Assembly: GCA_000620545.1 (NCBI GenBank)
Contig: JIBA01000014.1
Span: 62,001-126,000 of the forward strand
Length of the DNA: 64,000 bases
From: Intrasporangiaceae bacterium URHB0013
GTDB taxonomy: Bacteria > Actinomycetota > Actinomycetes > Actinomycetales > Dermatophilaceae
Direction of reading: 5' to 3'
In this document: in pieces, positions 1 through 64,000 of the stretch
Position numbering within the stretch: position 1 is the stretch's first letter
Layout of the letters: every line of letters starts with the position of its first letter
The notes under the pieces: model-generated
Databases searched by the model: none
Told to the model about the DNA's origin: nothing
Seen by the model: only the letters and a program-made list of their open reading frames with translations
Position numbers and translations under genes: made by a program

Positions 1-17
1 GTGGCCTCACGCCCGGA

Positions 18-1151
18 TCACTTCTCCTTGAAGGCGTCGCGCAGCTTGCCGAAGAGACCCTTGTTGGCCGGCGTCAGCCGGCCCTCGGGACGTTCCTCGC
101 CGCGCAGGGCCGCGAACTGGCGCAGCACCTCCTGCTGCTCCTCGGTCAGGCGGGTCGGGGTCTGCACCGTGGCGTGGACCAGCAGGTCGCCCCGACCGCC
201 GTGACGCAGGTGGGTCACGCCCAGACCGCGCAGGGTCAGCACGTCGCCGCTCTGGGTGCCTGCCTTGATCTCGAGGTCCTGCATGCCGTCGAACGTGGCG
301 AGCTTGAAGCTCGTCCCCAGTGCGGCCGCAGCCATGGGCAGCTCGACGCTGCAGTGCAGGTCATCACCGCGGCGGGTGTACGTCTCGTGGTTGACCACCC
401 GGATCTCGACGTAGAGGTCGGCCCTGGGTCCGTTGCCCGGTCCGACCTCTCCCTCGCCGGTCAGCTGGATGCGCGTGCCGGTGTCGACTCCGGCGGGCAC
501 CTTGAGCTTGAGCGAGCGGCGGGTGCGGACGCGGCCGTCGCCGGAGCAGTCGTGGCACGGGTCCGTGAGGGTCGAGCCGAAGCCCTGGCAGTTGACGCAC
601 GGGCGCGAGGTCATCACCTGGCCGAGGAAGCTGCGCTGGATCTGCTGGACCTCGCCGGCGCCCTTGCAGATCGCGCAGGTCTGGCGCCCGGTGCCGGGCT
701 CGGCGCCGTCGCCGTCGCAGCGGGTGCACCCCACGGCCGTGTCGAGCGTCAGCTCCTCCTCGGAGCCGAAGACCGCCTTGGAGAGGTCGATGTCGAGGCG
801 CACGAGCGCGTCCTGACCCCGCTGGACGCGTGCCCGCGGCCCGCGGGTGCCGGCCTGAGCACCTGCGCCGAAGAAGGCGTCCATGACGTCGCTGAACGAG
901 AAACCTTGTCCCGCGCCGTAACCGGCGCCGCCACCTGAGGCGAACGGGTCGGCGCCCATGTCGAACGACTGGCGCTTCTGCGGGTCGGAGAGCACGTCGT
1001 AGGCCTGCGAGACCCGCTTGAACTCCTCCTCGGCCTCGGCGCCGGGGTTCACATCCGGGTGCAGCCTGCGGGCGAGTCGACGGTAGGCCTTCTTGATCTC
1101 CTCCTGGCTCGCGTCACGCGAGACCCCGAGGACGGCGTAGTAGTCGTTCAA
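18..1151 (-). CDS. dnaJ: Chaperone protein DnaJ
   Basis: Hsp40 co-chaperone that delivers clients to DnaK and stimulates its ATPase. The 377-aa product has an N-terminal J domain with the HPD motif at residues 31-33 and a short Gly/Phe-rich linker (about 71-100). Four zinc-finger CxxCxGxG repeats ([32 protein letters not shown]) span about 142-206, followed by the C-terminal substrate-binding region. Length and order match a full type I DnaJ. It lies 81 bp downstream of hrcA on the same strand, so it probably shares the CIRCE-controlled heat-shock transcript. Actinobacteria usually carry two dnaJ paralogues, and this hrcA-linked copy is the one often called dnaJ2. That assignment follows from context only. 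Confidence 0.97.
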
Positions 1152-1232
1152 GCTCAGCTTCCTTTGGTACGTGGTGCTTTCGGTTCCGGCGCGGCGCTGC
1201 GCCGGCGGACTGGCCGCGGTGGTGCAGCTGGG

Positions 1233-2276
1233 TCAGGTGGCCTGGTTCTCGTCGAGGATCTCGGAGACGTAGCGGGCGACGGCCCGGACCGAGGCCATGG
1301 TCGTCGGGTAGTCCATCCGCGTGGGGCCGAGCACCCCCAGGCTGGCGACCCGCTCGGCACCGGAGCCGTAGCCCATCGACACGAGAGACGTGGACTGGAG
1401 ACCGGTCACGGGGTTCTCGGAGCCGATGCGCACCGAGACGAGGTCCGGGTCGTCGCCGAGCTGGCCGAGCAGGCGCAGCAGGGTGACGTGCTCCTCGAGG
1501 GCCTCGAGGATCGGGCCGATCGTGCGCTGGAAGTCGGTCCCGGCGCGTGCGAGGTTGGCCTGGCCGGCGAGGACGACGCGCTCCTCGCGCTCCTCGACGA
1601 GGGCATCACCGAGGGCGGACACGACCGCCTCCATCGCCGCGCGGTCGGCCTCGTCGACGTCGTCGACGAGGCGTCGCAGCCGGGTCGCAGCGACGGTGAA
1701 CGGCACGCCGGCCGCCACCTCGTTGATGCGCGCCCGGACCGAGGCGACCAGCGCCTCACCGGTCGCGTCGGACAGCACGCGACCGGTGTCGACGACGCGC
1801 TGCTCGACGCGGCCGGTGTTGACGATGAGCACGATCATCAGGTGCGACGAGCCCATCGGGACGAGCTCGATGTGCCGCACCGTCGACCGTGTGAGCGAGG
1901 GGTACTGCACGACGGCGACCTGACGGGTGAGGCTGGCGAGGAGGCGCACCGTGCGGTCGACGACGTCGTCGAGGTCGACGGCGCCCTCGAGGAACTGGCC
2001 GATGGCGCGACGCTCCCCCGAGCTGAGGGGCTTGACGGCGCTCAGCCGGTCGACGAACACGCGGTAGCCGGCATCGGTCGGGACGCGCCCCGCCGACGTG
2101 TGCGGTGCGTGGATGAGGCCCTCCTCCTCGAGGAGGGCCATGTCGTTGCGCACCGTCGCGGCGCTCACGCCGAGGTGGTGGCGCTCGACAAGTGCCTTGC
2201 TGCCGACCGGTTCGGAGGTCTGGACGTAGTCCTGCACGATCGCGCGCAGCACCATCAGCCTGCGGTCCTCGCTCAT
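1233..2276 (-). CDS. hrcA: Heat-inducible transcription repressor HrcA
   Basis: Repressor of class I heat-shock genes that binds CIRCE operators. The product (347 aa) opens with a winged-helix region ([18 protein letters not shown], then [20 protein letters not shown]) and continues into the HrcA dimerisation and inserted domains. I chose the ATG at 2276 because AGGAGGGG lies just upstream. A longer in-frame start at 2324 would begin inside the CIRCE operator and is rejected. It is followed by dnaJ, the standard hrcA-dnaJ order. Autoregulation through the CIRCE at 2298-2324 is expected. Confidence 0.96.
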
Positions 2277-2297
2277 CGCGTCCCCTCCTTCACGGGT

Positions 2298-2324
2298 CTG
2301 GCACTCTCGATCGACGAGTGCCAA
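2298..2324 (-). promoter_or_regulatory. CIRCE operator (HrcA binding site)
   Basis: Inverted repeat CTGGCACTC-N9-GAGTGCCAA, 22 bp upstream of the hrcA start. It matches the CIRCE consensus TTAGCACTC-N9-GAGTGCTAA in spacing and in most arm positions. A possible -10 box (TAGACT on the minus strand, 2326-2331) lies directly beside it, so bound HrcA would cover the start of transcription. It controls hrcA and presumably dnaJ. Confidence 0.93.
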
Positions 2325-2493
2325 GTCTACGTCGTGCCGTGCCGATCTCCGATTTCATCCAACCGTATGCCGCGACGCCACCCTCCCTGCCACCTCCGCC
2401 CCGGCCCGGCTGAGCCCGCGACGTGGCGGGACTCCCCGCCCCGGACGAGCCGCACGCCCGCGTGGCGGCTGCGTCGGACGCCGGGCGGCGGCA

Positions 2494-2506
2494 TACCCTC
2501 CCTGTC
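2494..2506 (+). promoter_or_regulatory. Putative -10 box and leaderless start of the DUF3097 gene
   Basis: TACCCT at 2494-2499 fits the actinobacterial TANNNT -10 pattern. It is followed by 7 nt and then GTG at 2507, with no Shine-Dalgarno. This spacing places transcription initiation at or next to the start codon. Confidence 0.45.
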
Positions 2507-3391
2507 GTGCCCCCCAACGATCGCTACGGATCCGACGTGCTCAGCGGCGACTGGCGTGCCCCCCGGCGTGGCCGCTCCAGTCCGACCCCCGCGGAGCCCG
2601 ACCTCGTCGTCGAGGAGGTCGAGACCGGCTGGGTGGGCGCCGTCGTGCGGGTCGAGAAGGCGGGCGGCATGCACGTCGTCCACCTCGAGGACCGCCGCGG
2701 ACGCACCAAGGCGTTCCCGCTGGGCCCCGGCTTCCTCGTCGACGGCTCCCCGGTGACCCTCACTCCCCCGCGGGCCGCGGCCGGAACAGCCCTCGCCGAG
2801 GCACGGCGAGCCGCCTCCCGGACGGCGAGCGGATCGGTCGCCGTCGAGGGAACCCGGGCCCGCGTGGCGAGTGGCTCGCGGATCTACGTCGAGGGCCGCC
2901 ACGACGCCGAGCTCGTCGAGAAGGTGTGGGGCGACGACCTGCGCGGCGAAGGGGTCGTGGTCGAGCTCATGGACGGCGTCGACGACCTCGCCGGCATCAT
3001 CGCGGAGTTCCAGCCGGGTCCCGGACGGCGGCTCGGCGTTCTCGTCGACCACCTCGTTCCCGGGACCAAGGAGGCGCGCATCGTGGCGCAGGCCCAGGCC
3101 CTTCCCGGCCTGACCCAGCACGTGAGGATCCTCGGCCACCCCTACGTCGACGTGTGGCAGTCCGTGCGACCCGAGCGGCTGGGCTGGGAGCGGTGGCCCG
3201 CCATCCCGCGCGGCACGTCGTGGAAGCACGGCATCTGTGCGGAGCTGGGCTGGGCGCACGCGAGCCAGGCCGACATCGCGAACGCCTGGAAGCGCATCCT
3301 CGGGACGGTGCGCACCTACGCCGACCTCGAGCCGACGCTCCTCGCGAGCGTCGAGGAGCTCATCGACTTCGTGACCGAGCCCGGCGGCTGA
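2507..3391 (+). CDS. DUF3097 family protein
   Basis: Conserved actinobacterial protein of unknown function, recognised from overall sequence as DUF3097. It contains the segments VVEEVETGWVGAVVRVEKAG, an ERDR-like EDRRGRTKAFPL block, IYVEGRHDAELVEKVWGDDL and GVLVDHLVPGTKEARI. The acidic GRHDAELVEKVWG and LVDHL patches recall Toprim-type metal sites, but that is a resemblance, not a demonstration. Start: GTG 2507 follows a TACCCT box by 7 nt. An in-frame GTG at 2423 would add 28 residues without family resemblance. The stop codon lies in the loop of a bidirectional terminator hairpin shared with the convergent CHAP gene. Family members often sit near hrcA/hemW. Confidence 0.8.
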   Translation: MPPNDRYGSDVLSGDWRAPRRGRSSPTPAEPDLVVEEVETGWVGAVVRVEKAGGMHVVHLEDRRGRTKAFPLGPGFLVDGSPVTLTPPRAAAGTALAEARRAASRTASGSVAVEGTRARVASGSRIYVEGRHDAELVEKVWGDDLRGEGVVVELMDGVDDLAGIIAEFQPGPGRRLGVLVDHLVPGTKEARIVAQAQALPGLTQHVRILGHPYVDVWQSVRPERLGWERWPAIPRGTSWKHGICAELGWAHASQADIANAWKRILGTVRTYADLEPTLLASVEELIDFVTEPGG

Positions 3392-3404
3392 CCGCCGGGC
3401 TCGG
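3375..3404. terminator. Bidirectional hairpin terminator overlapping a stop codon
   Basis: A perfect 13-bp stem (CCGAGCCCGGCGG / CCGCCGGGCTCGG) with loop CTGA. The loop contains the TGA stop of the plus-strand DUF3097 gene, and the convergent CHAP gene ends 3 nt beyond. There is no U-tract, as is common in actinobacteria. Confidence 0.75.
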
Positions 3405-3406
3405 GG

Positions 3407-5116
3407 TCACTTCTTGAGGTAGCCCTGGACGTCGACGACGAGGTAGGCCGCAGCGCTCGTGTGCACGGTGATCGACCCGTCCGCGCCCACCGGGACCACG
3501 ACCGCGTTGACCCTGGTGCGACCCGAGGCCACGGTGACGTTCGAGGGGGTCGGGCGCGCCGTGCCCGACGGGTATGCCGTGACGGCGGCGGTCGAGGTGG
3601 GGGCGATGGGGGTCAGCGTGATCGACACGGCGGCAACACCGGCGGTGGGCACGCCTGCGCGACCGAGCACCGGCACGGACACGGTCGAGCCGCCCGCCAC
3701 CCGACCGGTGGGCGCACCGAGCCCGCTGCGTGTGTCGAGCAGCCGTGACGGGGTGACCGCGACGTGGTCGGCGCCCGTCTTGAACCATCCGATGACGTCG
3801 ACGAGCAGGTCGGTCTCGGCCGTCGACTGGACGGTCACCTTGCCGCCGGTCCCGAGCCGCGAGACGACCACGCCGGTCATGGCTGCATCCGCGTCGTAGC
3901 GCACGTGTGCCGTCGCCGGACGGGCCGACCCCGTCGGGTACGCCGTCAGCCAGCCACCGGCGCTCGGCGTGGTCGCCGACAGGGCGAGGACGACCGCCGA
4001 GGCCCCCGTGCTGGGGACGACGCCGGCGCCGGCCACCGCGAGCTCGACGCTTCCGTTGGCGGGGATGCGCACCTGCGCGGTCCCGAGTCCGGTGCGCGTG
4101 TCGAGGACCCGGGTCGGCGTGACGGAGACGAGGTGCCCCGTCGTGGGATACCACCCGACCACCTCAGCCACGAGGTGCGTGGCCGCCGAGGTGTAGAGGC
4201 GGACCTTGCCGTCGGTGCCGAGTCTGGCCGGCACGAGCTCGCTGATCGTGTCCGCCGTCGAGTAGGTGACGCTGCGGGAACCGGGACGCGTCGCGCCGGA
4301 GGGATAGCTCGTGAGGTAGCCGGCGGCGGCGGGCCCGGTGACCGTGACGTTGAGGACGGCCGTGCCGACCCCGCCGCTCGGGATCCCGGCGCGGCCGCTG
4401 ACCTGCAGGGCGATCGACGTGCCGGCCGCCACCTTGGCGGCAGGGGCGCCCAGACCGCTGCGTGTGTCGAGCAGTCGCGTCGGGCTGACGGGCCGGTAGA
4501 CGTCCGTGTCGACGACCGTGGCCCCCTGGTCCTTGAGGTGGATGAAGCCGTTGGGCCATCTGCCGCCGGCCCGAGTGATCTTGCGCCACTTGAAGTCACC
4601 GCCCCAGTTGTCCTCCGACACGAGTATCTCGTCGGCCGACACCACCTTCTCGACGTAGGCGACGTGCCCCGTCGAGGAGAAGGAGGTGTTCCACCACGCG
4701 ACCGAGCCGACGGCCGGGTCGTCGTTCGTCCGGTCGGGGAAGGACGGACCCCAGTTGTAGGCGTTGCCGGACAGGGTGGCGGGCTTGGTGTTGGGAAGGC
4801 CGTTCTGGACGAGGCGGTACGCGACGTAGTTCGTGCAGTTGTGGCCGGTCGACTGGCGCCAGTAGCTCGTCGCGCTGCTCTCCTTGTAGCCCGAGTGCGA
4901 GTAGCCGGCGGCCTGGCACGGGTCGTAGCTGGTGCACAGCACGATCCACTCGGCGGAGCGGGCAGGCCCGGCGAGGCCGACCGAGCCGACGGCGCCGAGC
5001 AGCAGCGCCACCACCGCGAGGAGGACCGCACCACCGCGCGTCGGCGAGTGCCTCGTGAGCCGCGGGGTGCGCAGTACGTCGGGGGCGTCGGCCATGAGGT
5101 CGTGCGCGAGTGGCAT
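3407..5116 (-). CDS. Secreted CHAP-domain hydrolase with three C-terminal LDTR repeats
   Basis: Probable secreted peptidoglycan amidase or endopeptidase. The 569-aa product has a signal peptide (hydrophobic run about residues 29-54). A CHAP domain follows, with likely catalytic Cys94 (GHNCTNYVAYRL) and His151 (STGHVAYVEKV). Three tandem repeats of about 120 residues then begin near 208, 329 and 451. Each opens with PTRLLDTRxGLG and ends with a V(D/E)V-GW/GY strand; the family is common in actinobacterial cell-surface hydrolases. Start: ATG 5116 has GGAGA upstream, while a longer frame to 5206 lacks one. It is monocistronic and converges on the DUF3097 gene. I infer cell-wall remodelling; the substrate bond cannot be read from sequence. 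Confidence 0.85.
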   Translation of the reverse strand: MPLAHDLMADAPDVLRTPRLTRHSPTRGGAVLLAVVALLLGAVGSVGLAGPARSAEWIVLCTSYDPCQAAGYSHSGYKESSATSYWRQSTGHNCTNYVAYRLVQNGLPNTKPATLSGNAYNWGPSFPDRTNDDPAVGSVAWWNTSFSSTGHVAYVEKVVSADEILVSEDNWGGDFKWRKITRAGGRWPNGFIHLKDQGATVVDTDVYRPVSPTRLLDTRSGLGAPAAKVAAGTSIALQVSGRAGIPSGGVGTAVLNVTVTGPAAAGYLTSYPSGATRPGSRSVTYSTADTISELVPARLGTDGKVRLYTSAATHLVAEVVGWYPTTGHLVSVTPTRVLDTRTGLGTAQVRIPANGSVELAVAGAGVVPSTGASAVVLALSATTPSAGGWLTAYPTGSARPATAHVRYDADAAMTGVVVSRLGTGGKVTVQSTAETDLLVDVIGWFKTGADHVAVTPSRLLDTRSGLGAPTGRVAGGSTVSVPVLGRAGVPTAGVAAVSITLTPIAPTSTAAVTAYPSGTARPTPSNVTVASGRTRVNAVVVPVGADGSITVHTSAAAYLVVDVQGYLKK

Positions 5117-5259
5117 GTGGGTCTCCGTGATCGCCGTGGGTGCTCTCGGCAATCTAGGACAATGGGGCCACAGGATGACTGGTTTCCCAGAAATCCCACG
5201 CGACACGCGCTCGATCTACGTGACCTCTGGCCACCCCTGTGTTAACGACACGGCTGTCA

Positions 5260-6780
5260 TTAGGCGTCCGCGCAGCCACCTTCAGCCGGTCGCTCCGACA
5301 GCGGCCGACCCGCCGGGCGCCGACGTCCGGGAAAGGCGACCCGCGCGATGAGCAGCTCCTTGAGCGAGGTGAAGGGCGGACGCACCCAGACCGTCGTGTC
5401 GGGTCTCGTCGGCATCGAGAGCACGGCCTTGGAGTGCGAGAACAGCTCGACCGACCGCTCGCCGTGGTAGGCGCCCGTCCCGCTCGCGCCCACCCCGCCG
5501 AAGGGCAGCTCCGGCACCGCGAGGTGCGCGAGCGGGATGTTGAAGCCGATGGCACCCGACGACGTGTCGCGCAGGAAGCGCTGACGCACCTCGTCCGACG
5601 TCGTGAAGACGTAGAGCGCGAGCGGCTTGTCGCGGCGGTTGACGACGTCGATGGCGGCGTCGAGGCCGTCGACGGTGACGAGCGGCAGCACGGGCCCGAA
5701 GATCTCCTCCTGCATGGCGAGCTCTCGCGGGTCGTCCGGGTCGTCGACCTCGACGACCGTCGGCTCGAGGTAGCGCGAGGACGCGTCGGACCGGCCACCG
5801 GTGACGACTCGCGCCGGATCGACGAGGGCCGTGAGCCGCTGGAAGTGGCGACCGTCGACGATGCGCCCGTAGTCGGGCGATGCCGCTGGGTCGTCGCCGA
5901 AGACCTCCCGGATCGCTTGTGCCAGAAGTGGTTTGAGGTCCTCGAGCGTCGACCGGCTTGCCAGGACGTAGTCGGGCGCCACGCAGGTCTGGCCGGCATT
6001 GGTGAACTTGCCCCACACGAGTCGCCTCGCGGTCACCTCGAGGTCCGCGTCGTCGGCGACGTAGGCCGGCGACTTGCCCCCGAGCTCCAGCGTCACCGGC
6101 GTCAGGTGCCGGGCGGCCGCCTCGAGGACGACCCGACCGACGGTCCCGTTGCCGGTGTAGAAGATGTGGTCGAACCGTTCGGCGAGCAGCGCCGTCGTCT
6201 CGGGGACCGCTCCCTCGACGACGTGCACGGCCGAGGCGTCCAGGTGCTTTGGCAGGAGGCGCGCCAGGAGCCGGGACGTGGCCGAGGCGACCTCGCTCGG
6301 CTTGAGGACGACGGCGTTGCCCGCGGCGAGGGCGCCGACCAGAGGTGCGAGGCAGAGCTGGACCGGGTAGTTCCACGGGGCGATCACGAGGACGACGCCC
6401 AGCGGCTCGCGCACCACCTTGGCGTGTCCCGGAGCAAGGGAGACCGGCACCCGCACCCGACGCGTGGCGGTCCATTCGCGGAGGTGGCGCAGCGTGTGGT
6501 CGATCTCGCGCACCACGAAACCCGTCTCGGTGACCCAGGCCTCCGTCGCGCTCTTGCCGAGGTCGGCATGCAGCGCCTCCGCGATCTCGTCCTCGTGGTC
6601 GACGAGCAGCGAGCGCAACGCCCGCAGCTGGGCGACGCGCCACTCGCGCGGTTTGGTCACGCCCTGGTCGAACGCGCGGCGCGCCGAGGCGACGACCTCG
6701 GCAGCGTGGGACAGCGCCCCGGGGCTGGCATACGGATCCGCCTCGTCACCGGTGGCTGTGGTCGACACGGTCTCGCTCAT
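5260..6780 (-). CDS. NAD(P)-dependent aldehyde dehydrogenase (class 3-like)
   Basis: Oxidises aldehydes to carboxylic acids. The protein (506 aa) has the nucleotide-binding segment [11 protein letters not shown], the general base Glu232 in LELGGKSP, and the nucleophile Cys266 in [11 protein letters not shown]. The lack of an N-terminal extension and the class 3-type sequence (as in bacterial AlkH/YwdH and eukaryotic ALDH3) suggest fatty or aromatic aldehydes. That is family inference. A GAGGAGG ribosome site precedes the ATG. It lies 23 bp downstream of hemW on the same strand, but no functional link between them is evident. Confidence 0.92.
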
Positions 6781-6803
6781 CGGGTCCTCCTCGTCGTGGC
6801 CCC

Positions 6804-8039
6804 TCAGGAGGCGAGGAGCCGGTGCACCACGGTGTCCGCGAGCAGGCGCCCGCGCCGCGTCAGCACGAGCCGAGAGTCCCGCAGGACGGCTGTGCCGTCG
6901 AGCAGTCCGTCGGCGATGAGACCGGCCACGGCGGTGCGACCTGATCCTCGCAGATCAGCGACCGGGAGTCCCTCGACGAGCCGTGTGCCGAGCAGCACAC
7001 GCTCGTCGTAGCGCTGGTCGGTCGTGAGGGTCTCCCGCCCGTGCGCGGGGGACTCCCCCGCACCCAGCCGGGCGGCATACGCACTGGGATGCTTGACGTT
7101 CCACCAGCGCACGCCGCCGACGTGGCTGTGCGCGCCGGGCCCGACGCCCCACCAGTTGGTCCCCGACCAGTAGGCGACGTTGTGGCGGCAGCGGGTCTGC
7201 TCCGATCGCGCCCAGTTGCTCACCTCGTACCAGCCGAACCCGGCTGCGGAGAGCAGCTCGTCGGCGAGCTCGTACTTGTCGGCCTCGTCGTCGTCCTCCG
7301 GCGCGGGCACGACGCCGCGGCGCACCTGGGCCGCGAGCTTGGTGCCGTCCTCGACGACGAGCGCGTACGCCGACACGTGGTCGGGCTCGAGCGCGACGGC
7401 CGCCTCGAGGCTGCGACGCCAGTCCTCGAGCGACTCCCCCGGCGTGCCGTAGATGAGGTCGACGCTCACCTGCATGCCGGCCGCCTTCGTGGCCGCCACC
7501 GCGCGCGCGACGTTCTCGGGGTCGTGGGTCCGTTCGAGCGTGCGGAGCACGTGGGGCACGGCCGACTGCATGCCGACCGAGACGCGGGTGAAGCCGCCGT
7601 CGGCGAGCTCTCGCAGCGAGTCCGGCGACACGGAGTCCGGGTTGGCCTCTGTCGTGACCTCCGCGTCGGCCGTCAGACCGAAACGCTCGCGTATGCCGTC
7701 CAGCACCGAGACCAGGTCACCGGACCTGAGCATCGTGGGAGTGCCACCACCGACGAAGACCGATGACACGGAGGGCGCCTCGGGCCCGAGCACCGAGCGG
7801 GCGATGTCCAGCTCGCGCACCGCGGCGGCGGCGTAGGTGTCGATCCCGATGCTCGCTCCGGGGCCGCCGAGCTCGGTCAGCGTGTAGGTGTTGAAGTCGC
7901 AGTAGCCGCAGCGCACCGTGCAGAAGGGCACGTGCACGTAGATGCCGAGGTCGGTCGACGCCAGGTCCGCGAGAGCGGGTGCGGGCAGCTCCCCCGTGCT
8001 GGGAGCAGGGTCGCCGTCGGGAAGGGCGGAGGGCGGCAT
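6804..8039 (-). CDS. hemW: Radical SAM heme chaperone HemW
   Basis: HemN-like radical SAM protein that binds and transfers heme; it is not a coproporphyrinogen dehydrogenase. The protein has 411 aa. The cluster motif CxxxCxxC is at Cys40, Cys44 and Cys47 ([12 protein letters not shown]), followed by GGGTPTMLR and a C-terminal HemN-type domain. Start: ATG 8039 lies 6 nt from a GACAAT box, consistent with a leaderless transcript. The frame stays open to 8264, but that stretch is low-complexity and covers the divergent cyclophilin promoter. hemW near hrcA-dnaJ is a common actinobacterial order. Confidence 0.94.
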
Positions 8040-8101
8040 ACGTCCATTGTCCCAGCCCGGGAGGGCTGCCCCGTCCACGGCTGGGCTCGTACGCTGCGGA
8101 C
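8040..8101. promoter_or_regulatory. Divergent leaderless promoters (hemW / cyclophilin)
   Basis: This 62-bp gap between divergent genes holds two -10-like boxes. GACAAT on the minus strand (8046-8051) lies 6 nt before the hemW ATG. TACGCT on the plus strand (8090-8095) lies 6 nt before the cyclophilin ATG at 8102. Neither gene has a recognisable Shine-Dalgarno. Confidence 0.5.
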
Positions 8102-8827
8102 ATGCCGGATGCGCAGCTGCCTCGGAGAACCGCGCGGTTCCTCGTGGGCATCGCCGTGCTGGTGCTCGGTCTCGTCGTGGCGGTGCTCGCCGTCGTCCTC
8201 TTTCGCCAGATGGACCGTCCCGCGCCCGGTCCGACACCAGCGGCCGCGGTGTCGTGCGCCCCACCGGTCGCGCCGCCGACCACGCATCCCACCTTCACCG
8301 CCCCACCGGACGTGTCCGTCGCGGCTGGTTCGCAGTGGACCGCGACGGTGCGCACGACGTGTGGGGACCTCGGCCTCGTGCTCGAGACGGAGCGCGCTCC
8401 ACGAAGTGTCGCCTCGTTCGTGACGCTGGCGCGCGCCGGCTACTGGACCGACAGCGGGTGCCACCGGCTGACCTCGCGCCAGGCACCCACGGCGTTCCTG
8501 CAGTGCGGGGACCCGACCGGGCGCAGCACCGCCGAGCCGGGCTACGACCTGCCGCTCGAGAACGTCCCGGCCGACCGCACCTACCGGGTCGGTGACGTGG
8601 GCCTGGCGCGCGGTGACGGCTTCCCCGGTACGGCGGGCGAGTTCTTCGTCGTCCATCACGACTTCACGGCGCCGGCCGACGGCCCGGCCTACTCGGTCAT
8701 CGGGCACGTCACGAGCGGGCAGGAGGTCGTGCAGCACGTCGCGAGCGGCGGCGGAGAGGACACGAGGCCCGACGGGCCCCCGTTCGAGTCGATCAGCGTG
8801 CTCTCGGTGGACGTGCGCCGCCGGTGA
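8102..8827 (+). CDS. Membrane-anchored cyclophilin-type peptidyl-prolyl isomerase
   Basis: Probable extracytoplasmic proline isomerase or chaperone. The 241-aa product has one N-terminal membrane segment (about residues 11-34), a Pro/Ala-rich linker, then a cyclophilin-like domain. Recognisable landmarks are GDLGLVLETERAPRSVASFVTLARAGYW, LQCGDPTG and EFFVVHHD. The usual FHRV is CHRL here and the usual GGDPTG has Cys for the first Gly. Active-site residues are therefore partly changed and catalysis may be weak. The two altered positions both carry Cys, which could form a disulfide outside the cell (inference). Start: ATG 8102 is 6 nt after TACGCT. Confidence 0.8.
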   Translation: MPDAQLPRRTARFLVGIAVLVLGLVVAVLAVVLFRQMDRPAPGPTPAAAVSCAPPVAPPTTHPTFTAPPDVSVAAGSQWTATVRTTCGDLGLVLETERAPRSVASFVTLARAGYWTDSGCHRLTSRQAPTAFLQCGDPTGRSTAEPGYDLPLENVPADRTYRVGDVGLARGDGFPGTAGEFFVVHHDFTAPADGPAYSVIGHVTSGQEVVQHVASGGGEDTRPDGPPFESISVLSVDVRRR

Positions 8828-8850
8828 TGCGGTGGCCTTCCCGCCGCCCC

Positions 8851-8940
8851 GGTCAACCCCGCCGCCCCGGTCAGCTCCGCCGGCTCGGTCAGCTCCGCCG
8901 GCTCGGTCAGCTCCGCCGGCTCGGTCAGCTCCACCGGCCG
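8851..8940. repeat. 18-bp tandem repeat, five units
   Basis: Five 18-bp units starting GGTCAGCTCC (8851, 8869, 8887, 8905, 8923). Units 2-4 are identical and units 1 and 5 are diverged. The last unit forms the 3' end of the minus-strand fusion gene: its TCA is that gene's stop codon. The earlier units are therefore duplicated copies of the terminal codons plus stop, lying after the gene end. Confidence 0.9.
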
Positions 8941-11024
8941 GTGAGGGGCCGCCGCCCGTCGATGCCGTCGAGACGCTCGGCGAGGAAGCGCCCCTCGTCG
9001 TCGAAGTCGAAGGTGAAGCTCGACGCGAAGGCCTGCTGCGTCCAGGACCCCTCTGGGTGCTCGAGGTCCGACCGGCTCCGCACCGCCGTGAGGTCGTGGC
9101 CGCGCAGCGCCGAGATGAGGTACTCGTTGCGGGCCGTGTACGCGTCGGGCCCGAGCGCGAAGACGCGCTTCGGCGTGCGGCAGAAGGCCAGCGAGAACAG
9201 GCCACTTCCGGCGAAGCCGGCGATCGTGTCGGCTGCACGGAAGAGTGCCACCTGCTCCGAGAGCGGGTGGTCCTCGGGGTGCACGACCTCGAACCCGCGC
9301 TCGACGAAGAACGCCTCGACCTCCGCGACGTTGTGGCACGAACGCTTGAGGGAGGGCCGCCGAGTCACGAAGAGCCGGCGTGGACGCTCGCGCTTCTCGG
9401 CCGATCGCGCGACATGGTCGCCGACGCGGTCCCAGATCCGCGCCATCTCGGGATGGATGAAGCGAGGCAGCGAGAACATGCCGGTCGAGGCATAGAGCCG
9501 CTCGGGCCGGCACGGGTTCGTGAAGACGTGGACGTCGTCAGGCATGATCCCGAAGGCAGCGAGGACGTCGATCTCGAACGGCGCGAGCACGGCCGGCTCG
9601 CGGTCGTGCTGCAGCGTCAGGAGGACCTTGACGTCCGGCTCGAGCTGGCGGACGCGCTCCCAGGCCCACATCCGGCTCAGCTGCTCGGTCATGAGGTGGC
9701 CGAAGTGACCCGGCCACTCGGAGTCGAGGTGGAACCACGCACCGGGCAGCTCGTCGGGTGAGCTGATGTCGCGTCGCACCGTCCCGAACCGGGGAGCTCG
9801 CTCGACGACGTAGACGTTCGAGATCCGCTCCATCCAGTTCTGGCGGAAGGTGTCCGGGAAGAGGATGTCGTCCCGGGTCACGATCTGCCCGCGCGAGCAC
9901 GTCGGGGCGTCGTAGCGCCGGAGGACCATCTCGGGAACAGACAGGCGTGACTGCACGTACGGGTCCGCCTCGCGGTTCACGTCGTACGCGTTGGACGCGG
10001 TCCACGTCACCGCGGGCAGCCCGTCCAGCCGCTCCCCCAGCCCGGGACGGCCCGCGAGGACGGTGTCGACCTCCTCCTCGCGCAGCTTCGCAGCGACACG
10101 CACGCCGTTGACGACGCGCAGCACCTTGCTGTGCACGTGGACCTGCTCGAGCGAGCGCCCCAACCCCGCGACGTCGCGGTGGGTGGGGGCGTCGAGCCCC
10201 TCGTCGCTGAAGTCTCGCGTGCGGGCCTGCTGGGCTGCCGCGACCAGTCCCCACAGGTCGCCGGCGTACGCAGCCTCGGGCGGCAGGTTCTCGTTCGGCA
10301 GGGCATCGTCGACGGCGATGCGTGTGCCCCCGTCGGAGGCCGTCACCGAGGCCGTGTGCCGCTCGGCCAGGGTCTCCCCCGGCTGCGGGGACGGGGCTGC
10401 GTCCACCGGACGCCCGGACGGCGGGGTGTCCGTCAGCGGGTGCGGGACGAGCCGACGGGCGACGTACTCACCGCCGGGGCGCAGGTGCATGAACACCCGC
10501 TGGAAGAGCAGGGCCTGGTCGTTGCCCTCCTCGTCGGACGCGTCGACGACGAGGTCGAAGGGGCCCTCGACCGTGAGTCGCGCATGGGTGCTCGAGGCGT
10601 CGTCGGGCAGCTGCACGGTGGACAGACGCAGGGCCGGCCACTGGGCCGACAAAATCGTCGACCACGGCGCGACGTCGGGTCCACCGACGACGAGGACCTT
10701 CGCGTCGCTGCGCCCCTGCAGAGCCGTGACGACGACCTCCATCGCGGCGAGGTGGGGACGGGCGTCCGCCCAGGGCTGCTGGTCGGCGCGCCGGACCAGG
10801 TGGCTCGCGGGCCCGGGACCGGGGCCAGGACCAGGCGGTGGCAGGGGCATGGCCCGGGGCCCGGGTGCGGGCTCGCGGGCGGAAGGCGGTGACGGCTCCG
10901 CAGCAGTCCCGGCGTGCGAGTGCGCCGGCGGTCGCTCCGTCACGTCTCGCGGTGCCGGGGTTGGGGCCGTGGGCTCACGTCGGACGCCCCGTCCCGGGCT
11001 GCGCATGGCTGGCACAGGGGACAT
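8925..11024 (-). CDS. Methyltransferase-like domain fused to a GT61 (DUF563) glycosyltransferase
   Basis: Large 699-aa protein with several parts. Residues 1-75 are Pro/Gly/Ala-rich and include a GPGPGPGP run. Residues about 85-190 look like a Rossmann methyltransferase fold (KVLVVGGPDVAPW, FDLVVDASDEE, LFQRVFMHLRPGGEYVARRL). A linker follows. From about 300 to the end it resembles GT61/DUF563 glycosyltransferases (GHFGHLMTEQLSRMWAWE, RRLFVTRRPSLKRSCHNVAEVE, RAADTIAGFAGSGLFSLAFC). A role in surface polysaccharide or glycoprotein assembly is an inference. The methyltransferase part lacks a clear GxGxG and may be a degenerate fold. Start at ATG 11024 is uncertain because a later ATG exists in the low-complexity N-terminus. 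No glycan cluster surrounds it. Confidence 0.72.
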   Translation of the reverse strand: MSPVPAMRSPGRGVRREPTAPTPAPRDVTERPPAHSHAGTAAEPSPPSAREPAPGPRAMPLPPPGPGPGPGPASHLVRRADQQPWADARPHLAAMEVVVTALQGRSDAKVLVVGGPDVAPWSTILSAQWPALRLSTVQLPDDASSTHARLTVEGPFDLVVDASDEEGNDQALLFQRVFMHLRPGGEYVARRLVPHPLTDTPPSGRPVDAAPSPQPGETLAERHTASVTASDGGTRIAVDDALPNENLPPEAAYAGDLWGLVAAAQQARTRDFSDEGLDAPTHRDVAGLGRSLEQVHVHSKVLRVVNGVRVAAKLREEEVDTVLAGRPGLGERLDGLPAVTWTASNAYDVNREADPYVQSRLSVPEMVLRRYDAPTCSRGQIVTRDDILFPDTFRQNWMERISNVYVVERAPRFGTVRRDISSPDELPGAWFHLDSEWPGHFGHLMTEQLSRMWAWERVRQLEPDVKVLLTLQHDREPAVLAPFEIDVLAAFGIMPDDVHVFTNPCRPERLYASTGMFSLPRFIHPEMARIWDRVGDHVARSAEKRERPRRLFVTRRPSLKRSCHNVAEVEAFFVERGFEVVHPEDHPLSEQVALFRAADTIAGFAGSGLFSLAFCRTPKRVFALGPDAYTARNEYLISALRGHDLTAVRSRSDLEHPEGSWTQQAFASSFTFDFDDEGRFLAERLDGIDGRRPLTGRWS

Positions 11025-11086
11025 CCAAGCACGCCGAGGAGACGGAACCGCTCAGGTGGGCGGCGCGCTCCGAGCCCCGTGGCGGC

Positions 11087-12343
11087 TCAGCCCGAATGCG
11101 TCGTGACGCCGTAGCGTTCCCTGGAGGCGAGCGCCCATCGCGCCGCGGGCACCGAGACGAGGGCGATGACGACCATGAAGGCCGCCAGGATGAGCCAGCC
11201 GGTCTCACCGAGGTCGACGCAGAGGTAGGTGACGACCGGTGGGGCGACGACGGCCAGCACGCTGAACCCAAGGCCGGCGAAGCCTTGGTACTGCCCTTGC
11301 CGCTCGTGCGGCGCGAGTCCCATCTGCAGCCCCCACTGGCCGCCCGACCCGATCATCTCGCCGACGACGTGGACCAGGGAACCGACGACGAGCGCGCTGA
11401 TCGCGAGCCACATGGTGCCCCGGTCGGCGAGCGCGACGATCGCGAAGCCGGCCGCGATCCACCATGCCCCGCGCACGAGAGCGTGCGCGCCGGCCTCCAC
11501 CGAGTCGGCCCGGCGCGAGAGCCGCACCTGGAAGAGCGCGACCGCGGCGGTGTTGAGGACGAGGAGGAGGGCGACCATGACCGTGGGCGCCGCCGTGTGG
11601 GCCGAGACGTAGAGGGCCAGCCCGAGTTCCATGACGAAGAAGTGCAGCGAGAACAGCCCCGTGACGATCGTGATGACGACGTAGGGCCAGTCCCGGATGA
11701 CCGCGAGCCGTGGCTCGCCGGCTGCTCGCGCGTGCGGCGGGATGTGGGGCAGCCGCGTCGTGTTCCAAGCGGCGAGACCGGTGAAGACCGCCTTGAGAAT
11801 GAAGACGCTGACGTAGGCCCACCGCTCGTCGATGATGAGCGCTGCGCCGCCGAAGACCGCCCCCAGTCCGAGCGCCGTGTTGGTGACAGCCCGGAGGTAG
11901 GCCTTGAAGAGCACGCCGCGCCCTCCCGTGGCGAGCTGGGCGACGACGCCCTGGTTGACGGCGCCGGCGCCGCGCTCGAAGAACGCCAGCACGCCGAGCA
12001 GGAGCGCCAGCGTCCACGGCGTCGTGGCCAGCACCGGCGGCGCGCTGAAGACCGCTGCCCCGACCATGAACGCCGTGAGCACCTGCCGCGGGCCGCGCGT
12101 GTCGCCGAGGTGGCCGGCAGGAACCTGGACCACGATGCCGACGACCGCCGACACCGACATCGCGAGTGCGACCTCGGTGGCACTGAACCCGACCTGGCGA
12201 GTGAAGTAGAGCGCGCTCGTCGTGAGGACGGCACCGGCGCCGAAACGGTTGGCGAACGACCCCAGCGCGAGGATGCGCAGGTCGCGGTCCACGGGAATGC
12301 CCCGGCGGGTCAGCGGGGGGTTCGTCGTCGACGTCACGGGCAC
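11087..12343 (-). CDS. MFS transporter
   Basis: Twelve-helix major facilitator superfamily protein (418 aa). Hydrophobic segments run throughout, and a loop 2-3 signature-like GHLGDTRGPRQVL is present at about residues 78-90. The sequence resembles drug:H+ antiporter-type permeases, but the substrate cannot be assigned. Start: GTG 12343, with GAGG 7 nt upstream. It is divergent from the tyrosine phosphatase gene across a 90-bp gap. Confidence 0.85.
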   Translation of the reverse strand: MPVTSTTNPPLTRRGIPVDRDLRILALGSFANRFGAGAVLTTSALYFTRQVGFSATEVALAMSVSAVVGIVVQVPAGHLGDTRGPRQVLTAFMVGAAVFSAPPVLATTPWTLALLLGVLAFFERGAGAVNQGVVAQLATGGRGVLFKAYLRAVTNTALGLGAVFGGAALIIDERWAYVSVFILKAVFTGLAAWNTTRLPHIPPHARAAGEPRLAVIRDWPYVVITIVTGLFSLHFFVMELGLALYVSAHTAAPTVMVALLLVLNTAAVALFQVRLSRRADSVEAGAHALVRGAWWIAAGFAIVALADRGTMWLAISALVVGSLVHVVGEMIGSGGQWGLQMGLAPHERQGQYQGFAGLGFSVLAVVAPPVVTYLCVDLGETGWLILAAFMVVIALVSVPAARWALASRERYGVTTHSG

Positions 12344-12433
12344 TCCATATCCTCAAACTCTCTCGACGTCAAGATATCCACACACTGGCACATCGGTGAA
12401 ATCCGTCGTCGACCCGTCGCATAGGGTTCAGGG
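12344..12433. promoter_or_regulatory. Divergent promoter region (MFS / tyrosine phosphatase)
   Basis: A relatively AT-rich 90-bp gap. On the plus strand, TAGGGT (12422-12427) lies 6 nt before the phosphatase GTG at 12434, suggesting a leaderless start. On the minus strand, TTGACG followed by GAGGATATGGA leads into the MFS GTG, so this gene keeps a Shine-Dalgarno (GAGG). Confidence 0.5.
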
Positions 12434-13255
12434 GTGTACCGGCCCAACTGGATCGAGCTCGACGGCGTCGTCAACATGCGTGACCTCGGAGGAATGGTGA
12501 CAGCCACCGGTGACACCGTTCGGCCCCACCGGCTGCTGCGCTCCGACAACCTCCAAGACCTCACTCCAGGGTCCGTCGACACTCTCGTCAATCAGTACGG
12601 CGTCAGTGACGTCGTGGACCTGCGCACCGACGTCGAGGTCGCCAAGGAGGGCGACGGTCCGCTCCGCGCGCTGGACGGCATACGACACCACCACCACACG
12701 CTCTACCGGGAGGACACGACCGAGTCCGGCATCCCTGCCGCCGAGCGCGCCCTGCCGTGGGAGACCGACGAACGCCGCGAGGCGGCGGCCGCGGAGCGCG
12801 ACGGCGACCACGGCCGCAGCCACGACGAGTTCTGGTCGGAGCACTACCTCAGCTACCTCGCGAGCCGTCCCGACTCGGTCGTCGCCGCCCTCCACGCCAT
12901 CGCCTCGAGCGAGGGTGCCGTGATCGTCCACTGCGCGGCCGGCAAGGACCGCACCGGCACCGTCGTCGGCCTCGCCCTCAAGGTCGTCGGGGTGCCCGAT
13001 GACCTGGTCATCGCCGACTACGCGGCGTCCGCAGAGCGCGTCGCGGCCATCATGGAGCGTCTGCGCGCCAAGGCTGCCTACGCCGCCAACCTCAAGGACA
13101 AGACGGTGGCCCAGCAGTCGCCGACGACCGACACGATGCGCCTGCTGCTGGCAGCGCTCGACGAGCGCTACGGCGGCCCGCTCGGGTGGCTCCACGAACA
13201 GGGCTGGACCACGGCCGACACGGAGCGACTGCGCCGCAAGCTGCTCCGGGCGTGA
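12434..13255 (+). CDS. Tyrosine/dual-specificity protein phosphatase (Y_phosphatase3 type)
   Basis: Cysteine phosphatase with the signature HCAAGKDRTG (nucleophile Cys167, phosphate-binding Arg173). The N-terminus NMRDLGG and LLRSDNLQDLTP are typical of the bacterial family that includes MptpB-like lipid and protein phosphatases. It has 273 aa, no signal peptide and no membrane segment, so it is expected in the cytoplasm unless exported by another route. Start is GTG 12434, directly after a TAGGGT box. The gene is alone between the divergent MFS gene and convergent lepA. Substrates (phosphotyrosine or phosphoinositide) are unknown. Confidence 0.88.
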   Translation: MYRPNWIELDGVVNMRDLGGMVTATGDTVRPHRLLRSDNLQDLTPGSVDTLVNQYGVSDVVDLRTDVEVAKEGDGPLRALDGIRHHHHTLYREDTTESGIPAAERALPWETDERREAAAAERDGDHGRSHDEFWSEHYLSYLASRPDSVVAALHAIASSEGAVIVHCAAGKDRTGTVVGLALKVVGVPDDLVIADYAASAERVAAIMERLRAKAAYAANLKDKTVAQQSPTTDTMRLLLAALDERYGGPLGWLHEQGWTTADTERLRRKLLRA

Positions 13256-13345
13256 GCCAGCGGCGCGCCAGCGTCAGCTCGTGGGTGTGGCGTGGAGTCG
13301 GTCGCCCACCGCTCGCCTCGTCGAGCGGCTTGCCGAGCGGCCCGG

Positions 13346-15199
13346 CTACTTCTTCTTGTCGCCCTTGTCGCCGTCGCTCGAGAGGGCGGCGACGAAGGCC
13401 TCCTGGGGCACCTCGACCCGTCCGACCATCTTCATGCGCTTCTTGCCCTCCTTCTGCTTCTCGAGAAGCTTGCGCTTGCGGCTGATGTCGCCGCCGTAGC
13501 ACTTGGCGAGGACGTCCTTGCGGATGGCGCGGATGTTCTCGCGCGCGATGATGCGTGAGCCGATGGCCGCCTGGATCGGGACCTCGAACTGCTGACGCGG
13601 GATGAGGTCCTTGAGCTTGCCCGCCATCATCACGCCGTACGCGTAGGCCTTGTCCTTGTGGACGATCGCCGAGAAGGCATCGACGGTCTCGCCCTGCAGG
13701 AGGATCTCGACCTTGACGAGGTCGGCGACCTGGTCGCCGTCGGGCTCGTAGTCGAGCGAGGCGTAGCCGCGGGTGCGCGACTTGAGCTGGTCGAAGAAGT
13801 CGAAGACGATCTCGGCGAGCGGCAGCGTGTAGCGCATCTCGACCCGGTCCTCGGACAGGTAGTCCATCCCCCGGAGGTTGCCGCGCTTCTGCTGGCACAG
13901 CTCCATGATCGCGCCGACGAACTCGGAGGGTGCCAGGACGGTGGCGCGCACGACCGGCTCGCTGACCGAGCGGATCTTGCCGTCGGGGTACTCGCTCGGG
14001 TTGGTGACGTGCACCTCCTTGCCGTCGTCCATCGTCACGTCGTAGACGACGTTCGGCTGCGTCGAGATCAGGTCGAGGCCGAACTCGCGCTCGAGGCGCT
14101 CGCGGACGATCTCGAGGTGGAGCAGCCCGAGGAAGCCGCAACGGAAGCCGAAGCCGAGCGCGGCCGAGGTCTCGGGCTCGTAGACGAGCGCGGCGTCGTT
14201 GAGCTTGAGCTTGTCGAGCGCCTCACGCAGGTCCGGGTAGTCGGACCCGTCGATCGGATAGAGACCGGAGAAGACCATCGGCTTCGGGTCGCGGTAGCCG
14301 CCGAGGTCCTTGGTCGCCGGCTTGCTCGCGTTGGTCACGGTGTCTCCGACGCGTGACTGGCGCACGTCCTTGACGCCGGTGATGAGGTAGCCGACCTCGC
14401 CGACGCCCAGGCCCTTGCCGGGGACCGGCTCCGGGCTGATGACACCGATCTCGAGCAGCTCGTGGGTCGCCCGGGTCGACATCATGACGATCTTCTCGCG
14501 CGGGCTGAGGTTGCCGTCGACGACGCGGACGTAGGTCACCACGCCGCGGTAGGTGTCGTAGACCGAGTCGAAGATCATCGCGCGCGCCGGGGCGTCGGGG
14601 TCGCCGACCGGCGCCGGCAGGGTGCGGACGATCTTGTCGAGCAGTGGCTCGACACCCGCGCCCGTCTTGCCCGAGACCCTGAGGCAGTCCTCGGGTTCGC
14701 AGCCGATGAGCTTGGCCATCTCCTCGGCGTACTTCTCGGGCTGGGCCGCCGGCAGGTCGATCTTGTTGAGGACCGGGATGATGGAGAGGTCGTTCTCCAT
14801 CGCGAGGTAGAGGTTCGCGAGCGTCTGCGCCTCGATGCCCTGGGCGGCGTCGACGAGAAGCACCGCGCCCTCGCACGCGGCGAGCGAGCGGGACACCTCG
14901 TAGGTGAAGTCGACGTGGCCCGGGGTGTCGATCATGTTGAGGGCGTACGTCGTCCCCTCGAGCTCCCACGGCATGCGGACGGCCTGGCTCTTGATCGTGA
15001 TGCCGCGCTCGCGCTCGATGTCCATGCGGTCGAGGTACTGCGCGCGCATGGCGCGCGAGTCCACGACGCCGGTCAGCTGCAGCATCCGGTCGGCCAGTGT
15101 GGACTTGCCGTGGTCGATGTGCGCGATGATGCAGAAGTTGCGGATCAGGTCCGGCGGCGTTGCGTTGGGTGCCAACGCGGAGCGGGCCATGGGCGACAC
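13346..15199 (-). CDS. lepA: Elongation factor 4 (LepA)
   Basis: Ribosome-dependent GTPase proposed to back-translocate or rescue stalled ribosomes and to act in 30S biogenesis. The 617-aa protein has G1 AHIDHGKST, the G3 DTPGHVDF motif and G4 NKID, followed by the LepA-specific C-terminal domain. The extreme C-terminus is lysine/aspartate-rich (DKGDKKK). Start is GTG 15199 or the in-frame ATG 15190; the family comparison does not decide. It is convergent with the phosphatase gene across about 90 bp and divergent from the M48 peptidase gene. Confidence 0.97.
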
Positions 15200-15371
15200 G
15201 TGGGACGAACCTCGCAGAGTCAGGGTGACGGGGATGGTGCTGGTCGGTGGGCGGTCCGGTGCTCGGGGGCGCCGCCGCGGCCACCACAGTCTCCCATGCT
15301 TTGGGGGTCAGGCGCTCACGCCCTCGCCGCCCGCCCACCACCGGTCGGCGCCGTGACGCACAATGGCCGCC

Positions 15372-16484
15372 ATGCGCGCCCAACCGATGCAGGTCCTGCC
15401 CGTGGCCCCCGGGTCGCACCTGCCGATGCGCCGCTACGTGCGGCACCCGAGGGAGATCGTGACGCTCGTCGTTGCCGTCGTCACCTCGCTGCTGCTGCTC
15501 CTCGTGGCCATCGCCGAGGTGACGGTCGCGATCGACGAGCAACGCATGCCCGACGTCTACGCCCTGGCCCTCGTCTTCGCCCCGCTCCTCGTGTGGTTCG
15601 CACGCGGGCAGCTGTGGGCACAACAGCGACTCCTCGGCATCAAGCTGAGTCCCGGTCAGTTCCCCGAGGCGTACGCGATGCTCGTCGACGCCGCCGGCCG
15701 GTCCGGGCTCGCCTACGTGCCCGACGCCTACGTCGTCCTCGGAAACGGCCTCATCAACGCGGCGGCCTCCGGACACGGCTTCCGGCGCTTCGTGATCATC
15801 AACAGCGACATGCTCGAGGTCGGTGGGGCTGCGCGTGAGCCGGACGCGCTGCGGTTCGTCATCGCCCACGAGGTCGGGCACATCGCCGCCGGCCACGTCA
15901 GCTACTGGCGCATCCTCGGCACCTTCGCCTCGCAGTGGATCCCGCTCGTCGGCTCGACCCTGAGCCGGGCCCAGGAGTACACGGCCGACAACTACGGCCA
16001 CGCGCTCGCTCCGCAGGGCGCCCGTTCGGCCATGGCCACGCTCGCCGGCGGCAAGTACCTCGGCCGATCGGTCGACGTCGACGCGATGGCCGACCGCGCC
16101 GTCACTGAACCGGGCTTCTTCGTCTGGGTCGCGAATGCCGCGGCAAGCCACCCGGTGCTCCTGTGGCGCATACACGCCCTGCGTGACCGGCGCCGTCCGG
16201 GACGCCTGCTGTGGCGTCCGACGGAGCCGTGGCTGTGGGGCACGCCATCCCTGCCCGGCGCGTACGCGCTGCCCGCGATGATCGGCTTCAGGCCCACGCC
16301 ACTCCCCGGGGCGGTGCCCACGCAGCCGGTGACCCAGGACGTGCCGCTGGGCGCCGTGTCGGGCGCGGCTGGGACCGCTCGACGCGGGGACGACGGCGAG
16401 GGTGTCTCCGAGCCCTACCCCGACGCCACGGCGCCCACGGCGGTGCCGGCACCGATCCGAGAGGACGACCGATGGAAACCCTGA
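15372..16484 (+). CDS. Membrane-associated M48-family metallopeptidase
   Basis: Zinc protease of the Ste24/HtpX type (370 aa). Two hydrophobic segments lie near residues 31-52 and 61-78. The zinc motif HEVGH is at 166-170, with a third ligand Glu202 in QEYTADNYG. The C-terminal tail (about 300-370) is Pro/Ala/Thr-rich and probably disordered. Start: ATG 15372 is 7 nt after CACAAT (15359-15364, a possible -10), favouring it over ATG 15363. Its last 13 nt overlap the following cupin gene, implying coupled expression. M48 enzymes commonly act in membrane protein quality control; the actual substrate is unknown. Confidence 0.86.
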   Translation: MRAQPMQVLPVAPGSHLPMRRYVRHPREIVTLVVAVVTSLLLLLVAIAEVTVAIDEQRMPDVYALALVFAPLLVWFARGQLWAQQRLLGIKLSPGQFPEAYAMLVDAAGRSGLAYVPDAYVVLGNGLINAAASGHGFRRFVIINSDMLEVGGAAREPDALRFVIAHEVGHIAAGHVSYWRILGTFASQWIPLVGSTLSRAQEYTADNYGHALAPQGARSAMATLAGGKYLGRSVDVDAMADRAVTEPGFFVWVANAAASHPVLLWRIHALRDRRRPGRLLWRPTEPWLWGTPSLPGAYALPAMIGFRPTPLPGAVPTQPVTQDVPLGAVSGAAGTARRGDDGEGVSEPYPDATAPTAVPAPIREDDRWKP

Positions 16485-16813
16485 TCAACCGGAGCGACGG
16501 CCGCGACGACGGCGAGCACTGGACCGAGAACTACGAGGAGCTACCCGGCGGCGCCGGCATCAGCATCATCCTCGAGTCGACGACGCAGGAGGGGGTCGGA
16601 CCTCGCCTGCACCGACACCCCTATGCCGAGACCTTCGTCATCCGGCGCGGTTGGGCGACGTTCACGGTCGGGACCGACGAGGTCGTGGGGCACGCCGGTC
16701 AGGTCCTCGTCGTGCCGGCCGACACCGCACACCGGTTCCGCACTGGTCCCGACGGCTACGAGGGCGTCCACATCCACGCCAGCGACCGCTTCGTCACCGA
16801 GTGGCTCGAGTGA
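16472..16813 (+). CDS. Small cupin-domain protein
   Basis: Single cupin barrel of 113 aa. Motif 1 is visible as GPRLHRHPYAETFVIRRGWATF (metal-ligand His, His, Glu) and motif 2 as GQVLVVPADTAHRFRTGPDG (His). It probably binds a metal; whether it is an enzyme or a sensor is unknown. The ATG at 16472 lies inside the end of the M48 peptidase gene in another frame (13-nt overlap), so the pair is likely translationally coupled. Confidence 0.85.
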   Translation: METLINRSDGRDDGEHWTENYEELPGGAGISIILESTTQEGVGPRLHRHPYAETFVIRRGWATFTVGTDEVVGHAGQVLVVPADTAHRFRTGPDGYEGVHIHASDRFVTEWLE

Positions 16814-16885
16814 CGCACAGCGCGCAGCACTGACTCGCGCAGGCGGGACGCCCGCTCGAGGGTCAGGGGGCGCCGTCGCGGACGG

Positions 16886-18121
16886 TCAGGCGTTCGTCGT
16901 GACGCGCCTGACCGCCTGGTCCACCTGGCGGTCCGGGGCGGTCGTGGTGGCCCGGGAGCGGCGCTCGAGCACCGCCGACAGCACCGCCACGCCGACGCCG
17001 AGCACCGCGAGGCCTGCGCCGACGAGGCTCGGGGCGCCGTAGCCCCAGCCCGCGGCCAGCACGACCGAGCCGAGCCAGGCGCCGAGGGCGTTGGCGGTGT
17101 TGAGCGTCGAGTGGTTGAGGGCGGCCGCGAGGGACTGTCCTTCGTGCGCGACGTCCATCAGGCGCGTCTGGAGCAGCGGCACGACGATCGAGGGCAGCAG
17201 GCCGAGCACGAAGACCATGACCACGGCGAGCCAGAGCGTCTGGGCGGCCCAGCCGAAGAGGGCGAGCAGTAAGGCGATGAGAACCAGGGCGCCGATGATG
17301 CCCTGCAGCACCCCGACGCGGTTCGCCACGCGCCCGCTCAGCACCATGCCCGCAACCATGCCGATGCCGTATGCCGCGAGCACCCACGGGATGGAGCGCT
17401 CGTCGAGTCCGGCGAGCTCGGTCATGGTCGGCGTGATGAAGGAGTACATCGCGAACATGCCACCGAAGCCGACGACCCCCACGAGGAGCGCGAGCCACAC
17501 CTGGAGGCGACGCAGCGCCTGCATCTCGCCGCGCATCGACTCCTCCCCGCTCGGCGGCTGGTGCGGCAGGAAGATCGCGATGGCCACGACGGTGAGCCCC
17601 CCGAGGATCCCGACGAGGACGTAGGGAAGGTGCCACGAGAACCGCTGGCCGAGCAGGGTGGCGAGGGGTACGCCGACGACGTTGGCCACGCCGAGGCCAC
17701 CGAGGATGGCCGCGACGGCCGAGGTGCGCCGCCGGTGCGACACGAGCGAGGCCGCGACGACCGAGCCGATGCCGAAGAACGCGCCGTGCGGGAGGCCGGC
17801 GAGGAACCGCGCAGCCATCACGGTCGGGTAGGTGTCAGCGGCGAGGATGGCGAGGTGGGCGACGGCGAAGAAGGCCATCAGCCCCATGAGCAGTCCCTTG
17901 CGCGGGGCCTTGGCCGCGGCCACCGCGATGAGCGGAGCACCCACGACGACGCCGAGGGCGTAGGCCGAGACGTAGTGTCCCGAGGTCGCGATGTCGACGT
18001 CGGTTCCCGCGGCGATCTGCGGGAGCAGGCCCATCGTCACGAACTCCGTGGTGCCGATGGCGAATCCGCCCACAGCTAGCGCGAGGATCGCGAGGGTCGT
18101 ACGGCGTGCGGCGGGACTCAC
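16886..18121 (-). CDS. MFS efflux transporter (DHA1, AraJ/YdhP-like)
   Basis: Twelve-helix permease of 411 aa. The first helix ends in IGTTEFVTMGLLPQIA, a signature of the sugar/drug efflux branch that includes AraJ, YdhP and Cmx-type pumps. A loop 2-3 basic motif (APRKGLLMG) and the helix-5 region (GLGVANVVGVPLATLLGQ) are present. I chose GTG 18121 because GGAG lies 7 nt upstream and the protein then starts VSPAARRTT just before helix 1. The frame stays open to 18802, but that extension overlaps the divergent PemK-like gene and is rejected. Substrate unknown. Confidence 0.88.
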   Translation of the reverse strand: MSPAARRTTLAILALAVGGFAIGTTEFVTMGLLPQIAAGTDVDIATSGHYVSAYALGVVVGAPLIAVAAAKAPRKGLLMGLMAFFAVAHLAILAADTYPTVMAARFLAGLPHGAFFGIGSVVAASLVSHRRRTSAVAAILGGLGVANVVGVPLATLLGQRFSWHLPYVLVGILGGLTVVAIAIFLPHQPPSGEESMRGEMQALRRLQVWLALLVGVVGFGGMFAMYSFITPTMTELAGLDERSIPWVLAAYGIGMVAGMVLSGRVANRVGVLQGIIGALVLIALLLALFGWAAQTLWLAVVMVFVLGLLPSIVVPLLQTRLMDVAHEGQSLAAALNHSTLNTANALGAWLGSVVLAAGWGYGAPSLVGAGLAVLGVGVAVLSAVLERRSRATTTAPDRQVDQAVRRVTTNA

Positions 18122-18237
18122 AGGGGTTCTCCGGGTTCGGGTCGTTTCGTCGGCGTCCAGGTGCGGTGGCACCGACGTGGCATCGTGCGGATCGCCGTCG
18201 ACCCGGTCTCGGACGCCAACGGTAACGGTGGCGCGGC

Positions 18238-18250
18238 TACGGTGATTCCC
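18238..18250 (+). promoter_or_regulatory. Putative -10 box and leaderless start (PemK-like gene)
   Basis: TACGGT at 18238-18243 is followed by 7 nt and the ATG at 18251, without a Shine-Dalgarno. The same hexamer and the same 7-nt spacing recur before the gene at 25900. Confidence 0.5.
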
Positions 18251-18811
18251 ATGTCCAGCACCTTCGAGCGCCTTCTCGGCCGCCTGCGCGACCTCGTGCG
18301 CGGCACCACCACCTCGACCCGCCCCCGCCCACCAGCGGGCCGGAAGGGTGGCCCCACGCCGGGGCGACGGGGCGCCTCCGCGACGGTCCCCGGTGCCGCC
18401 ACGCCCTACCCCGGCGACGCCACCCGTCTGCCCGACACGACGTATGCCCCTCGACCGGACGGCCGGCCTGACCCGGGCGAGATCGTTTGGACCTGGGTGC
18501 CCTACGAGGAGGACCACAGCCAGGGCAAGGACCGTCCCGTACTCATCGTCGGGCACGACGGCGGCTGGCTCGTGGCGCTGGCCCTGACGAGCAAGGACCA
18601 CGACGGCGACCAGCAGCAGGAGCGGCGGTCGGGCCGTGAGTGGGTCGACATCGGCTCCGGCCCCTGGGACGGCCGGGGGCGTCCGAGCGAGGTCCGGGTC
18701 AACCGCCTGGTCCGGGTCGACCCGGACGGGGTGCGCCGGGAGGGCGCCGTCCTCCCCCGCGACCGGTATGAGGCGGTCGTGGCCGCCGCGCGGGCCCACC
18801 ACCGCCGCTGA
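18251..18811 (+). CDS. PemK/MazF-fold protein without adjacent antitoxin
   Basis: Protein of 186 aa. Residues 1-75 are basic and Pro/Gly-rich (probably disordered). From about 76 there is a PemK/MazF-like barrel: PGEIVWTWVPYEEDHSQGKDRPVLIVG, then ALTSKDHD and VRVNRLVRVD. MazF toxins are mRNA endonucleases, but no small antitoxin gene flanks this one. The long N-terminal tail and its position next to rpsT suggest a conserved actinobacterial housekeeping variant rather than an addiction toxin. This is inference. It ends at a strong hairpin shared with rpsT. Confidence 0.8.
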   Translation: MSSTFERLLGRLRDLVRGTTTSTRPRPPAGRKGGPTPGRRGASATVPGAATPYPGDATRLPDTTYAPRPDGRPDPGEIVWTWVPYEEDHSQGKDRPVLIVGHDGGWLVALALTSKDHDGDQQQERRSGREWVDIGSGPWDGRGRPSEVRVNRLVRVDPDGVRREGAVLPRDRYEAVVAAARAHHRR

Positions 18812-18815
18812 CGCA

Positions 18816-18851
18816 GATCGGGCCCGTCACCACGAGGTGACGGGCCCGATC
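18816..18851. terminator. Bidirectional hairpin terminator
   Basis: Perfect 16-bp stem GATCGGGCCCGTCACC / GGTGACGGGCCCGATC with loop ACGA. It lies between the convergent PemK-like gene (+) and rpsT (-). No U-tract. Confidence 0.85.
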
Positions 18852-18867
18852 GCGACAGGGTGGTGCG

Positions 18868-19128
18868 TCAGAGCGACGCAACCTTCTTCGCCATGGCCGA
18901 CTTCTTGTTGGCGGCTTGGTTCTGGTGGATGACACCCTTGCTGACGGCCTTGTCGAGCTTCTTCGAGGCGGTCTTGAGGGCGTCGGCAGCAGCGTCCTTG
19001 TCGCCGGAGGCCGTGGCCTCGCGGACCTTGCGGACCCAGGTGCGAAGCTCGCTCTTGACGGCCTTGTTGCGCTCGGTGCGCGCCGCGTTCGTCTTGATGC
19101 GCTTGAGCTGCGACTTGATGTTTGCCAC
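18868..19128 (-). CDS. rpsT: 30S ribosomal protein S20
   Basis: Small basic 16S rRNA-binding protein (86 aa) that begins [21 protein letters not shown] and ends [12 protein letters not shown], the typical length and sequence for bacterial S20. Start is GTG 19128. It sits upstream of a strong terminator and downstream of holA on the same strand, the usual actinobacterial order. The 226-bp gap before it probably contains its own promoter. Confidence 0.97.
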
Positions 19129-19354
19129 GTTGATGGTTTCTTTCGTTCGGTCGGATGGTTGCCGTTAGAGGGCGGCAAAGCTGCTCGGGACCGGGCGTGG
19201 GGACACCCTGCGTGAGCGGCTCTGGTTGGTGCATGCATGCGCGCACGACCTGAGCGCGCACGCAAGGGTCAAAGTTACCAGCGGCCGGTGCACTCGACCA
19301 AACCGGCCGGATGCGGCAGGGGCCGGTCCGCGGGGCCGCCCGGTGGCCAGGGCC

Positions 19355-20314
19355 TCAGCGGCCGGCGCGCGCCCGCGAGATGGTCAGGATCGCCCGCTCG
19401 ACGGCATACACCGGGTCACGCCCGCCGCCCTTGACCTCGAAGTCCGCGGCTGCAACGGCCTGGACCGCGACGGCGAGTCCGTCGGCGCTCCAGTGACCCA
19501 CGGCTCGACGTGCCTTGTCGATCTGCCACGGCGCCATGCCCAGGCTCTTGGCGAGCTGCGCGGAGCTGCCACGGCCGGCGGCCCCGACCTTGATCAGCTG
19601 GCGCAGCTGGGACGCGATGACGGCGACGATCGGGACCGGATCGACGCCGGTGGCGATGGCGTGGCGGAGCAGACGCAACGCCTCCCCCGACTGCCCGGCG
19701 ATCGTCGCGTCGGCGACCCGGAAGCCCGTGGCCTCCACCTTGCCCCCGTGGTAGGTGTCGACGACGGCGTCGTCGACCGTGCCCTCGGTGTCGGAGACGA
19801 GCTGGGAGCAGGCCGCCGCGAGCTCGCGCACGTCCTTGCCGACGGCCTCGACGAGGGCACGCACGCCCTCGCTCGTGATCTTGCGACGGGCCGCCGCGAA
19901 CTCCTTCATGACGAAGTCCGTCTTGTCGCGGTCGGTCTTGATGGCCGGGCACTCGATGACCCGCGCGCCGGCCTTCTTCATCGTGTCGAGCACCTTCTTG
20001 CCCTTCATCCCGCCGCCGTGCGCGACGACGAGGCCGACGTCGGGGTCGGGCGCCGCGAGGAGCGAGAGCAGGTCGAGCTGGAGCTCGTCGGGGGACTCGT
20101 GCAGGTCGCGCACGACGATCGTCTTGGCGCCGCCGAACAAGGAGGGGCTGGCGTGCATCTGCAGGGCGCCCGACTCGTAGGTCGCGGCGTCGATGCGGAT
20201 GACCTCGGCGTCCGACTCCCTGGCCGAGACGAGGACGCCGGCGACGGCGCGCTCGACGAGCACACCCTCCGGGCCGGTCACGAGCACGAAGGGCGGAACG
20301 GCCGGGTCGGTCAT
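19355..20314 (-). CDS. holA: DNA polymerase III subunit delta
   Basis: Clamp-loader subunit that opens the beta sliding clamp. The protein (319 aa) has the N-terminal segment FVLVTGPEGVLVERAVAGVL and the acidic patch ESPDELQLDLLSLLAAPDPDVGLVVAHGG. The helical C-terminal domain (RLLRHAIATGVDPVPIVAVIASQLRQLIKV) is typical of HolA. Start at ATG 20314 gives the usual N-terminus; an upstream ATG at 20344 adds ten unrelated residues. It is followed by rpsT on the same strand. Confidence 0.93.
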   Translation of the reverse strand: MTDPAVPPFVLVTGPEGVLVERAVAGVLVSARESDAEVIRIDAATYESGALQMHASPSLFGGAKTIVVRDLHESPDELQLDLLSLLAAPDPDVGLVVAHGGGMKGKKVLDTMKKAGARVIECPAIKTDRDKTDFVMKEFAAARRKITSEGVRALVEAVGKDVRELAAACSQLVSDTEGTVDDAVVDTYHGGKVEATGFRVADATIAGQSGEALRLLRHAIATGVDPVPIVAVIASQLRQLIKVGAAGRGSSAQLAKSLGMAPWQIDKARRAVGHWSADGLAVAVQAVAAADFEVKGGGRDPVYAVERAILTISRARAGR

Positions 20315-20378
20315 GGCGCCAACCATGCCATGCGGGCCCGACACCCGCCTCCGCCCGTCCCCGCAGGCGCCTCAGTCC

Positions 20379-20449
20379 GCAACACACCCGGGAACCATCA
20401 ACCCGCCCGTGTTGCAACCGTCGAGGTCTGCAGCTGCTCGGTGTGTTGC
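20379..20449. repeat. Inverted repeat between the helicase gene and holA
   Basis: GCAACACACC (20379-20388) and its exact complement GGTGTGTTGC (20440-20449) flank 51 bp. That interval contains a further GTGTTGC at 20409 and an AACCGTCGAGG word resembling the 32-bp repeat family at 44562-44845. It lies in the 174-bp gap downstream of the dinG-like gene and upstream of holA. It could be a terminator or a small interspersed element. Confidence 0.55.
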
Positions 20450-20488
20450 CGGCGCGGGCAGGGCACGGACGTGTGCCGGACGGCCGGA

Positions 20489-22729
20489 TCAGTCGAAGAG
20501 CGCCCCGGAGGCGATGGTCAGGCCGAGCTGCTCGACCCGGGCCGAGATGGTCTCCTCGGGCAGCTCGAAGTGGTCGACGAGCTCGTCGAGCTGCATGCCG
20601 GTCTCGGCCGCGTCGCGCAGCTCCTCGTCCTGCTCGTCGGTCCACGCGTGCCCCGACGTCACCGCGCTGCGTGACGAGACCGGAGCCGGCGGCGGCACCG
20701 CGACCGGCCGCGGGTGCTCCGTGCCGTCCGCGTCGGCCCTGGCCCCGGTGAGCGAGCGGAGAGCCGGCTCCTCGACGGCCACGGGTGGGGGCGCCATCGC
20801 GTCGAGGCGGGCGAGCGCCGCGAGCACCATCGTCTTGTCGGTCGTCGGGTAGAAGGGCGGCAGCGAGCGCTGGAGGAAGCCGGCATACCTCGCCGTCATC
20901 ATCCGGGAGTCGAGGAAGGCCACGACGCCACGGTCGTCGGCCCGGCGCACGAGACGTCCGGCTCCCTGGGCGAGGCGGAGGGCGGCATGGGTGGCCGACA
21001 CGGCCATGAAGCCGTTGCCACCCATCCGCGCGATCGCCTGCGACCGGGCCGACGCGAGCGGGTCGTCCGGGCGCGGGAACGGGATGCGGTCGATGATGAC
21101 GAGCTGGCACGACGAGCCCGGTACGTCGACGCCCTGCCAGAGGGTGAGGGTGCCGAAGAGGCACGTGCGAGGGTCGCGCGCGAACTGGCGGACCAGGGTC
21201 GTGATCTGGTCCTCCCCCTGGCACAGGACCGGGATGTCGTCGCCGAAGCGGGCACGCATCACCTCGGCAGCGGTCTGGGCCGCGCGCATCGACGAGAAGA
21301 GCCCGAGGGTGCGGCCGCCGGCGGCGCGCACGAGCTGCTCGATCTCGTCGAGCGTGTCGTCGCCGGCACCGTCGCGGCCGGGCGGCGGCAGGTGGGCGGC
21401 GACGTAGGCGATGGCCTGCTTCGGGTAGTCGAACGGGCTGCCGACGTCGAGGCCCTGCCACTTGGGGGCGCCGTCGCCGCGCAGCCCGATGGTGCCGGCC
21501 ACGGCGTCGAAGGTGCCGCCGAGCTCGAGCGTGGCTGACGTGAGGACGACGGTGCGCTCCTCGAAGACCTTGTCGCGCACGAGCATCGCCACGCTCATCG
21601 GCGCGACGCGCAGCACGGTTCCTCGGCGCGGGTCCCGGTTCAGCCAGACGACGTCGAGCTCACGCTCCTCGAGGATCCGCTCGGCGTTCTCGTGGATCTC
21701 GTCCACAGCGGCTCGGGCGACCTGGCGGGCGCCGTCGGCCTCCTGGCCGGCCGGCGGCTTGAGGTCGCTCTGCACGGTGCGGGCGGTGTCGCGCACCCGC
21801 GCCAGCGCCATCCCGACGGAGTCCGGGATGCCCAGCATGCGGCCCTCCTCGAGCGGCTCGAGCGCCTGGGCGAGCAGCTCGCCGGCCTCGTCGAGCGCGG
21901 CGGTGTTCTCCGACATCCGGCCGGCCTTCTTGGCGGCCGTCATGACCATGGTGCCGGTCAGCTCGTCGGTGATCGTCGCGGTGACGCGGTCGACGAGCTC
22001 GTGCGCCTCGTCGACGACGAGCACGTCGTGCTCGGGCAGCATCTGCCGGCCCTCGAAGGAGTCGATGGCCATGAAGGAGTGGTTCGTGACGATGACGTCG
22101 ACCTCCTTGGCGGCCTCTCGCGCACGCTCGACGAAGCACTCGGCGACGAGCGGGCACTTGCCGCCCATGCACTCGTGCGCCGAGACCGAGACCTGCCGCC
22201 ACGCACGCTCGGAGACCCCTGGGACGAGCTCGTCGCGGTCGCCCGAGTCGGTCGTGGACGCCCAGTCCCGCAGCCGGACGACCTCCTGGCCCAGGCGGCC
22301 GACCGCCGCGTCGACCTGCCCGACCGACAGCAGCCCGTCCTCGTCGTCGGGGAAGCCGCCCTCGAGCTTGTTGAGACACACGTAGTTGCGCCGCCCCTTC
22401 ACGAGCGCGTAGGTAGGACGGCGGCCGAGGACGGGGGCCAGGGCGTCGGCGACGCGCGGCATGTCACGGTCGACGATCTGCGCCTGCAGCGCGAGGGTCG
22501 CGGTCGCGACGACGGCCGGCTTGCCGGCCTCGAAGGCGTGGGCGACGGCGGGCACGAGGTACGCGAGCGACTTGCCGGTGCCCGTGCCGGCCTGCACCAG
22601 CAGGTGCTCGCCGCCGTCGATGGCGTGGGCCACCGCCTTGGCCATCTCGACCTGACCGGGCCGCTCGGCACCGCCGACCCCCGACACCGCGGCGTGGAGG
22701 AGATCGTCGAGCGCGGGTCGCTGGGGCAT
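20489..22729 (-). CDS. dinG: DinG/YoaA-family ATP-dependent DNA helicase
   Basis: XPD-like superfamily 2 helicase with an iron-sulfur domain (746 aa). Walker A AGTGTGKS is at 47-54, and DEAH is in VLVVDEAHELVD. Cluster cysteines appear in YVCLNKLEGG and CMGGKCPLVAECF. The helicase C-terminal motifs include LFGTLTLWQGVDVPG and QGAGRLVRRADDRG. The C-terminus has an extra module (DEQDEELRDAAETGMQLDELVDHF) resembling a small DNA-binding helix bundle. Role: unwinding of damage-related or R-loop structures, by family. Start: ATG 22729, 6 nt after TACTCT. The symbol refers to the family rather than proven orthology. Confidence 0.92.
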   Translation of the reverse strand: MPQRPALDDLLHAAVSGVGGAERPGQVEMAKAVAHAIDGGEHLLVQAGTGTGKSLAYLVPAVAHAFEAGKPAVVATATLALQAQIVDRDMPRVADALAPVLGRRPTYALVKGRRNYVCLNKLEGGFPDDEDGLLSVGQVDAAVGRLGQEVVRLRDWASTTDSGDRDELVPGVSERAWRQVSVSAHECMGGKCPLVAECFVERAREAAKEVDVIVTNHSFMAIDSFEGRQMLPEHDVLVVDEAHELVDRVTATITDELTGTMVMTAAKKAGRMSENTAALDEAGELLAQALEPLEEGRMLGIPDSVGMALARVRDTARTVQSDLKPPAGQEADGARQVARAAVDEIHENAERILEERELDVVWLNRDPRRGTVLRVAPMSVAMLVRDKVFEERTVVLTSATLELGGTFDAVAGTIGLRGDGAPKWQGLDVGSPFDYPKQAIAYVAAHLPPPGRDGAGDDTLDEIEQLVRAAGGRTLGLFSSMRAAQTAAEVMRARFGDDIPVLCQGEDQITTLVRQFARDPRTCLFGTLTLWQGVDVPGSSCQLVIIDRIPFPRPDDPLASARSQAIARMGGNGFMAVSATHAALRLAQGAGRLVRRADDRGVVAFLDSRMMTARYAGFLQRSLPPFYPTTDKTMVLAALARLDAMAPPPVAVEEPALRSLTGARADADGTEHPRPVAVPPPAPVSSRSAVTSGHAWTDEQDEELRDAAETGMQLDELVDHFELPEETISARVEQLGLTIASGALFD

Positions 22730-22741
22730 TGGGTCAGAGTA
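22730..22741 (-). promoter_or_regulatory. Putative -10 box and leaderless start (dinG-like)
   Basis: On the minus strand, TACTCT (22736-22741) is followed by 6 nt and ATG. The box overlaps a copy of the frequent GGCATAC word, giving GGCATACTCT. Confidence 0.45.
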
Positions 22742-22959
22742 TGCCGCGGGGGTGACCGGCCGTGGCACCCGTCCCCCGCCCGTCACCGCGCGTCACCGGT
22801 AGTCCCCCGCCCGGCTCCGGCGGCTCGCGCTCCGCAAGGCCAGGTGCGCCGACGGCGGTCACGGCCCGGGACCGATCTCGCGACGAGCGCCGCGACGACT
22901 CCGCCGTGCGGCCATGGCACCGGAGCCGGCTCACCCCACGGGTGTGCTCTCTTCGGGCC

Positions 22960-24030
22960 TCAGCGGAGTGGGCTCCCGTCGACACGACGGGCCATCGCGA
23001 CGTCGTCGCGGTAGTCCGTCGCGCTGAGGCGCAGGCCGCGCGGCACCCGACCGACCTCCGTCCAGCCCGCTCGCCCGTAGAAGTCGCCGAGGCCGAGACC
23101 CTCGCGGTAGTCCAGCCGCAGCAGCTCGACCCAGGGCAGCTCCCGCCGTGCGATGCCCACCATGCCGCCGAGGAGGATGCGCCCGAGGTTGCGACCCTGC
23201 GCCACCGGGTCGACCATCAGCCGCTTGAGCCCTGCCACGTGCTCGTAGGGGAACCCTCGGGAGTGCTCCCACAGGCCGAGGGCACGCAGACCGCCGTCGG
23301 GGTCCCAGAGCACACAGAGCAGCGAGCGCCGGTCCCGGATGTCGTCGAGGTGACGATCCAGCGCCACCTCAACGTCGCGACGTGGCGCTCCGGGGAGGAA
23401 CCCCACCGAACCCCCGGCATCGTTGACGCGCACCCACAGGTCGACGGCGGCCTCCCGCAGCGCAGAGTCGAGAGCCGCCGCGGCCACGGTCTCGACCCGC
23501 GGCGCCTCGAAGTAGGCCATCGGCTCGCCGTCCGGCTCCTCCTGCAGGACTCGCGTGCCCAGCTGCACGAGCCCAGCCGACGCCGCCGTCCGCAGCGACG
23601 CCGTGTTGACGACGTCGACCATCGCCGTGACGTGCCCGTCCGGCACGTGCTCCACCGCCCACGCGACGACGGCACGCGAGATCTCACGACCGAGCCCCGC
23701 GCCCAGTCGGTCGTGGGCAAGGCGGTAGTAGAGGTTGAGGTGTGCACTGCCGGGCTCCTTGTGGCGCAACCCGGCCCATCCGATGACCTCGCCGGTCGCT
23801 CGGTCGACGACGGCGGCATACCCCAGGTCGTCCCGCTCCCAGTCGGCGATGTCATCCGCGAGACGTTCACGGCAGCGCTCGGGGCTCGGCATGCTGGCCG
23901 GCGAGTGGGCGTAGGTCCGCGGGTCGTTGTGCAGGCGGACGTAGTCGTCCAGGTCCTCGGCCCGCGGACGTCGAAGGACGAGCCGCTCGGTCGTCAGCCA
24001 GACGGCCGCCTCGTCGATGGCAGCGGTCAC
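22960..24030 (-). CDS. Tandem GNAT acetyltransferase
   Basis: Protein of 356 aa with two GNAT-like halves. The first (about 1-175) resembles RimJ/RimL-type N-acetyltransferases: WLTTERLVLRRPRAEDLDDYVRLHNDPRTYAHS, then YYRLAHDRLGAGLGREISRAVVAWA. The second (about 190-356) has RLMVDPVAQGRNLGRILLGGM (acetyl-CoA loop Q/RxxGxG/A-like) and LRLDYREGLGLGDFYGRAGWTEVGR. Substrate unknown. Start: the GTG at 24030 overlaps the TGA of the upstream Zn-ribbon gene (GTGA, 24027-24030), showing tight coupling. A longer frame reaching upstream crosses hflX in another frame and is rejected. Confidence 0.83.
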   Translation of the reverse strand: MTAAIDEAAVWLTTERLVLRRPRAEDLDDYVRLHNDPRTYAHSPASMPSPERCRERLADDIADWERDDLGYAAVVDRATGEVIGWAGLRHKEPGSAHLNLYYRLAHDRLGAGLGREISRAVVAWAVEHVPDGHVTAMVDVVNTASLRTAASAGLVQLGTRVLQEEPDGEPMAYFEAPRVETVAAAALDSALREAAVDLWVRVNDAGGSVGFLPGAPRRDVEVALDRHLDDIRDRRSLLCVLWDPDGGLRALGLWEHSRGFPYEHVAGLKRLMVDPVAQGRNLGRILLGGMVGIARRELPWVELLRLDYREGLGLGDFYGRAGWTEVGRVPRGLRLSATDYRDDVAMARRVDGSPLR

Positions 24031-24182
24031 GGCGCCTGACGCTCGGGCGCGCGCGTCTCGCAGACGGCGAGTGGGGCGCCGTCGCAGCACGGCTCGATGT
24101 AGAGGCACGTCGGGCAGCGGTTGTGCGCCTGCTCGGCATACATCTGGGTGCCGCAGTAGGGGCACGGGATCTCGAGGGCCAT
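24027..24182 (-). CDS. Small zinc-ribbon protein
   Basis: Product of 51 aa with paired cysteines CPYC (about 7-10) and CPTC (about 23-26), then CC and a further Cys, the layout of a zinc ribbon. It carries no other domain. I chose ATG 24182 because GGAAGG lies 9 nt upstream; ATG 24191 would touch the ribosome site. It overlaps the tandem GNAT gene by 4 nt and lies after the hflX terminator. An adaptor or metal-binding partner of the acetyltransferase is possible but unproven. Confidence 0.75.
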   Translation of the reverse strand: MALEIPCPYCGTQMYAEQAHNRCPTCLYIEPCCDGAPLAVCETRAPERQAP

Positions 24183-24228
24183 GCTGCTCATCCTTCCCGA
24201 GGCGTCCGACCGGGGTGCCCCCGACATG

Positions 24229-24257
24229 CCGAAGGGCCCCCTGGTGGGGCCCTTCGG
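24229..24257 (-). terminator. Hairpin terminator after hflX
   Basis: Stem CCGAAGGGCCCC / GGGGCCCTTCGG (12 bp), loop CTGGT, 15 bp downstream of the hflX stop. It separates hflX from the small zinc-ribbon gene on the same strand. Confidence 0.85.
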
Positions 24258-24271
24258 ACGTTCGGTTCGGG

Positions 24272-25777
24272 TCAGCTGGCGGCGACGGTGTATGCCGCCA
24301 GGTCGGGCTCCATACTGGGCGTGACCTTCGCGCGGAGCCGGGTCCCCTCGGCGACGTGCCGGCTCTCGAGGATCTCGCCCTCCTCGTGCAGCCGCGAGAC
24401 GAGGTCGCCACGCTCGTAGGGCACGAGCACGTCGACCTCGATGTCGGGCTTCGGCAGCTCCTGGTCGATGAGGGCCCGCAGCTCGTCGAGGCCGGCGCCC
24501 GTGCGTGCCGACACGGTGATGCAGTGCTTCTCGTGGCGCCGGAGCCGGTCGAGCACCTGCGGATCGGCGATGTCGGCCTTGTTGACGACGATGATCTCCT
24601 TGATCTGGTCGCCGCCCACCTCCGCCAGCACCTCGCGCACGGCCGAGATCTGTCCCTCGGGATCGGGGTGCGAGCCGTCGACGACGTGCAGCAACAGGTC
24701 GGAGTCGCCGACCTCCTCGAGCGTCGAGCGGAACGCCTCCACGAGCTGGTGCGGCAGGCTGCGCACGAAGCCCACCGTGTCAGCGAGCGTGTAGACGCGG
24801 CCGTCCTCCGTCTCCGTCCGGCGCACGGTCGGGTCGAGGGTCGCGAAGAGCTGGTTCTCGACCAGGACACCGGCGCCGGTGAGGCGGTTCAGCAACGAGC
24901 TCTTCCCGGCGTTGGTGTAGCCGGCGATGGCGACGGAGGGGACACCGCCGGAGCGGCGCGCGTGGCGTCGCGTGTCGCGGCTCGTCTTCATTCCCTTGAT
25001 GTCGCGGCGCAGCTTGGCGATCTTCGTGTTGATCCGGCGGCGGTCGAGCTCGATCTTCGTCTCACCGGGTCCACGCGACCCGATGCCCTCACCGCCGGCG
25101 ACACGGCCACCGGCCTGGCGGGACATCGACTCACCCCAGCCACGCAGGCGCGGCAGGAGGTACTGGAGCTGGGCCAGCTCGACCTGCGCGCGGCCCTCGC
25201 GGCTCTTGGCGTGCTGGGCGAAGATGTCGAGGATGAGGGCCGTGCGGTCGATGACCTTGACCTTGACGACGTCCTCGAGTGCGCGGCGCTGGCTCGGTGC
25301 GAGCTCGCCGTCACAGATGACGGTGTCGGCGCCCTCCTCGACGACGATGTCGCGCAGCTCGATGGCCTTGCCCTTGCCGAGCCAGGTCGCGGGGTCCGGC
25401 CTCTGGCGGCGCTGGACGACGCCCTCGAGCACGGTCGAGCCCGCGGTCTCGGCGAGGGCGGCGAGCTCGCGGATGGAGTTCTCGGCGTCCTCGGCGGTGC
25501 CCTCGGTCCAGACCCCGGCCAGCACGACGCGCTCCAGGCGCAGCTGGCGGTACTCGACCTCGGTGATGTCCTCGAGTTCGGTCGACAGACCCTGGACGCG
25601 TCGGAGCGCGGCACGCTCCTCGCGGTCGAGCTGGTCGCCGTCGTAGAGCGGGTATGCCGTCTCGTCCATGTCGTGGAGCTCTTCGGCCAGCGCGTCGGCG
25701 CGGGTGGCGAAGAGGTCGCGCTCGCGCTGTGCGGCGCGGGAGTTGTCGCTGGGGTGGTTCGTGTGGTTGCTCGTCAT
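24272..25777 (-). CDS. hflX: Ribosome-splitting GTPase HflX
   Basis: GTPase that dissociates stalled 70S ribosomes (501 aa). The HflX N-terminal domain runs about 70-190, followed by a coiled-coil linker with GIGSRGPGETKIELDRRRI (about 231-249). The G domain has G1 GYTNAGKS (286-293), G3 DTVGF and G4 NKAD. Start: ATG 25777 has AAGGAG 7 nt upstream; an in-frame ATG nine codons earlier does not. It is divergent from the methyltransferase gene at 25900. Confidence 0.96.
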   Translation of the reverse strand: MTSNHTNHPSDNSRAAQRERDLFATRADALAEELHDMDETAYPLYDGDQLDREERAALRRVQGLSTELEDITEVEYRQLRLERVVLAGVWTEGTAEDAENSIRELAALAETAGSTVLEGVVQRRQRPDPATWLGKGKAIELRDIVVEEGADTVICDGELAPSQRRALEDVVKVKVIDRTALILDIFAQHAKSREGRAQVELAQLQYLLPRLRGWGESMSRQAGGRVAGGEGIGSRGPGETKIELDRRRINTKIAKLRRDIKGMKTSRDTRRHARRSGGVPSVAIAGYTNAGKSSLLNRLTGAGVLVENQLFATLDPTVRRTETEDGRVYTLADTVGFVRSLPHQLVEAFRSTLEEVGDSDLLLHVVDGSHPDPEGQISAVREVLAEVGGDQIKEIIVVNKADIADPQVLDRLRRHEKHCITVSARTGAGLDELRALIDQELPKPDIEVDVLVPYERGDLVSRLHEEGEILESRHVAEGTRLRAKVTPSMEPDLAAYTVAAS

Positions 25778-25886
25778 GTTCTCCTTATCGTCCCACTCCT
25801 GCAACGCCAGGAGCCACTCGTTTGTGCCCGATTCGCCGCCCCGGGTACGCGACGGGTCGGCTCCGCGGAAGATCGGTGCGGGCCGA

Positions 25887-25899
25887 TACGGTGACGGGA
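25887..25899 (+). promoter_or_regulatory. Putative -10 box and leaderless start (methyltransferase)
   Basis: TACGGT (25887-25892), 7 nt, then ATG 25900. No Shine-Dalgarno is present. Confidence 0.5.
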
Positions 25900-26511
25900 A
25901 TGAGCGAGCCGACCGACCACTACTTCAGCGCCGAGCCGGCCACCCCGGAGGAGCGGCGCACCGTCGAGGTCACGCTCGACGGGCGCCGGTTCACCCTGAC
26001 GACGGCTCGGGGCGTCTACTCCCCCGACCGCCTCGACCCGGGCACGGCCGTACTGCTCTCCGGCGCCCCGGACCCGAGCCCGACCGGCGACCTGCTCGAC
26101 ATCGGCTGCGGGTGGGGCCCGATCGCCCTCACCGTCGCTCTTCGCTCCCCCGGCGCCAGGGTCTGGGGCGTCGACGTCAACCGCCGCTCGCTCGAGCTGT
26201 CGCGGATGAACGCTGCGGCCGCCGGGGTCGCGAATGCGACCTTCTGCGAGCCGGACGACGTGCCGGACGACGTGCGGTTCGCCACGATCTGGTCCAATCC
26301 CCCCATTCATGTCGGCAAGCCCGCCCTGCACGCCCTGCTCCGGCGATGGCTCCCGCGCCTGGACGACGACGGCGTGGCACATCTCGTCGTCCAGAAGCAC
26401 CTCGGCTCGGACTCGCTCCAGAGGTGGATCGCCGAGCAGGACTGGCCACTGACGTGCACCCGTCTGTCGTCGGCGAAGGCCTTCCGCATCCTCGAGGTGC
26501 GTCGTGCCTGA
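25900..26511 (+). CDS. RsmC/RlmG-like class I methyltransferase
   Basis: SAM-dependent methyltransferase with a small-domain (MTS) fold (203 aa). The SAM-binding loop DIGCGWG is at 67-73 and the catalytic NPPI motif at 133-136, typical of N-methylation of guanine in rRNA. The N-terminus HYFSAEPATPEERRTVEVTLDGR is also family-like. It is a single-domain protein, shorter than E. coli RsmC. It overlaps the following nucleotidyltransferase gene by 8 nt, so the two are co-expressed. The rRNA target position cannot be decided here. Confidence 0.9.
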   Translation: MSEPTDHYFSAEPATPEERRTVEVTLDGRRFTLTTARGVYSPDRLDPGTAVLLSGAPDPSPTGDLLDIGCGWGPIALTVALRSPGARVWGVDVNRRSLELSRMNAAAAGVANATFCEPDDVPDDVRFATIWSNPPIHVGKPALHALLRRWLPRLDDDGVAHLVVQKHLGSDSLQRWIAEQDWPLTCTRLSSAKAFRILEVRRA

Positions 26512-27256
26512 GGTCGGCACGGCCGTCGAGGACGCTCGGGCCCTCGTCGCTCACTGGTTCCCCGAGGCGCGGGCGTCCTGGCTCGGTGGCAGCGTCGTGC
26601 TCGGCTCGGCGACGCCGGGCTCCGACCTCGACGTCACGGTGCTGCTGCCCGGTCCGCCAGCACCGTTCCGGGACGCACGGCGCTACCGGGGCTGGCCGGT
26701 CGAGCTCTTCGTGCACACGGAGACCTCCCTCGGCCACTACATGCGACGCGACGTGCGGGCCGGCCGTCCCACCATGGCGCGGCTGGTCGGACATTCGGTC
26801 GTGCTCTCGGACGCGGACGGCTCAGGTGCCCAGTGGCGCCAGACTGCCCAGATGCTGCTCGCTGCGGGGCCACCCGCGCTCACCGGTGACGAGCTCGCGT
26901 CCCTGCGGTATGCCGTCACCGACCTGCTCGACGACGTGACCCACGCGCACGACGCACACGAGCGACTCGTCGGCTCGGCCCTGCTGGCCGAGGAGTCGGC
27001 GCACCTGCTGCTGCACGGTGCCGGTCACTGGTGGGGTCGCGGCAAATGGGTGGCCCGCGAGCTGGCCGACCTGGATGAGCGCGACGGCACCAGCTGGCGT
27101 GGCCGGCACGAGCAGGCGCTCGTCACGGCAGCGGCGGGCGACGTGTCGCTCCTGCTGGCCTTCGCCGACGAGGTGCTCGCCCGCAACGGAGGCCCGCTCT
27201 TCGAGGGCCACCGGCTGGCCGGCATCGACCCGGGCAGCGATCAAGGGGTTCGCTGA
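26504..27256 (+). CDS. Nucleotidyltransferase-fold protein
   Basis: Pol-beta-type nucleotidyltransferase (250 aa). The GS loop and metal-binding Asp pair occur in GGSVVLGSATPGSDLDVTVLL (Asp41, Asp43). A helical C-terminal half holds HDAHERLVGSALLAEESAHLLLHGAGHWWGRGKW. Related proteins include aminoglycoside-type and MNT-type nucleotidyltransferases, but the acceptor here is unknown. Start is GTG 26504, inside the end of the preceding methyltransferase gene. Confidence 0.82.
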   Translation: MPEVGTAVEDARALVAHWFPEARASWLGGSVVLGSATPGSDLDVTVLLPGPPAPFRDARRYRGWPVELFVHTETSLGHYMRRDVRAGRPTMARLVGHSVVLSDADGSGAQWRQTAQMLLAAGPPALTGDELASLRYAVTDLLDDVTHAHDAHERLVGSALLAEESAHLLLHGAGHWWGRGKWVARELADLDERDGTSWRGRHEQALVTAAAGDVSLLLAFADEVLARNGGPLFEGHRLAGIDPGSDQGVR

Positions 27257-27440
27257 CGGCTCGTGTCGTCGGTGTCAGGCGGTCCGTCCTCGGCGCAGCC
27301 GGGCCACGCCTGCGCCGGCCTCGTCAGCTCGGGCGGACTGGCGCCGGGCGGTACGGGAGTGAACGCCACAGGAGCCCCTGACGTCGGTTCCAGGAGCGCC
27401 GCACCATGGTTCCCAACGAGTGGCGATCACCGGGAAACGG

Positions 27441-28292
27441 TCAGAGCGGGAAGTCCCCGTCGGCGACGAGGGCCGCGGGACCGGCGAGCTCGACCCGCTG
27501 GCCGGGCAGCGGCGTGACGGTCAGGCGCCCACCCGGCACGTCGACCGTCCACGGGCTGAGGTCTTCGACGCCGGACCAGAAGCGCGTCGCCAGAGCCGCC
27601 GCCGCAGCGCCCGTGCCGCACGACCGCGTCTCGCCCACACCTCGCTCGTGGACGCGCATCGCGATGTGGCCGGGTCCGACGGCCCGGACGAACTCCACGT
27701 TGGACCCGTCGGCGGGCTCCGGGTGCAGCTCGGGAGCCTCGCCGAGGTCGAGGTTGTCGAGCGAGATGCCCTCGGGGAGCATGACGACGGCGTGCGGGTT
27801 GCCGAGGTCGACCGTCAGGGCAGGCACGGGCTTGCCATGGCGCGGTCGTACCATGACGTCGAACCCGTCGCGGCGTGCGCCTTCCTCGTCGCCGAGGCGC
27901 CACGGACCGAGGTCGACGGCATACCCGTCCTCGAGCACGCGCACGGTCCTGACGCCGGCGCGAGTGGCGATGGTGAACGTCGACCCGAAGGCGAGGCCCT
28001 CTCGACGGAGGTACTCGGCGAAGACGCGCGTGCCGTTGCCGCACATCTCGGCGAGCGAGCCGTCGGCGTTGCGGTAGTCCATGAACCACTCGGCCTGTCG
28101 CGACTGGTTGCGCACCGCCTCGTCCGTGGCGTGCGCGGTGCGCACGACGCGAATGACGCCGTCGGCCCCGAGACCGGCGTGCCGGTCGGCGATGCGCTGC
28201 ACCTGGGCGGGGGTGAGCTCGAGTGAGCCCTCGAGGTCCGGGACGAGGACGAAGTCGTTCTCGGTGCCGTGGCCCTTGGTGAAGCGAGTCAT
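27441..28292 (-). CDS. dapF: Diaminopimelate epimerase
   Basis: PLP-independent racemase converting LL- to meso-diaminopimelate for lysine and peptidoglycan. It has 283 aa. The two catalytic cysteines are Cys84 in MCGNGTR and Cys225 in RSCGTGAA. The opening TKGHGTENDFV is typical. Start is ATG 28292, 1 nt after the miaA stop, so miaA and dapF form one transcript. The usual actinobacterial miaB-miaA-dapF order is seen here, with def inserted. Upstream open frame belongs to miaA in another frame. Confidence 0.97.
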   Translation of the reverse strand: MTRFTKGHGTENDFVLVPDLEGSLELTPAQVQRIADRHAGLGADGVIRVVRTAHATDEAVRNQSRQAEWFMDYRNADGSLAEMCGNGTRVFAEYLRREGLAFGSTFTIATRAGVRTVRVLEDGYAVDLGPWRLGDEEGARRDGFDVMVRPRHGKPVPALTVDLGNPHAVVMLPEGISLDNLDLGEAPELHPEPADGSNVEFVRAVGPGHIAMRVHERGVGETRSCGTGAAAAALATRFWSGVEDLSPWTVDVPGGRLTVTPLPGQRVELAGPAALVADGDFPL

Positions 28293-28293
28293 G

Positions 28294-29259
28294 TCAGGCA
28301 TTCTCCGGCATGCCGGACCGCGCTCGCGCATCCGCCTCACGAACCGCCGCGAGCGCCCGGTGGAGCAGGTCGGGGGCAGCCGCATCGAGCCAGCCGATGC
28401 GGTGGTCCGGACGGAACCACGACTCCTGCCGCCTGGCGTAACGGCGCGTGGCCTGCGCAGTGTCGTTCCGTGCCGCGGCCTCGTCGAGCGCGCCGTCGAC
28501 GACGGCGATGGCCTGGCTGTAGCCGATGGCCCGGCTCGCGGTGACGCCGTCACGCAGGCCGTGGGCGAGCAGGGTCTCGGTCTCGCGGCGCAACCCGTCC
28601 TCCCACATGCGTCGGACGCGCCGGTCGATGCGCTCGACGAGAGCGTCACGGTCGAGGCGAAGCCCCAGGACCACTGCCGGAGAGACGAACTCACGTGTGG
28701 GCATGGACGCGCTGAAGGGACGGCCGGTGAGCTCCATGACCTCCAGGGCGCGGATGACGCGCCGGCGGTTGCCGGGCAGGATCGTGCCGCCCGCCCGGGG
28801 GTCCAGCGTGAGCAGACGCGCGTGCATCGCGTCACCACCGACCTCCTCGGCCTCCGCCTCGAGACGCGCGCGCACCCGCGCGTCGGTCGGCGGAATCTCG
28901 AGCCGGTCGAGTGCTGCGCGCACGTAGAGCCCGGAACCACCGATGAGGATCGGACGGTTGCCGCGACCACGGATGGAGGCGATGTCGTCGCGCGCCGCGG
29001 CCTGGTAGCCGGCGACGCTTGCCTCCTCGGTCACGTCGAGCACGTCGAGCTGGTGGTGCGCGATGCCGCGGCGCTCGGCGACCGGAAGCTTGGCCGTGCC
29101 GATGTCCATGCCACGGTAGAACTGCATGGCGTCGGCGTTGACGATCTCTCCGCCGAGTCGCTCGGCGAGGTCGAGGGCGAGGTCCGACTTGCCGGTGGCC
29201 GTCGGGCCGACGACCGCGACGATCGGATCGCCGTCCGGCAGCCCGGTCCCCGGCGTCAT
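28294..29259 (-). CDS. miaA: tRNA dimethylallyltransferase
   Basis: Transfers the dimethylallyl group to N6 of A37 in tRNAs reading UNN codons; MiaB then methylthiolates it. The protein (321 aa) has P-loop GPTATGKS at 18-25, the DAMQFYRGMDIGTAK segment and IGGSGLYVRA. Start is ATG 29259. A longer frame upstream runs through def in another frame and is rejected. Order on this strand is miaB, def, miaA, dapF with short gaps (42, 49 and 1 bp). Confidence 0.96.
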   Translation of the reverse strand: MTPGTGLPDGDPIVAVVGPTATGKSDLALDLAERLGGEIVNADAMQFYRGMDIGTAKLPVAERRGIAHHQLDVLDVTEEASVAGYQAAARDDIASIRGRGNRPILIGGSGLYVRAALDRLEIPPTDARVRARLEAEAEEVGGDAMHARLLTLDPRAGGTILPGNRRRVIRALEVMELTGRPFSASMPTREFVSPAVVLGLRLDRDALVERIDRRVRRMWEDGLRRETETLLAHGLRDGVTASRAIGYSQAIAVVDGALDEAAARNDTAQATRRYARRQESWFRPDHRIGWLDAAAPDLLHRALAAVREADARARSGMPENA

Positions 29260-29308
29260 CGCCCGACCGGACGAGTGGAGGTCTTGGACGTCACGAGGGT
29301 GCGCGAGC

Positions 29309-29923
29309 TCAGCCGATGAGCTCGTCGGCGTGCTCGTCGATGCCGTCCTCGTCGTGACCGAACGGGTCCCGGTCGACACCGGGGTGCCAGGAGTTTCCGG
29401 GCTTGCCCCAGCCGTTGCGCCTGACGGCCTTGCGGGCCTTCTTCGACTGACGCTCGTCGAGGCGGTCGACGTAGAGGGTGCCGTTGAGGTGGTCGTACTC
29501 GTGCTGCATGCACCGGGCGAACCAGCCGGTCGCGTCGAACTCGACGCGGTTGCCGTCGAGGTCGAAGCCGATGACGTGGGCCCGGTTGGCGCGCTTGAGG
29601 GGGAAGGCCTCACCGGGCACCGAGAGGCAGCCCTCGGTCTCCTCGTCGGGGTTCGGGCGCTCCTGGGGGATCTTCGAGGTGGTGACGGTGGGGTTGATGA
29701 CGTGCCCCTGCTCGGGCACGCCGTCCTCATTGTCCATCTTCCAGATGAAGACCCGGAGCCCGACCCCGACCTGAGGGGCAGCCAGGCCGACGCCGTTCGC
29801 GGCGACGTTGGTCTCGTACATGTCCTCCACGAGGGTGCGGAGCTCGTCGTCGAAGTCCGTGACGAGGGCCGCGGCCCGGTGCAGGACGGGCTCACCGGTG
29901 ATGACGATGGGGCGCACACTCAT
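29309..29923 (-). CDS. def: Peptide deformylase
   Basis: Metalloenzyme removing the N-formyl group from nascent proteins (204 aa). All three motifs are present: GVGLAAPQ (44-51), EGCLSVPG (metal ligand Cys99) and QHEYDHLNG (ligands His141 and His145). The C-terminus carries about 35 extra residues, acidic and His-containing. Start at ATG 29923 is preferred over the ATG four codons upstream. It sits between miaB and miaA, an unusual insertion into the mia-dapF run. Confidence 0.97.
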   Translation of the reverse strand: MSVRPIVITGEPVLHRAAALVTDFDDELRTLVEDMYETNVAANGVGLAAPQVGVGLRVFIWKMDNEDGVPEQGHVINPTVTTSKIPQERPNPDEETEGCLSVPGEAFPLKRANRAHVIGFDLDGNRVEFDATGWFARCMQHEYDHLNGTLYVDRLDERQSKKARKAVRRNGWGKPGNSWHPGVDRDPFGHDEDGIDEHADELIG

Positions 29924-29965
29924 GCGCCAAGTCAAGCACGAGGGGTTGCGCTGGCCCGAATCGGC

Positions 29966-31552
29966 TCAGACCACAGAGCAGCCCGGCGCCGCAGCGGCCG
30001 TGACCGGCCTCCCGATGGATGGCATGCCGAGGCTGACAGCCGGCTTGCCGGTCCCCTGGGGTGCCTCCTGGAGCGCGGCCCAGGCGTCACCGCCCGGCGT
30101 GCGCCGCACGGCATACGTCCCCCCGTCGACCCCCGAGTCGGCGACGAGGTGGTGGGGCGCGCCGTACGTGACCTGCACCGTGACCATGTCGCCGGGCCTG
30201 GGCACCTCGGCCCCCTCGGGGACGGCGAAGTGGACGAGCCGGTTGTCACGGGCCCGACCCGACAGGCGCTTGGTCTCGAGGTCCTTGCGGCCCTCGGACG
30301 GCGCGACGAGCACCTCGACCTCGTGACCCTCGACGGCGCGGTTGCCGGCCCAGCTGACCTCCTCCTGGAGGGCGATGAGGCGCTCGAAGCGCTCCTGCAC
30401 GACCGCCTTGGGGACCTGGTGCTCCATCGTGGCCGCCGGCGTGCCGGGGCGGATGGAGTACTGGAACGTGAAGGCGCTGGAGAAGCGGGACTCGCGCACG
30501 ACGTCGAGCGTGCCCTGGAAGTCCTCCTCGGTCTCGCCGGGGAAGCCGACGATGATGTCGGTCGTGATCGCGGCGTCGGGGATGTGCCGACGGACGTTCT
30601 CGATGATGCCCAGGAACTTCGCGCTGCGGTAGGAGCGACGCATGTCCTTGAGCACCTTGTCCGAGCCGGACTGGAGCGGCATGTGCAGGCTCGGCATGAC
30701 GTTGGGGGTCTCGGCCATCGCGAGGATGACGTCCTCGGTGAACGCGGCGGGGTGGGGGCTGGTGAAGCGCACGCGCTCGAGTCCGTCGATGTCGCCGCAG
30801 GCCCGGAGCAGCTTGCCGAAGGCGAGCCGGTCGCCGAACTCCACGCCGTAGGTGTTGACGTTCTGCCCCAGCAACGTGACCTCGACGACGCCCTGAGACA
30901 CGAGGGCCTCGATCTCGGCGAGGATCTCACCGGGACGACGGTCCTGCTCCTTGCCGCGCAGGCTCGGCACGATGCAGAAGGTGCACGTGTTGTTGCACCC
31001 GACGGAGATGGACACCCACCCGCTGTAGGCGGAGTCGCGGCGCGTCGGGAGCGTCGAGGGGAAGACCTCGAGGCTCTCGAGGATCTCGACCTCGGCACGT
31101 TTGTTGTGGGCCGCGCGGTCGAGCAGGGCCGGCAGCGAGCCGATGTTGTGCGTGCCGAAGACGACGTCCACCCACGGTGCACGTTGGACGATGGCGCCGC
31201 GGTCCTTCTGGGCCATGCAGCCGCCGACGGCGATCTGCATGTCGGGGTTCTGCAGCTTCGCCGGACGCAGCTGGCCGAGGTTGCCGTACAGCTTGTTGTC
31301 GGCGTTCTCACGCACGGCGCACGTGTTGAACACGACGACGTCGGCGACCTCGGGCCGCTCCCCCGCCGGGAGGCTGGCGAGGTCGACGTAGCCGGCAGTC
31401 TCGAGGAGGCCGGCCAGACGTTCGCTGTCGTGGACGTTCATCTGGCACCCGTGGGTGCGCACGTCATAGGTCCGGGGCGAGCCGGTCGCCCCCATCGGCG
31501 CGAGCGCGCTCGACGTGGTGGGCTCGGTGGTGGCGAAGTTCTGCGTTGTCAT
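29966..31552 (-). CDS. miaB: tRNA-2-methylthio-N6-dimethylallyladenosine synthase MiaB
   Basis: Radical SAM methylthiotransferase acting on i6A37. The protein (528 aa) has an N-terminal UPF0004 domain with cluster cysteines Cys36 (HGCQMN), Cys78 (NTCAV) and Cys112 (GGCMA). The radical SAM motif has Cys186, Cys190 and Cys193 (GCNNTCTFC), and a C-terminal TRAM domain is present. Start ATG 31552 gives the normal N-terminus. The 70-residue C-terminal extension beyond TRAM is low-complexity. It heads the miaB-def-miaA-dapF run. Confidence 0.96.
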
Positions 31553-31680
31553 GGCACCGACAAGGGTACGTCGTGCGGCGAGCGGCGGCCGCCGTGCTCC
31601 GGTCGGGACCTGACCCAGCCCGGATCCCGACTGGCGAGCGGCGGGAATAGGACAAACCATGGCTCGGTTGATGCCAGTGC

Positions 31681-31729
31681 TTGACAGTTCAACAACTTAG
31701 GGGCATCATAGTTGTTGAAGATTCAATAA
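31681..31729 (+). promoter_or_regulatory. YceI promoter with two palindromic (MarR-like) operators
   Basis: TTGACA (31681-31686), a 17-nt spacer and CATCAT (31704-31709) form a sigma70-type promoter. It is overlaid by inverted repeats. TTCAACAACT (31688-31697) pairs with AGTTGTTGAA (31710-31719). A second near-palindrome covers 31712-31729, centred on TTGAA-GA-TTCAA. The AT-rich block stands out from the surrounding high-GC DNA. The layout matches operators of MarR-type repressors, but the regulator is not encoded nearby. Confidence 0.75.
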
Positions 31730-31748
31730 CTACTCCAAAGGACACACC

Positions 31749-32354
31749 ATGGGCCTGTTCAACCGCACCAAGAACGACACCGTCTCCGAGACCCCCTCGG
31801 TCGCCGTCGAGAACATCTCGGGCGACTACACCCTCGACCCGAGCCACACGCGCATCGGCTTCTCCGCCCGTCACGCGATGGTGACGAAGGTCCGCGGCCA
31901 CTTCGACGAGTTCGAGGGCTCTGCCCACGTCGACACCGTGACGCCGTCCAACTCCTCGGTCACCGTCACGATCCAGGCCGCGAGCGTCACCACGGGCAAC
32001 GAGCAGCGCGACGGTCACCTCAAGACGCCGGACTTCTTCGACGTCGCCAACTACCCGCAGATCACGTTCGTCTCCACGAACGTCGAGCGCGACGGCGGCG
32101 AGTGGGACATCACCGGCGACCTGACCATCAACGGCGTCACCAAGTCCGTCACGATCCCCTTCGAGGAGACCGGCTCGGCCAAGGACCCGTTCGGCAACAC
32201 CCGCGTCGGCTTCGAGGGCGAGATCACCCTCGACCGCACCGAGTGGAACCTCTCCTTCAACGCGGCCCTCGAGACCGGTGGCGTCCTCGTGAGCGAGAAG
32301 GTCAAGCTCGAGTTCGACGTCTCGGCGATCGCCAACGTGCCCGCCGAGGTCTGA
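31749..32354 (+). CDS. YceI-family lipocalin-like protein
   Basis: YceI proteins bind polyisoprenoid-type lipids in a beta-barrel. This protein (201 aa) has the characteristic YTLDPSHTRIGFSARHAMVTKVRGHF start, GNEQRDGHLKTPDFFDVANYPQITF, and the closing FNAALETGGVLVSEKVKLEFDVSAI. It has no signal peptide, unlike E. coli YceI, so it should be cytoplasmic. An AAAGGA ribosome site precedes ATG 31749. It is a single gene under a strong, operator-covered promoter and ends at a hairpin terminator. Confidence 0.93.
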   Translation: MGLFNRTKNDTVSETPSVAVENISGDYTLDPSHTRIGFSARHAMVTKVRGHFDEFEGSAHVDTVTPSNSSVTVTIQAASVTTGNEQRDGHLKTPDFFDVANYPQITFVSTNVERDGGEWDITGDLTINGVTKSVTIPFEETGSAKDPFGNTRVGFEGEITLDRTEWNLSFNAALETGGVLVSEKVKLEFDVSAIANVPAEV

Positions 32355-32380
32355 GCAGCACCGCACGACAGCACACCCCA

Positions 32381-32410
32381 GGGGGTGAGGACCGCATGGT
32401 CCTCACCCCC
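32381..32410. terminator. Hairpin terminator
   Basis: Perfect 13-bp stem GGGGGTGAGGACC / GGTCCTCACCCCC, loop GCAT, lying between convergent yceI (+) and recX (-). Confidence 0.85.
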
Positions 32411-32455
32411 TCGCGGCATCCCGCCCCGCAGATTCGAGCCGCACGGGCATCGATG

Positions 32456-33394
32456 TCAGTCGCGTCGGTGCTCGGGCAGTCCGTCGACCTGCTCACGGAT
32501 GATCGGCCACGCGACCTCGCCCGAGTAGCCCTTGCGGGCCAGCAAGCCGGCGAGACGTCGGGTCTGGACGTCGGGAGTCAGGCCGCGCATGGAGCGCAGC
32601 TTCTTGGCCACGAGCTGCTCGGCCCGCAGCCTTTCGTCGCCGGCACCGACCTGGCCGAGCGCCTCGTCGGCGACCTCCTGGTCGATGCCCTGCTTGCGCA
32701 GCTCGTGGGCGAGGGCGCGCCGCGCCAGGCCCTTGTCCGACTGCTTCGAGCGGACGAGCATCTGGGCGTAGGCCTCGTCGTCGATGAGGCCGACCTCGGT
32801 CAGACGGTCGAGCACCTTCGCCGCCACGTCGTCCTCGCAGCCGCGCTGACGCAGCTTCTTCTCGAGCTGGAAGCGGCTGCGTGGTGCCATGCTCAGCTGC
32901 CGGAGCACGATCGCCCGGGCCACCGACTCGGCGTCGGCCTCCGGGACCGCCGTCTCGGAGTCCTCCGGTGGCGGCGCCCAGTCGGGGCGCTCCCCCGCGT
33001 CGTTCGACCCCCACCCCGAGCGCGGCCTGGTGCGCTCGCGTCCGCCCCGGCGGGAGCCGGCCGACCGGCCAGCCTTCGCTGACCGGTCCGACTGTGCCGA
33101 GTGTGCCGCCCTCGACGGACGATCGTTCGCGGACGGCAGGGACCATGGCACCGGGGACCGGATGGCCCCTGCCTCGGACGCCGGCGCCTCCCCGGGGATG
33201 GTCGTGGGAAAGGCATCCGTCGCCGTGCTCGCCCACGGCGGCGGCTCCGACGGCGTCCGCTCGTCCGCCTGCCCGCCGGGCTGCGCGACCGAGGAGCCGC
33301 CGGACCGCACCCCGGCAGCACCCTCGGCCTCAGCCAGGGCGGCCGCGGCGCGAGCCAGACGGTCCTGCGCGGTCTCCTGTTCGGAGAGACCCAT
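32456..33394 (-). CDS. recX: RecA regulator RecX with long N-terminal extension
   Basis: Inhibits RecA filament growth. Residues about 155-312 form the RecX three-helix repeats: AIVLRQLSMAPRSRFQLEKKLRQRGCEDDVAAKVLDRL, then GLIDDEAYAQMLVRSKQSDKGLARRALAHELRKQGI. The first 150 residues are Ser/Pro/Arg-rich and probably disordered, about doubling the usual length. The start follows the recA stop by 2 nt. The pair is a recA-recX operon, consistent with SOS control through the box upstream of recA. Confidence 0.93.
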   Translation of the reverse strand: MGLSEQETAQDRLARAAAALAEAEGAAGVRSGGSSVAQPGGQADERTPSEPPPWASTATDAFPTTIPGEAPASEAGAIRSPVPWSLPSANDRPSRAAHSAQSDRSAKAGRSAGSRRGGRERTRPRSGWGSNDAGERPDWAPPPEDSETAVPEADAESVARAIVLRQLSMAPRSRFQLEKKLRQRGCEDDVAAKVLDRLTEVGLIDDEAYAQMLVRSKQSDKGLARRALAHELRKQGIDQEVADEALGQVGAGDERLRAEQLVAKKLRSMRGLTPDVQTRRLAGLLARKGYSGEVAWPIIREQVDGLPEHRRD

Positions 33395-33396
33395 GA

Positions 33397-34446
33397 TCAG
33401 AAGTCGACGGGCACGTCCGAGACCTCGGCGGGCTGGTCGACGCGCGGCCCGACACCGAGCTTCTCCTTGACCTTCTTCTCGATCTCGTCGGCAAGGTCCG
33501 GGTTGTCCTTGAGGAAGTTGCGGGCGTTCTCCTTGCCCTGGCCGAGCTGGTCGCCCTCGTAGGTGTACCAGGCACCGGCCTTGCGGACGAAGCCGTGCTC
33601 GACACCCATGTCGATGAGGCCACCCTCACGCGAGATGCCGTGGCCGTAGAGGATGTCGAACTCGGCCTGCTTGAACGGCGGCGAGACCTTGTTCTTGACG
33701 ACCTTGACGCGGGTGCGGTTGCCGACGGGCTCGGTGCCGTCCTTGAGGGTCTCGATGCGACGCACGTCGAGGCGGACCGAGGCGTAGAACTTCAGGGCCT
33801 TGCCACCGGTCGTCGTCTCCGGCGAGCCGAACATGACGCCGATCTTCTCGCGGAGCTGGTTGATGAAGATCGCGGTGGTGCCGGTGTTGTTGAGGGCACC
33901 GGTCAGCTTGCGCAGCGCCTGGCTCATGAGTCGCGCCTGCAGGCCGACGTGGCTGTCACCCATCTCACCCTCGATCTCGGCCCGCGGCACGAGGGCCGCC
34001 ACCGAGTCGATGACGATGATGTCGATGGCTCCGGACCGGATCAGCATGTCGGCGATCTCGAGCGCCTGCTCACCGGTGTCGGGCTGCGACACGAGCAACG
34101 CGTCCGTGTCCACACCGAGCTTCTTCGCGTACTCCGGGTCGAGGGCGTGCTCCGCGTCGATGAATGCCGCGATCCCGCCCGCCTTCTGTGCGTTGGCGAC
34201 CGCGTGGAGGGCGACCGTCGTCTTGCCCGAGGACTCCGGGCCGTAGATCTCGACGACGCGGCCGCGCGGCAGGCCGCCGATGCCGAGGGCGACGTCGAGG
34301 GCGATCGACCCGGTGGGGATCACCTCGATCGGAGGGCGGACGTCGTCGCCGAGGCGCATCACCGCGCCCTTGCCGTAGCTCTTCTCGATCTGTCCCATCA
34401 CCGAGGAGAGGGCCTTGTCCTTGTCCTTTTCCTGCACCGAAGCCAT
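33397..34446 (-). CDS. recA: Recombinase RecA
   Basis: Strand-exchange ATPase and LexA co-protease (349 aa). Walker A is GPESSGKT; the DNA-binding loops and [34 protein letters not shown] are conserved. Start: ATG 34446, with AGGTGA 5 nt upstream. An in-frame GTG three codons earlier overlaps that ribosome site and is rejected. The 220-bp gap upstream holds an SOS box. It is directly followed by recX. Confidence 0.98.
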
Positions 34447-34624
34447 GTCGGTCACCTATCTGCCGTCTGCGTTGCGGTCGTCTACCTTCGACCCGGGCCA
34501 CGGCCTCGTTCTGTGAGGTCCGCTGTCGGATCAGACGCTAGGTGCCGGCGCCGACATCGGGTGGGACCACGAGACGGCCTGTGGACGATGCGGGTGGTGG
34601 CGCAGGACCTGTGGAGAACATTAC

Positions 34625-34638
34625 CGAACAGGTGTTCG
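34625..34638. promoter_or_regulatory. SOS (LexA) box upstream of recA
   Basis: CGAACAGGTGTTCG matches the actinobacterial/Bacillus-type LexA consensus CGAAC-N4-GTTCG exactly in both arms. It lies 179 bp upstream of the recA start and 29 bp downstream of the macrodomain gene end, implying a long recA leader. Confidence 0.85.
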
Positions 34639-34666
34639 AAGTCTGGACGACACGCCGGTCACGCCC

Positions 34667-35215
34667 TCAGCTGGTCGCGCCGAGCTCCTTGACCGCCCGG
34701 TCGAAGGCGGCGTACGCCTCCTCCGAGAAGAGCCAGAACCTCGCCTCGCGCACCCGGACGTGCAGCGTCAGTGCGGCCGCCAGCGCCTCGACCGCTACCC
34801 GCGCAGCAGCGTCGAGCGGGTAGCCGTAGACCCCGCACGAGATGGCCGGAAAGGCGAGCACCCCGCAGCCTGCAGCGGCACCGACCTCGACGGAGCGGCG
34901 GTAGCAGCTCTCGAGCAACCGTGCCTCCCCGTGCCCTCCCCCGCGCCACACCGGACCGACCGTGTGGATGACGTGCTGCACCGGCAGGCGACCGGCGCCG
35001 GTGATCTTCGCGTCGCCCGTGTCGCACCCTCCGAGGAGCCGGCACTCGGCGAGCAGGGCGGGCCCGGCCGCCCGATGGATGGCCCCGTCGACGCCGCCAC
35101 CCCCCAGCAAGGACCGGTTCGCGGCGTTGACGATCGCGTCAGCCGAGGCCTCGGTCGTGATGTCACCACGCCGCAAGGCGATCCGCGACAGACCGGGCTC
35201 GAACCGGGGCGGCAT
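34667..35215 (-). CDS. Macrodomain protein (MacroD-type ADP-ribosyl hydrolase)
   Basis: Macrodomain of 182 aa with the MacroD signature: [35 protein letters not shown] (Asn33, Asp43), [14 protein letters not shown], and [13 protein letters not shown]. Family members hydrolyse O-acetyl-ADP-ribose or remove mono-ADP-ribose from proteins or DNA. The start codon overlaps the stop of the DUF3046 gene (TGATG), so the two are coupled. It lies just upstream of the SOS box of recA. Confidence 0.93.
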
Positions 35216-35463
35216 CAGCGGCCAGCCTGACCGCCTTGGGCCCCCCGGGCGACGCGAGTGTCACGGCCCAGTCGACGCTCCGGCGGGACGTCCATGTCGG
35301 TGCACAGCGCCTCCCAGACGGCACGTGGGGGCTCACCGTCGGCAAGGGCCTGCACCACGGTGCGGTTGCCGAGCGCACCCAGCACGTGGTCACGGGCCAG
35401 CGACCCGGCATACGCCGCGCCGAACTCATCGTCCATCAAGGTCCAGAAGTGGCTGATCCGCAC
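35215..35463 (-). CDS. DUF3046 protein
   Basis: Small conserved actinobacterial protein of unknown function (82 aa): [19 protein letters not shown], then [32 protein letters not shown]. Members are typically encoded next to recA. Start is GTG 35463, 6 nt after CACACT, or the adjacent GTG 35466; a long upstream open frame antisense to the DUF3352 gene is rejected. Overlaps the macrodomain gene by 1 nt. Confidence 0.86.
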
Positions 35464-35619
35464 CACAGCAGTGTGCCACCCGCGGCACCGGAACCGGTCC
35501 GCGCGAATCCGGCGTCGGAGCGTTACCGCAACCGCCCGCGAAGGTCCCGGGCTGCCGGTATCGTCCACTCGTCCCGCGCGCCGCCGCAGGGCACACCAAC
35601 TCTTCAGGGGGAGCAGACC

Positions 35620-37194
35620 ATGACCGAGCCCACGCACGGGGCGGACCAGCCCTACACCTACCCGACGCCAGCCGGAGAGCCCGGGACCGTCGCCGGCGGA
35701 GTCGCGCTCTCCGACGACCCCCAGCCCGGGCCGACGGTGAGCCGCAGGCGGACGGGGCTGCTCGTGGGCGGCGTCGTCACCGCCCTCGTCCTCGGGGGAG
35801 CCGGCGCCTTCGCCATCCAGACCCTGAGCGGTGGCGGCTCCCAGCCGGCCGACGTGCTGCCCGGCGACGCGTACGCCTACCTGCGCCTCGACATCGACCC
35901 GTCCGCCGGTCAGAAGATCGCCGCCGTGCGCTTCCTCGGCACCCTGCCCCAGGTCAAGAGCACCCTGGGCAGCGACGACCCGCGCAAGAAGCTGTGGGAC
36001 CTGGCCTCCAAGGACGCGAGCAACGACTGCGTCGCGAAGTTCAGCTTCGACAACGACATCGCGCCCTGGCTCGGAGACCGCGTGGGGGCGGCCATCCGGC
36101 CCGGCGGGACGTCGGACGCTCCGAACGTCGCCGTCGCGGTCCAGGTCAAGGACGAGTCCGCGGCGAAGGACACCCTGAACAGGCTGTTCGCGTGCGACAG
36201 GGGCGGCTCCGACACCGAGCTGCGGATGAAGGACGGCTACGCCATCATCACGCCTCGCGGTGTGGGGGATGCCACCATCGCCGCCGTGGACAAGGGGACG
36301 CTCTCCCAGAACGCCACCTTCACCTCTGACATGGCCGCCCTCGGGGAGCAGGGCGTCATGTCGGCGTGGTTCGACATGGGCACCGGCCTCAAGGAGATCC
36401 AGACGCTGAGCGGCACGACCGGCATGGACACGGCCGCCCTCGCCTCCGCCAAGGGACGTCTCGCGACTGCGTTGCGCTTCGATGCCGACTACGTCGAGAT
36501 GGCCGGTGTCGTGCGCGGCGCCGATGCGGCGAAGGCCGTCCAGGGCGACGGCAGCGCGGTCGCCTCCCTGCCTGCCAACACGATGGCTGCCCTCAGCGTC
36601 TCGGGCGCCGACCAGATGCTCGACTCCGCGTGGCCCCAGCTCAAGAAGCAGATCGACGGCCTGGCCGCCGCCGAGGGCGGGTCGGACCCGATCGGCGAGG
36701 TCGAGCAGCAGCTCGGCCTCACCCTTCCCGACGACCTCAAGGTGCTGCTCGGCCGCTCCTTCACCCTCGCGATGCCCGAACAGGACCTCGACGCGGACCT
36801 GCCCGTGGTCGGCGCCAAGGTCGTCTCGAGCGACGCCAAGCGCGCCGACGAGCTCGTCGGCCGTCTCATGGAGTCGCTCGGCGCGGGGAGTGACGTGCTG
36901 ACCCACAAGGTCGAGGGCGACCAGGTCTTCGTGGCAACGACACCCGACTACGCCGACGACCTCAAGGCCGGCGGGAAGCTCGGCGACAGCGACGCCTTCA
37001 GGCTCGCGGTGGGCGACGTCAGCAAGGCCAACGCCACCCTCTTCGTCGACCTCGACATGATCGACGCACTCGTCAAGGGCGAGGTGCACGGCGAGGCCAA
37101 GTCCTTCATCGAGTCGCTGCGCGCCGTCGGTTTCACCGCGACCAGCACCGGCAACGGTGAGGGGGCCTTCACCCTGCGGGTCCTCGGCGACTGA
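35620..37194 (+). CDS. DUF3352 membrane-anchored protein
   Basis: Protein of 524 aa of unknown function. Residues 1-45 are a Pro/Thr-rich cytoplasmic tail. One membrane helix lies at about 47-66 (GLLVGGVVTALVLGGAGAFAI). A large extracytoplasmic domain follows, starting LPGDAYAYLRLDIDPSAGQKIAAVRFL, the DUF3352 signature. Two Cys (in SNDCVAKF and LFACDRGG) may pair outside the cell. Start ATG 35620 has GGGGGAG upstream. A TATCGT box at 35559-35564 is a possible -10. A strong hairpin follows. Confidence 0.83.
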   Translation: MTEPTHGADQPYTYPTPAGEPGTVAGGVALSDDPQPGPTVSRRRTGLLVGGVVTALVLGGAGAFAIQTLSGGGSQPADVLPGDAYAYLRLDIDPSAGQKIAAVRFLGTLPQVKSTLGSDDPRKKLWDLASKDASNDCVAKFSFDNDIAPWLGDRVGAAIRPGGTSDAPNVAVAVQVKDESAAKDTLNRLFACDRGGSDTELRMKDGYAIITPRGVGDATIAAVDKGTLSQNATFTSDMAALGEQGVMSAWFDMGTGLKEIQTLSGTTGMDTAALASAKGRLATALRFDADYVEMAGVVRGADAAKAVQGDGSAVASLPANTMAALSVSGADQMLDSAWPQLKKQIDGLAAAEGGSDPIGEVEQQLGLTLPDDLKVLLGRSFTLAMPEQDLDADLPVVGAKVVSSDAKRADELVGRLMESLGAGSDVLTHKVEGDQVFVATTPDYADDLKAGGKLGDSDAFRLAVGDVSKANATLFVDLDMIDALVKGEVHGEAKSFIESLRAVGFTATSTGNGEGAFTLRVLGD

Positions 37195-37207
37195 CGCGGT
37201 GCGACGG

Positions 37208-37238
37208 GGAAGGGCCCCCCGCCCCGGGGGGCCCTTCC
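37208..37238. terminator. Hairpin terminator
   Basis: Perfect 14-bp stem GGAAGGGCCCCCCG / CGGGGGGCCCTTCC, loop CCC, between the convergent DUF3352 (+) and dipeptide epimerase (-) genes. Confidence 0.88.
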
Positions 37239-37256
37239 TCGTCGGACGACGCGCGC

Positions 37257-38363
37257 CTAGCTGTTGTCGGCGTATCCGCAGATCCCGAGGCCGCCTGTCC
37301 GCGGGACCTCGATCTGGTTGCCCTCGTAGCGGATTCCCCCCAGCACGGGTGAGCTGACCGACCACCAGGCAGCGTCGAGGTCGCTGACCTCGGTGGTCGG
37401 CTCGGCGGCGACGAGCGCTGCTGCGGCGCCGACCCCGACGTGGCTCTCCATCATCGACCCGACGATGGTGCGCAGGCCCACCTCGTGGGCGCGACGCAGC
37501 ATGTCGCGGCCCACGCTCAATGAGCCGCACTTGGCCAGCTTGACGTTGACGAGGTCGGCCGCGCCGAGCCGGATGATCCGCTCGAGGTCGAAGGGACCGT
37601 AGCAGGACTCGTCGGCCATGATCGGCAGGTCGACGCGCTCGCGGACCCAGGCGAGGCCCTCGACGTCGTCGGCCACGACGGGTTGCTCGACGAACTCGAC
37701 CCCGAGGTCGGCGACCTCCAGCGCGCGGATGACCTGGACGGCGTCCTCGCGCGTCCAGCCCTGGTTGGCGTCGAGCCGGATGGCGACGTCGGGACCGACG
37801 GCGTCTCGCACCGAAGCGACGCGCTGCACGTCGGTGCTCGCGTCGGTGCCGACCTTCATCTTCAGGGTGCGGAAGCCGTCGGTCACGCGCGCGAGGGCCG
37901 TGTCGGCGAGTGCGTCCGGCGCACCCGCCGAGAGGGTGACGTCGGTCGTCAGCACATCGCGTATGCCGTCTGGTCGGCCCGCGAGCACCGCCGCGACCGA
38001 CGTGCCCTCCGCCTGGGCGACGAGGTCATGCAGGGCAGCGTCGACGGCGGCCTTGGCACCGAAGTTGCGGGCCACGGCGCGCTGGACGACAGCCGCGGTC
38101 GCCCTCAGGTCGTCGCGGTCGTCGATCCGGCGACCGGTGACGGCGGGGCCGAGCATCGTCTCGATGCAGGCGGTGGCGCCGGCGAGCGACTCGCCGGTCA
38201 CCTGCCACACCTGCGGGGCCTCGCCCCAGCCCGTGCGGCCGTCGCTGTCGGTGATGGTGACGACGACGGTGTCAGTGGTCTCGGTGCGACGCAGCGCGGT
38301 GACGAACGGCGTGTGGAGCGGGACGGAGCAGGGCGTCGCGGTGACACGCAGGATGGTCGTCAT
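37257..38363 (-). CDS. Dipeptide epimerase (L-Ala-D/L-Glu epimerase family)
   Basis: Enolase-superfamily enzyme (368 aa) with the muconate-lactonising-type active site. Lys168 and Lys170 lie in TLKMKVG; metal ligands Asp198 (RLDANQGW), Glu226 (FVEQP) and Asp251 (MADES) follow, and Lys275 is in VNVKLAKCGSL. Family members epimerise L-Ala-D-Glu from muropeptides or other dipeptides; the specific substrate is not proven. Start ATG 38363 overlaps the TGA of the upstream serine hydrolase (ATGA), so the two are translated together. Confidence 0.87.
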   Translation of the reverse strand: MTTILRVTATPCSVPLHTPFVTALRRTETTDTVVVTITDSDGRTGWGEAPQVWQVTGESLAGATACIETMLGPAVTGRRIDDRDDLRATAAVVQRAVARNFGAKAAVDAALHDLVAQAEGTSVAAVLAGRPDGIRDVLTTDVTLSAGAPDALADTALARVTDGFRTLKMKVGTDASTDVQRVASVRDAVGPDVAIRLDANQGWTREDAVQVIRALEVADLGVEFVEQPVVADDVEGLAWVRERVDLPIMADESCYGPFDLERIIRLGAADLVNVKLAKCGSLSVGRDMLRRAHEVGLRTIVGSMMESHVGVGAAAALVAAEPTTEVSDLDAAWWSVSSPVLGGIRYEGNQIEVPRTGGLGICGYADNS

Positions 38364-39253
38364 GCCGACTCCCCCTCCGCCGGGTGCTCGGCGCGCCAGA
38401 CGTCGCGGGCGATCCCGGCGACGAAGAGGGCCGCGTCGGTCTCGTCGAGGTCGATCGTCGTGCAGACGGCCAGGACGAAGGGGTCCTCCCCTTGGGGCCG
38501 CACGAGGGCGACGTCGTGGGAGACCCCGGGGATCCACCCCGACTTGCTCGCGGTCGGCGTACCGGGTGGCAGCCCTGCAGGCACCTGGTCGACGTGGACC
38601 TGGCGGGCCAGCATCTCCTCGACCGGAGCCAGCACCGCGTCCCCGCCGAGGGCCGGCTCGCGGCGACCGACGGCAGCCATGAGGAGCCCGAGGTCGGCCG
38701 CGGTCACGGTGTTGGTGATGCCTGCCGCGCGGGCCGCGGCGTCCTCGATGCCGCGTCCGACGACCGTCGCCGGCGAGCAGCCGACGATCCGCAGCACCTC
38801 CGCGACCTCCTCCAGGCCGACGACGTCGACGAGCAGGTTGGTGGCGATGTTGCTCGAGTGGGTGATGGCCTGCTCGGCCAGCTGGAGAAGGGTGCGGGTG
38901 CCGCCCACCGCTGCCCATGTGTCCGGGTCCTGGTCCTCGGACTCGTCGAGGTCGAACGGGGAGCCGTCGCTCACCGAGGCGAACGTGCCGGTGACCGCCA
39001 CCGGTGCGTCAAGGTCGAGCTCTCCGCGCACGACGCGACGGAAGGCCGCGATGACGAGGGGCAGCTTCATGGTCGAAGCCGCGTAGTGGGGCGCGAGAGC
39101 GTCGTGCTCGTAGCGGGGATGGCCGTCGAGGTCGCCCAACCAGACCGACACCACGGCAGGCGCGGGGGGCTCCGCCGAGTCGGTGGACGAAGGAGTCGGG
39201 GCCGCGACGGCCCGGTCGAGACGTGAGTCGAGGTCCGAGAAGGGGCTGGGCAC
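38360..39253 (-). CDS. Cytoplasmic serine hydrolase, class A beta-lactamase fold
   Basis: Penicillin-binding-fold hydrolase (297 aa) with all three motifs: STMK (Ser60, Lys63), SSN (133-135, in place of SDN) and KSG (237-239). A class A omega-loop Glu166 counterpart is not obvious. There is no signal peptide, so it is probably cytoplasmic, which argues against a role in resistance and for intracellular peptide or muropeptide hydrolysis. It is coupled by a 4-nt overlap to the dipeptide epimerase and lies 17 bp after clgR. The joint function is inferred. Confidence 0.83.
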   Translation of the reverse strand: MPSPFSDLDSRLDRAVAAPTPSSTDSAEPPAPAVVSVWLGDLDGHPRYEHDALAPHYAASTMKLPLVIAAFRRVVRGELDLDAPVAVTGTFASVSDGSPFDLDESEDQDPDTWAAVGGTRTLLQLAEQAITHSSNIATNLLVDVVGLEEVAEVLRIVGCSPATVVGRGIEDAAARAAGITNTVTAADLGLLMAAVGRREPALGGDAVLAPVEEMLARQVHVDQVPAGLPPGTPTASKSGWIPGVSHDVALVRPQGEDPFVLAVCTTIDLDETDAALFVAGIARDVWRAEHPAEGESA

Positions 39254-39270
39254 CCCAGCACGGTAGCGAA

Positions 39271-39573
39271 TCAGGCGGCGGAGGCGGACACCACGTCGCC
39301 GGAGGGGACGGGCAGCGCGACGGTCGGCGCGAGACCCTCGCTCTCGGCCATCCGGTTGGACACGTCGATGAGGACCCGCGACAGCGGCAGGGACAAGGCT
39401 CCGCAGATCGAGGCGAGCAGCTCGGACGACGCTTCCTTCTCGCCACGTTCGACCTCGCTGAGGTAGCCGAGGGAGACCGAGGCCGTTGCCGAGACCTCAC
39501 GGAGGGTTCGGCCCTGGGCGCGTCGGCGCTCACGAAGGACGTCACCGAGCTCGCGTCGCAACAGTGTCGTCAT
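39271..39573 (-). CDS. clgR: XRE-family regulator ClgR
   Basis: Small HTH regulator (100 aa) that in other actinobacteria activates clpP, clpC and related stress genes and is itself a Clp substrate. Sequence [39 protein letters not shown] then [20 protein letters not shown] is characteristic. The C-terminus ends VVSASAA, a small nonpolar tail resembling a Clp degron. AAGGAGG precedes ATG 39573. It follows cinA by 11 bp in the conserved rimO-pgsA-cinA-clgR run. Confidence 0.93.
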
Positions 39574-39584
39574 GCCGTCCTCCT

Positions 39585-40169
39585 TCAGGTCGCTGGTGTC
39601 GTGCGGTCCGGGGCGGAGCCACCGTCGAGGTGATCCGACAGCCCTACCGTACCCCGAGCCTCCCCCGGGGGCGCAGGTGTTTGGCGCGTGGCGCCGCTCT
39701 CCTGGGCTGCGAGCCGAAGCACCGCCTCGACGGTCGCCGCCCGGATCTCTGCCCTGGTCCCCTTCAACTCCAGCGCACGCGTCACTGTTCCCGACGGCCC
39801 CGACACGGCCACGTGGACCGTGCCCGCCGGCTTGCCCTCGGACGGTCCCGGACCCGCGACGCCGGTCGTCGACACGCCCCACGTGGATCCCAGCCGACGG
39901 CGTACGCCCTCGGCCATGAGGGCGGCCACGGCGGGGTCGACCGTGCCCACCCGCGCGACGAGGTCGGCGGGGACGTCGAGCAGCGCCGTCTTCACCTCGG
40001 CGGCATACGCCACGACTCCCCCGACCAGGACGGCGGAGGCCCCGGGGGTGTCGGCCACGGTGGCGGCGACGAGGCCGGCCGTCAGCGACTCCGCGCACGC
40101 CAGCGTCTGGTGCGCCTCGGTCAGCCGTGCCACGAGCAGGGCCCCGGGAGCGTCGGCGACGTCGTCCAC
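39585..40169 (-). CDS. cinA: CinA C-terminal domain protein (NMN amidohydrolase)
   Basis: Stand-alone CinA/PncC domain (194 aa) that deamidates nicotinamide mononucleotide. It carries [31 protein letters not shown], and [25 protein letters not shown]. The N-terminal COG1058 domain of full-length CinA is absent, as in many actinobacteria. Start is GTG 40169, 1 nt after the pgsA stop; longer open frame upstream overlaps pgsA and is rejected. The last about 35 residues are disordered. Confidence 0.92.
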
Positions 40170-40170
40170 G

Positions 40171-41010
40171 TCAGTCCCGCTTCGCCGTTCGCTCGGGCGG
40201 TGCCGAATCGCCCGCGGGCCCGCCGCGGGGCTGTTGCCCGGTGTCCTCGACGACCTCCTCGCCGACTTCCTCGCCGGCCTGCCCGACCGCGTGTCCGCCG
40301 GGCTGCGGGACGGACGTCCCGGCGGCCGCCGTGCGCGACACCCCGGGGGTCCCTGCCCGCGCGTCGCGGGCGGCGGCGCGCGCTGCACGCCGAGCCAGGG
40401 TGCGCTCACTCGTCTCGCGCAGCCGCGCGGCCTTGAAGACGTAGTCGATGCCGCTGAGCACCGTCATGACGAGAGCGGCCCCGAGAACGACGTACGCGGC
40501 GAGCAACCAGGCGTCTCCGAAGGGCAGCACCGACAGTGGGAAGGTCAGGGCGCCGAGCGACAGCGTCTGGAGCATGGTCTTGAGCTTGCCGCCGCGCCCG
40601 GCCGGCATGACGCCGTGGCGGATCACGACGAACCGCAGCACGGTGATGCCGATCTCGCGGACGAGGATGACGACGGTCACCCACCACCACACGACACCGA
40701 GCAGCGAGAGGCCGATGAACGCCGTGCCCGTCAGGGCCTTGTCGGCGATGGGGTCGGCAACCTTGCCGAAGTTGGTGATCTCGCCCCGACGCCGGGCGAT
40801 CTTGCCGTCGACGCCGTCGGTGACCGCCGCGACCACGAACACCACCCAGGCCCAGAAGCGCCACCAGGGCTCGTTGCCGCCGTCCTGGAAGAGCAGCACG
40901 GCGTAGACGGGGACGAGCAGGAAGCGCAGGACCGTCAGGGCGTTCGGCAGGTTCCAGTCGGTCGGTTGCGGCGCGGGCCCCTCCCCCCGGTGGAAGGTCT
41001 GTGGCGTCAT
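40171..41010 (-). CDS. pgsA: CDP-diacylglycerol-glycerol-3-phosphate 3-phosphatidyltransferase
   Basis: Membrane enzyme making phosphatidylglycerol phosphate. The CDP-alcohol phosphotransferase motif DGx2ARx8Gx3Dx3D is complete (Asp68 to Asp90), with about five membrane segments up to residue 195. An 80-residue C-terminal tail ([18 protein letters not shown] onward) is Arg/Ala- then Pro/Glu-rich and absent from typical PgsA. Start overlaps the rimO stop by 4 nt (ATGA). Part of rimO-pgsA-cinA-clgR. Confidence 0.95.
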
Positions 41011-42476
41011 CGCGGCTCCGCGACCAGGTCGATCCCCTCAGTGCCGACGACCACAGCGGGCACGAGGTCGCCGACCTCAGGGGTCGGGGCGCCCTCGGGA
41101 ACGTGCACGATGGTGACCCCGTCGACGTCGGGGCCCTGGAAGTCGGCACGGCCGATGACGGAGCCGTCCTCGTCGTCGATCTCCTCCACGAGGACGAGGA
41201 CGCGCTCGCCGACGCGCTCCTCGGCCCGTTGGGCGTTCAGCTCCTCGACGAGACGGGTGAAGCGGTCGAGACGCTGGGCGACGACCTCGGGAGCCAGCTT
41301 GCCGGCATACCCCTCCGCCTCGGTGCCGTCCTCGTCGGAGTAGCCGAAGACGCCGACGACGTCGAGACGCGCCTCGGTGAGAAAGGCCTCGAGCTCGTCG
41401 AGGTCGGCCTGGGTCTCGCCCGGAAACCCGACGATGACGTTGCAGCGGATGCCCGCCTCGGGAGCGTCCGCGCGCACCCGGCCGAGCAGCTCGAGGAACG
41501 CCTCACGGGAGCCGAAGCGGCGCATCGAGCGCAGGAGCGGCTCCGACGCGTGCTGGAAGGAGATGTCGTAGTAGGGCACGACACCGGGGATGTCAGCCAT
41601 GGCGCGCAGCAGGCCCGGGCGGATCTCGGCCGGCTGGAGGTAGGAGACGCGGACCCGTTCGATGCCCTTGATGGCGGTCAGCTCGGGGAGCAGCTTCTCG
41701 AGCAGGGCGAGGTCACCGAGGTCCTTGCCGTAGCTCGTGGAGTTCTCGGAGACGAGGAAGAGCTCCTTGACGCCCTGCTCGGCGAGCCAGCGGCCCTCGG
41801 CGACGACGTCCGCCGGGCGGCGGGACACGAAGGCACCGCGGAACATCGGGATCGCGCAGAACGAGCACCGTCGGTCACAGCCGGACGCGATCTTGAGCGG
41901 TGCCCAGGGCCGGCCGTCGAGACGGGCGCGGATGACTCGTGGTCCGGAGGCGGGGCTCGGCCCGTCGTCGACGAGGTCCAGGACGTCGCCGTGGCCGGGC
42001 AGCGCCACGGAGGCGGAGCTCCGCTGGCGCTCGACCGGGGTCAGGGGGAGCAGGGTACGGCGGTCGCCGGGGGTGTGGCTCTCGACGTGCCCGCCCGCGA
42101 GGATCGTCTGCAGGTGCGTGCTCATGTCGCGGTAGGAGTCGAAGCCCAGCACGGCGTCGGCCTCGGGCAGCTGGACGGCGAGCTCCTTGCCGTAGCGCTC
42201 GGCGAGGCAGCCGACGGCGACGACCTTCTGCGTGCGGCCACCGTCGCCCTTGAGGTCGGAGGCCTCGAGCAGCGCGTCGATGGAGTCCTTCTTGGCCTGC
42301 TCGACGAAACCGCACGTGTTGACGACGGCGACGTCGGCCTGCGCCGCGTCGTCGACGAGACGCCAGCCCTCCGCGAGCAGCCGTCCGGCGAGCTCCTCGG
42401 AGTCGACCTCGTTGCGCGTGCACCCGAGGGTGACGAGTGCGACGCTCTTGTCGGCGCTCGGGTGGGGAGGGGTCAT
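41007..42476 (-). CDS. rimO: Ribosomal protein uS12 methylthiotransferase RimO
   Basis: Radical SAM enzyme methylthiolating Asp of ribosomal protein S12 (489 aa). The UPF0004 cysteines are in TLGCTRN, NTCGF and VGCLAERY. The radical SAM motif is CDRRCSFC, and a TRAM domain closes the C-terminus. The Asn-to-Gly change ([10 protein letters not shown] rather than NTCAVRENA) and LGCTRN separate it from MiaB at 29966. First gene of the rimO-pgsA-cinA-clgR run. Confidence 0.96.
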
Positions 42477-42513
42477 GCGTCCACTCTAGATGCCGGGGTG
42501 TTCAATGGCCGAC

Positions 42514-43725
42514 ATGCTCGGAACCGCCGCCCCAGGCCACGACGATGCGCTCACGAGGGCCCGCGAGCTCCTCCGGGAGCACCCGCTCGTCGACGGTCAC
42601 AACGACCTCCCGTGGGTCGCGCGGGAGCTGACCGGCTACGACTTCGAGGCCCTCGACATCGGCGGCCCGCTGTCGACGACGCAGACCGATCTCCCGCGTC
42701 TCGCCGAGGGAGGCGTCGGCGCGCAGTTCTGGTCGGTCTTCGTGCCGAGCACGCTCCAGGGCGACTCGGCCGTCACGGCGACGCTCGAGCAGATCGACGG
42801 TGTCCACCGGATGATCGGGACGTATGCCGACCGGCTGGCCCTCGCCCGCACCGCGGACGAGGTGGAGGCGGCCACCACGACGGGCCGCCTCGCGTCGCTG
42901 CTCGGCGCCGAGGGCGGCCACTCGATCGGCTGCTCGCTCGGCACCCTGCGACTGCTGCACGTGCTCGGCGTCCGCTACCTCACGCTGACGCACAACGACA
43001 ACACCCCGTGGGCCGACTCCGCGACCGACGTGCCCGTCGTGGGGGGCCTCAGCGAGTTCGGCCGCGAGGTCGTGCGCGAGATGAACCGCCTCGGGATGAT
43101 GGTCGACCTCAGCCACGTCGCGACCACGACGATGCACGCCGCGCTGGAGACGGCCGACGCGCCCGTCATCTTCAGCCACTCGTCGGCGTTCGCCCTCTGT
43201 GACACCCCGCGCAACGTGCCCGACGACGTGCTCGGCACGCTGCCCTCCAACGGCGGCGTGTGCATGGTGACCTTCGTGCCCGAGTTCGTCTCTCCTGCAA
43301 CGGCCGCCTGGCGCGTCGAGGCGGCCGCGGCGGCCGCTGAGGTGGGAGTCGAGGCCCGGGACTGGGAGGCGTTCGGCCGGTTCACGGCCACCTGGCAGCG
43401 GGAGCACCCCAAGCCCGACGCGACGATCGAGCAGGTCGTCGCCCACCTCGAGCACGTGCGTGAGGTCGCCGGCATCGACCACGTCGGCATCGGCGGCGAC
43501 TACGACGGCACCGACACCTTCCCCGTCGGACTCGAGGACGTGAGCGGCTACCCGCGGCTCGTCGCCGCCCTCCTCGAACGCTCGTGGTCCACGGCCGAGG
43601 TCTCGCAGCTCGTCCGCGGCAACACCCTGCGCGTCATGCGCGACGTCGAGGCCGTGGCGCGCGACCTGCAGGCCACCCGGGCCCCGAGCCTCAAGACGTG
43701 GAGCGCGCTCGACGGCGGCGTGTGA
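42514..43725 (+). CDS. Membrane dipeptidase (peptidase M19)
   Basis: Renal dipeptidase-type zinc enzyme hydrolysing dipeptides (403 aa). The opening HPLVDGHNDLPW carries the first metal ligands (His29, Asp31). Also seen are AEGGHSIGCSLG, LTHNDNTPWADS, DLSHV, FSHSSAFALCDTPRNVPDD and GIDHVGIGGDYDG. Despite the family name there is no signal peptide, so it is probably cytoplasmic. Start is uncertain: ATG 42514 lies 7 nt after TTCAAT, while in-frame ATGs at 42490 and 42505 are possible. Divergent from rimO. Confidence 0.9.
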   Translation: MLGTAAPGHDDALTRARELLREHPLVDGHNDLPWVARELTGYDFEALDIGGPLSTTQTDLPRLAEGGVGAQFWSVFVPSTLQGDSAVTATLEQIDGVHRMIGTYADRLALARTADEVEAATTTGRLASLLGAEGGHSIGCSLGTLRLLHVLGVRYLTLTHNDNTPWADSATDVPVVGGLSEFGREVVREMNRLGMMVDLSHVATTTMHAALETADAPVIFSHSSAFALCDTPRNVPDDVLGTLPSNGGVCMVTFVPEFVSPATAAWRVEAAAAAAEVGVEARDWEAFGRFTATWQREHPKPDATIEQVVAHLEHVREVAGIDHVGIGGDYDGTDTFPVGLEDVSGYPRLVAALLERSWSTAEVSQLVRGNTLRVMRDVEAVARDLQATRAPSLKTWSALDGGV

Positions 43726-43772
43726 GCTCGAGCCGGGCACCCGGCATACGCCCCCGGGTGGGCGACCAAGGC

Positions 43773-44516
43773 CTACTGGCGGAAGCGCGCGATGGTGAGG
43801 CCGACGAGGCGGGCGACGACGAGCGCGACGTAGAGCATGCCGGCGATCTGCTGGAGCAGCACGAAGGCTCGTGCGTGGGGCTCAACGGCGATGATGTCGG
43901 ACAGGCCCGTCGAGGTCATCGTCGTGATCGAGAGGTAGAGCAGCTCGAACCAGGTTCGGGTGCCCGGGTCGGCCTCGCCGTAGATCGTGAACGAGTTCGG
44001 CCACAGCAGCTGCACGGCCACATAGAGGTAGGCGAAGCCCCACGCGACGACGGTGAACGTCGCCCCGGTCGCGTAGAGCTCGTCGCGGGTCACCCAGTTG
44101 TCGGCGAACATGTACCGCAGCAGGCCGTAGCCCGTGTAGAAGTAGAAGAGCGCATGCAGCAGGGCGCTCCAGAACGCGACGACGTCGTTGGTCGGCCACA
44201 CCGCCTCGGCGATCGTCAGGAGCACGACAGGGCCGCCGAGCACCGCCGCGACCCACGTCAGGGCCGGCGTCGCACGGACGGCACGGACCGCGAGGAAGAG
44301 CACGAGCAGGCCGATGAGGCCGAAGATCGCCCGGCCGGTCTCGCGGACGTCACCTGCGCGGGTCTCGATGAACGGGTAGGCGAGAAGGGCCCCGAGCTGG
44401 GCGAAGAGCAGCAGAGCGCACGGCAGCTCGTTGACCTTGCGGCGCAACCTGTCCATCCGCGAGGGGGGCCCCGCACGACGGGGCGATGACGGCCAGAGCT
44501 CCAACGACGCACTCAC
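43773..44516 (-). CDS. Potassium-channel-like membrane protein with altered filter
   Basis: Protein of 247 aa with about six membrane segments. The last pair flanks a pore loop WFELLYLSITTMTSTGLSDIIAVEP (filter about 201-207, STGLSD in place of TVGYGD). This is the Ion_trans_2 layout found in small bacterial K+ channels, but the filter lacks the second Gly-Tyr. Ion selectivity may therefore differ (inference). There is no RCK or cyclic-nucleotide domain. Start is GTG 44516, 7 nt after TAGAGT; more upstream frame lacks signals. Confidence 0.8.
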   Translation of the reverse strand: MSASLELWPSSPRRAGPPSRMDRLRRKVNELPCALLLFAQLGALLAYPFIETRAGDVRETGRAIFGLIGLLVLFLAVRAVRATPALTWVAAVLGGPVVLLTIAEAVWPTNDVVAFWSALLHALFYFYTGYGLLRYMFADNWVTRDELYATGATFTVVAWGFAYLYVAVQLLWPNSFTIYGEADPGTRTWFELLYLSITTMTSTGLSDIIAVEPHARAFVLLQQIAGMLYVALVVARLVGLTIARFRQ

Positions 44517-44529
44517 GTATCGGACTCTA
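44517..44529 (-). promoter_or_regulatory. Putative -10 box and leaderless start (channel gene)
   Basis: On the minus strand, TAGAGT (44524-44529), 7 nt, then GTG 44516. No Shine-Dalgarno. Confidence 0.5.
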
Positions 44530-44561
44530 GTGGCGACCCCGCCATGAACGGTCACTCACCC

Positions 44562-44845
44562 GTCGAGAGGCCAAAGTCTGCGGCTCCCTCACCGTCCAAA
44601 GGCCAAAGTCTGCGGCTCGCTCACCGTCGAAAGGCCAAAGTCTGCGGCCTGCTCAGCGTCGAGAGGCCAAACCCTGCGGCTCCCTCACTGTCGAGAGGCC
44701 AAAGTTTGTGGCCTGCTCACCGTCGAGAGGCCACAGTTCGTGGCCGGCTGTCGAGCGAACTGTGGCCTTTCGACGCTTCAGGGATCGCGAACTTTGGCCT
44801 TTCGACGGTTGAAGGACCGCGAACTTTGGCCTCTCGACGGTTGGG
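44562..44845. repeat. 32-bp tandem repeat block, six direct and three inverted units
   Basis: Units of exactly 32 bp begin with GTCGAGAGGCCAAAGT at 44562, 44594, 44626, 44658, 44690 and 44722 (the last truncated). Three inverted units follow (44757, 44789, 44821) carrying ACTTTGGCCTTTCGAC. At the junction, GTCGAGAGGCCACAGTTCG and CGAACTGTGGCCTTTCGAC can pair over 19 bp with one G-T mismatch. The block fills the 335-bp gap between ftsK and the channel gene. It has no variable spacers and no coding potential. Confidence 0.92.
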
Positions 44846-44851
44846 AGGGGG

Positions 44852-47782
44852 TCAGTAGCGCTCGCGGCCGCCGCGGTCGGTGAGGTTCCAGGCGTCCTCG
44901 GACTCCTCGTCGTCCTCGTCGACCGTGCGGGTCATGTCTCCGGGCGTCCACCGAGCCGTCGGCACCGCCGTCGTCTCGTCCTGGCCCAGGCGCTGCTCGC
45001 CACGCTCGGCGACGAGCGAGGCCGTGCGCTGCGGCGCGACCTCCGGCTCCTCGGCGTAACCGGCCGAGACCTCCGGCGGCTCCACGTCGACGGGCGGAGC
45101 GGCATACGGCTGGGCGGGCTCGATGAGGTCGGACAGGCCGTCGGCGTCGACGGGCTCGTTCGGGTGCGGCACGTCGTCACCGCGCAGCAGCGCGAGGGTC
45201 TGCTCGAGGTCGTCAGGGCGCACGAGCACGTCGCGGGCCTTGGACCCCTCGCTCGGTCCGACGACACCGCGCGACTCGAGCAGGTCCATGAGCCGGCCGG
45301 CCTTGGCGAAGCCGACGCGCAGCTTGCGCTGGAGCATCGAGGTCGAGCCGAACTGCGTCGTGACGACGAGCTCGGTCGCCTGGAGCAGCACGTCGAGGTC
45401 GTCGCCGATGTCGTCGTCGATCTGCTTCTTGGGCGCCGCGACGGTGACGTTCTCGACGTAGTTGGGCTTGAGCTGGGTCGTGACGAACTTGACGACCTCG
45501 TGGATCTCGGACTCGTTGACCCACGCGCCCTGCACACGCATCGGCTTGCTCGCACCCATCGGCAGGAAGAGGGCGTCACCCTGGCCGATGAGCTTCTCGG
45601 CGCCGGGCTGGTCGAGGACGACGCGACTGTCGGCGAGGCTGGACGTCGCGAACGCCATGCGCGAGGGCACGTTGGCCTTGATGAGGCCGGTGACGACGTC
45701 GACCGATGGTCGCTGCGTCGCGAGGACGAGGTGGATCCCGGCGGCGCGCGCGAGCTGCGTGATGCGCACGACCGACTCCTCGACGTCGCGCGGGGCGACC
45801 ATCATGAGGTCTGCGAGCTCGTCGACGACGACGAGGAGGTAGGGGTAGGTCGTGATCTGACGCTCGGAGCCGGGCAACGGCTTGACCTTGCCGGCGCGGA
45901 CCGCCTTGTTGAAGTCGTCGACGTGCTTGAAACCGAACGCCGCGAGGTCGTCGTAGCGCTGGTCCATCTCCTTGACGACCCACGCGAGCGCCTCGGCGGC
46001 CTTTTTCGGGTTGGTGATGATCGGGGTGATGAGGTGCGGGATGCCTTCGTATGCCGTGAGCTCGACGCGCTTCGGGTCCACGAGGATCATCCGGACCTCC
46101 TCAGGCGTCGAGCGCATGAGGATCGAGGTGATCATCGAGTTGACGAAGCTGGACTTGCCCGAGCCGGTGGCGCCCGCGACGAGCAGGTGGGGCATCTTCG
46201 CGAGGTTGGCGATGACGTACGCGCCCTCGACGTCCTTGCCGACACCCATGACCATCGGGTGCTCGTTGCTGCGGGCCGTGTGGCTGCGCAGGACGTCGCC
46301 GAGCGCAACGTTCTCGCGGTCGAGGTTCGGGATCTCGATCCCGATGGCGGACTTGCCCGGGATGGGGCTGAGGATGCGGACGTCGGCGGAGGCGACGGCA
46401 TACGCGATGTTCTTGGAGAGGGCGGTGACGCGCTCGACCTTCGTGCCGGATCCGAGCTCGACCTCGTAGCGCGTCACGGTGGGGCCGCGGGTGAATCCGG
46501 TGACGGCGGCGTCGATGTCGAACTGGTCGAAGACGCCGGTGAGCGACTCGACGACGCGGTCGTTGGTCTCGCTGCGCGTCTTGTGCGGGGCGCCGGGGGT
46601 CAGCATCGCGTGGTCGGGCAGGCGGTAGGTGATGTCGCCGCCGAGGCTGAGCTGCTCGACCCGGGCCGGCAGCTCCGACATGGGCGGCGGGATGAGCTCG
46701 GCCTTGGGCCCGACCCTGCTCGTGTCGGGCGCACCGAGCGTCTTCGGGTCGGTGGCGTCGATGACCTTCTCGCCCTTCTCGCCGCCGGGCCGCGGGGCCA
46801 GCAGGCCGGGGGGCGTCGGGCGCTTCTCGCCCGGGCGTGGGCGCGCCGCACCCTCGTCCTCGAGCGCCTTCTGGGCCGCCTGACGGAAGGCCTCGTCACC
46901 GTCACGGTCGGCGAGGTCGACCGGCTTGCGGCGCGCGCGCTTCACGGCGGCCGCCGGGGCGTCGTCGGCCTCGTGCGTCTGGTCTGCCTCGTCGTGGTGG
47001 CCACGGTCGATGACGAGGGCGCGGAGCTGGCGCATCCGGGTCGGGATCATGTTGACCGGCGTCGCCGTGATGACGAGCAGGCCGAAGAGGCCGAGCAGGA
47101 CGAGCAGGACGAGTGCACCGTAGGTGGAGACGGCCGCGGCAAGCGGGCTGGACGCGAGGAAGCCGAGGATGCCGCCGGCGGCTCGCATGCCGTCGGCGCC
47201 GTCGGGCGGGTTGGGGATCCCGTCGGCGATGTGCGCCAGACCGCACGCCGCAAAGGTCAGCGCGATCGTGCCGACGACGATGCGGTTGGTGGACGCGTCG
47301 TCCTGGGGGGCTCGCAGCATGCGAAGGCCGAGGGCGAGCAGGACCAGCGGGACCGCATACGCGACGCGCCCGAAGGTGCCGGCGAAGACGGCGTGCACGA
47401 TCTGGCCGAACGTGCCCGAGACGCCCCACCACTCACGGGCAGCCACGACGACGGCGAGGGCGAGGAGGGCGAAGCCGATGCCGTCGCGGCGGTGCTCGGG
47501 CTCGAGGTCGGCGGCGCTGTGGCCCACGCGACGCACGGCTCCCCCGGCCATGTGCGAGACGCCCATCCACGTGTTGCGCATCGCGCCGAGCGGAAAGGGA
47601 AGGCCTCCACCCCGGGTCTTGGACGCGGCCTTGGCAGCCGGTTTGCGGGCCGCGGGCTTGCGCTGCGCAGGCCGCGTGGAGCGAGCCGCCGGCGGGCGCG
47701 ACGATGCGCCGCCCGAGGACCCCTTGGCGCGGGTGGCCGCTGCGGTGCTCGAGCGTTGGCTGCTGGACGGACGTGACGCCAT
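44852..47782 (-). CDS. ftsK: DNA translocase FtsK/SpoIIIE
   Basis: Septal DNA pump resolving chromosomes at division (976 aa). An Ala/Arg/Lys-rich cytoplasmic N-terminus (about 1-65) precedes four membrane helices (about 100-265) and a charged linker. The motor domain contains Walker A AGATGSGKS, LVDPKRVELTAYEGIPHL and VVDELADLMM. A gamma winged helix (STSMLQRKLRVGFAKAGRLMDLLESRG) would recognise orientation motifs. Start ATG 47782 gives MASRPSSSQRSS; an upstream ATG adds 14 residues of no clear family match. The 3' end abuts the 32-bp repeat block. Confidence 0.95.
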   Translation of the reverse strand: MASRPSSSQRSSTAAATRAKGSSGGASSRPPAARSTRPAQRKPAARKPAAKAASKTRGGGLPFPLGAMRNTWMGVSHMAGGAVRRVGHSAADLEPEHRRDGIGFALLALAVVVAAREWWGVSGTFGQIVHAVFAGTFGRVAYAVPLVLLALGLRMLRAPQDDASTNRIVVGTIALTFAACGLAHIADGIPNPPDGADGMRAAGGILGFLASSPLAAAVSTYGALVLLVLLGLFGLLVITATPVNMIPTRMRQLRALVIDRGHHDEADQTHEADDAPAAAVKRARRKPVDLADRDGDEAFRQAAQKALEDEGAARPRPGEKRPTPPGLLAPRPGGEKGEKVIDATDPKTLGAPDTSRVGPKAELIPPPMSELPARVEQLSLGGDITYRLPDHAMLTPGAPHKTRSETNDRVVESLTGVFDQFDIDAAVTGFTRGPTVTRYEVELGSGTKVERVTALSKNIAYAVASADVRILSPIPGKSAIGIEIPNLDRENVALGDVLRSHTARSNEHPMVMGVGKDVEGAYVIANLAKMPHLLVAGATGSGKSSFVNSMITSILMRSTPEEVRMILVDPKRVELTAYEGIPHLITPIITNPKKAAEALAWVVKEMDQRYDDLAAFGFKHVDDFNKAVRAGKVKPLPGSERQITTYPYLLVVVDELADLMMVAPRDVEESVVRITQLARAAGIHLVLATQRPSVDVVTGLIKANVPSRMAFATSSLADSRVVLDQPGAEKLIGQGDALFLPMGASKPMRVQGAWVNESEIHEVVKFVTTQLKPNYVENVTVAAPKKQIDDDIGDDLDVLLQATELVVTTQFGSTSMLQRKLRVGFAKAGRLMDLLESRGVVGPSEGSKARDVLVRPDDLEQTLALLRGDDVPHPNEPVDADGLSDLIEPAQPYAAPPVDVEPPEVSAGYAEEPEVAPQRTASLVAERGEQRLGQDETTAVPTARWTPGDMTRTVDEDDEESEDAWNLTDRGGRERY

Positions 47783-47922
47783 GCTGGCACCGTACGTCAA
47801 CGCACCGCTGAACTCACGCGTCACACGCGCAACACCGCCGATCGGTCTGGTGGGTCGAAGCCGCTGGTGACGACACCCCGAGGGGTCTGCGTCTCAGATC
47901 GCGACATCCGCGGACCGTGCGG

Positions 47923-47952
47923 TGGACATCGGACGACCGGGGCCCCTATCGT
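47923..47952 (+). promoter_or_regulatory. Promoter of the SAM-IV riboswitch transcript
   Basis: TGGACA (47923-47928), 18-nt spacer, TATCGT (47947-47952). The expected transcription start, 6-8 nt downstream, coincides with the 5' end of the riboswitch. The remaining 47783-47922 between ftsK and this promoter shows nothing recognisable. Confidence 0.6.
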
Positions 47953-47959
47953 CCTTCGC

Positions 47960-48087
47960 AGGTCATGAGTGCCAGTGACAAGCCCCGGCTCGCTGGTCAG
48001 CAACCCTCCTCCGCGGTGGGGTGCTCCGGGTGACGACCAGGCCACCCTCGGTCCGAACGCGTGATCGAGGTCGGCAAGCGCGGACCT
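47960..48087 (+). ncRNA. SAM-IV riboswitch
   Basis: The leader matches the actinobacterial SAM-IV aptamer. It has GGTCATGAGTGCCAG at the 5' side of P1/P2, AAGCCCCGGCTCGCTGG, GGTCAGCAACCCTCC, and GGTGGGGTGCTCCGGGTGA. The closing strand GACGACCAGG pairs with the start, followed by the conserved tail GGCAAGCGCGGACC. Between it and the gene lie GGGTCCCATGACCC (a possible hairpin) and AGGAG, the ribosome site of the gene at 48123. SAM binding would most likely mask this ribosome site, reducing expression when methionine/SAM is plentiful. Confidence 0.9.
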
Positions 48088-48122
48088 GCACCGGGTGGGT
48101 CCCATGACCCAGGAGCACTGTC

Positions 48123-49544
48123 ATGTCGGTCCTTCCCTCGACCCGTCCGTCCAGCCACCGCACCACGCACTCCGGTGGCTCGCTCTGTGGGGACTCGCCT
48201 GCGCCCCTCCTGCGCACGCGGGCCCTGCACGCCGTGCCGGAGGCGCGCACGCTGCCCACCGTCGTCGGTGCGGGACTGCGCGTGCCGACGCTCCACGGCG
48301 ACACGGCATACGCCAACCTCGACCACGCTGCCTCGACGCCCGCGCTCGAGACGGTCAAGGCGGCGGTCGACCGGGCGCTCGAGACCTACTCCTCCGTGCA
48401 CCGTGGTGCCGGGTTCACCTCGCGCCTGACGAGCGAGTGGTACGAGCAGGCCCGCGCCGAGGTCGCGGCCTTCGTCGGCGCCCGCGACGACGACTCGGTC
48501 ATCTTCACCCGTACGACGACCGACTCGTGGGCTCTGCTGAGCAAGGCGCTGCCGAGCCGCACGACGGTCTTCGTCTTCGGCTCCGAGCACCACTCGACCC
48601 TGCTGCCCTGGGGCCGCTTCCGCACCGTGCGTCTCCCCGTGCCCCAGACCGTCGAGGACGCGCACGCCCTGCTCGAGGAGGCACTGGCCGACCACCCGTC
48701 GCGCCACCGCCTCGTCGTCGTCGCGGCGGCCTCGAACGTCACGGGTGAGACCTGGCCCATCGAACGCTTCTCCACCCTCGCCCACGAGCACGGGGCCCGG
48801 ATCGCCGTCGACGCGGCGCAGCTGTCGGCACACCGCACCATCGACCTCACCGCCTGGGACGCCGACTACGTCGCGTTCTCGGGCCACAAGACGTATGCCC
48901 CCTACGGCGCGGGTGTGCTCGCCGGTCGCTCCGACTGGCTCGACGCCGGCAACCCCTATCTCCTCGGCGGCGGCGCGACGCGTTCGGTGACCGAGGACGG
49001 CACGACCTGGGCCACGGGCCCGGCCCGGCACGAGGGCGGCAGCCCCAACGTCATCGGCGCCATCGCCCTGGCCGCGGCCTGCTCGACGATCAGCCGCCAT
49101 CGCGTGGCCATCGAGGAGCACGAGTCGCGCCTGCTCGAGCGGCTGCGCTCGGGGCTCGACGGTGTGGCAGGCGTCGAGATCCTCTCCATCTTCGGTGACG
49201 ACAGCGACCGGGTCGGCGTCGTCGCCTTCACCATCGACGGCTGGGACTCCTCGCTCGTGTCGCAGGTGCTCTCCGTCGAGCACGGCATCGGCGTCCGGGA
49301 CGGCAGGTTCTGCGCCCACCTGCTCGTCGACGAGCTCCTCGAGGACCCGTGGGGCGAGCGCCCTGCCACGGCCGTCCGCGCCAGCATCGGCCTCGGTAGC
49401 ACCCTCGAGGGTGTCGAGCGCCTTGTCGCCGCCGTCGCCCGGCTCGTCGAGCACGGCACCGACGGTCGGTGGACGCTCACCGAGACCGGTTGGGCGCTCG
49501 AGGGCGCCGACCCGCGCGACGTCGAGATCGAGCGTCCCTGGTGA
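48123..49544 (+). CDS. PLP-dependent class V aminotransferase / cysteine desulfurase-like protein
   Basis: Fold type I PLP enzyme (473 aa). The internal aldimine Lys is Lys256 in FSGHKTYAPYGAG, with the cofactor-binding segment AVDAAQLSAHR (Asp230). The sequence resembles NifS/SufS/CsdA-type enzymes, but no cysteine-rich active-site loop (RSGHHCAQ-like) is clear; the nearest counterpart is RDGRFCAHLL. Control by a SAM-IV riboswitch suggests sulfur amino-acid metabolism. Exact reaction unknown. AGGAG lies 7 nt before ATG 48123. Confidence 0.86.
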   Translation: MSVLPSTRPSSHRTTHSGGSLCGDSPAPLLRTRALHAVPEARTLPTVVGAGLRVPTLHGDTAYANLDHAASTPALETVKAAVDRALETYSSVHRGAGFTSRLTSEWYEQARAEVAAFVGARDDDSVIFTRTTTDSWALLSKALPSRTTVFVFGSEHHSTLLPWGRFRTVRLPVPQTVEDAHALLEEALADHPSRHRLVVVAAASNVTGETWPIERFSTLAHEHGARIAVDAAQLSAHRTIDLTAWDADYVAFSGHKTYAPYGAGVLAGRSDWLDAGNPYLLGGGATRSVTEDGTTWATGPARHEGGSPNVIGAIALAAACSTISRHRVAIEEHESRLLERLRSGLDGVAGVEILSIFGDDSDRVGVVAFTIDGWDSSLVSQVLSVEHGIGVRDGRFCAHLLVDELLEDPWGERPATAVRASIGLGSTLEGVERLVAAVARLVEHGTDGRWTLTETGWALEGADPRDVEIERPW

Positions 49545-49659
49545 GGTCGGGCGCCTGCGGCTGATCGCGACCCGTGCGTCGGCAGCGCTAGCGGCGTCAT
49601 CGCCGTCACCGGCGTCATCGCCGTCAGCGGCGGGAACCGCCTCGGCGGCGGCAGCCGTG

Positions 49660-50727
49660 TCAGCGCGCCGGCAGTCCGTAGCTCGCCCAGACGGCCGCGT
49701 GGTCCGCCCGGTTGAGGGCCACCTGGCCGGCCGCGACGAGCGTGAGACCACGGCTCAGCAGGTGGTCGAGCTGCACGAACGCCGGGAGTCGGTTGCCCGC
49801 GAACGGCCACGTGCGCACCCAGCCCTGCCCGTCCGAGCGCTGAGCGTCCGCCAGCCCCTCGGCGAGGTCGCGGAAGCCAGGGTGGCCGAAGCCCGCGTTG
49901 AAGTCGCCCGCCATGATGACGAGCTCGTCGCCGTCGAGCCGCTCCTTCCACGACTGGAGGGCCCGGAGACCGGCGCGCCACTCGACGGTGTCGCCGCGCA
50001 ACGGCGCCGCAGGGTGCGCCACCTTGAGCATGACTGTGCCGTTCGGGGTCGTGACGTCGACCTCGGGCTGGACGCTCTGGGTGCCCTCGACGGCCGGGTC
50101 GGTGCCGAGATCTCGCACCGAGAGCGGGAAGCGGGAGAGGAGCATCGTGCCTGTGTGGGTGCGCGAGCGCGCGACCCCCTCGCGTTGCGAGAAGTAGTCG
50201 CCGGCGCCCTCGTCGTCGAGGCGGCGCAGGAAGGCCGGTGTCGCCTCCGTGAGCACGAGGACGTCGACCGAGTGGAAACGCACGGCGTTCATGAGCTGCT
50301 CGGCGTTGGCCGACCCGACCCACACGTTCGCGGACATGACCGTCAGGTCGCGATCGACGTCGGGCGACGAGGTCGACCGGAACGCGGGAGCAGCGACGAT
50401 CGCCGCCACGACGAGCGCGCCGACGACGGGGAGCAGCATCCACCACCGGCGCAGCACGAGCGTGGTGACCGCGACCAGCCCCAGGCCGATGACGACGAAG
50501 GGTCCCGCCGTCTGGAGCACGACGACGAGGTATGCCGTCGAGTCGTACCAGCGCAGCACCCCGACCGCGACCAGCACGAGCAGCACCAGGCCGATGGCGA
50601 CGTCGACCCAGCGCCCACGCCGGCCGGGCCGCGCCGAGCGCGGCTCCGCCGGGCCGTCCAGAGTGTCGTCGTGCGCCTCGGCGGGCACGTCGTGCGCGGT
50701 CCCCCCGTCGACCTCCTGCACCCTCAC
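49660..50727 (-). CDS. Membrane-anchored endonuclease/exonuclease/phosphatase-family protein
   Basis: Protein of 355 aa with a cytoplasmic tail, three membrane helices (about 42-115) and an external EEP domain. Visible EEP motifs are VMSANVWVGSAN, LVLTEAT (metal-binding Glu), MAGDFNAGF, QLDHLLS and DHAAVWA. Related proteins are phosphodiesterases or extracellular nucleases of unknown specificity. GTG 50727 follows the rnj stop by 1 nt, so it is transcribed with rnj. A small duplicated word CGTCATCGCCGTCA (49594, 49613) lies in the 115-bp downstream gap. Confidence 0.85.
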   Translation of the reverse strand: MRVQEVDGGTAHDVPAEAHDDTLDGPAEPRSARPGRRGRWVDVAIGLVLLVLVAVGVLRWYDSTAYLVVVLQTAGPFVVIGLGLVAVTTLVLRRWWMLLPVVGALVVAAIVAAPAFRSTSSPDVDRDLTVMSANVWVGSANAEQLMNAVRFHSVDVLVLTEATPAFLRRLDDEGAGDYFSQREGVARSRTHTGTMLLSRFPLSVRDLGTDPAVEGTQSVQPEVDVTTPNGTVMLKVAHPAAPLRGDTVEWRAGLRALQSWKERLDGDELVIMAGDFNAGFGHPGFRDLAEGLADAQRSDGQGWVRTWPFAGNRLPAFVQLDHLLSRGLTLVAAGQVALNRADHAAVWASYGLPAR

Positions 50728-50728
50728 G

Positions 50729-52414
50729 TCAGGCCTGCAGCACGACCGGGATGATCATCGGCCGACGGCGGATCTTCCCACCGACCCACGAGCCGACCGC
50801 CCGGCGGATGACCTGCTGCAGCTGCTGGTCGTCACGGACGCCGTTCGCGACCGCCTCCTCGATGGCCCGCTCCACCTTGGGGATGACCTGCTGGAAGATG
50901 TCCTCGTCCTCGACGAACCCGCGAGCGGTGATCTCTGGCCCGCTCGCGATCTTGCCGGTGGCCGCGTCGAGCACGACGATGCAGGTGATGAAGCCCTCGT
51001 CGCGCAGGATCCGACGGTCCTTGAGCAGGGCCTCGTCGGCGCCGCCGACGCTGCTGCCGTCGACGTAGACGTAGCCGCATTCGACGACACCGGTGACCTC
51101 GGCGACCCCGTCGACGAGGTCGACGACCACGCCGTCCTCGGCGAGCACGACGTTGTCGGCGTGGACGCCCGAGGCGATGGCGAGCTGCGCGTTGGCGTAC
51201 ATGTGCCGCCACTCCCCGTGCACGGGCAGGACGTTGCGCGGCTTGACGATGTTGTAGCAGTACAGCAGCTCGCCGGCGCTGGCGTGCCCCGAGACGTGCA
51301 CCTTGGCGTTGCCCTTGTGCACGACGTTCGCGCCGAGACGCATCAGGCCGTTGATGATGCGGTAGACGGCGTTCTCGTTGCCGGGGATGAGGCTGCTCGC
51401 GAGCAGGACGGTGTCGCCCGGACCGACGTCGATGCGGTGCTCGCGGTTGGCCATCCGCGACAGCGCCGCCATCGGCTCGCCCTGGGAGCCGGTGCAGATG
51501 AGGACGAGCTCGTCGTCGCGGAGGCTGTCGATCCTCTTGATGTCGACGAGGATCCCGTCGGGCACCTTGAGGTAGCCCAGTTCGGCGGCGATGCCCATGT
51601 TGCGGACCATCGACCGTCCGACCATGGCGACCTTGCGGCCGGCCTTCTCCGCGGCGTCGAGCACCTGCTGGACGCGGTGCACGTGGCTGCTGAAACAGGC
51701 GACGATGACGCGGCGCTGCGCGTGCCGGAAGACCTTGTCGATGGCGGGCGCGATCTCCAGCTCGGGCGTCGTGAACCCGGGGACGTCGGCGTTCGTCGAG
51801 TCGGTGAGGAAGAGGTCGACGCCCTCCTCACCGAGGCGGGCGAAGGCACGCAGGTCGGTGAGGCGACCGTCGAGCGGCAGCTGGTCCATCTTGAAGTCGC
51901 CCGTGTGCAGGAGCGTGCCGGCCTCGGTGCGCACGAAGACGGCGAGAGCGTCGGGGATCGAGTGGTTGACGGCCACGAACTCGAGGTCGAAGACCCCCAG
52001 CTTCTCGCGCTGCCCCTCCTTGACCGCCATGGAGTAGGGGCGGATGCGGTGCTCCTTGAGCTTGGCCTCGATGAGCGCGAGGGTCAGCGTGGAGCCGATG
52101 ATGGGGATGTCGCCCTTGAGCTTGAGCAGGTAGGGCACGGCGCCGATGTGGTCCTCGTGGCCGTGCGTGAGGACGATGGCCTCGATGTCGTCGAGCCGGT
52201 CGGCGATGTAGGTGAAGTCCGGGAGGATCAGGTCGACGCCCGGGTGGTGGTCCTCGGGGAAGAGCACGCCGCAGTCGATGACGAGCAGCTTGCCCTTCGT
52301 CTCCAGCACGGCCATGTTGCGCCCGACCTCGCCGAGCCCTCCGAGCGCGACGACCCGCAGGCCGTTGTCGGGGAGAGCGGGGGGCGTGGTCAGCTCGGGG
52401 TGGGGGTGGCTCAC
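50729..52414 (-). CDS. rnj: Ribonuclease J
   Basis: Metallo-beta-lactamase/beta-CASP nuclease with endo- and 5' exoribonuclease activity (561 aa). Zinc motif HGHEDHIGAVPYLL, TGDFKMDQLP, TDSTNADVPGF and SGHASAGELLYCYNIVKPRNVLPVHGEWRH are present; the C-terminal domain is complete. The order dapA-rnj on the same strand (gap 65 bp) is typical for actinobacteria, here with the EEP gene attached downstream. Confidence 0.96.
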   Translation of the reverse strand: MSHPHPELTTPPALPDNGLRVVALGGLGEVGRNMAVLETKGKLLVIDCGVLFPEDHHPGVDLILPDFTYIADRLDDIEAIVLTHGHEDHIGAVPYLLKLKGDIPIIGSTLTLALIEAKLKEHRIRPYSMAVKEGQREKLGVFDLEFVAVNHSIPDALAVFVRTEAGTLLHTGDFKMDQLPLDGRLTDLRAFARLGEEGVDLFLTDSTNADVPGFTTPELEIAPAIDKVFRHAQRRVIVACFSSHVHRVQQVLDAAEKAGRKVAMVGRSMVRNMGIAAELGYLKVPDGILVDIKRIDSLRDDELVLICTGSQGEPMAALSRMANREHRIDVGPGDTVLLASSLIPGNENAVYRIINGLMRLGANVVHKGNAKVHVSGHASAGELLYCYNIVKPRNVLPVHGEWRHMYANAQLAIASGVHADNVVLAEDGVVVDLVDGVAEVTGVVECGYVYVDGSSVGGADEALLKDRRILRDEGFITCIVVLDAATGKIASGPEITARGFVEDEDIFQQVIPKVERAIEEAVANGVRDDQQLQQVIRRAVGSWVGGKIRRRPMIIPVVLQA

Positions 52415-52479
52415 AGGTGTCCTGTCATTCGATGGTGCTGCCGGGCCGTCGGAGGCTCCGGTCAGAGGTCAGGTGGCGG

Positions 52480-53373
52480 TCATCCGCCCGTGGAGAGCGC
52501 CGTGATCGCAGCGCGGACGAGGGCGGTCTGCTCCTCGTCGGCCGGCACGAGGGGCAGGCGCACGGCCGGCGAAGCGATGAGTCCCTGCGCGACGAGGCCC
52601 GCCTTGGCCATGATGGCGCCCTGGGTCACGTTCATGACGGCGTCGACGAGCGGGACCAGGCGCCGGTGCACGGCGCGGGCGTCGTCCCAGCGCCCGTCGA
52701 CGACGGCGTCCGCCATCTCGCGGTAGGCCGCGGGCGCCACCTGCGAGGTGACGCCGACGAAGCCTGCGGCGCCGTTGACGAAGTGTCCGAGGTTCATCGC
52801 GTCGTCGCCGGAGTACCAGTCGAGACCCGTCTGCTGCATGATCTCGCTCGCGAACCAGAGGTCGCCCCGGGCGTCCTTGACGGCCGTGATGCGGTCGTGC
52901 TCGGCGATGCGCAGGTAGGTCTCGCGGGCGATGGCGATGCCCGAGCGACCGGGGATGTCGTAGACCATGACGGGCAGGTCGCTCGCGTCGGCCAGGGCGG
53001 TGAAGTGGGCGACGAGGCCTGCCTGCGGCGGCTTGTTGTAGTAGGGCGTGACGGCGAGGACGGCGTCGGCCCCGGCCTTCTGGGCGTGGCGCACCGACTC
53101 GACGCTCTTCGCGGTGTCGTTGCTGCCGGCTCCGGCGATGACGACGCAGCGCTCCCCCACGGCCTCGACGACCGCGCGGAGCAGCTCGTCCTTCTCGTCG
53201 GCCGAGGTGGTGGGCGACTCGCCCGTCGTGCCGGAGACGACGAGACCGTCGTGTCCGGCGTCGACGAGGTGCGTCGCGAGCCGCTGGGCGGCATCGAGGT
53301 CGATCGAGCCGTCAGGCCGCATGGGCGTGATCATCGCCGAGAGAACACGTCCGAGGGCGGGTGCGTCAGCCAT
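52480..53373 (-). CDS. dapA: 4-hydroxy-tetrahydrodipicolinate synthase
   Basis: First enzyme of the lysine/diaminopimelate branch, condensing pyruvate with aspartate semialdehyde (297 aa). Schiff-base Lys166 lies in TAVKDARG; Tyr138 (YDIPGRSG) and Tyr111 (TPYYNKP) complete the triad. The TT pair is in VSGTTGESPTT. Start ATG 53373 is 7 nt after TAACCT. A longer frame through the palindromic block is rejected. Functionally joined to dapB (62271) and dapF (27441). Confidence 0.97.
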   Translation of the reverse strand: MADAPALGRVLSAMITPMRPDGSIDLDAAQRLATHLVDAGHDGLVVSGTTGESPTTSADEKDELLRAVVEAVGERCVVIAGAGSNDTAKSVESVRHAQKAGADAVLAVTPYYNKPPQAGLVAHFTALADASDLPVMVYDIPGRSGIAIARETYLRIAEHDRITAVKDARGDLWFASEIMQQTGLDWYSGDDAMNLGHFVNGAAGFVGVTSQVAPAAYREMADAVVDGRWDDARAVHRRLVPLVDAVMNVTQGAIMAKAGLVAQGLIASPAVRLPLVPADEEQTALVRAAITALSTGG

Positions 53374-53386
53374 GCGCCCAAGGTTA
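53374..53386 (-). promoter_or_regulatory. Putative -10 box and leaderless start (dapA)
   Basis: On the minus strand TAACCT (53381-53386), 7 nt, then ATG 53373. No Shine-Dalgarno. Confidence 0.5.
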
Positions 53387-53445
53387 GCGCCAGAGCCGTC
53401 GGCCACGGCGCTGCGCCCACCCGAGGCCCCGCCGGGATGGGACCG

Positions 53446-53547
53446 TTTCGCGCGCTCGTGCTCGGAGCGCGCGAACGTGTCGCCGAGCGCGCGAGATATC
53501 GCGCGCCTCGACCCCGGCTCGCGCGCTCCAGGCATGAGCGCGCGAAA
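53446..53547. repeat. Array of GAGCGCGCGAA words in alternating orientation
   Basis: TTTCGCGCGCTC (53446-53457) is the exact complement of GAGCGCGCGAAA (53536-53547). Between them lie GAGCGCGCGAAC (53465), GAGCGCGCGAGA (53485) and CTCGCGCGCTC (53518). The region can fold into several alternative hairpins and has no coding potential. It sits in the 318-bp gap between folA and dapA; the rest of the gap holds the hairpin at 53578 and a GTATGCC word at 53683. Confidence 0.85.
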
Positions 53548-53577
53548 CAGGGGCGGTCGCGGTCGGGGATGCGCGAA

Positions 53578-53619
53578 GGCGAGGCACTACTCGCTCGGGG
53601 GTCCGAGTAGTGCCTCGCC
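53578..53619. terminator. Strong hairpin downstream of folA
   Basis: Perfect 16-bp stem GGCGAGGCACTACTCG / CGAGTAGTGCCTCGCC, 10-nt loop (53594-53603), 73 bp past the folA stop. Probably the terminator of thyA-folA. Confidence 0.8.
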
Positions 53620-53691
53620 ATCCCCTACATCGCGCGTGCGCGACGGGCGTTACAGCCCGGAGTCGAGGTCTTCCCAGGTGCCGTATGCCGT

Positions 53692-54171
53692 TCAGGGGCG
53701 CCGGTCGTAGGTGACCCAGGCAAAGCCGGGCTGCTCGTCGCGGGCCGTCTCGGTCCAGACCTCAGGGTCGATGGCCGGGAAGGTGACCGAGCCCTCCGGG
53801 GACTGGTCGACCTCCGTCACGAGGAGGCGGACGGCATACGGCATGGCCTGGCGGTAGAGCTCTCCCCCACCCACGACGAAGACCTGCTCCGCTCCGGCGA
53901 CGCGCGCGAGCGCCTCGTCCAGGGAGTGGGCGACCTCGACCCCGGGCGCGCTCCAGTCGTGCTGCCGCGTCACGACGACGCTGCGTCGGCCGGGGAGGGC
54001 GCCCATCGAGTCGAAGGTGCGCCGGCCCATGACCATCGGATGGCCCATGGTCGTGCGTTTGAAGAACTTGAGGTCCTCGGAGAGGTGCCACGGCATGGTC
54101 AGGCCGTCGCCGATCACGCCGTTGCGGGCGACGGCGGCGATCATCGTCACGGTGGGTTGCACCTCGCTCAT
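53692..54171 (-). CDS. folA: Dihydrofolate reductase
   Basis: Reduces dihydrofolate with NADPH (159 aa). Motifs: MIAAVARNGVIGDGLTMPWHLSEDLKFFKRTTMGHPMVMGRRTFDS, and VFVVGGGELYRQAMPYA. It regenerates the folate consumed by ThyA, encoded 28 bp upstream on the same strand, so the two form an operon. Confidence 0.97.
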   Translation of the reverse strand: MSEVQPTVTMIAAVARNGVIGDGLTMPWHLSEDLKFFKRTTMGHPMVMGRRTFDSMGALPGRRSVVVTRQHDWSAPGVEVAHSLDEALARVAGAEQVFVVGGGELYRQAMPYAVRLLVTEVDQSPEGSVTFPAIDPEVWTETARDEQPGFAWVTYDRRP

Positions 54172-54199
54172 GGCGCCAAGGCTCCCAGACGTGGACGGG

Positions 54200-55012
54200 T
54201 CAGACGGCGATGGGGGCCCGGATGCCCGGCTCCGCGACGTAGTCGAGGAGCTCGAAGTCGTCGAGGTCGAAGTCGTCGATGTCGGTCTTGCCGGGGGTGA
54301 TGCGCAGGGTCGGCAGGGCGTGCGGGGTGCGGCTCAGCTGGAGGCGCGCCTGGTCGAGGTGGTTGAGGTAGAGGTGCGCGTCACCGAGCGTGTGCACGAA
54401 CTCCCCCGGCTCGAGGTCGGTCAGCTGCGCGACCATCTGCGTCAGGAGGGCGTAGCTCGCGATGTTGAACGGCACGCCGAGGAAGATGTCGGCGCTGCGC
54501 TGGTAGAGCTGGCACGACAGGCGCCGTCGTCCGTCGGGGCCGGGCGGCGAGACGTAGAACTGGAACATGGTGTGGCACGGCGGCAGCGCCATGTCGTCGA
54601 CGTCGGCGACGTTCCAGGCCGAGACGATGAGGCGGCGGCTGTCAGGGTTGGTGCGGATCTGCTCGATCACCTTGGCGATCTGGTCGACGCGCCGGCCGTC
54701 GGGCGTGGGCCACGAGCGCCACTGGTAGCCGTAGATCGGGCCGAGGTCTCCGTCCTTGTCGGCCCACTCGTCCCAGATCGAGATGCCGCGCTCCTGGAGC
54801 CAGCGCACGTTGGTGTCGCCGCGGAGGAACCACAACAGCTCGCCGATGATCGAGCGCAGGTGCAGCTTCTTGGTCGTCATGGCTGGGAAGCCGTCGGCGA
54901 GGTCGAAGCGCATCTGGTGGCCGAACACACTGAGCGTGCCCGTCCCGGTCCGGTCGGACTTCTCCTGACCGTGGGTCAGGACGTGGTCGAGGAGGTCGAG
55001 GTACTGCCGCAC
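54200..55012 (-). CDS. thyA: Thymidylate synthase
   Basis: Methylates dUMP to dTMP using methylene-tetrahydrofolate (270 aa). I chose GTG 55012, giving [12 protein letters not shown]. This aligns with the E. coli N-terminus and places the catalytic Cys exactly at position 146 (LPPCHTM), as in E. coli. TTAGG lies 9 nt upstream. The frame stays open to 55195, but that stretch translates a 15-bp tandem repeat (GRVPT-like units) and is unlikely to be coding. Operon with folA. Confidence 0.95.
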
Positions 55013-55045
55013 GATCCGCAGCCTAACGCCGGCCACCGACCGTGC

Positions 55046-55135
55046 CGGCCCAAGCCGCGCCGGCACACGCCCCGTCGGCACACGCCCCGTCGGCACACGC
55101 CCCGCCGTCACACGCCGCGCCGGCACAGGCCGCGC
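55046..55135. repeat. 15-bp tandem repeat upstream of thyA
   Basis: Six 15-bp units, three nearly identical to CGGCACACGCCCCGT (55061, 55076, 55091) with diverged copies on both sides. They lie in the 216-bp gap between paaE and thyA. The length is a multiple of three, which keeps a false N-terminal frame open. Confidence 0.85.
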
Positions 55136-55228
55136 CGGTCCGAGAGCGCCTTGCTCGTGTGCAGGGAGCGCCCCCGTCAAGCCACGGCTGCGCACCGACC
55201 GCGTCAGGGACGCGCGGCAGGCCGGAGG

Positions 55229-56389
55229 TCAGGCGTCGTAGTCGAGGCTGACCTCGTCGGTGACGGGGTGGCTCTGGCAGGCGAGGACGATGCCGGCGGC
55301 GACCTCCTCCGGCTCGAGGGCGTAGTTGCGGTCCATCCGGACCTCGCCCGCCACGAGCCGGGCACGGCAGGTGCCGCACACGCCGCCGGTGCACGAGTAG
55401 GGCGCATCGGGCCGGGCCCGCAGCGTCGCGTCGAGGATCGTCTCCTCGCGGCTCGGCATCGGGATGACCGTCGTGCGCCCGTCGAGGTTCACCGTGACCG
55501 TCGCCTCGGGGGGCGCGCCCGCGTCGACGACGACCTTGCGCCTGGGCTCGGTGCCGTCGTCGACGTGGAAGATCTCGTGGTGGATGTGCCGCGCGTCGAC
55601 GCCACGCTCCGTCAGCAGCGCCTCGGCCCCCGTGACCATGCCGAAGGGTCCGCACAGGTACCACTCGTCGACGGTCCCGACCGGCAGCAGCGAGCCGAAG
55701 ATCGCCGTGAGACGCCCGGTGTCGAGCCGGCCGTGGAAGAGCTCGACGTCCTGTGCCTCCCTGGACAGGACGTTGATGAGGTGGAAACGGCCAGGGAATC
55801 GGTTCTTGAGGTCCTCCAGCTCCTCGAGGAACATGATCGAGCTCGTGCGACGGTTGCCGTAGAGCAGCGTGGCCCGCGAGCCCGACTCCTCCTCGAGCGC
55901 GCTCGTCAGCAGCGAGATCACCGGCGTGATGCCGGAACCCGCCGCGATCGCGGCGTGATGGCGTATGCCGTCCGGCCGGGTCGGGCACGTGAAGGAGCCC
56001 TGCGGGGTCATGACGTCGACGACGACGCCGGGCGAGACGCCGTCGTTGAGCCAGTTCGACATGCGCCCCTCGGGCACGCGCGCCGCCGCGACCCGGAGGC
56101 TGCGTCCGGCAGGGTCGGTCCGGCGTGACTGGCAGATCGAGTAGGACTGGCGCACGTCGTCACCGCGGATCTCGGCGCGGAGCGTCAGGTGCTGTCCCGG
56201 CTCGAAGGCGAACTCGTCGACGAGGTGCTCGGGCACCGCGAAGGTGACGGCCACGGCCTCGTCGGTCAGGCGCTCGACCGCGGTGACCATGAGGGGGTGG
56301 AAGCGTGCGCGGTGGCGCGAGCCCGTGGTCGAGGTGGGGGCCGTGGCCGTGGCGGACCCGGCAGCGGTCGAGGTGGTGACGTCGGTCAT
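55229..56389 (-). CDS. paaE: Phenylacetyl-CoA epoxidase reductase subunit PaaE
   Basis: Transfers electrons from NADPH to the PaaABC(D) di-iron oxygenase (386 aa). FAD-binding RQSYSICQS and NAD-binding GSGITPVISLL precede a C-terminal plant-type 2Fe-2S domain with CTGGVCGTCRAR and a final cluster Cys in LACQSHP. Its start directly abuts the paaD stop. Last gene of the paaABCDE operon. Confidence 0.96.
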   Translation of the reverse strand: MTDVTTSTAAGSATATAPTSTTGSRHRARFHPLMVTAVERLTDEAVAVTFAVPEHLVDEFAFEPGQHLTLRAEIRGDDVRQSYSICQSRRTDPAGRSLRVAAARVPEGRMSNWLNDGVSPGVVVDVMTPQGSFTCPTRPDGIRHHAAIAAGSGITPVISLLTSALEEESGSRATLLYGNRRTSSIMFLEELEDLKNRFPGRFHLINVLSREAQDVELFHGRLDTGRLTAIFGSLLPVGTVDEWYLCGPFGMVTGAEALLTERGVDARHIHHEIFHVDDGTEPRRKVVVDAGAPPEATVTVNLDGRTTVIPMPSREETILDATLRARPDAPYSCTGGVCGTCRARLVAGEVRMDRNYALEPEEVAAGIVLACQSHPVTDEVSLDYDA

Positions 56390-56899
56390 TCAGATGGCCT
56401 TGAACGCGTCGAAGGGCTCGAGGCACGCGTTGCACCGGCGCAAGGCCTTGCACGCGGTCGAGCCGAAGTGGGCGATCTCGGTGGTGTCGGCGGAGCCGCA
56501 GCGCGGACAGTCGACGACGTGGCGGCTGAGGGTCACGGCCAGCGGACCGTGCACGTCCCCCACCGGTGCCGGACCCGGCGGCGCGATCCCGAAGCGCAGC
56601 AGGGCAGCCCGACCTTCGTCGCTCATCCAGTCGGTCGTCCACGCCGGCGACAGCTGCGTACGGACCTCGGCGGCATAGCCCCTGCGGTCGGCCTCGAACA
56701 CGATGCGCGACGCGATCGCCTCCATGGCGGGGCACCCGCTGTAGGTCGGCGTGATGGTGACCGCCACGGTGTGGGTCTGCTCATCGACGTCGACGGCCCG
56801 GAGGATGCCGAGGTCGGCGATGCTGATGACCGGCACCTCGGGATCAGGGATGCGCGAGATCGCTTCTGCGACAGCGGGCTCGACTACCACGGCAGTCAC
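56390..56899 (-). CDS. paaD: Phenylacetate degradation protein PaaD
   Basis: Accessory protein of the phenylacetyl-CoA epoxidase, related to SufT/DUF59 iron-sulfur maturation factors (169 aa). DUF59 part: RIPDPEVPVISIADLGILR and TPTYSGCPAMEAI. C-terminal zinc ribbon: DCPRCGS and RRCNACLEPFDAFKAI. Start is GTG 56899, overlapping the paaC stop (GTGA); a longer upstream frame lies in paaC and is rejected. Confidence 0.94.
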   Translation of the reverse strand: MTAVVVEPAVAEAISRIPDPEVPVISIADLGILRAVDVDEQTHTVAVTITPTYSGCPAMEAIASRIVFEADRRGYAAEVRTQLSPAWTTDWMSDEGRAALLRFGIAPPGPAPVGDVHGPLAVTLSRHVVDCPRCGSADTTEIAHFGSTACKALRRCNACLEPFDAFKAI

Positions 56900-57786
56900 C
56901 ACGTCGCGCCGGGATGGGATCGCGCGATGTGCTGCAGCTCCGCGAGGAGGGATCCCATCGGCCGCGAGTGGATGCCGGAACGGCCTCCGCGTGAGCGCCA
57001 CCTCGAGCCGTCGGGCAGGGTCAGCGTCGCCTGCTCGACGACGCGTGCGACCCGTGCCACGACGGCGTCGTGCAGGGTCGAGGGCAGCACCCCGACACCG
57101 AGTCCGGCGGCGAGCACGGACGCCTCGTCGTCGTCGAAGAGCTCGGCCAGTTGGGGCAGCACGCGCTCGAGGGCGGCCTGCATGCGGGCGTGGGACTCGT
57201 CGGTGCCGTCACCGAGGCGCACGACCCACAGCGACGCGTGGTCGAGGTGGTAGCGCACCTCCTTGAGCGCCTTGCCCGCGACACCCGCGACGATGTCGTC
57301 GCTGGAGTCCGTCAGGCCTGCGTGCAGCTCCACCTGGTAGGCCGAGAACCACAGCAGCCGGGCCATCTCGTCGGCGAAGTCGCCACGCTCCTGCTCGACG
57401 AGGTGGACGTTGCGCCACTCCCGCTCGTCACGCAGCATGGCGTAGTCGTCCTCGCCGCGGCCGGTGCCGTCGATCGAGCCGATGTAGGGATAGAGGCCGC
57501 GAGCCTGGCCGAGCAGGTCGAGTGCGACGTTGCCGAGCGCCATGTCCTCCTCGATCTGCGGCGCGTTCGTCATCCACTCCCCGAGGCGCTGCGCGTAGAC
57601 CATGGCGTCGTCGGCGAGGCCGAGGAGGTAGCCGGCATACGGCTTGTCATCGTGAGCGCCGCCGTCGGCGCTCCCGGCCGCGCCCGGCAGGGGTTCACGC
57701 CGGGCGGACTCCGTGGCCGAGGTCGCGGGGTCGGTGACGGGCTCGGTGACGGGCTCGGTGACCGGAGCGGTCGCGTGGTCGCTCAC
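56896..57786 (-). CDS. paaC: Phenylacetyl-CoA epoxidase subunit PaaC
   Basis: Structural ferritin-like partner of PaaA in the oxygenase core (296 aa). Conserved run YLLGLADDAMVYAQRLGEWMTNAPQIEEDMALGNVALDLLGQAR. Residues 1-45 are an unusual repetitive TEPVTEP tail. Start is GTG 57786, overlapping the paaB stop (GTGA). Confidence 0.95.
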   Translation of the reverse strand: MSDHATAPVTEPVTEPVTDPATSATESARREPLPGAAGSADGGAHDDKPYAGYLLGLADDAMVYAQRLGEWMTNAPQIEEDMALGNVALDLLGQARGLYPYIGSIDGTGRGEDDYAMLRDEREWRNVHLVEQERGDFADEMARLLWFSAYQVELHAGLTDSSDDIVAGVAGKALKEVRYHLDHASLWVVRLGDGTDESHARMQAALERVLPQLAELFDDDEASVLAAGLGVGVLPSTLHDAVVARVARVVEQATLTLPDGSRWRSRGGRSGIHSRPMGSLLAELQHIARSHPGATW

Positions 57787-58187
57787 AGGTACTCGACATC
57801 CTCAGGCACGTCGTAGAAGGTCGGGTGCCGGTAGATCTTGTCGCCCGCCGGGTCGAAGAACGAGTCCTTCTCGGAGGGGCTGCTCGCGGTGACGTCGTCG
57901 GCCTTGACGACCCAGATCGAGACGCCCTCCTGTCGCCGGGTGTAGACGTCGCGGGCATTACGCAGGGCGAGCACGGCGTCGGGCGCGTGGAGCGAACCGA
58001 CGTGCACGTGGGAGAGTCCGCGCTTTCCGCGCACGAAGACCTCCCAGAGCGGCCAGCTGCGCTCGCCCCCAACGGGCTGGGCGGGCTGGGCGGGCTGGGC
58101 GGGCTGGGCGGGCTGGGCGGGCTGGGCAGGCTGGGCAGGCTCGGACGCGCCCCCGGCACCAGGCGACGGGGTGGTGGGTCCGCTCAC
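57783..58187 (-). CDS. paaB: Phenylacetyl-CoA epoxidase subunit PaaB with AQP-repeat N-terminus
   Basis: Small bridging subunit of the epoxidase. The conserved part begins [41 protein letters not shown] (from about residue 46) and ends [13 protein letters not shown]. The first 45 residues hold seven AQP repeats absent from typical PaaB (about 95 aa). Start is GTG 58187, overlapping the paaA stop (GTGA). A start after the repeats is possible but there is no clear ribosome site there. Confidence 0.93.
58074..58136. repeat. 9-bp tandem repeat inside paaB
   Basis: Seven consecutive 9-bp units of GGGCTGGGC (six identical, one A-for-G change), encoding (AQP)7 on the minus strand. Unit length is a multiple of three, so changes in copy number would not break the frame. 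Confidence 0.92.
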
Positions 58188-59230
58188 GCGGCACTCTCCT
58201 CGGCGGTCGTCGCGTGCTTGGCGGCGTACGCGTTGGCGGCCTCGCGCACCCAGGCACCCTCGTCGTGGGCCCGGCGGCGGTGAGTGATGCGCTCGGCGTT
58301 GCAGGGGCCGTCGCCGCGCAGGACCTGCCAGAACTCGTCCCAGTCGATCTCACCGAAGTCATAGTGGCCGCGTTCGTCGTTCCAGCGCAGCTGTGGGTCG
58401 GGCAGCACGATGCCGAGCTTCTCGGCCTGCGGCACCATCATGTCGACGAACTTCTGGCGCAGGTCGTCGTTGGCGAAGCGCTTGATCCCCCATGCCATCG
58501 ACTGCTCGGTGTGACCGCCCTTGGCGGCCGCGTCACCCGTGTCGGGCGGTCCGAACATCGCGAGGGCCGGCCACCACCAGCGGTCGGCGGCATCCTGGGC
58601 CATCGCCCGCTGCGCCTCGGTGCCGCGCATGAGGTTCCAGAGGATCTCGAAGCCCTGGCGCTGGTGGAAGCTCTCCTCCTTGCAGACCCGGATCATGGCG
58701 CGGGCGTACGGCCCGTAGGAGCAGCGGCAGAGCGGGACCTGGTTCATGATCGCGGCCCCGTCGACGAGCCAGCCGATAGCGCCGCAGTCGGCCCACGTCA
58801 GCGTGGGGTAGTTGAAGATCGAGGAGTACTTCTGCTTGCCGTCGTGCAGCCGGTCGAGCAGCTCCTGCCGGTCGATGCCGAGGGTCTCGGCGGCGCTGTA
58901 GAGGTAGAGCCCGTGGCCGGCCTCGTCCTGCACCTTGGCGATGAGGATGGCCTTGCGGCGCAACGACGGAGCGCGCGTGATCCAGTTGCCCTCGGGCTGC
59001 ATGCCGATGATCTCGGAGTGCGCGTGCTGGGCGATCTGGCGGATCAGCGTCTCGCGGTACGTGTCGGGCATCGCGTCACGCGGCTCGATGCGCTGGTCGG
59101 CGGCGATGAGGGCGTCGAAGTCGTCACCGACCGTGTCCCGCTGGTCGTCGTGCTCGGCCGCCGCCTCGTAGGCGTCGGTCTCGGCCGCGTTCAGCGGTTC
59201 GTTCGGGTCGATGACGTCGTTGCCATACAT
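58184..59230 (-). CDS. paaA: Phenylacetyl-CoA epoxidase catalytic subunit PaaA
   Basis: Di-iron subunit that epoxidises the aromatic ring of phenylacetyl-CoA (348 aa). Iron ligands are in KVQDEAGHG and [11 protein letters not shown]. Start ATG 59230 ([13 protein letters not shown]) lies 6 nt after CATACT, a possible -10 for the whole operon; a longer frame upstream overlaps the divergent GNAT gene and is rejected. First of five overlapping genes, paaABCDE. No paaK, paaG, paaF, paaZ or regulator is present in this window. Confidence 0.96.
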
Positions 59231-59322
59231 GAGTCCAGTATGCGAGATGGGACCGGGGCCGTCCAAAGCCGGGGTCCCCGGTGGGTGGAGAGGGGCCCGG
59301 CGCGGCCTGAGAGGATGCCGGG

Positions 59323-59991
59323 GTGGCACATGACGAACAGACGCCCCACCCGCACGACCCCCGTCACGACCACCCCCTCGACCACGCGCACAACCATGTT
59401 CACGACCACGACCACGCCCACGCGCCCGGACCGGTGGCCGACGCGAGCGTCCGAGTCGCGCGGGTGTCCGACGCCCCCGCCGTGGGCCTGGTCCAGGCGG
59501 TCGTCTGGCGCGAGACGTATGCCGGCGTGCTCCCCGACGAGGTCGTCGCGCAGTTCGACCCCCGACCGTTCACGAATGCCTGGCGCGCCTCCCTGGGCGA
59601 CGCCCCGTCGCGGGACCACCTGCTGCTCGTGGCCTGCGCCGGCGAGCAGGTCGTCGGCTTCGCGGCCGTGGGCCCCTCGCCCGACCCGGACGGTCACGAG
59701 GCGGCCGAGCTGCTCGTCCTCGGGGTGCACCCGGACGCCCGCCGGCAGGGTCACGGCTCCCGTCTGCTCAACGCCGCGGTCGACACGGCGCGCGGTCGTG
59801 GTGCCTCCGCGCTGTCCGCGTGGGTGCTCGCCGACGCCGGCGCCACGCAGGGTTTTCTCGCGGCGGCCGGACTCGAGGCCGACGGCGCCCACCGCGAGCG
59901 CGTCGTCTCCGAGGACGGCGGCACGGCCCGGGAGATCCGCATGTCCGCCGGAGTCGTCGACGGTGCGGACGAGGGACCGGAGCCCGTGTGA
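59323..59991 (+). CDS. GNAT acetyltransferase with His-rich N-terminus
   Basis: Protein of 222 aa. Residues 2-34 contain about a dozen His, alternating with Asp, Pro and Ala ([20 protein letters not shown]), a probable metal-binding tail. A GNAT domain follows (about 42-190): [26 protein letters not shown], then [23 protein letters not shown] (acetyl-CoA loop). Start is GTG 59323. The stop overlaps the azlC start (GTGA). Substrate unknown; the His tail could sense or scavenge Zn/Ni (inference). Confidence 0.85.
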
Positions 59992-60677
59992 CGCCCGCAG
60001 CGGACCCGGGGGCACGGCGCGCGGTCGTGCGCCAGAGCCTGTCCGTGGGCATCGCCACCGGCGCCTACGGCATCAGCTTCGGCGCCCTCGCCGTGGCGGC
60101 CGGTCTCGGCACGTGGCAGGCGATGGCGCTCTCCCTGCTGATGTTCACCGGAGGCTCGCAGTTCGCCTTCGTCAGCATCATCGCGGCCGGGCTGCATGCC
60201 GCTCCGGCCGCCATCGCCGCCTCGTCGATGCTCGGGATCCGCAACGGCCTCTACGCCCTGGAGCTGACTCACCTGCTGGCGGTGCGCGGGGTGCCCAGGG
60301 TGGCGGCTGCGCACCTGACCATCGACGAGTCGACGGCGGTCGCCGTGGCACAGGACGACGTGCGCACGTCGCGGCTGGGATTCTGGCTCACCGGCGTCTC
60401 CGTCTTCGTCCTCTGGAACCTCAGCACGCTCGCCGGCGCACTCATCGGCAACCTCGTCGGCGACCCGCGCACCTACGGGCTGGACGCCGCCGCCTGTGCC
60501 GCCTTCACCGCCCTGCTCTGGCCCCGGCTGCGAGACCGGGACGCCGTCGCGATCGCCGTCGTCGGTGCCCTCGTGGCCGTCGTGCTGTCACCGACGATGC
60601 CACCCGGCATACCCGTGGTGGCGGCGGCTGGCGCCTCGCTGCTGGCCTGGCGGGCGCCACGGAGGGAGCAGGCATGA
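59988..60677 (+). CDS. azlC: Branched-chain amino acid exporter large subunit AzlC
   Basis: Membrane permease of the AzlC/BrnF family (229 aa), several helices, with ITG-type start AYGISFGALAVAAGLGTWQAMALSLLMFTGGSQFAFVSI and LGIRNGLYALEL typical of the family. Pairs with AzlD to export branched-chain amino acids or analogues. Start GTG 59988 overlaps the GNAT stop; its own stop overlaps the azlD ATG. Confidence 0.92.
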   Translation: MTPAADPGARRAVVRQSLSVGIATGAYGISFGALAVAAGLGTWQAMALSLLMFTGGSQFAFVSIIAAGLHAAPAAIAASSMLGIRNGLYALELTHLLAVRGVPRVAAAHLTIDESTAVAVAQDDVRTSRLGFWLTGVSVFVLWNLSTLAGALIGNLVGDPRTYGLDAAACAAFTALLWPRLRDRDAVAIAVVGALVAVVLSPTMPPGIPVVAAAGASLLAWRAPRREQA

Positions 60678-60988
60678 GCCTGTGGACGGCCCTCCTCGTC
60701 GCGGCCGCGATCGCCTTCGGGCTCAAGCTCGCGGGACACCTCGTGCCGGCGCACCTGCTCGATGCCCCACGCGTGCGCCGGATCACCGCGGCCCTGCCGA
60801 TCGCCCTGCTGGCAGCCCTCGTCGCGACGCAGGCGTTCACCGGCCCCGGCGGCGTCTTCGTCCTCGATGCCCGGGCGGTCGCCGTGGGGGTGGCGGTCGT
60901 CGCGCTGCTCCTGCGCGCGCCGTTCATCGTCGTGGTCGTGCTCGGCGCCGCGACTGCCGCCCTCCTGCGCGCGCTGGGCTGGGCCTGA
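60674..60988 (+). CDS. azlD: Branched-chain amino acid exporter small subunit AzlD
   Basis: Small membrane protein (104 aa) of the AzlD/BrnE family with three to four helices: LWTALLVAAAIAFGLKLAGHLVP, RITAALPIALLAALVATQAF, AVAVGVAVVALLLRAPFIVVVVLGAATAALLRALG. Start ATG 60674 overlaps the azlC stop (ATGA). Confidence 0.9.
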   Translation: MSLWTALLVAAAIAFGLKLAGHLVPAHLLDAPRVRRITAALPIALLAALVATQAFTGPGGVFVLDARAVAVGVAVVALLLRAPFIVVVVLGAATAALLRALGWA

Positions 60989-60991
60989 CCC

Positions 60992-61348
60992 GTGGCCGAT
61001 GCCGACGACGTGCGCCGAGTTGCCCTGGCCCTGCCCGGAGTCGAGGAGATCGACAGCGCAGGCTTCGACTTCCGGGTCGGCAACCACGGCTTCGTCTGGT
61101 CCTACCCCGAGCGCGTCCCGGGTCAGCGGCGTGTCATCCGCACCGACATCGCCGTGCTCTACGTCGGCGACGAGGCGGAGAAGCAGGCCCTCGTGCTCGG
61201 CGAGCCGGACCTCTTCTTCACGACCCCCGCCTACGACGGGTCACCTCTCGTCATGGTGCGGCTCGAACGTGTGGCGACCGAGCGACTCGTGGAGCTGGTC
61301 ACCGACGCCTGGCGGATGCGCGCCCCGGCCGACCTGAGCGACGACTGA
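60992..61348 (+). CDS. MmcQ/YjbR-family protein
   Basis: Small double-wing-fold protein (118 aa): VRRVALALPGVEEIDSAGFDFRVGNHGFVW, and DLFFTTPAYDGSPLVMVRLERVATERLVELVTDAWRMRAP. The function of the family is unknown, with DNA binding suggested by the fold. Start GTG 60992 is 3 nt after azlD, so probably the last gene of the GNAT-azlCD unit. It converges on trhO with a 10-bp gap. Confidence 0.87.
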   Translation: MADADDVRRVALALPGVEEIDSAGFDFRVGNHGFVWSYPERVPGQRRVIRTDIAVLYVGDEAEKQALVLGEPDLFFTTPAYDGSPLVMVRLERVATERLVELVTDAWRMRAPADLSDD

Positions 61349-61358
61349 ACCGTCCGAC

Positions 61359-62243
61359 TCAACCGGAACCCGGAAGGGCCTGGGTGTGGGCGTCGCAGAC
61401 GGGCTGGAGCGGGCGACCCGGCAGGTCCTCGCGGTTGTGCATCCGGCTCGTCGGGCTGCCGCAGACGTGGCACGAGGCGAGGTGGACGGCCTCGTCGCTG
61501 AAGCCCACGGTCATCCGTTCGTCGAAGACGTAGAGATGCCCCTCCCAGAGCCCGCGGTCGCCGCGCTGCTCGCCGTAGCGCGCGATGCCGCCGTCCAGCT
61601 GGTAGACCTCCTCGAATCCGCGAGCGCGCATGAGGCTCGTCAGCACCTCGCAGCGGATGCCGCCCGTGCAGTACGTGACCACCGGGCGTCCCTTGAGCTC
61701 GTCCCATCGGCCGGCGTCGAGCTCGCGGACGAAGTCGCTCGTGTGCCGGACGTCCGGCACGACCGCGCCGCGGAACCGGCCCACCTGCGCCTCGACGGCG
61801 TTGCGACCGTCGAAGAGGACGACCTCGTCGCCGCGCTGGGCGATGAGCCTGTCGAGCTCGTCGGGGCGCAGCCGCGTGCCGCCGCCGACGACGCCCTGCT
61901 CGTCGACGACCACCTCGTCGGGCACGCCGAACGACACGATCTCGTCGCGCACCCTGACGACGAGACGGGGGAAGTCGAGGCTGCGCCCCTCGGCATCGAG
62001 TCCGGTGCCGTCACTCCACGTCACGTCGATGTCGCGGAAGGGCGCGTACTCCCTCGTCTTGCGGACGTAGGCCTTGAGCACGGTCACGTCGCCCCCGACC
62101 GTGGCGTTGATCCCGTGCGGGGACACCACGACTCGCCCGCGCAGGCCGAGACCCTCGCAGAGGTCGCGCTGCCAGAGACGCAACGCGTCGGGGTCGGCGA
62201 GCGGACGGAAGGCATAGAAGAGGACGACCTTGGGGATGGCCAC
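61359..62243 (-). CDS. trhO: tRNA uridine-34 5-hydroxylase TrhO (YceA)
   Basis: Oxygen-dependent hydroxylase of U34 in tRNA, containing a rhodanese domain (294 aa). N-terminal acylphosphatase-like part: [17 protein letters not shown] and [14 protein letters not shown]. Rhodanese part: catalytic Cys in YCTGGIRCE, and [11 protein letters not shown]. The C-terminal Cys-rich patch [20 protein letters not shown] could bind zinc. 27 bp downstream of dapB. Confidence 0.93.
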
Positions 62244-62270
62244 GACTGCCTCGATCGCTGTCGGTGCCGG

Positions 62271-63059
62271 TCAGGAGATGCCGAGGTAGTGCTCGAGCCC
62301 GACGGTGAGGCCGGGGTGGTCCGCAACGGCGCGCACCGCCGCGATGACGCCCGGCATGAAGCTGCCGCGGTCGAAGGAGTCGTGCCGCAGCGTCAGCATC
62401 TCCCCCGCGTTGCCGAGCAGCACCTCCTGGTGAGCCGTGAGACCCCGCAGTCTCACGGAGTGCACGGGTATGCCGTCCACCCGGGCGCCGCGGGCGCCGT
62501 CGGGATCGTGGGTGGTCGCGTCGGGCACGGGTGCGCAGCCGGCCTCGGAGCGGGCCTGCCCGATCATCGCCGCCGTCCGTGCGGCGGTGCCGGAGGGCGC
62601 GTCGACCTTCGCCGGGTGGTGCAGCTCGACGAGCTCGACCGACTCGAAGAAGGGTGCGGCCCGGGCAGCGAACGCCATCATGAGGAGCGCGCCGATCGCG
62701 AAGTTCGGGGCGATGAGGACACCGACGCCGGCACCGGACGCGGCTGGGGGCGCCTCGGCGAGCTGGCCGCGGAGCGCCTCGAGCCGCGCGTCGTCCCAGC
62801 CGGTGGTGCCCACGACGACGTGGATGCCACGCTCGACGCAGTGGGCGACGTTGGCCGGTGACGCCGCCGGCACGGTCAGCTCGACCACGACGTCGGCCCC
62901 ACCGAGGTCACCGAGGTCGTCGGCCGAGCCGTAGGCACCGACGAGGGCGAGTCCGGGTGCCGCGTCGAGGGCCCGCACCGCCTCCTGCCCCATCCGGCCG
63001 CTCGCTCCGATGACGGCGACCCTGGTCACGCGGGACGGCTGGCCTGTCGTGTCGCTCAC
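62271..63059 (-). CDS. dapB: 4-hydroxy-tetrahydrodipicolinate reductase
   Basis: Second step after DapA in the diaminopimelate branch (262 aa). NAD(P)-binding VAVIGASGRMGQEAV, substrate-binding HHPAKVDAPSGTA, and a typical C-terminus RGSFMPGVIAAVRAVADHPGLTVGLEHYLG. Transcribed with trhO. Divergent from the secreted protein gene at 63186. Confidence 0.97.
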   Translation of the reverse strand: MSDTTGQPSRVTRVAVIGASGRMGQEAVRALDAAPGLALVGAYGSADDLGDLGGADVVVELTVPAASPANVAHCVERGIHVVVGTTGWDDARLEALRGQLAEAPPAASGAGVGVLIAPNFAIGALLMMAFAARAAPFFESVELVELHHPAKVDAPSGTAARTAAMIGQARSEAGCAPVPDATTHDPDGARGARVDGIPVHSVRLRGLTAHQEVLLGNAGEMLTLRHDSFDRGSFMPGVIAAVRAVADHPGLTVGLEHYLGIS

Positions 63060-63185
63060 CCGGCCAGACTAACGAGCCCGCAGCGTGGCCGGACGGGGGC
63101 ACACGGGACACGGATCCAGGTGTCACGACCCTCGCCAGCAGCGGCAGGTGCGGCGCACACTGGACGAGACCGAGGAAGTGGTCGC

Positions 63186-64000
63186 ATGTCCGTCCGCCCG
63201 CGCACCGTCAGGGGCCGGCTCCGCCGCCTGGCCCTGATCCCCCTCATGGCCATCGGGCTGACGTTCGGTCTCGTCGGCGCCCCGAGCGCGCAGGCAGCGG
63301 TCCTGTTCGGGCAGGACATCTCGTGGCCGCAGTGCCCGTCGACCTTCCCGCCGACGACCACCCAGTTCCTCGTCATCGGGCTCACGCACGGGCTGCCCTT
63401 CACCGAGAACCCTTGTGTCGCAACCCAGGTGGGCTGGGCGACGGAACATGCCACGCCCACGCACGCCTACACGTTCGCCGCGTTCCCGACGACCGCGCAG
63501 CTCACGACACACGGCTCGAGCGGGCCGTGGTCGTCGAGCACGCGTGCCGGCCGCCTGAGCAACGTCGGCTACGCCGAGGCCATGTATGCCGTCGCGACCG
63601 TGCGCGGCGTGCCGGGCTGGACACCTCGGATGGTGTGGATCGACGTCGAGCCCCGTACGGCCCAGCCCTGGCCGTCGGCCACCAGCGCCCAACGCCGAGA
63701 CAACCGCCTTGTCATCGAGGGGCTGATGCGCGGGCTTCGCACCGCGGGGTTCTCGTACGGGGTCTACTCCAACAGCTCGGGCTGGCAGTCGATCACCGGC
63801 TCCTGGCGACTGCCGGGCGTGCCTGTCTGGGCCACCGCGGGCCTGCTCGACTACCCGAACGAGGCGCTGGACCGGTGCACGCAACCGAGCTTCTCGGGTG
63901 GCAAGGTCTACCTCGCCCAGTGGTGGCTGGACAACACCCGCGACTTCGACCGGACCTGCGAGCCCTACGCCTTCACCCGGTTGCCGATGCCCCCCGCCTC
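63186..64000 (+). CDS. Secreted DUF1906/GH25-like hydrolase, 5' part
   Basis: Frame from ATG 63186 is open to the window edge, so the 3' end is missing (271 codons seen). GAGGAAG lies 9 nt upstream. A signal peptide (RRLALIPLMAIGLTFGLVGAPSAQA, cleavage near AQA) leads into GQDISWPQCPST. Then come RMVWIDVEPRTAQPWP, FSYGVYSNSSGWQSITGSW and LAQWWLDNTRDFDRTC, a lysozyme-like TIM-barrel pattern (D-x-S, W-I-D-V-E, Q-W). Four or more Cys suggest disulfides. Cell-wall hydrolysis is an inference. Confidence 0.82.
   Translation, partial: MSVRPRTVRGRLRRLALIPLMAIGLTFGLVGAPSAQAAVLFGQDISWPQCPSTFPPTTTQFLVIGLTHGLPFTENPCVATQVGWATEHATPTHAYTFAAFPTTAQLTTHGSSGPWSSSTRAGRLSNVGYAEAMYAVATVRGVPGWTPRMVWIDVEPRTAQPWPSATSAQRRDNRLVIEGLMRGLRTAGFSYGVYSNSSGWQSITGSWRLPGVPVWATAGLLDYPNEALDRCTQPSFSGGKVYLAQWWLDNTRDFDRTCEPYAFTRLPMPPA

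Follow-up and report, generated by a model that had tools for sequence, protein, structure and literature searches.

For the palindromes dispersed through bacterial genomes, a single candidate maker is well described, namely the RAYT transposase. RAYT genes are described as being bracketed by two inverted REP sequences with which they coevolve, and their presence tracks REP numbers (PMC2817692). Some repeat families are described without a maker, e.g., the CGTC-tagged REPs (CGTC-1 to -4), for which no dedicated transposase is known; these form inverted dimers behind genes and are reported from five phyla, of which Actinobacteria is not one (PMC3733652). Long covarying hairpins behind genes are also described as the intrinsic terminators of GC-rich actinobacteria, and in Streptomyces a low U content after the terminator hairpin is usual (PMC12207403).

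Here, we describe a 32-bp repeat block in the window (the whole stretch of 64,000 nucleotides that was analyzed). This block belongs to a set of about 35 arrays (a lower bound) that a GTCGA-tagged repeat family forms in a Terrabacter-like genome of 4.57 Mb (G000). Like the REP/BIME-RAYT systems (PMC2817692), the family consists of dispersed, short extragenic repeats in inverted pairs and arrays, an enzyme gene is bracketed by two inverted cognate repeats, repeat abundance tracks the gene, and repeat and enzyme coevolve. Unlike those systems, the putative enzyme is AbiEi/DUF559-like rather than a Y1 (HUH) transposase (IS200/IS605 type), an outer unit taken singly is no palindrome, the arrays mostly converge at a near-fixed 32-bp step, and the tag is GTCGA.

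Architecture and range of the repeat family

The initial annotation had described six direct 32-bp units followed by three inverted ones, with a 19-bp hairpin at the junction, and both features were recovered at 44562-44838 (Table 1). The direct-unit cores begin at 44562, 44594, 44626, 44658, 44690, and 44722, i.e., in exact 32-nt steps, and Tandem Repeats Finder resolved the block into two repeats, one of 5.7 copies with a score of 245 and one of 2.8 copies with a score of 136. The 19 positions of the hairpin comprise 18 Watson-Crick pairs and one G-T pair (plus strand). On both strands, RNA of the block folds far below shuffled energies (z scores of -9.5 and -8.7; 0 of 100 shuffles in each case). 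The statement that the block lacks ORFs holds in substance, since it contains a single mechanical ORF of 104 aa. An Rfam search of the block gave only sub-threshold mir-552 matches, on which ground a known RNA family was rejected. A canonical intrinsic terminator was likewise rejected, as positions 44300-45100 contain 0 terminator-like sites (a hairpin plus a U-tract). In contrast to CRISPR arrays, with their unique spacers between identical repeats, the 20 variable nucleotides of these units show 65% identity inside one arm, and the orientation of the units flips midway. Two other short-period tandem repeats occur in the window, at 55027-55138 (15 bp x 7.4) and 58073-58141 (9 bp x 7.7).

The block had been placed just after ftsK, and it does lie at the 3' end of that gene; the correction is that ftsK is on the minus strand, with its stop at 44852 and 13 nt between stop and array. 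The block is thus 3' of ftsK and upstream of an ion-channel gene on the same strand, the two genes being codirectional. By eye, the ion-channel gene may be leaderless, with TAGAGT 7 nt ahead of its GTG start (window 44500-44530).

Table 1. Features of the repeat block, its neighboring genes, and the gene at the greA site
Feature	Position	Strand	Remarks
Direct arm, six 32-bp units	44562..44753	+	Core GTCGARAGGCCAAAGTTCG-like plus 13-nt spacer; last unit enters junction loop
Inverted arm, three units	44756..44838	-	Cores 44756-44774, 44788-44806, 44820-44838; abuts ftsK stop codon, in sense with ftsK
Central hairpin	44722..44774		Arms 44722-44740 and 44756-44774, 15-nt loop
ftsK (FtsK_SpoIIIE, alpha and gamma domains)	44852..47824	-	Start uncertain (47581 or 47824); array at its 3' end
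Ion-channel gene (Ion_trans_2)	43773..44516	-	5' end faces array
greA-site gene, 329 aa, putative endonuclease	G000:C14:228163-229149		Between greA and mut-like gene; >>>>>> on one side, <<<<<<< on the other

A 21-mer core allowing up to 3 mismatches gave 178 matches in the own genome and 0 for a reversed-pattern control, so the block is not a product of chance. With blastn, the whole block gave 104 matches in the own genome, which merged into at least 35 places; 40 of 71 candidates were scored, and the genome may contain further ones. The exact core is also present in named records of Terrabacter tumescens, Terrabacter sp. Ter38, Terrabacter sp. Root85, and one metagenome bin. Tandem GTCGARNGGCCA pairs were found in 15 of 149 sampled genomes of the family, representing 7 of 53 genera (control, 0), and among 396 sampled genomes of the order in the own genome only. 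The initial annotation had proposed searching the genome and its relatives for the unit, with absence elsewhere in the genome, together with a lack of RNA 3' ends or protein binding at the block, counting against its readings; many copies were found, and its suggestion of an interspersed repeat of the genus proved correct and, in fact, understated.

In total, 84 arrays were scored from 30 loci of the own genome and 50 loci of relatives, the latter being a sample of 40 from among the matches listed and ten from the ftsK search rather than a full census. Of these arrays, 56 converge (>>><<<), 24 run one way, 3 read <>, and 1 reads ><><. Same-strand steps measure exactly 32 nt in 269 of 298 cases, with a unit skipped in 3 of the 298, and converging centers are spaced by 22 nt (two 19-nt arms plus a 3-nt loop) in 37 of 58. 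In the own genome, GTCGA is intact in 233 of 244 units and GGCCA in 235 of 244, with variable spacers; these conservation figures are biased because the units were found via that motif, a bias that affects the small number of skipped units less. Outer units retain only GTCGARWGGCCA. Because only a 12-mer stays constant, the protein-binding array that had been offered as one possibility is plausible. Shorter unit spacing was rejected, as the exact 12-mer shows no periods of 13 to 25 nt in 12 genomes.

The family resembles the CGTC-tagged REPs in its inverted dimers behind genes and in that no dedicated transposase is known for it. REPs end in a GTAG or CGTC tag, and the units here may carry the latter: of the 244 units of G000, 215 have a C before GTCGA, which spells CGTC, and 24 of 37 units of G069 have a C before GTC. 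However, no stem follows inside the unit, whereas the CGTC REPs are described with stems of 8 to 9 bp inside each unit, and tandem steps dominate here, whereas head-to-tail dimers are reported as negligible there (PMC3733652).

Gene ends and the central hairpin

A gene 3' end adjoins 80 of the arrays, and in 79 of these the stop codon is no more than 50 nt away (median, 10.5). For the 83 arrays flanked by two called genes (1 of the 84 has no called gene on one side), 52 gaps are convergent, 28 codirectional, and 3 divergent, compared with 11, 26, and 12, respectively, of 49 comparison gaps in the window; these orientations rest on a simple in-house gene caller. One-way arrays are in sense with the adjoining gene in 18 of 23 cases. 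The three divergent-gap arrays are one orthologous site. It adjoins an alpha/beta-hydrolase gene that has inward arrays on either side (L029:3946-5361 in the own genome, L056 in G005, and L067 in G008); one array lies in the divergent gap, the sole such site in the set, and that side is conserved in three species.

For the multi-hairpin terminator that the initial annotation had considered, position and structure fit, but the block has no U-tract signal. Compared with the actinobacterial terminators mentioned above, the family has a motif common to unrelated loci, tandem arms, and only some 35 arrays in one genome. By eye, a strong hairpin with a ACAGAAGGACCCCGAC stem (L020:3905-3960) adjoins a one-way array, and arrays and ordinary terminators may therefore share one gap. 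In unit orientation, the spacers are C-rich and G-poor, with a skew of 0.53 in G000 versus 0.06 in its array-free downstream regions and of 0.33 in G005, 0.37 in G007, 0.16 in G008, and 0.58 in G069. Such spacers would suit Rho, and the arrays may additionally act as bidirectional 3' ends. The C bias may also reflect descent and not function, because the direct arm in the window, which has no gene ending into it, shares it.

Several of these observations would follow if the arrays were host elements kept for a role at gene ends, as bidirectional terminators or protectors of mRNA 3' ends, with the genome-wide copies due to selection. The position directly behind stop codons, spacers with the composition of Rho loading sites, array positions common to several species, and the covariation of the central stem described below all agree with such a role. 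The missing U-tract hairpin at the block, the C bias of a direct arm into which no gene ends, and the lack of any element behind ftsK in six of ten relatives do not; the gene-linked evidence on this alternative is taken up in the next section.

Across 31 array centers (30 distinct), 97.4% of cells are paired versus 85.2% after shuffling, and the covariation score is 0.343 versus 0.104 (0 of 500 shuffles), a signal that is destroyed by sliding. As part of the stem is fixed by the search pattern, the free stem positions are the most informative, and 234 of 248 of these are Watson-Crick pairs versus 142 with partners shuffled. For the apical 7 positions, 47 centers that had been selected on motif and spacing gave 269 matches out of 329, versus 173 when shuffled and 195 when shuffled within genomes. 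Orthologous centers show 45 compensated pair changes, 75 one-sided changes, and 17 others, in genome comparisons that are not independent. The idea that selection acts on one giant in-register hairpin was rejected for the outer units, since only the central pair exceeds background: the rank 0 pair has an identity of 0.749, compared with 0.477 when arms of other arrays in that genome are paired, and ranks 1 to 4 are without excess. In folding, outer 32-mers gain little or nothing over their shuffles in G000, G005, G007, and G008 (mean z scores of -0.45, -0.07, -0.40, and 0.36) and gain somewhat in G069 (-1.53). The center is thus a maintained hairpin, and the outer units are not.

The last result bears on membership in a classical REP/BIME family whose RAYT either went undetected or has been lost recently. 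REPs are 20- to 40-bp units that are themselves stem-loops; here, the array center is a hairpin and the outer units, with a mean z of -0.45 in G000, are not palindromic. The copy number (178 core matches), the extragenic position behind genes (79 of 80 arrays), and the inverted pairing are as in REPs (PMC3733652), but the same source nowhere mentions Actinobacteria. A search for the Y1 (HUH) transposase (Y1_Tnp, PF01797) gave no match in 17 genomes, while 5 of 14 control genomes were positive. A classical RAYT was consequently rejected as the partner, and we regard this origin as highly improbable. A search of mostly open-access literature for REPs and RAYTs in Actinobacteria found nothing, which is weak evidence.

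A different account dispenses with any trans-acting factor: the palindromes would be perfected by replication template switching, multiplied by slippage, and tolerated in 3' intergenic gaps. The loops of the 31 centers come as reverse-complement pairs (TCA in 9, TGA in 6, CGA in 7, and TCG in 5), which is the mark of spacer inversion, and G-U intermediates are rare in the central stems. Replication template switching is described as both creating and mending stems (PMC8794818), and given these loops and the rarity of G-U pairs, it can account for some of the covariation with no need to invoke selection. The number of units also varies at one orthologous site, with 12 (7 plus 5) in the own genome, 5 in G005, 4 in G008, and a bare hairpin of 2 in G004. 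Mutation alone, however, would not keep GTCGA and GGCCA at the frequencies given above while neighboring bases drift, and it leaves unexplained why cognate repeats stand on both sides of one gene family (see below). We therefore hold this account to be improbable, although less so than a missed RAYT.

Many array sites are old and common to several species. In the gap behind ftsK, one hairpin is present in G006, arrays in G007 and G069, and one half of a hairpin in G004, while six of the ten relatives carry nothing; G005 and G008 lack an element there even though the greA-site gene described below is present. By eye, no target-site duplication of the kind typical of insertion sequences and MITEs was seen in the ftsK gaps, and no fresh insertion was demonstrated. 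In the 20 variable nucleotides, identity is 65% within one arm and 49% to other loci of the same genome, while across genomes it is 47% for orthologous and 40% for non-orthologous arms. Vertical descent of single units was rejected on this basis (0.472 for orthologous arms versus 0.492 for other loci of the same genome). These identities indicate that genomes homogenize their repeats.

Nuclease-like genes bracketed by inverted repeats

In the own genome, a gene lying between greA and a mut-like gene is bracketed by arrays that point inward (Table 1). The mut-like gene is present in 12 of 12 relatives searched. Gene and inward arrays occur together at the greA-mut site in G000, G005, G006, G007, G008, and G069, while in G001, G003, G004, G105, G058, and G024 the gene and the GTCGARNGGCCA arrays are both absent and greA follows directly; the site is unreadable in G002 owing to a contig edge. 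Variant palindromes of the GTCGAGTGCCCA and ATCGAAAAGGCAG types are found in the gap without the gene at L105 (G105) and L108 (G024), respectively. Genome-wide, the number of tandem matches tracks the gene, with 146 (own genome), 58, 57, 64, 26, and 187 in the six genomes with it and 0, 1, 6, 0, 8, and 6 in the six without it, i.e., 26 to 187 versus 0 to 8 for this one repeat family. Three array-bearing genomes outside the comparison are unscored or speak against the relation: G002 (36 matches; 74% complete) and G059 (24 matches; 58% complete), in neither of which a homolog was found, and G034 (21 matches), with only a 39% homolog, which is bracketed by a similar repeat. Also outside the comparison, G094 has 7 tandem matches and G080 has 2.

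Homologs of the greA-site protein gave a match in 128 of 149 genomes of the family (E up to 0.001). We read 70 homolog loci, the 30 top-ranked and 40 from further down the list, as a sample and not a full census, and scored 62 of them, omitting 8 that were short or cut by a contig end. Palindromes or tandem arrays are present in the flanks; many of them bear a GTCGA or ATCGA tag, and their sequences differ between homologs. An inverted repeat across the gene exceeded the control 99th percentile (15) in 48 of 62 homologs and the control maximum (16) in 45 of 62, the control being 237 random genes from 20 of the homolog genomes. Within those 20 genomes, 22 of 27 homologs pass, and a smaller control of 151 genes likewise gave 48 of 62. 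When repeats on one flank are added, 52 of 62 homologs pass, versus 7 of 237 controls; 4 of the 14 homologs without an inverted repeat across the gene are among those passing by the one-flank test. The bracketing of an enzyme gene by inverted cognate repeats, as known from RAYTs, is therefore seen here with a different putative enzyme. GTCGA or its complement is present in 35 of 48 matched segments, compared with 866 of 3,100 random 46-mers, although segment lengths vary.

Repeats are shared mainly between similar proteins. Among pairs of loci without common outer flanks, to which the comparison was confined, a shared repeat was found in 35 of 1,656 pairs below 50% protein identity, 7 of 109 at 50 to 55%, 8 of 37 at 55 to 60%, 3 of 8 at 60 to 70%, and 2 of 2 above that. 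Protein identity and flank-repeat similarity are correlated (Mantel r, 0.24; 0 of 2,000 permutations). For the homologs on G024:C2 and G094:C245, the matched part lies 82 nt from arrays that the motif search had found independently, which represent one of 5 (G024) and one of 3 (G094) array places in these genomes.

Evidence for the dispersal of repeat families other than the greA-site one is thin. When random 20-kb stretches were sampled, a further copy, in palindromic form, was detected for 3 of 22 cognate repeats, and the G030 copy is directly behind a stop codon (by eye); four cognate repeats scored 17 to 18 in another genome's sample. The sensitivity of this resampling is low, as the G069 family escaped it despite its known dispersal. 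A second homolog in the own genome (G000b; L140:1247-2646, C14 near 110 kb) is bracketed by GTCGAGTGCCCACTTCCCGAC arrays with a 32-bp step. No copy of this second family (GTCGAGTGCCCA) was found away from its gene in the 312 kb searched, where the sole additional match to its 12-mer, at L042:4264, proved to belong to the first family, as a degenerate unit. A third homolog type, seen at L141 (own genome) and L126 (G001), has GTCGAGTGGTCACTCCCGCAC-like arrays on one side only, with a step of about 42 nt.

The proposed partner is a putative endonuclease that, judging from profile matches, appears to have an AbiEi-like region joined to a nuclease domain of the Vsr/DUF559 type. Among 38 homologs, the C-terminal part matches REase_MTES_1575 in 26 and DUF559 in 19 (E up to 1), with one homolog, L125, above the Pfam cut-off for DUF559. 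AbiEi is the antitoxin and transcription regulator of the AbiE system, and PADLOC models of it match up to 22 of the 38 homologs; the greA-site protein itself is matched with an E value of 0.00043, and it has no match in Pfam or NCBIfam. The resemblance to Vsr-like/DUF559 endonucleases of known structure is weak: a profile search of the PDB gave as best match the endonuclease-like 3hrl (E = 0.0053), followed by a ribosomal protein (0.031) that is surely a chance match, and the mobile intron protein 3r3p at 0.14, with unrelated chance matches ranking in between. The nuclease assignment of the greA-site protein is made from the domains of its homologs and the weak match to 3hrl. Across the 38 homologs, E244 is invariant and D233 is present in at least 90%. 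The AlphaFold model has no usable fold (pLDDT, 29), and a search of viral contigs confirmed no relatives of the protein.

AbiEi autoregulates through inverted repeats. If the arrays are host elements, the copies flanking the nuclease-like genes could be operators of autoregulated AbiEi-like proteins. In 48 of 62 homologs, however, the repeats stand on both sides of the gene and not upstream alone, and the number of arrays follows the greA-site gene, so that the host-element explanation as a whole, although better placed than mutation without a partner, appears unlikely to us.

A candidate nuclease-repeat partnership

The reading we prefer is a partnership similar to that of REPs and RAYTs, with an enzyme of another superfamily: an AbiEi-DUF559-like nuclease would recognize its own repeats and propagate or maintain them, and gene ends would tolerate or use them. 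We hold this reading to be somewhat more likely than not. It is proposed because the gene family shows bracketing by and coevolution with its repeats and because one member shows abundance tracking. The data establish this association, and binding, cutting, and copying by the protein are inferred.

In outline, the basic element is a hairpin of the form GTCGARAGGCCA-NNNNTCG-loop-CGANNNN-TGGCCTYTCGAC directly behind a stop codon, which tandem duplication in 32-bp steps would turn into converging arrays. The putative endonuclease, whose gene lies elsewhere in the genome between inward copies of this repeat, would be the trans-acting partner. It would bind the conserved motif and nick or cut there, and would thereby copy, amplify, or homogenize the repeats. 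Gene 3' ends would be the sites where insertions are tolerated, and the hairpins perhaps also serve there as bidirectional 3' ends. Our search of mostly open-access literature found no report of DUF559 proteins with inverted or dispersed repeats, and this too is weak evidence.

A broader proposal, which we advance tentatively and with somewhat less than even odds, is that of an independent second invention, in which a large family of actinobacterial AbiEi-DUF559-like endonucleases, each specific for its bracketing palindrome, spread and rewrite it at gene 3' ends across the whole chromosome. If this is true, the transcript ends of many genes would be shaped by a chromosomally resident nuclease acting on palindromes that are mostly GTCGA-tagged. 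A common nuclease-type gene family with its own repeat on either side, one of these repeats at least being dispersed in more than 100 copies at gene ends, would provide orphan repeats with a maker of a second kind. Repeat spread would become directly testable in a soil genus, and a function would be suggested for proteins known only as DUF559- or AbiEi-like.
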